Below are positions 1 through 12,402 of a stretch of DNA of 12,402 nt, piece after piece. A program made the translations under genes and the position numbers. This DNA comes from Treponema sp. GTDB taxonomy: Bacteria; Spirochaetota; Spirochaetia; Treponematales; Breznakiellaceae. The stretch is taken from positions 1 through 12,402 of the forward strand of contig JAIRRF010000133.1 in the NCBI GenBank assembly GCA_031256115.1, given 5' to 3'. Every line of letters starts with the position of its first letter. Position 1 is the stretch's first letter. The notes under the pieces are model-generated. The model did no database searches and was not told where the DNA came from. It was given only the letters and a program-made list of their open reading frames with translations.

Positions 1-773
1 GCTGGAAGAGTTTGCTGGTTGTTGGGGTTCAATGATTCCAAAGACAGACGGTCCGCATCCTGCTCGGCGTCTTTTTTATTCTTTCCGGTGCAGGGGCAGT
101 AGCTTGTCCCATTTATGGTAACTTCCATCCAAAAAAGCCGTTCATGTTCAGGGCCTGTACGTTTAACCATTTTATATTCAGGATATGTTTTAAACAGCTT
201 TTGGCATAATTCCTGAAGTTCCGATTTATGATCCAGACTTATCCGTTTTTCCAATACTTTGTCGATTTCCAAATTGATCCTGGGAACAACAAAATCCTCC
301 GCTGTTTTATAACCGGAATCCAGAAAAAGAGCGCCTATCAGGGCTTCCAATGCGTCGGCAAGGATTGTTTTTTTATTTCTGCCGCCGGTTTGCTCTTCCC
401 CCTTTCCCAGGATTAGGATCCTGTCCAGGCCAAGTTCCATGGCAATGCCGGAAAGGATATCCTCGGAAACTATCACACTTTTTATTTTAGCCAGATCTCC
501 TTCACTTTTTTCAGGAAAACGGCGGTACAGGAGAGAGGCACTCATCATCCCCAGAACGGCATCTCCTAAGAATTCGAGCCGTTCATTGTTAGCCCAATCT
601 TTTCCGCTGCGTCCTGCCTGATCTATATACTTAACCGGTGAAAACTCGTTTACAATCGAACGATGGGTTACTGAAAGGTTCAAAAGCGTTAAGCTTTTGA
701 ACCTTAATTCTGCGGATTTACAAAACAAACGGAGTTCCCGTTTCCTCTCCCCCCAAAGAGCCGGTGAATTCAA
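1..773 (-). CDS. rnc: Ribonuclease III (3' end beyond the window)
   Basis: Endonuclease that cuts double-stranded RNA, acting in rRNA and mRNA processing in the cytoplasm. The translation has the RNase III signature NERLEFLGDAVL at about residues 63-74 (E64, E67 and D71 match E. coli E38, E41 and D45) and the second acidic pair in ILADALEALIG (D140, E143). A double-stranded RNA-binding domain follows at about residues 181-248. At least 257 codons are present and no stop is reached, so only the last few residues should be missing. The chosen start is a TTG at 773-771, one base after the acpP stop; it gives the expected N-terminal helix before THRS (residues 36-39). There is no clear Shine-Dalgarno, so translation is probably coupled to acpP. 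A later TTG at 728 is the alternative. Last gene of rpmF-acpP-rnc. Identity is secure; the start is less so. Confidence 0.95.
   Translation of the reverse strand, partial: MNSPALWGERKRELRLFCKSAELRFKSLTLLNLSVTHRSIVNEFSPVKYIDQAGRSGKDWANNERLEFLGDAVLGMMSASLLYRRFPEKSEGDLAKIKSVIVSEDILSGIAMELGLDRILILGKGEEQTGGRNKKTILADALEALIGALFLDSGYKTAEDFVVPRINLEIDKVLEKRISLDHKSELQELCQKLFKTYPEYKMVKRTGPEHERLFWMEVTINGTSYCPCTGKNKKDAEQDADRLSLESLNPNNQQTLP
675..705 (-). other. Perfect 13-bp inverted repeat inside the 5' part of rnc
   Basis: The arm AAGGTTCAAAAGC at 675-687 is exactly complementary to GCTTTTGAACCTT at 693-705, with a 5-base loop (688-692). In the rnc mRNA it would fold into a 13-bp helix about 70 bases after the TTG start, covering codons for residues 24-33 (RFKSLTLLNL). 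No U-tract follows on either strand, so it does not look like a terminator. It could be coincidence in a conserved coding stretch, or a self-cleavage site for RNase III autoregulation (inference). Confidence 0.6.
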
Positions 774-774
774 T

Positions 775-1011
775 TTATTTTTGCTGGGATTTTATAAATT
801 CATAGGCATCCTTGACGGTCTCAAATTCATTGGCCTTTTCATCAGGAATAGAAATACCCATTTCTTCTTCAATGGCATAAACCAATTCGTAAGTGTCAAG
901 ACTGTCGGCACCCAGATCCTGCCGGAAAGATGCTTCCATGGTAATCTTTTCTGCGTCGACTTCAAGTTTATCGGCAATTAATTTTTTCATCTTTTCAAAT
1001 AGTTCGTCCAT
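775..1011 (-). CDS. acpP: Acyl carrier protein
   Basis: Small acidic carrier that holds growing fatty-acyl chains on a phosphopantetheine arm during type II fatty acid synthesis in the cytoplasm. The 78-residue product has the usual length and the attachment motif GADSLDTYEL; Ser37 is the predicted phosphopantetheine site. Helices II and III (YAIEEEMGISIPDEKANEF) fit the family. The ATG at 1011 has a good Shine-Dalgarno, AAGGAG, at 1018-1023. It lies between rpmF and rnc, an arrangement common near fatty-acid genes, although plsX, fabD and fabG are absent here. Tyr41 replaces the Val often seen after DSLDT. It probably shares the rpmF promoter. Confidence 0.97.
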   Translation of the reverse strand: MDELFEKMKKLIADKLEVDAEKITMEASFRQDLGADSLDTYELVYAIEEEMGISIPDEKANEFETVKDAYEFIKSQQK

Positions 1012-1045
1012 TCCGTACTCCTTAAAATGTTAAGTTCGGAACCGG

Positions 1046-1234
1046 CTAGCCTTTGGCTTCCGGTACCAATACCTGCTTACCACGGTAAAAACCGCATTTT
1101 GAGCAGGCTCTGTGCAATAATACCTTATTGCCGCAGCCGGAACATTCAACCATCACAGGAGTGGATAGTTTCATGTTAATTGTCTGACGACGGCTTGTCC
1201 TCGCTTTTGATGTTTTAGCTCTAGGTACTGCCAT
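1046..1234 (-). CDS. rpmF: 50S ribosomal protein L32
   Basis: Structural protein of the large ribosomal subunit. The 62-residue product starts MAVPRAKTSKARTSRR, the typical basic L32 N-terminus, and carries a four-cysteine zinc ribbon (C31, C34, C44, C47). The frame stays open upstream to 1297, but the start at 1234 is chosen because MAVP is the family N-terminus and AAAGGA lies just before it. The upstream extension would also cross the promoter. It is the first gene of rpmF-acpP-rnc, 34 bases ahead of acpP. Confidence 0.96.
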   Translation of the reverse strand: MAVPRAKTSKARTSRRQTINMKLSTPVMVECSGCGNKVLLHRACSKCGFYRGKQVLVPEAKG

Positions 1235-1248
1235 ATTTTTTCCTTTCC

Positions 1249-1263
1249 ACCGGTTTAACCGGT
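1249..1263. promoter_or_regulatory. 15-bp palindrome at the rpmF transcription start
   Basis: The sequence ACCGGTTTAACCGGT is a perfect dyad of 7-bp arms around one central base. It lies just downstream of the -10 element and overlaps the predicted transcription start of the rpmF promoter. The position fits a repressor operator, but no regulator is identified. A third ACCGG occurs at 1281-1285 in the -35/-10 spacer. A small RNA hairpin at the 5' end of the transcript is the alternative. Confidence 0.4.
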
Positions 1264-1268
1264 ATTTT

Positions 1269-1297
1269 AATCTAACAAAAACCGGATATAATGTCAA
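1269..1297 (-). promoter_or_regulatory. Sigma-70-type promoter for rpmF-acpP-rnc
   Basis: On the minus strand there is a perfect -35 TTGACA (1297-1292), a 17-base spacer and a -10 TAGATT (1274-1269, four of six consensus bases). The predicted start near 1262 gives a leader of roughly 28 bases to the rpmF ATG. It lies within a few bases of the coaD stop, so the ribosomal/fatty-acid cluster can be expressed independently of coaD. Confidence 0.7.
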
Positions 1298-1301
1298 TCA
1301 T

Positions 1302-1778
1302 TTACAAATGCCCTAACTTCTTTTTTAACGCCATTTCTACCACCGGGGGAACCATGGCGGAAACATCCCCTCCAAAAGAGATTAGTTCTTTTATTGTTGA
1401 GGATCGGATTGCCAGGTATTCGGGATTCGTCGTTAAAAAAAGAGTTTCGATATCCGGATTTAAGGACTTATTCATTAAAGAGAGCTCATATTCATAGGAA
1501 AAATCCCCCCCCCGGACCCCTCTAAGTAAAAGATTTATGCCTTTTTTTTTAAGAAAATCAGCAATTAATCCCCTGCAAAGGGCGGTTGATACGTTTTTCC
1601 ATGGACATACCAGGGTTGACAACAGTTCCACACGTTCTTCGGTTGAAAAAAGGTACTTTTTTTGCCGGTTTTCAGCAATTATCACGGTAACATTATCAAA
1701 AATAGCAGCAGAGCGTTTTATCACATCCAAATGCCCCAGGGTCGGCGGGTCAAAAGAACCAGGAAAAGCGGCATGCAT
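1302..1778 (-). CDS. coaD: Phosphopantetheine adenylyltransferase
   Basis: Transfers AMP from ATP to 4'-phosphopantetheine to make dephospho-CoA, the penultimate step of coenzyme A synthesis. Its pathway product supplies the arm later attached to the neighbouring AcpP. The nucleotidyltransferase motif is GSFDPPTLGH (residues 7-16, T/HxGH type), with substrate-binding arginines in LLRGVRGGDF (R87, R90) and the second ATP motif IRSSTIKEL (residues 124-132). From the ATG at 1778 the product is 158 residues, the family's usual length. A TTG extension to 1814 would add 12 residues not expected before MHAAFPGSFDP. The Shine-Dalgarno is weak. The gene holds a G9 run and an A9 run on its coding strand. 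It is divergent from the HEAT-repeat gene. Confidence 0.95.
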   Translation of the reverse strand: MHAAFPGSFDPPTLGHLDVIKRSAAIFDNVTVIIAENRQKKYLFSTEERVELLSTLVCPWKNVSTALCRGLIADFLKKKGINLLLRGVRGGDFSYEYELSLMNKSLNPDIETLFLTTNPEYLAIRSSTIKELISFGGDVSAMVPPVVEMALKKKLGHL

Positions 1779-1890
1779 ACAACCCAGCTTATTCTCATAC
1801 TGCCAGGCGGTCAAGATGTGGCATCCATGCCAATCCGGTTTGTAACATACATGACTTGATCTTACAATTATCTAAAGAATAATAATAAAT

Positions 1891-2589
1891 ATGAGCCGGT
1901 TTTTATTAACAGTATTCATCATATGCATTCCGGTTATTCCGGTAATTAGTCAGTCAACCGAAATGACCGTAGAAGAGTCCTATCTTCAGGAATCGATAGA
2001 AAACATGATTATCCGCGAGCAAAGCCGGGCAGACAGCAGGGATATAAAAATTGCAGCCCTTGTTAATATTGGCTCGGCCATGGAACGCGGCAACAAAAGC
2101 GAAGAGATCCGCCAGGCATTGGAATATATGGGATTGGAAGGAACCGTATACAGGATCCTGAATAACGGCAGGCTTATTAATAATTTTCCGGATGTACGCC
2201 GGGAATGTGCCAAATATTTGGGGATCCTGGGCACCGCGGCAGCCAAGGATGTTCTGTTAAAGATTGCCGCCAACGACAATGAACCCTTAGTTATCCAGGA
2301 GGCAATAAAATCTCTGGGGGATATTGGTATCGACGACAATGGAAGAACTATCAATACTATTGGCAGAATTGTCCAGAAATTTCAAAATATTAATCCCGAT
2401 AATCTCCTTGCATTTTCCGCAATAGTTACGATTGAAAAGCTGGGACTACAGTTTGGTCTAAATAATCAGGAAATAATCCAGATATTATTGCAGATTCACG
2501 AAGGCCCCTATCTTAATGTGGTTAAGAACAGGGCAAGACTGGCAATGGATAAAATACAAAATGCACGGAAGGAACAGCAGCGCAGATAA
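1891..2589 (+). CDS. Exported HEAT-repeat protein of unknown function
   Basis: A 232-residue protein with an N-terminal signal peptide (SRF, then a long hydrophobic stretch to about residue 20, ending VISQS). I see no lipobox cysteine, so it is probably periplasmic. The middle (about residues 100-160) has helical repeats of HEAT type: VRRECAKYLGILG, then AAKDVLLKIAANDNEPLVIQ, then EAIKSLGDIG. Such repeats form protein-binding solenoids, so a scaffold or adaptor role is plausible but not shown. The last residues are highly basic (ARKEQQRR). Its start has only a weak AAAGAA-type ribosome site. It is divergent from coaD and convergent with the glycosyltransferase, 9 bases away with no terminator hairpin between. 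The function is unknown. Confidence 0.8.
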   Translation: MSRFLLTVFIICIPVIPVISQSTEMTVEESYLQESIENMIIREQSRADSRDIKIAALVNIGSAMERGNKSEEIRQALEYMGLEGTVYRILNNGRLINNFPDVRRECAKYLGILGTAAAKDVLLKIAANDNEPLVIQEAIKSLGDIGIDDNGRTINTIGRIVQKFQNINPDNLLAFSAIVTIEKLGLQFGLNNQEIIQILLQIHEGPYLNVVKNRARLAMDKIQNARKEQQRR

Positions 2590-2598
2590 AAGAAAAAC

Positions 2599-3714
2599 CT
2601 ACATTTCCCTGAACAACGAGAATGTTTTTGCAGCACAGTCTTCCCATGAAAAAGCTTTGGTCCGTTCCAGTCCCTTTTGGCGGAGTTCTCTGGCCAAGTC
2701 CCTGTCGGTAAGGCTTACCATCCGATCCGCCATTTCCTCCGCATCGGCGGGATCAAAATACAACGCCGCGTGTTCTGCGGCTTCCGGAAGAGAAGCCGCC
2801 CGGGCGCAAGCCACAGGGACTCCCGCAGCCATTGCTTCCAGCACTCCCAGACCGAAACCTTCGTAACTGGAAGGAAAAACCACAAAATCAGCCCCCGCAT
2901 AGAGTTCCGGCAGACTGGTAGAAGGGAAATGTCCGGTAAAATAGATTTCGTTCCGGAATTTGGAGGCGGAAGCGGCAAATTTAACCATTTCTGCATTTTT
3001 ACTGTCCGCTCCGGCCAGAACCAGCCTATGCGGATACCGGGTCCGTATTTTAAAAATGCCAAAAGCTTCAATAAGTTTGATATGGTTTTTAACCGGATAA
3101 TCAATTCTGGATGCATAAAGAATGTAGGGACGCCGGAAACTAAAAGGCTGGATTAACACGAGGCTTTCTTCGTTTCTTGGCCGGGGATAAAACTTACTAT
3201 GATCCACCCCGTTGGGGATTACCGTAACTTTTGATTCTTTTACATTTACCAGATCGATTAGTTCCTGTTTTACAAATTCGCTGACAGCAATAATCTTGTC
3301 CAAATGCCGCAGAGAATCGGGAAGGATCATCCGTATTAAACCCAGGGATTCCCGGGTTTTCCGGGTACCCCAATAAGCGGCCATGTCATGAACCGTACCA
3401 ATTGAAGGGCAAGGAGAACTATAGGGAAGGTCCCGGTGGGCCGCAGGAAAAAAACAGGCCTTATACTCTCTGGAAACGGCAAATTCCGGATACCGAAGCA
3501 GGTGCCAGAGAGTACTGGCGGTCCTGCCGTTAAAACGGCACCGGGAAACAAAATCGCATTGTACAGCCGTTTCGGCATAGACATAGCGATCAAAATCCCA
3601 ACCAAAAAGCTCAAACTGATCCCCTGGAGGGATCCGTTTGAGCAATTCCAGCAAATAAACACCTAGTCCGGATCGGCCCCCGGCTGAAGCAAAGGTGTCT
3701 ACGCCGATTTTCAT
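2599..3714 (-). CDS. GT4-type (GT-B fold) glycosyltransferase
   Basis: Probable retaining glycosyltransferase that moves a sugar from a nucleotide-sugar to a cell-envelope acceptor; the substrate cannot be told from sequence. The 371-residue product starts MKIGVDTFASAGGRSGLGVYL, a glycine-rich N-terminal acceptor-domain loop. It has the inter-domain VIPNGVDHSKFYP (residues 165-177), and ILYASRIDYPVKNH opens the donor domain. The C-terminal nucleotide-sugar motif EGFGLGVLE (E285 and E293, the EX7E signature) is followed by AMAAGVPV. There is no signal peptide or membrane segment, so it is cytoplasmic or peripheral. A GTG extension to 3798 is possible but adds a basic-hydrophobic stretch unlike the family and runs into the nrdR promoter. 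A TATACT on the minus strand at 3727-3722 would start transcription almost at the ATG; this is weak evidence. Confidence 0.9.
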   Translation of the reverse strand: MKIGVDTFASAGGRSGLGVYLLELLKRIPPGDQFELFGWDFDRYVYAETAVQCDFVSRCRFNGRTASTLWHLLRYPEFAVSREYKACFFPAAHRDLPYSSPCPSIGTVHDMAAYWGTRKTRESLGLIRMILPDSLRHLDKIIAVSEFVKQELIDLVNVKESKVTVIPNGVDHSKFYPRPRNEESLVLIQPFSFRRPYILYASRIDYPVKNHIKLIEAFGIFKIRTRYPHRLVLAGADSKNAEMVKFAASASKFRNEIYFTGHFPSTSLPELYAGADFVVFPSSYEGFGLGVLEAMAAGVPVACARAASLPEAAEHAALYFDPADAEEMADRMVSLTDRDLARELRQKGLERTKAFSWEDCAAKTFSLFREM

Positions 3715-3789
3715 GCTCAAAAGTATAACCGTTTTTTTTGGAAAAAACCATACTTTCGAAAAAAAGAGTGAAATTTTGCCGATAAATAC

Positions 3790-3818
3790 TTGAAACACAA
3801 AATATAGCGTGTTATACT
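3790..3818 (+). promoter_or_regulatory. Promoter of the nrdR-nrdD operon
   Basis: TTGAAA at 3790-3795 (-35), a 17-base spacer and TATACT at 3813-3818 (-10) make a good vegetative promoter. The predicted start near 3825 leaves about 90 bases of leader before nrdR. A perfect TATAAT also occurs at 3829-3834 but has no matching -35. The spacer of the main promoter is filled by an NrdR-box-like site, the placement expected for direct repression. Confidence 0.7.
3795..3810 (+). promoter_or_regulatory. NrdR box 1 (candidate operator)
   Basis: ACACAAAATATAGCGT matches the published NrdR-box pattern acaCwAtATaTwGtgt at 14 of 16 positions. It fills the spacer between the -35 and -10 elements, so a bound NrdR would block RNA polymerase. 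The gene immediately downstream is nrdR itself, supporting autoregulated control of the reductase operon. Confidence 0.65.
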
Positions 3819-3837
3819 AGGAATGAGCTATAATACT

Positions 3838-3853
3838 ACGCTATATATGTGGG
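3838..3853 (+). promoter_or_regulatory. NrdR box 2 (weaker candidate operator)
   Basis: ACGCTATATATGTGGG matches the left half and AT-rich core of the NrdR box, with mismatches in the right half. Read on the other strand it shares ATATAGCGT with box 1. The two sites start 43 bases apart, close to four helical turns, as expected for paired NrdR sites on the same DNA face. It lies just downstream of the predicted transcription start. Confidence 0.45.
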
Positions 3854-3914
3854 TCTACGGGTGGGGTCAAGCTGTCCATGCCGGTAGCGTGCCATTTAAA
3901 GGGTTGGTTTTCTA

Positions 3915-4379
3915 ATGCGCTGCCCCCATTGCGGTAACTTTGACGACAAGGTAATAGAATCCCGGACCCTGGCCAACGGTGAAGCGATCCGACGAAGGCG
4001 GGAGTGCAACGGTTGCGGTTACCGATTTACCAGTTATGAACGGACAGAAGACAAGCAGTTTATGGTTGTTAAACGGGACGGACGCCGGGAACCCTTTGAC
4101 CGGCTTAAAATAGAGAAAGGTGTATACAGGGCTCTGGAAAAACGCCCCTTTTCTTCAATGCAAATAGAAAGCCTGGTAAACGATATTGAAGACAGGGCTG
4201 AAATTCTTGGCCGGTCCAGCCATGAAATAAGTTCCAGGGACTTGGGAGAACTGGTATTGAAAAAAATCGGGGAACTGGACAGGGTTGCCTATATCCGTTT
4301 TGCATCGGTCTACAGACATTTTGAAAATCCTGAAGAATTTATCCGGGAAATTCAAAAACTGGGAACGGAGGAAAAATGA
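3915..4379 (+). CDS. nrdR: Transcriptional repressor NrdR
   Basis: Nucleotide-sensing repressor of ribonucleotide reductase genes. The 154-residue product has the N-terminal zinc ribbon (C3, C6, C31, C34 in MRCPHCG and CNGCGYRFTSYER) that contacts DNA. An ATP-cone domain (about residues 48-138) follows, whose ATP/dATP occupancy sets repression. Length and motifs are those of the family. The start at 3915 is fixed by the MRCPHCG N-terminus; AAAGGG lies about 12 bases upstream. Its stop overlaps the nrdD start (ATGA), so the two are translationally coupled. Box-like sites in its own promoter point to autoregulation together with the reductase it precedes. Confidence 0.97.
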   Translation: MRCPHCGNFDDKVIESRTLANGEAIRRRRECNGCGYRFTSYERTEDKQFMVVKRDGRREPFDRLKIEKGVYRALEKRPFSSMQIESLVNDIEDRAEILGRSSHEISSRDLGELVLKKIGELDRVAYIRFASVYRHFENPEEFIREIQKLGTEEK

Positions 4380-6418
4380 TTCGCAGTGTAGTAAAACGTT
4401 CCGGGGAAATTGAGGTTTATAATAAACGAAAAATCCGGAACGCCATATCCAGGGCTTTTACTGCTGTTTGGAGCAAAGAAAATAACGATGTCAAAATTGA
4501 CGCACTGGCTGACAGGGTTGAAGAACTGATCCAGGCCATGATGAATGACCGGCACCGCAATTCAATCCCGGCCATAGAGGAAATCCAGGATCTGGTGGAA
4601 ACCGCTCTTATTGAAAAACGGGAAACCGCCGTAGCCAAGGCTTATATCCTCTACCGAGCGCGGCACGAGGCCATGCGGGATGCAAAAGCTTTAATGCTGG
4701 ACATTGATTCCACCATGGACGGCTATTTAAAGCAATCCGACTGGCGGGTTAATGAAAATGCCAATGTAAACTATTCCCTGGGAGGATTAATACTCCACAA
4801 TTCGGGAAGCATCACCGCCAATTATTGGCTAAAAAACATTTATCCTCCGGAAATTGCCGCTGCCCACCGGAATGCCGATTTCCACATCCACGACCTGTCG
4901 ATGTTTTCCGGTTATTGTGCCGGCTGGTCATTAAGGCAATTAATCAGCGAAGGATTGGGAGGAGTCCCGGACAAAATAACCAGCAAGCCTGCCAAACACC
5001 TTTCTACCCTGATGCAGCAGGCAGTAAATTTTCTTGGCTGTCTGCAGAACGAATGGGCCGGCGCCCAGGCATTTTCGTCATTTGATACATTTACCGCCCC
5101 TTTTGTAAAAAAGGATAATCTTTCTGACAGGGAAATTAAACAATGCCTGCAAAGTTTTATTTTTGGGGTTAATACGCCCAGCCGCTGGGGCTGCCCGGCG
5201 CCCTTTACCAATATTACCCTGGATTGGACCTGTCCAGTTGACCTAAAAGACCGTAAAGCCGTGGTAGACGGAAAAGAAGCGGATTTTTGCTACGGCGACT
5301 GTAAAAAAGAAATGGACCGGATAAACCGTATTTTTATTGAATTAATGATTGAAGGAGACGCCGCCGGCAGGGGTTTTCAATACCCTATACCCACCTACAA
5401 TATTACTCCGGACTTTGACTGGGAAAGTCCCAACGCCGCCTTTCTTTTTGAAATGACAAGCCGTTACGGTACACCGTATTTCCAGAACTTTATTAATTCC
5501 GATTTGAATCCGGAAGATGTACGATCCATGTGCTGCCGACTTCAACTGGACAAGCGGGAACTTCGCAAACGGGGGGGCGGCCTCTTTGGTTCCGACGAAC
5601 TTACCGGTTCTATTGGGGTAATAACTATTAACCTTCCCCGGCTGGGTTATCTGGCAAAAAACAAGGATAATTTTTTCTTTCGTCTGGAAAGCCTGATGAT
5701 TTTAGCCAAAGAAAGTTTAAAAATTAAACGGAAGGTTGTTACAAAACTTCTGGAAACCGGACTATTTCCCTATACCCGCCGTTATCTGCGTAATCTTGAC
5801 AGTCATTTTAACACAATCGGTCTTGTGGGAATGAACGAGTGTATTCTCAATTTTCTGGGAAGAAACATTACCATTGCCGATGAGGAAGGGCAAAATTTTG
5901 CCCTGTCGGTACTGGACTTTATGCGGAAAAAACTTGCAGATTTCCAGGAAGAAACAGGTGAGTTATTTAACCTGGAAGCTACTCCGGCGGAATCCACTTC
6001 CTACCGTTTGGCAAAACACGATAAGCAGCGTTATCCGGACATTATCAGCTCCGGAACAAACGAACCATATTATACCAATTCAACCCAGCTTCCGGTAATG
6101 CAGACCGAAGATATCTTTGACGCTCTGGATCTCCAGGAAAAACTACAATGCGCCTATACGGGGGGCACAGTGTTCCATACCCTTGTAGGAGAGGCCATAG
6201 AAGACTGGCGGATCTGCCGGGATCTGGTAAAAGCCATAGCCTGCAATTACAGGGTTCCCTACTTTACCATTTCTCCTACATTTTCCGTCTGTACTGTTCA
6301 CGGTTATTTAAAAGGGGAACATTTTTTTTGCCCCCTTTGCAGAGAAGAAGAAAAGGAACATCTGTCCAGCCGTATTGCCCTTTTGGAAGAAGAACGGGAG
6401 GAAGTCTTAACTTGTTAG
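4376..6418 (+). CDS. nrdD: Class III ribonucleotide reductase, catalytic body lacking the glycyl-radical domain
   Basis: Anaerobic ribonucleoside-triphosphate reductase, which makes deoxynucleotides by glycyl-radical chemistry. The 680-residue protein has an N-terminal ATP cone (about 1-100, allosteric) and then the ten-stranded barrel with NADFHIHDL (167-173), GYCAGWSL (C181), and MCCRLQLDKREL (C386/C387, the probable thiyl-radical region). The TISPTFSVCTVHGYLKGEH block leads into a C-terminal metal knot (C639, H642, C652, C655). Intact family members continue through a linker into a radical domain of the form EVYSRxVGYYRxVxNWNxGK. Here the protein stops (TAG, 6416-6418) 25 residues after the knot, and that domain is encoded by the next gene. 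The body shows no frameshift or decay. ATGA overlap with nrdR. Family identity is certain; how the split enzyme assembles is inference. Confidence 0.95.
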   Translation: MIRSVVKRSGEIEVYNKRKIRNAISRAFTAVWSKENNDVKIDALADRVEELIQAMMNDRHRNSIPAIEEIQDLVETALIEKRETAVAKAYILYRARHEAMRDAKALMLDIDSTMDGYLKQSDWRVNENANVNYSLGGLILHNSGSITANYWLKNIYPPEIAAAHRNADFHIHDLSMFSGYCAGWSLRQLISEGLGGVPDKITSKPAKHLSTLMQQAVNFLGCLQNEWAGAQAFSSFDTFTAPFVKKDNLSDREIKQCLQSFIFGVNTPSRWGCPAPFTNITLDWTCPVDLKDRKAVVDGKEADFCYGDCKKEMDRINRIFIELMIEGDAAGRGFQYPIPTYNITPDFDWESPNAAFLFEMTSRYGTPYFQNFINSDLNPEDVRSMCCRLQLDKRELRKRGGGLFGSDELTGSIGVITINLPRLGYLAKNKDNFFFRLESLMILAKESLKIKRKVVTKLLETGLFPYTRRYLRNLDSHFNTIGLVGMNECILNFLGRNITIADEEGQNFALSVLDFMRKKLADFQEETGELFNLEATPAESTSYRLAKHDKQRYPDIISSGTNEPYYTNSTQLPVMQTEDIFDALDLQEKLQCAYTGGTVFHTLVGEAIEDWRICRDLVKAIACNYRVPYFTISPTFSVCTVHGYLKGEHFFCPLCREEEKEHLSSRIALLEEEREEVLTC

Positions 6419-6430
6419 CAAACGAAACAA

Positions 6431-6436
6431 AAAGGA
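6431..6436 (+). promoter_or_regulatory. Ribosome binding site for the split-off radical-domain gene
   Basis: AAAGGA sits six bases before the ATG at 6443, at normal spacing. It lies inside the 24-base gap after the nrdD stop. The downstream gene is in the same frame as nrdD, so this site, together with the stops TAG (6416) and TAA (6437), supports separate initiation rather than readthrough. Confidence 0.75.
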
Positions 6437-6442
6437 TAAAAT

Positions 6443-6961
6443 ATGAGAAACCTTGAGGCAATCGAAACTGAACTTGCAGCGGCAAGGGAAGCTATCTCCG
6501 GCGTGAAGGGGACGCCGGCGGAAGTGTATAGCCGTATCGTGGGTTATTACCGGTCGGTACGGAACTGGAACAGAGGTAAGCGGGAAGAATACGGCCAGCG
6601 GGTAATGTTTCAACCGGATGCATCCCTGCTGGCCTCCTGCACCCCTATGGTACAGGAAGAAACGACAGAAAAAACTATTACGGAAGATGATTCACAATAT
6701 GCCGGAACAGAACTGAGGATCCTCCTCTTTATTCGTCCTGCCTGCCCTGCCTGCCCTTCGGCAAAAACTGCGGCGGGCAAGCTTGGCATCCCCATGGAAC
6801 TCTACGATGCAGATACCAATGAAGGACTGGCTGAGGCAGTACGGCGCCAGGTAATGTCAACACCTACGGCAATCCTCCTGTCTTCCAACGGAAAAGAGGT
6901 AGGCCGTGCGAGGGATCCGGACGCCATAGAACGGTTATTGGATGTTACCGAAGCTGTGTAA
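6443..6961 (+). CDS. Separate NrdD glycyl-radical domain fused to a CPAC redoxin
   Basis: A 172-residue protein with two recognisable parts. Residues 25-53 (AEVYSRIVGYYRSVRNWNRG and onward to YGQR) are the C-terminal glycyl-radical loop of class III ribonucleotide reductases; Gly34 is the candidate radical residue. After an acidic, Thr-rich linker (about 66-88) comes a thioredoxin/glutaredoxin-like fold. Its strand is LRILLFIRP, its active site C101-P-A-C104, and its cis-proline loop STPTAILL (P141). I infer that it supplies the radical glycine to the preceding truncated NrdD and may also reduce that enzyme's active-site disulfide. The closest known analogy is GrcA/YfiD, the stand-alone radical domain for pyruvate formate-lyase. 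It has its own AAAGGA ribosome site and overlaps the permease start by 20 bases. The alternative is a relic of a broken nrdD, which the intact motifs argue against. Confidence 0.85.
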   Translation: MRNLEAIETELAAAREAISGVKGTPAEVYSRIVGYYRSVRNWNRGKREEYGQRVMFQPDASLLASCTPMVQEETTEKTITEDDSQYAGTELRILLFIRPACPACPSAKTAAGKLGIPMELYDADTNEGLAEAVRRQVMSTPTAILLSSNGKEVGRARDPDAIERLLDVTEAV

Positions 6962-7709
6962 AGAATGGATGCTACATATAGCTTTGCCCTTAATCATCAT
7001 TGTAATTTGGGTAATCCTTTCTTCCCTGGACCTTCTTAATCCCTACCTGGTCCCTTCTCCGGCACGGGTTTGGAACGCGGCGCTGGGTCTTATTGTTTCC
7101 GGCGATCTTTTGGGACATATCGCCGTCAGCCTGGTAAGGGTTTGGGGGGGCTATGCCTTAAGCGTTTGCTGCGCCCTTCCCCTGGCTCTTCTTTTCCATG
7201 AAAGTCCCGTATTGCGTCGGATCTTTCACGGGCTTTTTGAAATGATCCGGGCCGTACCGCCCCTGGCGATGATTCCCCTGCTTATTTTATGGTTCGGTCT
7301 GGGCGAAGGGTCCAAGCTGGCGGTGATTCTGCTGGCTTCGTTCTTTCCCGTTTTTCTTAATGCCCAAAGCGGTTTTGACACCATGGACAGCAACTGGCTG
7401 GAATTATCCCGTTCCCTGGAATTATCCTTTCCCCGGCATCTTTTTTCGGTGCTGATACCCGCTTCGCTCCCCCAGATTATTACGGGGCTGCGGCTGGGTT
7501 TTGGTTATGCCTGGCGGGCATTGCTGGGTGCGGAACTTTTTGCCGCCGCATCGGGGCTGGGTTATCTTATTACCGATTCCCAGGCTATGGCCCGGATAGA
7601 CCGGGTCTTTGTGGGGATCATCAGCATCGGTATCCTGGGGGCTTTTTTCGACGCGCTGCTCCGGTTTCTGGCCCGGAGGCTTGTCGGACACAATCAGGTG
7701 GCGGTGTGA
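6942..7709 (+). CDS. ABC transporter permease, SsuC/TauC/NitT type
   Basis: Membrane subunit of an importer of the sulfonate/nitrate/taurine/pyrimidine-precursor family. The 255-residue protein has about six hydrophobic segments, beginning LPLIIIVIWVILSSL (about 15-29). It carries the family's cytoplasmic coupling loop, ELSRSLELSFPRHLFSVLIP, leading to SLPQIITGLRLGFGYAWRAL, then GAELFAAASGLGYLI. VRVWGGYALSV and EMIRAVPPLAMIPLLILWFG are also typical. The start at 6942 overlaps the previous gene by 20 bases; an ATG at 6969 is an alternative, and neither has a strong ribosome site. It pairs with the ATPase gene (GTGA overlap). No solute-binding protein is visible, so the substrate is unknown. 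Confidence 0.9.
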   Translation: MLPKLCKEWMLHIALPLIIIVIWVILSSLDLLNPYLVPSPARVWNAALGLIVSGDLLGHIAVSLVRVWGGYALSVCCALPLALLFHESPVLRRIFHGLFEMIRAVPPLAMIPLLILWFGLGEGSKLAVILLASFFPVFLNAQSGFDTMDSNWLELSRSLELSFPRHLFSVLIPASLPQIITGLRLGFGYAWRALLGAELFAAASGLGYLITDSQAMARIDRVFVGIISIGILGAFFDALLRFLARRLVGHNQVAV

Positions 7710-8455
7710 AAATCGATGTCCGTTCACTTTTCAAGAGTTACTCCGGCCCCGATGGAGAAACGATCCATGCCCTCCGCGATTGCAGCCTAGAGATAGAAAA
7801 CGGCAATTACACGGCTGTTGTAGGCCGGAGCGGATGCGGAAAAACAACGCTGCTTAAACTGATAGCGGGACTGGAAAAACCGGATTCAGGCAGCACAGAG
7901 TTTTTTGCGGAAAACTCTTCAGGATTTCCGGGTATTCCAAAAATGGGTTTTATGTTTCAGGATCCCCGGCTTCTTCCCTGGCTTACGGTAGAACAAAACC
8001 TTGCCCTGGCTTTTCCCTATCCCCGGAGCAAAACAGAAAAGAAGTCGGTTCAAAATGAAATACAGCGGGTTCTTGCCATGACCGGCCTGGAGGATCGGGC
8101 CGCTTCCCTGCCCCGGGAACTTTCGGGGGGCATGGCCCAGCGCGCTGCCCTGGCCCGGTGTCTTTGCAGAAAGCCCAATATTCTTTTATTGGACGAACCT
8201 TTATGCAGCCTGGATGCTTTTACCCGGCTCAGGCTCCGGGAAGAACTGGAAAGATTATGGCGGCAGCTTAAACTTACCGTTATCCTTGTTACCCATGATA
8301 TAGAAGAGGCGGTTTTTTTCGGTGACAAAGTTTTTTTAATGAACCAGGGAAAGCTGGATGAAGAAGTGCCTATCCCCCTTTCCCGGCCCAGGGATTATCG
8401 CGGCGCGGAATTTCAGGAACTCTGCCGCAAAATAGAAGATCTTTTATTATGTTAA
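7706..8455 (+). CDS. ABC transporter ATP-binding protein, SsuB/TauB type
   Basis: Nucleotide-binding subunit that powers the preceding permease. The 249-residue product has Walker A GRSGCGKTT (40-48), a Q-loop at Q85 in GFMFQDPRLLPW, the ABC signature LSGGMAQRAALAR (139-151), Walker B ILLLDEP (159-165) and the switch histidine H197 in VTHDIEEA. The RLLPW after the Q-loop is typical of the nitrate/sulfonate subfamily. It starts with GTG overlapping the permease stop, with AGGTGG just upstream, and ends overlapping the hydE start by 7 bases. The substrate cannot be assigned. Confidence 0.93.
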   Translation: MKIDVRSLFKSYSGPDGETIHALRDCSLEIENGNYTAVVGRSGCGKTTLLKLIAGLEKPDSGSTEFFAENSSGFPGIPKMGFMFQDPRLLPWLTVEQNLALAFPYPRSKTEKKSVQNEIQRVLAMTGLEDRAASLPRELSGGMAQRAALARCLCRKPNILLLDEPLCSLDAFTRLRLREELERLWRQLKLTVILVTHDIEEAVFFGDKVFLMNQGKLDEEVPIPLSRPRDYRGAEFQELCRKIEDLLLC

Positions 8456-9450
8456 GCGATAAAGAGCTGCTGCATTTTATTAGCACTGAAAACAGGGAAG
8501 AAACTGAAGGACTTTTTAAATCGGCACAAAAAGTCCGGGAAGAACATTTCGGCAAGACTGTGTATTTCCGGGGTTTAATAGAATTTACCAACTACTGTAA
8601 AAACGATTGTTACTACTGTGGAATCAGACGAAGCAATACCCGGTTAAAGCGTTACCGCCTGAGCCGGGAACAAATCCTGGAATGCTGCCGGAACGGGAAA
8701 CGTTTGGGGCTCCGTACCTTTGTGCTGCAAGGGGGGGAAGATTCCTGGTTCACCGATGAAAGGCTCTGTAAAATAGTTCGTGCCGTCCGTGCCGAATTTC
8801 CCGATCACGCGATTACCCTTTCCATAGGGGAACGCAGCCGGAAAAGTTACGAAGCCCTGTTTAAGGCCGGGGTAAACCGCTACCTATTAAGGCACGAGAG
8901 CGCTGATGATAAACATTACCGGGCCATGCATCCCCCGGAGATGAAACTACCTGCCAGAAAAGAATGTCTTTTTGCCCTGAAAGAAATTGGTTTCGAGACC
9001 GGGGCGGGATTTATGACCGGTTCCCCTTTCCAAACGCCGCAATCTCTTTTGGCGGATCTCCGGTTTCTGGCGGAACTGGAACCCCGGATGGTTGGCATAG
9101 GACCTTTTATTCCCGCCGCAAATACTCCCTTTGAAAATCATCCCCCGGGAGACGCCGGTTTAACCCTCCGGATACTAGCCCTCACCCGGCTGCTCCTTCC
9201 CCGGGTCCTGCTGCCTGCGACTACCGCCCTGGGTACCCTTACAAAGGACGGCAGAGAACAGGCCCTGGCAGCGGGGGCCAATGTGCTTATGCCAAACCTT
9301 ACACCCCAAAATGTCCGTAAACTTTATTCCATCTACGACAATAAAATCAGCAATAACGATGCCGCAGAGTCTGTCAGATATTTGGTCAAAAAAATCAAAG
9401 AGTTGGGCTATATTCCGGATTGCCTGGATCCAGCCGACTTTATAGCTTAA
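8449..9450 (+). CDS. hydE: [FeFe]-hydrogenase H-cluster maturation radical SAM enzyme
   Basis: Radical S-adenosylmethionine enzyme that, with HydF and HydG, builds the diiron subcluster of [FeFe] hydrogenases. The 333-residue protein has the CX3CX2C cluster motif at C50, C54 and C57 (in EFTNYCKNDCYYCGIRRSN), followed by the family's LKRYRLSREQI. Further HydE-like blocks are LQGGED, LRHESAD, IGPFIPAANTPF, TALGTLTKDGREQALAAGA and MPNLTPQNVRKLYSIYDNK. Extra C-terminal cluster cysteines found in some HydE are not seen, and they are not universal. It overlaps the ATPase gene by 7 bases, so it belongs to the nrdR operon. No hydrogenase, hydF or hydG is nearby. The related BioB/PylB group is less likely because of the RYR and TALGTL blocks. 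Confidence 0.9.
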   Translation: MLSDKELLHFISTENREETEGLFKSAQKVREEHFGKTVYFRGLIEFTNYCKNDCYYCGIRRSNTRLKRYRLSREQILECCRNGKRLGLRTFVLQGGEDSWFTDERLCKIVRAVRAEFPDHAITLSIGERSRKSYEALFKAGVNRYLLRHESADDKHYRAMHPPEMKLPARKECLFALKEIGFETGAGFMTGSPFQTPQSLLADLRFLAELEPRMVGIGPFIPAANTPFENHPPGDAGLTLRILALTRLLLPRVLLPATTALGTLTKDGREQALAAGANVLMPNLTPQNVRKLYSIYDNKISNNDAAESVRYLVKKIKELGYIPDCLDPADFIA

Positions 9451-10592
9451 TCTTTTCTGATTATTTCTGTAGCTTCGGGGAATGCATCTGCATTATACCT
9501 GGTGATTCTGGGCACCACGGCAGTTCTGAGCCCCTGGCACCATTCGAATGCCCTGGTTCCGATGAATTGAACATCATCGGATATGGCTATGCTTAGAAGA
9601 TTGATGCTGCCGGAAAATGCAAAATCTCCGATTTGTTTTACCCCATCGGGAATCGTATAGACTATCGCTTGTTTGCCCGCAGGGTATTCGATAAGAACAG
9701 TCATGTATTTATCAAACAAGACCCCGTCAATAGAGGAAAAAATGGGATTTCCCGGATCTACAGTAATTTCCCTGAGTCCGGTACACCTGCCAAAGACGCC
9801 TAATCCAATAGAGGTAATATTTGCGGGAATATGTACCCTTAAAAGATTTTCGCAGGCATAAAACGCTTCATCTTCAATGGTTCTAACGGTATTGGGGATA
9901 ATAATGCTGCCAAGCGCACTGCAATTTAAAAAAGCGTGAAGTTTAATAACTGTAACACCGGCAGGTATGTTCACGCTTGTAAGGTTTCGGCACCAGGCAA
10001 AGGTTCCGTTTTCTATTAAAGTAATACCGGAAGGTATTGTTACCTCTTTCAGGCTGGTACATCCGAAAAATGCCCTGCTTCCGATAGACCTAAGACCGGC
10101 GGGAAGGGAAACTTTTGTAAGGCTGCCGCACTCATAAAATGTACGGGCCCCAATGGAGGTAACGCCGAAAGGAATATCTATGGAGGCAAGGCTCTTACAT
10201 TCAAAAAACGCACCGTTACCGATAGAAGTTACTCTTGGGGGAATAATTATATCTGTAAGTCTTTCACAGCCGCTGAATGCATAGTCTCCGATCTCGGTTA
10301 AACTCGAAGGCAGGACAACCCTGGAAAGTTCATAACAATTAAAAAATGAACTCCGTATTTTCCTTACCCCTTCCGGAATAACAACAACCCTTACCTGTTC
10401 ATTAAAGACTTCATCCCCTATTTCGGTTATTCCCAGGGACGCCGGGATATTTACGCTCCTGTCTGTGCCCCGGTATTCAACCAAAACAGTACCTTCCAGG
10501 ATAAAATCCGAAGAATTGACAGAAGATGTCTGCCCCCAGAGCGGAAACATAAGGAAAAAAAGCAGTGTTCCTAAAACCATGTTTTTATTCAT
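9447..10592 (-). CDS. Exported BspA/TpLRR-type leucine-rich-repeat protein
   Basis: A 381-residue protein with a signal peptide (NKNMVLGTLLFFLMFPLWG, cleavage near residue 20) and no lipobox, so secreted or outer-surface. Residues about 48-375 are LRR_5 repeats of the form IPxxVTSIGxxAFxxCxxLxxV. Successive conserved prolines fall at residues 95, 118, 141, 164, 187, 210, 233 and 256, an exact 23-residue period. A break at about 280-314 (DPGNPIFSSIDGVLFDK) is a known insertion type in this family. Such proteins in oral spirochaetes and Bacteroidetes bind host or partner cells; that role is inferred here. AGGGAG lies six bases before the ATG. It ends tail-to-tail with hydE, their stop codons overlapping. 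Confidence 0.9.
   Translation of the reverse strand: MNKNMVLGTLLFFLMFPLWGQTSSVNSSDFILEGTVLVEYRGTDRSVNIPASLGITEIGDEVFNEQVRVVVIPEGVRKIRSSFFNCYELSRVVLPSSLTEIGDYAFSGCERLTDIIIPPRVTSIGNGAFFECKSLASIDIPFGVTSIGARTFYECGSLTKVSLPAGLRSIGSRAFFGCTSLKEVTIPSGITLIENGTFAWCRNLTSVNIPAGVTVIKLHAFLNCSALGSIIIPNTVRTIEDEAFYACENLLRVHIPANITSIGLGVFGRCTGLREITVDPGNPIFSSIDGVLFDKYMTVLIEYPAGKQAIVYTIPDGVKQIGDFAFSGSINLLSIAISDDVQFIGTRAFEWCQGLRTAVVPRITRYNADAFPEATEIIRKD
9468..10451 (-). repeat. Tandem LRR_5 coding repeat, 69-base period
   Basis: The codons for residues about 48-375 of the LRR protein repeat every 69 bases (23 residues), with conserved I-P, IG, AF, C and L positions. The units are divergent at the DNA level but regular in protein. 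Regularity breaks only near residues 280-314, after which at least two further units return in register. Confidence 0.8.
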
Positions 10593-10652
10593 TTTAGCTC
10601 CCTGAATATAACACTTTAACGGATAAAAGATTACGGATCAAGCTAAGGTTAT

Positions 10653-11654
10653 TTACTTGACAGCGAATTTGAAGCCAATGCTGATTTGTATTATTGTCCG
10701 GCTATAGCGGTATGTTCTGTTGTCTGATCCCGCGGTAATAGTAGAATCGCCGATGTCCAGGGCAAACCGGGGGTCCACAAACAATACACCCTGCCAGGTT
10801 TTTACACCGTATTGAAAGCCCCCCAGGACGGAAAACAGGGGAGGTCTGACGGTGCCCAATAACGAAATGTTGATATTTACACCCCCGTAGGGCTCCAACA
10901 TAAAATTACCGGAAGGTTTTAAGACAAGTTTTACCAACAGGGGTATTGCCGCTATATAATCCCTGAATTCGCCGTTGGCACCGTATGAAAGTCTAACCCA
11001 GTCGGAGGCTATTTCCGCACCCGCTTCAAGGGACATATTATTTAAAAAATGCACCTCTGCGGAAATACCGGCCCCATAATTTGCAAAATAGGTTGATTGC
11101 TCCCTGCTGTTGTAAATTCTGGGAGTCCAGAATGCGTATGCGGCCGCATACAGGAACCTGTCGCGCCAGTTGTCGTCAGGCAGGGTCTGAGCGGCGGCAG
11201 CCGGGGAAAGGATATAAACCGGAGCAGGCCCCTCAACCACAGGGTGTTCCAAAATGGGAAGAGGTATAAGAGAAACCAGCCTGAACAGCATGACGGCAAA
11301 AAATTCATCAATATCCGACATGGATTCATAGTCCATTTCCTGCTCTACCAGGATTTCTGCAATATTGTTATCCCGGACCTGGAGTCTTACCGAGTATTTA
11401 TCGGTCGAGACCAAATCGGGGTGGTAAATTCTGCCAATTACAGAATAACGGGCCTCCCCTTCCGAATTCGTTACCGAATAATTCCAGGACGAAAGCTCCA
11501 TTACAATTACTTTGGTAATATAGGCGTTATCCTCCGGCTGAATGCCGCCGCCTGTCACGGAAGGAACATATATGCTTATATCATGGTAGCTTTGGCTAAA
11601 AAGGGGGAAACCAAGACCAATCAACAATACAAGAATCTTTACGGACCGGCCCAC
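10653..11654 (-). CDS. Probable outer-membrane beta-barrel protein
   Basis: A 333-residue protein with a signal peptide (SVKILVLLIGLGFPLFSQS, cleavage near residue 20). Residues about 22-118 form a mixed domain (YVPSVTGGGIQPEDN, then MELSSWNYSVTNSEGEARYSVIGRI) that I do not recognise. A Pro/Ala-rich linker follows (about 120-150, with PAAAAQ). Residues about 155-333 alternate polar and hydrophobic positions in amphipathic strands (AGISAEVHFLNNMSLEAGAEI, MLEPYGGVNINISLLG). The protein ends IQISIGFKFAVK, a barrel-like last strand. The GTG start at 11654 overlaps the preceding lipoprotein gene by 16 bases, so the pair is coupled. A surface or envelope role is inferred; no specific function can be named. 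Confidence 0.7.
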   Translation of the reverse strand: MGRSVKILVLLIGLGFPLFSQSYHDISIYVPSVTGGGIQPEDNAYITKVIVMELSSWNYSVTNSEGEARYSVIGRIYHPDLVSTDKYSVRLQVRDNNIAEILVEQEMDYESMSDIDEFFAVMLFRLVSLIPLPILEHPVVEGPAPVYILSPAAAAQTLPDDNWRDRFLYAAAYAFWTPRIYNSREQSTYFANYGAGISAEVHFLNNMSLEAGAEIASDWVRLSYGANGEFRDYIAAIPLLVKLVLKPSGNFMLEPYGGVNINISLLGTVRPPLFSVLGGFQYGVKTWQGVLFVDPRFALDIGDSTITAGSDNRTYRYSRTIIQISIGFKFAVK

Positions 11655-12058
11655 TCAATTGTTATCCCGTTCCCGTCATCGCCGCCGCCGCCCAGACCAA
11701 AAGGATTCGTCACCTCCACCGAATAATGGTCGGACAGGCCGCCGTAGCTTACGTCAATAATGTGTCTCCCAATTTTAGAAAAAATAAAACCATTTTTGGA
11801 GACGGGTTTACGATCATTACCGGGATCCTCTACGCTGATCTCAACCTGGTCAATGGGGATCTGTTCCAGCCCTCCCCTGTAGTTGATAAAAACCTTTAAA
11901 TCGTAGTCCCTGTTAAACATATTGTTTATCGAATATGCCATCCTGTTCGGCATGGCTACAAGGCCGTCTCCTTCGGCCGAACCAAGGGAGCCTATGGGGG
12001 GAGAGCAGCCTAAAAAGCACAGGCTGAGAAACAAGAGTAGTACAAACCCGCATTTCAT
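11639..12058 (-). CDS. Putative lipoprotein with Ig-like stretch
   Basis: A 139-residue protein with a lipoprotein signal: KCGFVLLLFLSLCFLGCS, with Cys18 as the predicted lipidated residue (FLGC, acceptable for the loose spirochaetal lipobox). After a Gly/Ser/Ala linker, residues about 55-120 resemble a bacterial Ig-like beta domain (IPIDQVEISV, then FIFSKIGRHIIDVSYGGLSDHYSVEV). The C-terminus is Gly/Asp-rich (GLGGGGDDGNG). A strong AAGGGGGA lies before the ATG. It overlaps the downstream barrel gene by 16 bases and lies 27 bases after the partial gene, so the three probably form one operon. The function is unknown; surface anchoring is inferred. Confidence 0.75.
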   Translation of the reverse strand: MKCGFVLLLFLSLCFLGCSPPIGSLGSAEGDGLVAMPNRMAYSINNMFNRDYDLKVFINYRGGLEQIPIDQVEISVEDPGNDRKPVSKNGFIFSKIGRHIIDVSYGGLSDHYSVEVTNPFGLGGGGDDGNGITIEWAGP

Positions 12059-12085
12059 GCCACCGTCCCCCTTAACAAGAATTGG

Positions 12086-12402
12086 TTAAGGCCCTGAAAC
12101 AATAATATTCATGGCGGTAACTCCAATCCCCAGGATAATCGCCCCGCCCGTTGAGGGCAGTACCACCGAAGGTGCTGTCGTACCCTTTCCTCCGTCAGGG
12201 GCCAAATTGTTCAGCCCGCCCCGGATATACCAGGTAAGACCATTGGCGCCAGTATCTATCGCTATAACCGGGATGTTAACAAGAAGTCTGCACAAGCCGC
12301 CTCCGGAGCTTCCGACGTCGGGGGTTTCCATTGTTATTATTATCTTTTCGATACCGGCAGTACCGTCGGCAGCATATGCAGCCGAAGTCAATGTTACCAA
12401 CT
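12086..12402 (-). CDS. Unknown protein, C-terminal part only
   Basis: An open frame enters from the right edge and ends at a TAA (12088-12086). About 105 residues are visible, beginning VTLTSAAYAADG. The sequence is Gly-, Thr- and Ile-rich (TMETPDVGSSGGG, then NLAPDGGKGTTAPSVVLP) and ends in a short hydrophobic stretch (AIILGIGVTAMNIIVSGP). I do not recognise a family. The real start lies beyond the window, although a TTG at 12400 cannot be excluded. Its position 27 bases before the lipoprotein gene suggests a shared operon of envelope proteins. Confidence 0.5.
   Translation of the reverse strand, partial: LVTLTSAAYAADGTAGIEKIIITMETPDVGSSGGGLCRLLVNIPVIAIDTGANGLTWYIRGGLNNLAPDGGKGTTAPSVVLPSTGGAIILGIGVTAMNIIVSGP

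Follow-up and report, generated by a model that had tools for sequence, protein, structure and literature searches.

The 12,402-nucleotide stretch of Treponema sp. DNA analysed here (contig JAIRRF010000133.1, hereafter the window) very probably encodes a two-polypeptide class III ribonucleotide reductase: NrdD, the catalytic subunit, and GRD, a small protein from the next gene that carries the glycyl-radical loop and would activate NrdD in trans. Many spirochaetes appear to encode the enzyme in this manner, as a catalytic body and a small, detachable radical piece. An earlier note on this DNA had proposed a two-polypeptide enzyme, and the proposal is supported by the conservation of the split, by genomes in which the two genes are unlinked and by split-only genomes.

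NrdD and its radical loop are encoded by separate genes

The window NrdD matched Pfam NRDD (PF13597) with 570.1 bits over profile positions 1-539 of 562 and PRK08270 with 1068.6 bits (cut-off 548), indicating that the catalytic barrel of the family is present (Table 1). The role of the cysteine in the MCCR finger loop is taken from PMC9669993. The radical loop is absent from the C-terminus of this chain, which ends 25 residues past its C-terminal knuckle (CPLC), and is instead encoded by a separate gene. The C-tail past the knuckle is common to long-type split NrdDs, while fused forms have the radical loop at that place (alignment A3 was used for NrdD columns and tails only and misplaces the loop of L151). 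The nrdD gene stops at TAG (6416-6418), a second in-frame stop, TAA, follows at 6437-6439, and the ATG of grd at 6443 is preceded by AAAGGA. The earlier note had described all of these elements, the length and end of NrdD and the glycyl-radical motif in the next gene, and each was confirmed in the window sequence. It had also pointed out that the two frames are in register. This holds in the window, where the genes share a frame and are separated by 24 nt, but it is uninformative: in 76 relatives grd occupies frames 0, 1 and 2 relative to nrdD in 24, 30 and 22 cases, respectively, and since the genes may lie in any relative frame, the in-register arrangement is a matter of chance.

Table 1. 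Features of the nrdR-nrdD-grd region (window coordinates)
Feature	Position	Strand	Basis or remark
NrdR-box-like pair	3795..3853	+	15/16 and 11/16, spacer 27; precedes the nrdR-nrdD-grd genes
nrdR, repressor of ribonucleotide reductase genes	3915..4379	+	TIGR00244 169.8 bits, cut-off 124.65; overlaps nrdD start
nrdD (680 aa), catalytic subunit that lacks the radical loop	4376..6418	+	ATP cone aa 4-98; NRDD profile matched from aa 127 on
Finger-loop motif MCCR, aa 385-388, expected thiyl-radical cysteine	5528..5539	+	sequence; invariant in alignment A3
Zinc-knuckle residues C639, H642, C652, C655	6290..6340	+	columns invariant in A3; zinc role by homology
Charged 25-aa tail at the NrdD C-terminus, past the knuckle	6341..6415	+	alignment A3 and sequence
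grd, stand-alone glycyl-radical domain and glutaredoxin-like domain, 172 aa	6443..6961	+	
GRD leader, 27 aa before the loop	6443..6523	+	equal length in 55/59 scored relatives (script favours ATGs 18-34 codons upstream of loop)
Radical loop VYSRIVGYYRSVRNWNRGKREEYGQRV	6524..6604	+	Gly34 codon 6542-6544
Glutaredoxin/thioredoxin-like domain	6707..6958	+	CPAC at 6743-6754 (aa 101-104); PF00462 27.0 bits, cut-off 22.9

Residues 26-56 of the second protein matched the end of the NRDD profile (positions 533-562), and Gly34 is predicted, by homology, to be the radical glycine. A Pfam scan with an E-value limit of 1 gave matches to five families, PF13597 and PF00462 among them, and none to PF01228, the pyruvate formate-lyase-type glycyl-radical domain; membership of GRD in the GrcA group was rejected for lack of this match. 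The C-terminal part of GRD, which the earlier note does not mention, contains at the sequence level a glutaredoxin-family domain with a CxxC motif (PF00462, CPAC), and a search of solved structures with the window GRD returned weak redoxin matches. When compared to four genus mates (L075-L078), dN/dS was 0.06-0.07 for NrdD, 0.07-0.12 for GRD residues 1-62 and 0.5-1.2 for the linker, dS being saturated for more distant pairs.

The split is conserved among relatives

Among the 80 nearest named loci, 76 were split, one was fused, two ended at a contig edge and one, in Treponema putidum, had no radical gene nearby. The same split is conserved in the relatives to a degree well above chance, and fused close relatives against which the stops in the window would be unique were not seen. 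In nine Treponema-like genomes (G036, G039, G149, G187, G191, G257, G269, G312, G325) grd lies at least 95 kb from nrdD. As independent genomes share the split, nine of them with unlinked genes, a sequencing error is untenable. When counted by genome, NRDD was present in 42 of 58 (the window's own included), 37 of which were split according to our own count. The sets of 60, 30 and 20 genomes were chosen as split-looking, as being of interest or for at least three matches, so that they do not give frequencies, and the tree comprises 56 hand-picked rows, some with classes assigned by hand and with the distant fused loci L024, L059 and L069 omitted.

Fused NrdD-GRD-redoxin proteins were found at L025, L070, L071, L158, L159 and L160; in the last three the redoxin domain, earlier labelled from tail length, was confirmed by a direct test. 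Both fused and split NrdD occur in some Treponemataceae-like genomes (G137, G141, G145, G168, G196), and two or three radical genes are present in some of the distant spirochaetes. At L178, L180, L193, L195 and L197-L201 the assignment of GRD is based on a profile match, which a narrow pattern did not reproduce.

Other reductases in the same genomes

In 33 genomes that are at least 90% complete, split NrdD was the only ribonucleotide reductase detected, with no PF02867 match, and inspection of the reading frames found a catalytic ORF without the radical loop in all 33. Class I/II matches were present in 47 of the 58 genomes, and the window's own assembly has a partial one (PF02867, G000:C155), so that the split enzyme may be dispensable in the window's organism. 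The window's own assembly, which is fragmented and 72% complete, contains one NRDD locus and no second complete nrdD, a possibility that the earlier note had raised against its own proposal. As this assembly is incomplete and the partial class I/II match comes from a large subunit, the organism may have a reductase besides split NrdD.

NrdG matches and NrdR-box-like sites accompany grd

In all nine unlinked genomes the best NrdG2 match was no more than 400 bp away from that of GRD; seven of these NrdG2 matches exceeded the curated cut-off and two fell below it. In 13 of 14 linked relatives outside the genus the best NrdG2 match adjoins GRD, although some of these matches are below the cut-off, and 22 of the 30 genomes searched had NrdG2 above it, often beside GRD. 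In the window's incomplete assembly no NrdG2 exceeded the cut-off (best match 33 bits); two of the four genus mates had NrdG2 above the cut-off on a different contig from grd, and the other two had none.

NrdR-box-like sites were scored at 16 positions against the NrdR-box consensus. When the 250 bases upstream were shuffled 200 times by single bases, which preserves base content only, the score of the window pair was never reached. Upstream of GRD in five unlinked genomes, the best sites scored 16/16 in three, 15/16 in one and 13/16 in one, whereas five GRDs within linked operons scored 9-12. NrdR-box-like sites were found at both operons of unlinked genomes, but the GRD of G269 had a weak box only (matched by 14 of 300 shuffles). 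The nrdR loci L150 (11) and L129 (12) had no convincing box and L075 reached just 13. Second boxes were weak, with scores of 9-13 out of 16, and for 3 of the 12 cases the highest-scoring partner had a spacer of 14 instead of 25-27.

Alternative explanations

We considered whether the stops might be bypassed (by read-through, frameshift or re-initiation), with one long NrdD-GRD polypeptide as the working enzyme. The in-register frames 24 nt apart in the window and the fused forms in other lineages would fit, but this is scarcely credible given the even spread of frames in the 76 relatives, the GRD start 27 residues ahead of the loop in 55 of the 59 scored (a count favoured by the script's preference) and the distance between the genes in the nine unlinked genomes. 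Read-through and frameshift were rejected on the relative frames and the unlinked genes, and for the unlinked genomes they are ruled out. That the gene is broken or wrongly assembled, as the fragmented source assembly might suggest, has a practically negligible probability, because 76 of the 80 nearest named loci have the same gene arrangement and both nrdD and grd are under strong constraint; damage and assembly error were rejected as the relatives share the layout.

There is a small chance that GRD acts only as a spare, in the way GrcA does for pyruvate formate-lyase, and that ribonucleotide reduction normally depends on a complete enzyme encoded elsewhere. Genomes with both fused and split NrdD (G137, G141, G145, G168, G196), the existence of extra GRD copies and the class I/II fragment in the window's assembly are in line with this, but that assembly has a single NRDD locus and no other reductase was detected in 33 genomes. 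Furthermore, the catalytic partner in the split pair has no radical loop of its own, so that GRD would be needed and not spare. We consider it highly improbable that GRD is a redoxin-type protein serving another enzyme while NrdD uses another radical source: two of the listed homologs (P0005, P0089) are indeed named thioredoxin or glutaredoxin, but the loop aligns with the last positions of the NrdD profile, grd remains associated with either nrdD or an nrdG-like gene, NrdR-box-like sites precede unlinked grd and three deep loci (L062, L065, L066) have the radical loop without a redoxin domain.

Proposed mechanism and stand-alone radical domains in viruses

In the two-polypeptide enzyme that we favour, NrdD would contribute the ATP cone, the zinc knuckle and the barrel in which the finger-loop cysteine lies, and GRD would contribute the radical loop. 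NrdG, the radical-SAM activase, would generate the glycyl radical on Gly34 of GRD, and the loop would enter the NrdD barrel like a fused C-terminus and give rise to the thiyl radical. The NrdD C-tail and the 27-residue GRD leader, which are absent from the fused forms examined, probably substitute for the covalent link, and the glutaredoxin-like domain probably re-reduces the active site. The trans activation, the docking surfaces and the reductant are what we infer from these data.

Stand-alone radical domains also occur in viruses. In 73 of 82 viral loci (of the 82, the 46 on contigs >33 kb were searched whole) a radical domain was present with no NrdD in the stretch examined. The viral copies, found only with short GRDs as queries, have a median length of about 57 residues, and no relative of the window's own GRD was found among 10 candidate stretches of viral contigs. 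Together with the genomes that have several GRDs, they fit the suggestion of the earlier note that the radical part may be replaceable or dosed separately. We give an even chance to the broader idea that the radical loop of NrdD acts as an independent cofactor protein that can be exchanged, with several per NrdD in some hosts and a mini version in many bacterial and archaeal viruses that, without NrdD, would re-arm the host reductase during infection. The viral copies would be very small metabolic genes.

Comparison with known systems

The window's enzyme agrees with the canonical class III NrdD of T4, Escherichia coli and Thermotoga maritima in the ATP cone, the barrel, the finger loop with its two cysteines, the zinc knuckle and the radical-loop sequence, and the window's relatives have an NrdG-type activase. 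In contrast to the canonical enzyme, the loop here comes from a gene of its own that also encodes a leader and, in this lineage, a glutaredoxin-like domain, and NrdD has a C-tail where canonical NrdD has the loop. In PMC9669993 and PMC9531940 the class III reductase is described as carrying its fragile radical loop C-terminally on the catalytic polypeptide. GrcA/YfiD and phage T4 Y06I, the spare parts of pyruvate formate-lyase, are likewise small loop-bearing proteins for a large partner. According to the accessible text of PMC8683613, the partner enzyme of GrcA has its own loop and GrcA serves after oxygen damage. The window NrdD, unlike that partner, has no loop of its own.

Pseudomonas aeruginosa NrdJa/NrdJb is a class II enzyme without a glycyl radical, and its split is not known to detach a radical-bearing domain. 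It is likewise one reductase made as two polypeptides (PMC4520616). Split phage nrdA and nrdD are also genes in pieces, mostly through introns, inteins or homing endonucleases (the cause is unknown for phiAS4 nrdD), but the available sections of PMC3653736 describe no split at a domain border. In the accessible parts of the open-access literature, to which our search was confined (PMC11528403, PMC9669993, PMC9531940, PMC2795772, PMC3019208, PMC3653736, PMC8683613, PMC11226230, PMC12051234, PMC4372165, PMC12288474; subscription papers were outside the scope), we found no report of a stand-alone NrdD radical domain.

The separate and sometimes unlinked loop protein suggests that the covalent link between radical loop and catalytic body is dispensable. 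Whether glycyl-radical enzymes besides pyruvate formate-lyase have detachable radical parts is an open question in the sections of PMC8683613 accessible to us, and the GRDs of the split lineages are candidates for such parts. The split enzyme offers a natural system for measuring how a free domain acquires and delivers a glycyl radical.

A separate gene carries the radical domain of NrdD

The earlier note had read a split class III ribonucleotide reductase in the window, with TAG and TAA between the frames of nrdD and the following gene (grd), and its coordinates, stops and ribosome-binding site proved correct when we re-inspected the sequence. NrdD matched positions 1-539 of the 562 of the Pfam NRDD profile and lacked the final part, while residues 26-56 of the glycyl-radical-domain protein (GRD) matched positions 533-562, the stretch absent from NrdD. 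By homology, Gly34 in VYSRIVGYYR is the predicted radical glycine. C-terminal to this loop, a poorly conserved linker leads to a domain resembling glutaredoxin, whose CPAC motif lies at 101-104. Genes for an ABC permease, an ABC ATPase and a HydE-type radical-SAM maturase lie 3' of grd (6942-9450); nrdG is not among them.

Genes of the split reductase region in the window
Gene	Coordinates	Strand	Remark
nrdR	3915-4379	+	first of three
nrdD	4376-6418	+	second of three; NRDD profile match
grd (172 residues)	6443-6961	+	third of three; radical part of NRDD profile

As with GrcA, the stand-alone radical domain serving pyruvate formate-lyase, a small protein bears the loop; by profile, however, the window's GRD falls outside GrcA, and the NrdD that it partners carries no loop itself. 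Since the loop, usually on the same chain in class III reductases, is not on the catalytic chain here, we call the system a two-polypeptide variant of class III reductase.

The loop lies ∼5 residues past the zinc knuckle in most of the fused forms examined, and split NrdDs of the long type (n = 78) continue for 22-38 residues past it (median 27). The alignment of this tail, which has only 15 residues in genome G312, has a conserved charged pattern, and the GRD has a leader of 27 residues. Judging from sequence, the tail and the leader may hold the two proteins together.

The split is conserved in relatives

An NRDD match was present in 42 of 58 genomes (the window's own included). By our count, 37 of these had a catalytic part with a separate radical part and 3 a fused form; the remaining two had only a catalytic part, at a contig end (G010), or only a radical part (G008). 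The earlier note had proposed counting the split in related genomes: a separate radical gene adjoins nrdD in 76 of the 80 nearest named loci, the exceptions being one fused locus (L151), two at contig edges, and Treponema putidum, where no radical gene was found in the stretch examined around nrdD. Compared with four genus mates (L075-L078), NrdD had a dN/dS of 0.06-0.07, residues 1-62 of the GRD one of 0.07-0.12 and the linker (20-26 codons) one of 0.5-1.2. We therefore rejected the reading of the window's nrdD as a broken gene, as the split is so widely shared and both genes are constrained.

The two frames, described before as in register, are so in the window and have no constant relation in relatives (frames 0, 1 and 2 in 24, 30 and 22). 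In 59 relatives scored for starts, the intergenic gap was −14 to 384 nt and the GRD started 27 codons ahead of the loop in 55, a count partly built in because our start-calling script favoured ATGs 18-34 codons upstream. At L009/L049 (genome G009), the GRD and the redoxin domain each have an open frame of their own, divided by TAA, which may be an error or reflect another break.

Catalytic domains from 45 split and 11 fused forms were placed on one tree (56 rows; rooting not settled, locus L161 on a long branch), on which the split/fused label required at least three changes. One split clade, of eight rows with short GRDs, a differing knuckle end and weak clade support, grouped with three fused forms; another contains the window and the long GRD-glutaredoxin type, with fused NrdD-GRD-redoxin loci (L158, L159) as neighbours. 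By parsimony, these changes indicate that the split state arose more than once, with some re-fusion (L025, perhaps also L157, L070, L071 and L160). Alternatively, one old split may have been followed by several fusions. At G203:C10:44392-46883, an NRDD match (1-530) lies beside a 58-aa radical frame, which could be another split in a different NrdD type; contig 25 of this genome holds one more GRD match.

Unlinked grd genes adjoin a presumed activase gene

Nine genomes from two genera (G036, G039, G149, G187, G191, G312; G257, G269, G325) have nrdD and grd at least 95 kb apart on the same contig. The best match to NrdG2, the expected radical-SAM activase, lay <400 bp from the GRD match in all nine (over the curated cut-off in seven, under it in G269 and G325), and thus the GRD stays with its presumed activase where the operon has broken. 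Among linked relatives outside the window's genus, an NrdG2 match was beside the GRD in 13 of 14 (on another contig in G026); within the genus, two of four mates had one, on a different contig from grd, and the window's assembly (72% complete) had none above cut-off. At loci L177 (G077) and L181 (G067), a radical-SAM gene whose start (FGPVxSRRLGxSLGIDL...) is unlike the NrdG2-like ones immediately follows a variant GRD (VGFYRPTKLW) and perhaps encodes a different activase.

We scanned the 250 bases 5' of the GRD in five of the nine unlinked genomes with what we take to be the NrdR box consensus, using shuffles that keep base content only. Three of the five had box-like palindromes scoring 16/16, and those of the other two scored 15/16 and 13/16; 14 of 300 shuffles reached the 13/16 score and 0 the others. 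In four of these five genomes, nrdR or nrdD promoters scored 15-16; elsewhere such promoters scored 15 (window), 14 (G031, G032), 13 (L075), 12 (L129) and 11 (L150), and five GRDs within linked operons 9-12. With only spacers of 14-17 and 24-27 tried, the best partner box (score 9-13) was spaced 25-27 in 9 of 12 promoters and 14 in three. Box pairs spaced 15-16 or 25-26 bp have been described in work on NrdR (PMC12051234).

Stand-alone radical domains in multiple copies and in viruses

Profile searching with short stand-alone GRDs yielded 2615 clusters of proteins, which may include fragments of longer genes. Of fifteen deep-branching genomes chosen for at least three NRDD matches, all except G074 had two or three stand-alone GRD matches, one of the two in G177 and the third in G192 being below the Pfam cut-off on their own. 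G117 has a second, full-length NrdD besides its stand-alone GRDs, and nrdD is incomplete in the assemblies of G169 and G189. When ten neighbouring genes were scanned at six extra GRD copies, phage families of named function were found at four (DNA transposition protein; ParB-like; RecE-like exonuclease; SSB with DnaC-like loader) and none at two.

Nine short GRDs used as queries against viral contigs gave 564 stretches, 494 of which were relatives; the best 80, with two phage-collection records, made up 82 loci (L207-L287 among them). Six were fused, three had a stand-alone GRD near NrdD, and 73 had a stand-alone GRD without a catalytic domain in the stretch examined, 15 of these with <2.2 kb of upstream sequence, where a lost NrdD is possible. 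The 73 GRDs have 42-177 aa (at most 80 in 57). A whole-record search of 46 viral records, which may be fragments, gave a catalytic match in two and none in 44. The 68 stand-alone cores fitting the pattern kept R, G, P, W, K, E and R, for the most part a consequence of the pattern itself demanding these residues. By pattern, no NrdG-like gene was seen in the stand-alone loci and two were seen in fused ones. A CxxC...CxxC segment precedes the GRD at L207, L240, L250, L261 and L278. Archaeal virus ANMV-1 has a stand-alone radical domain of 144 aa, whose gene is annotated, and drawn in the virus's paper, as nrdD. The viral stand-alone domains may act on host NrdD.

The split pair is often the sole reductase detected

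Among 294 genomes of the phylum drawn with a requested completeness of at least 90%, 184 had NRDD and 202 the class I/II domain PF02867. The window's organism, as far as known, is not a split-only case because its assembly has a fragment (G000:C155:102-362) matching the end of the class I/II large subunit (PF02867). From these lists and a further set picked as split or of interest, 33 genomes had a split NrdD and lacked both a fused NrdD and any PF02867 match. Frame-by-frame inspection found a catalytic ORF without the radical loop in all 33 and a separate GRD ORF in 32; the GRD of G058, missed by the pattern, was found by profile match. As no other reductase was detected in these 33 genomes, an essential function depends on the split pair there, unless deoxynucleosides are taken up.
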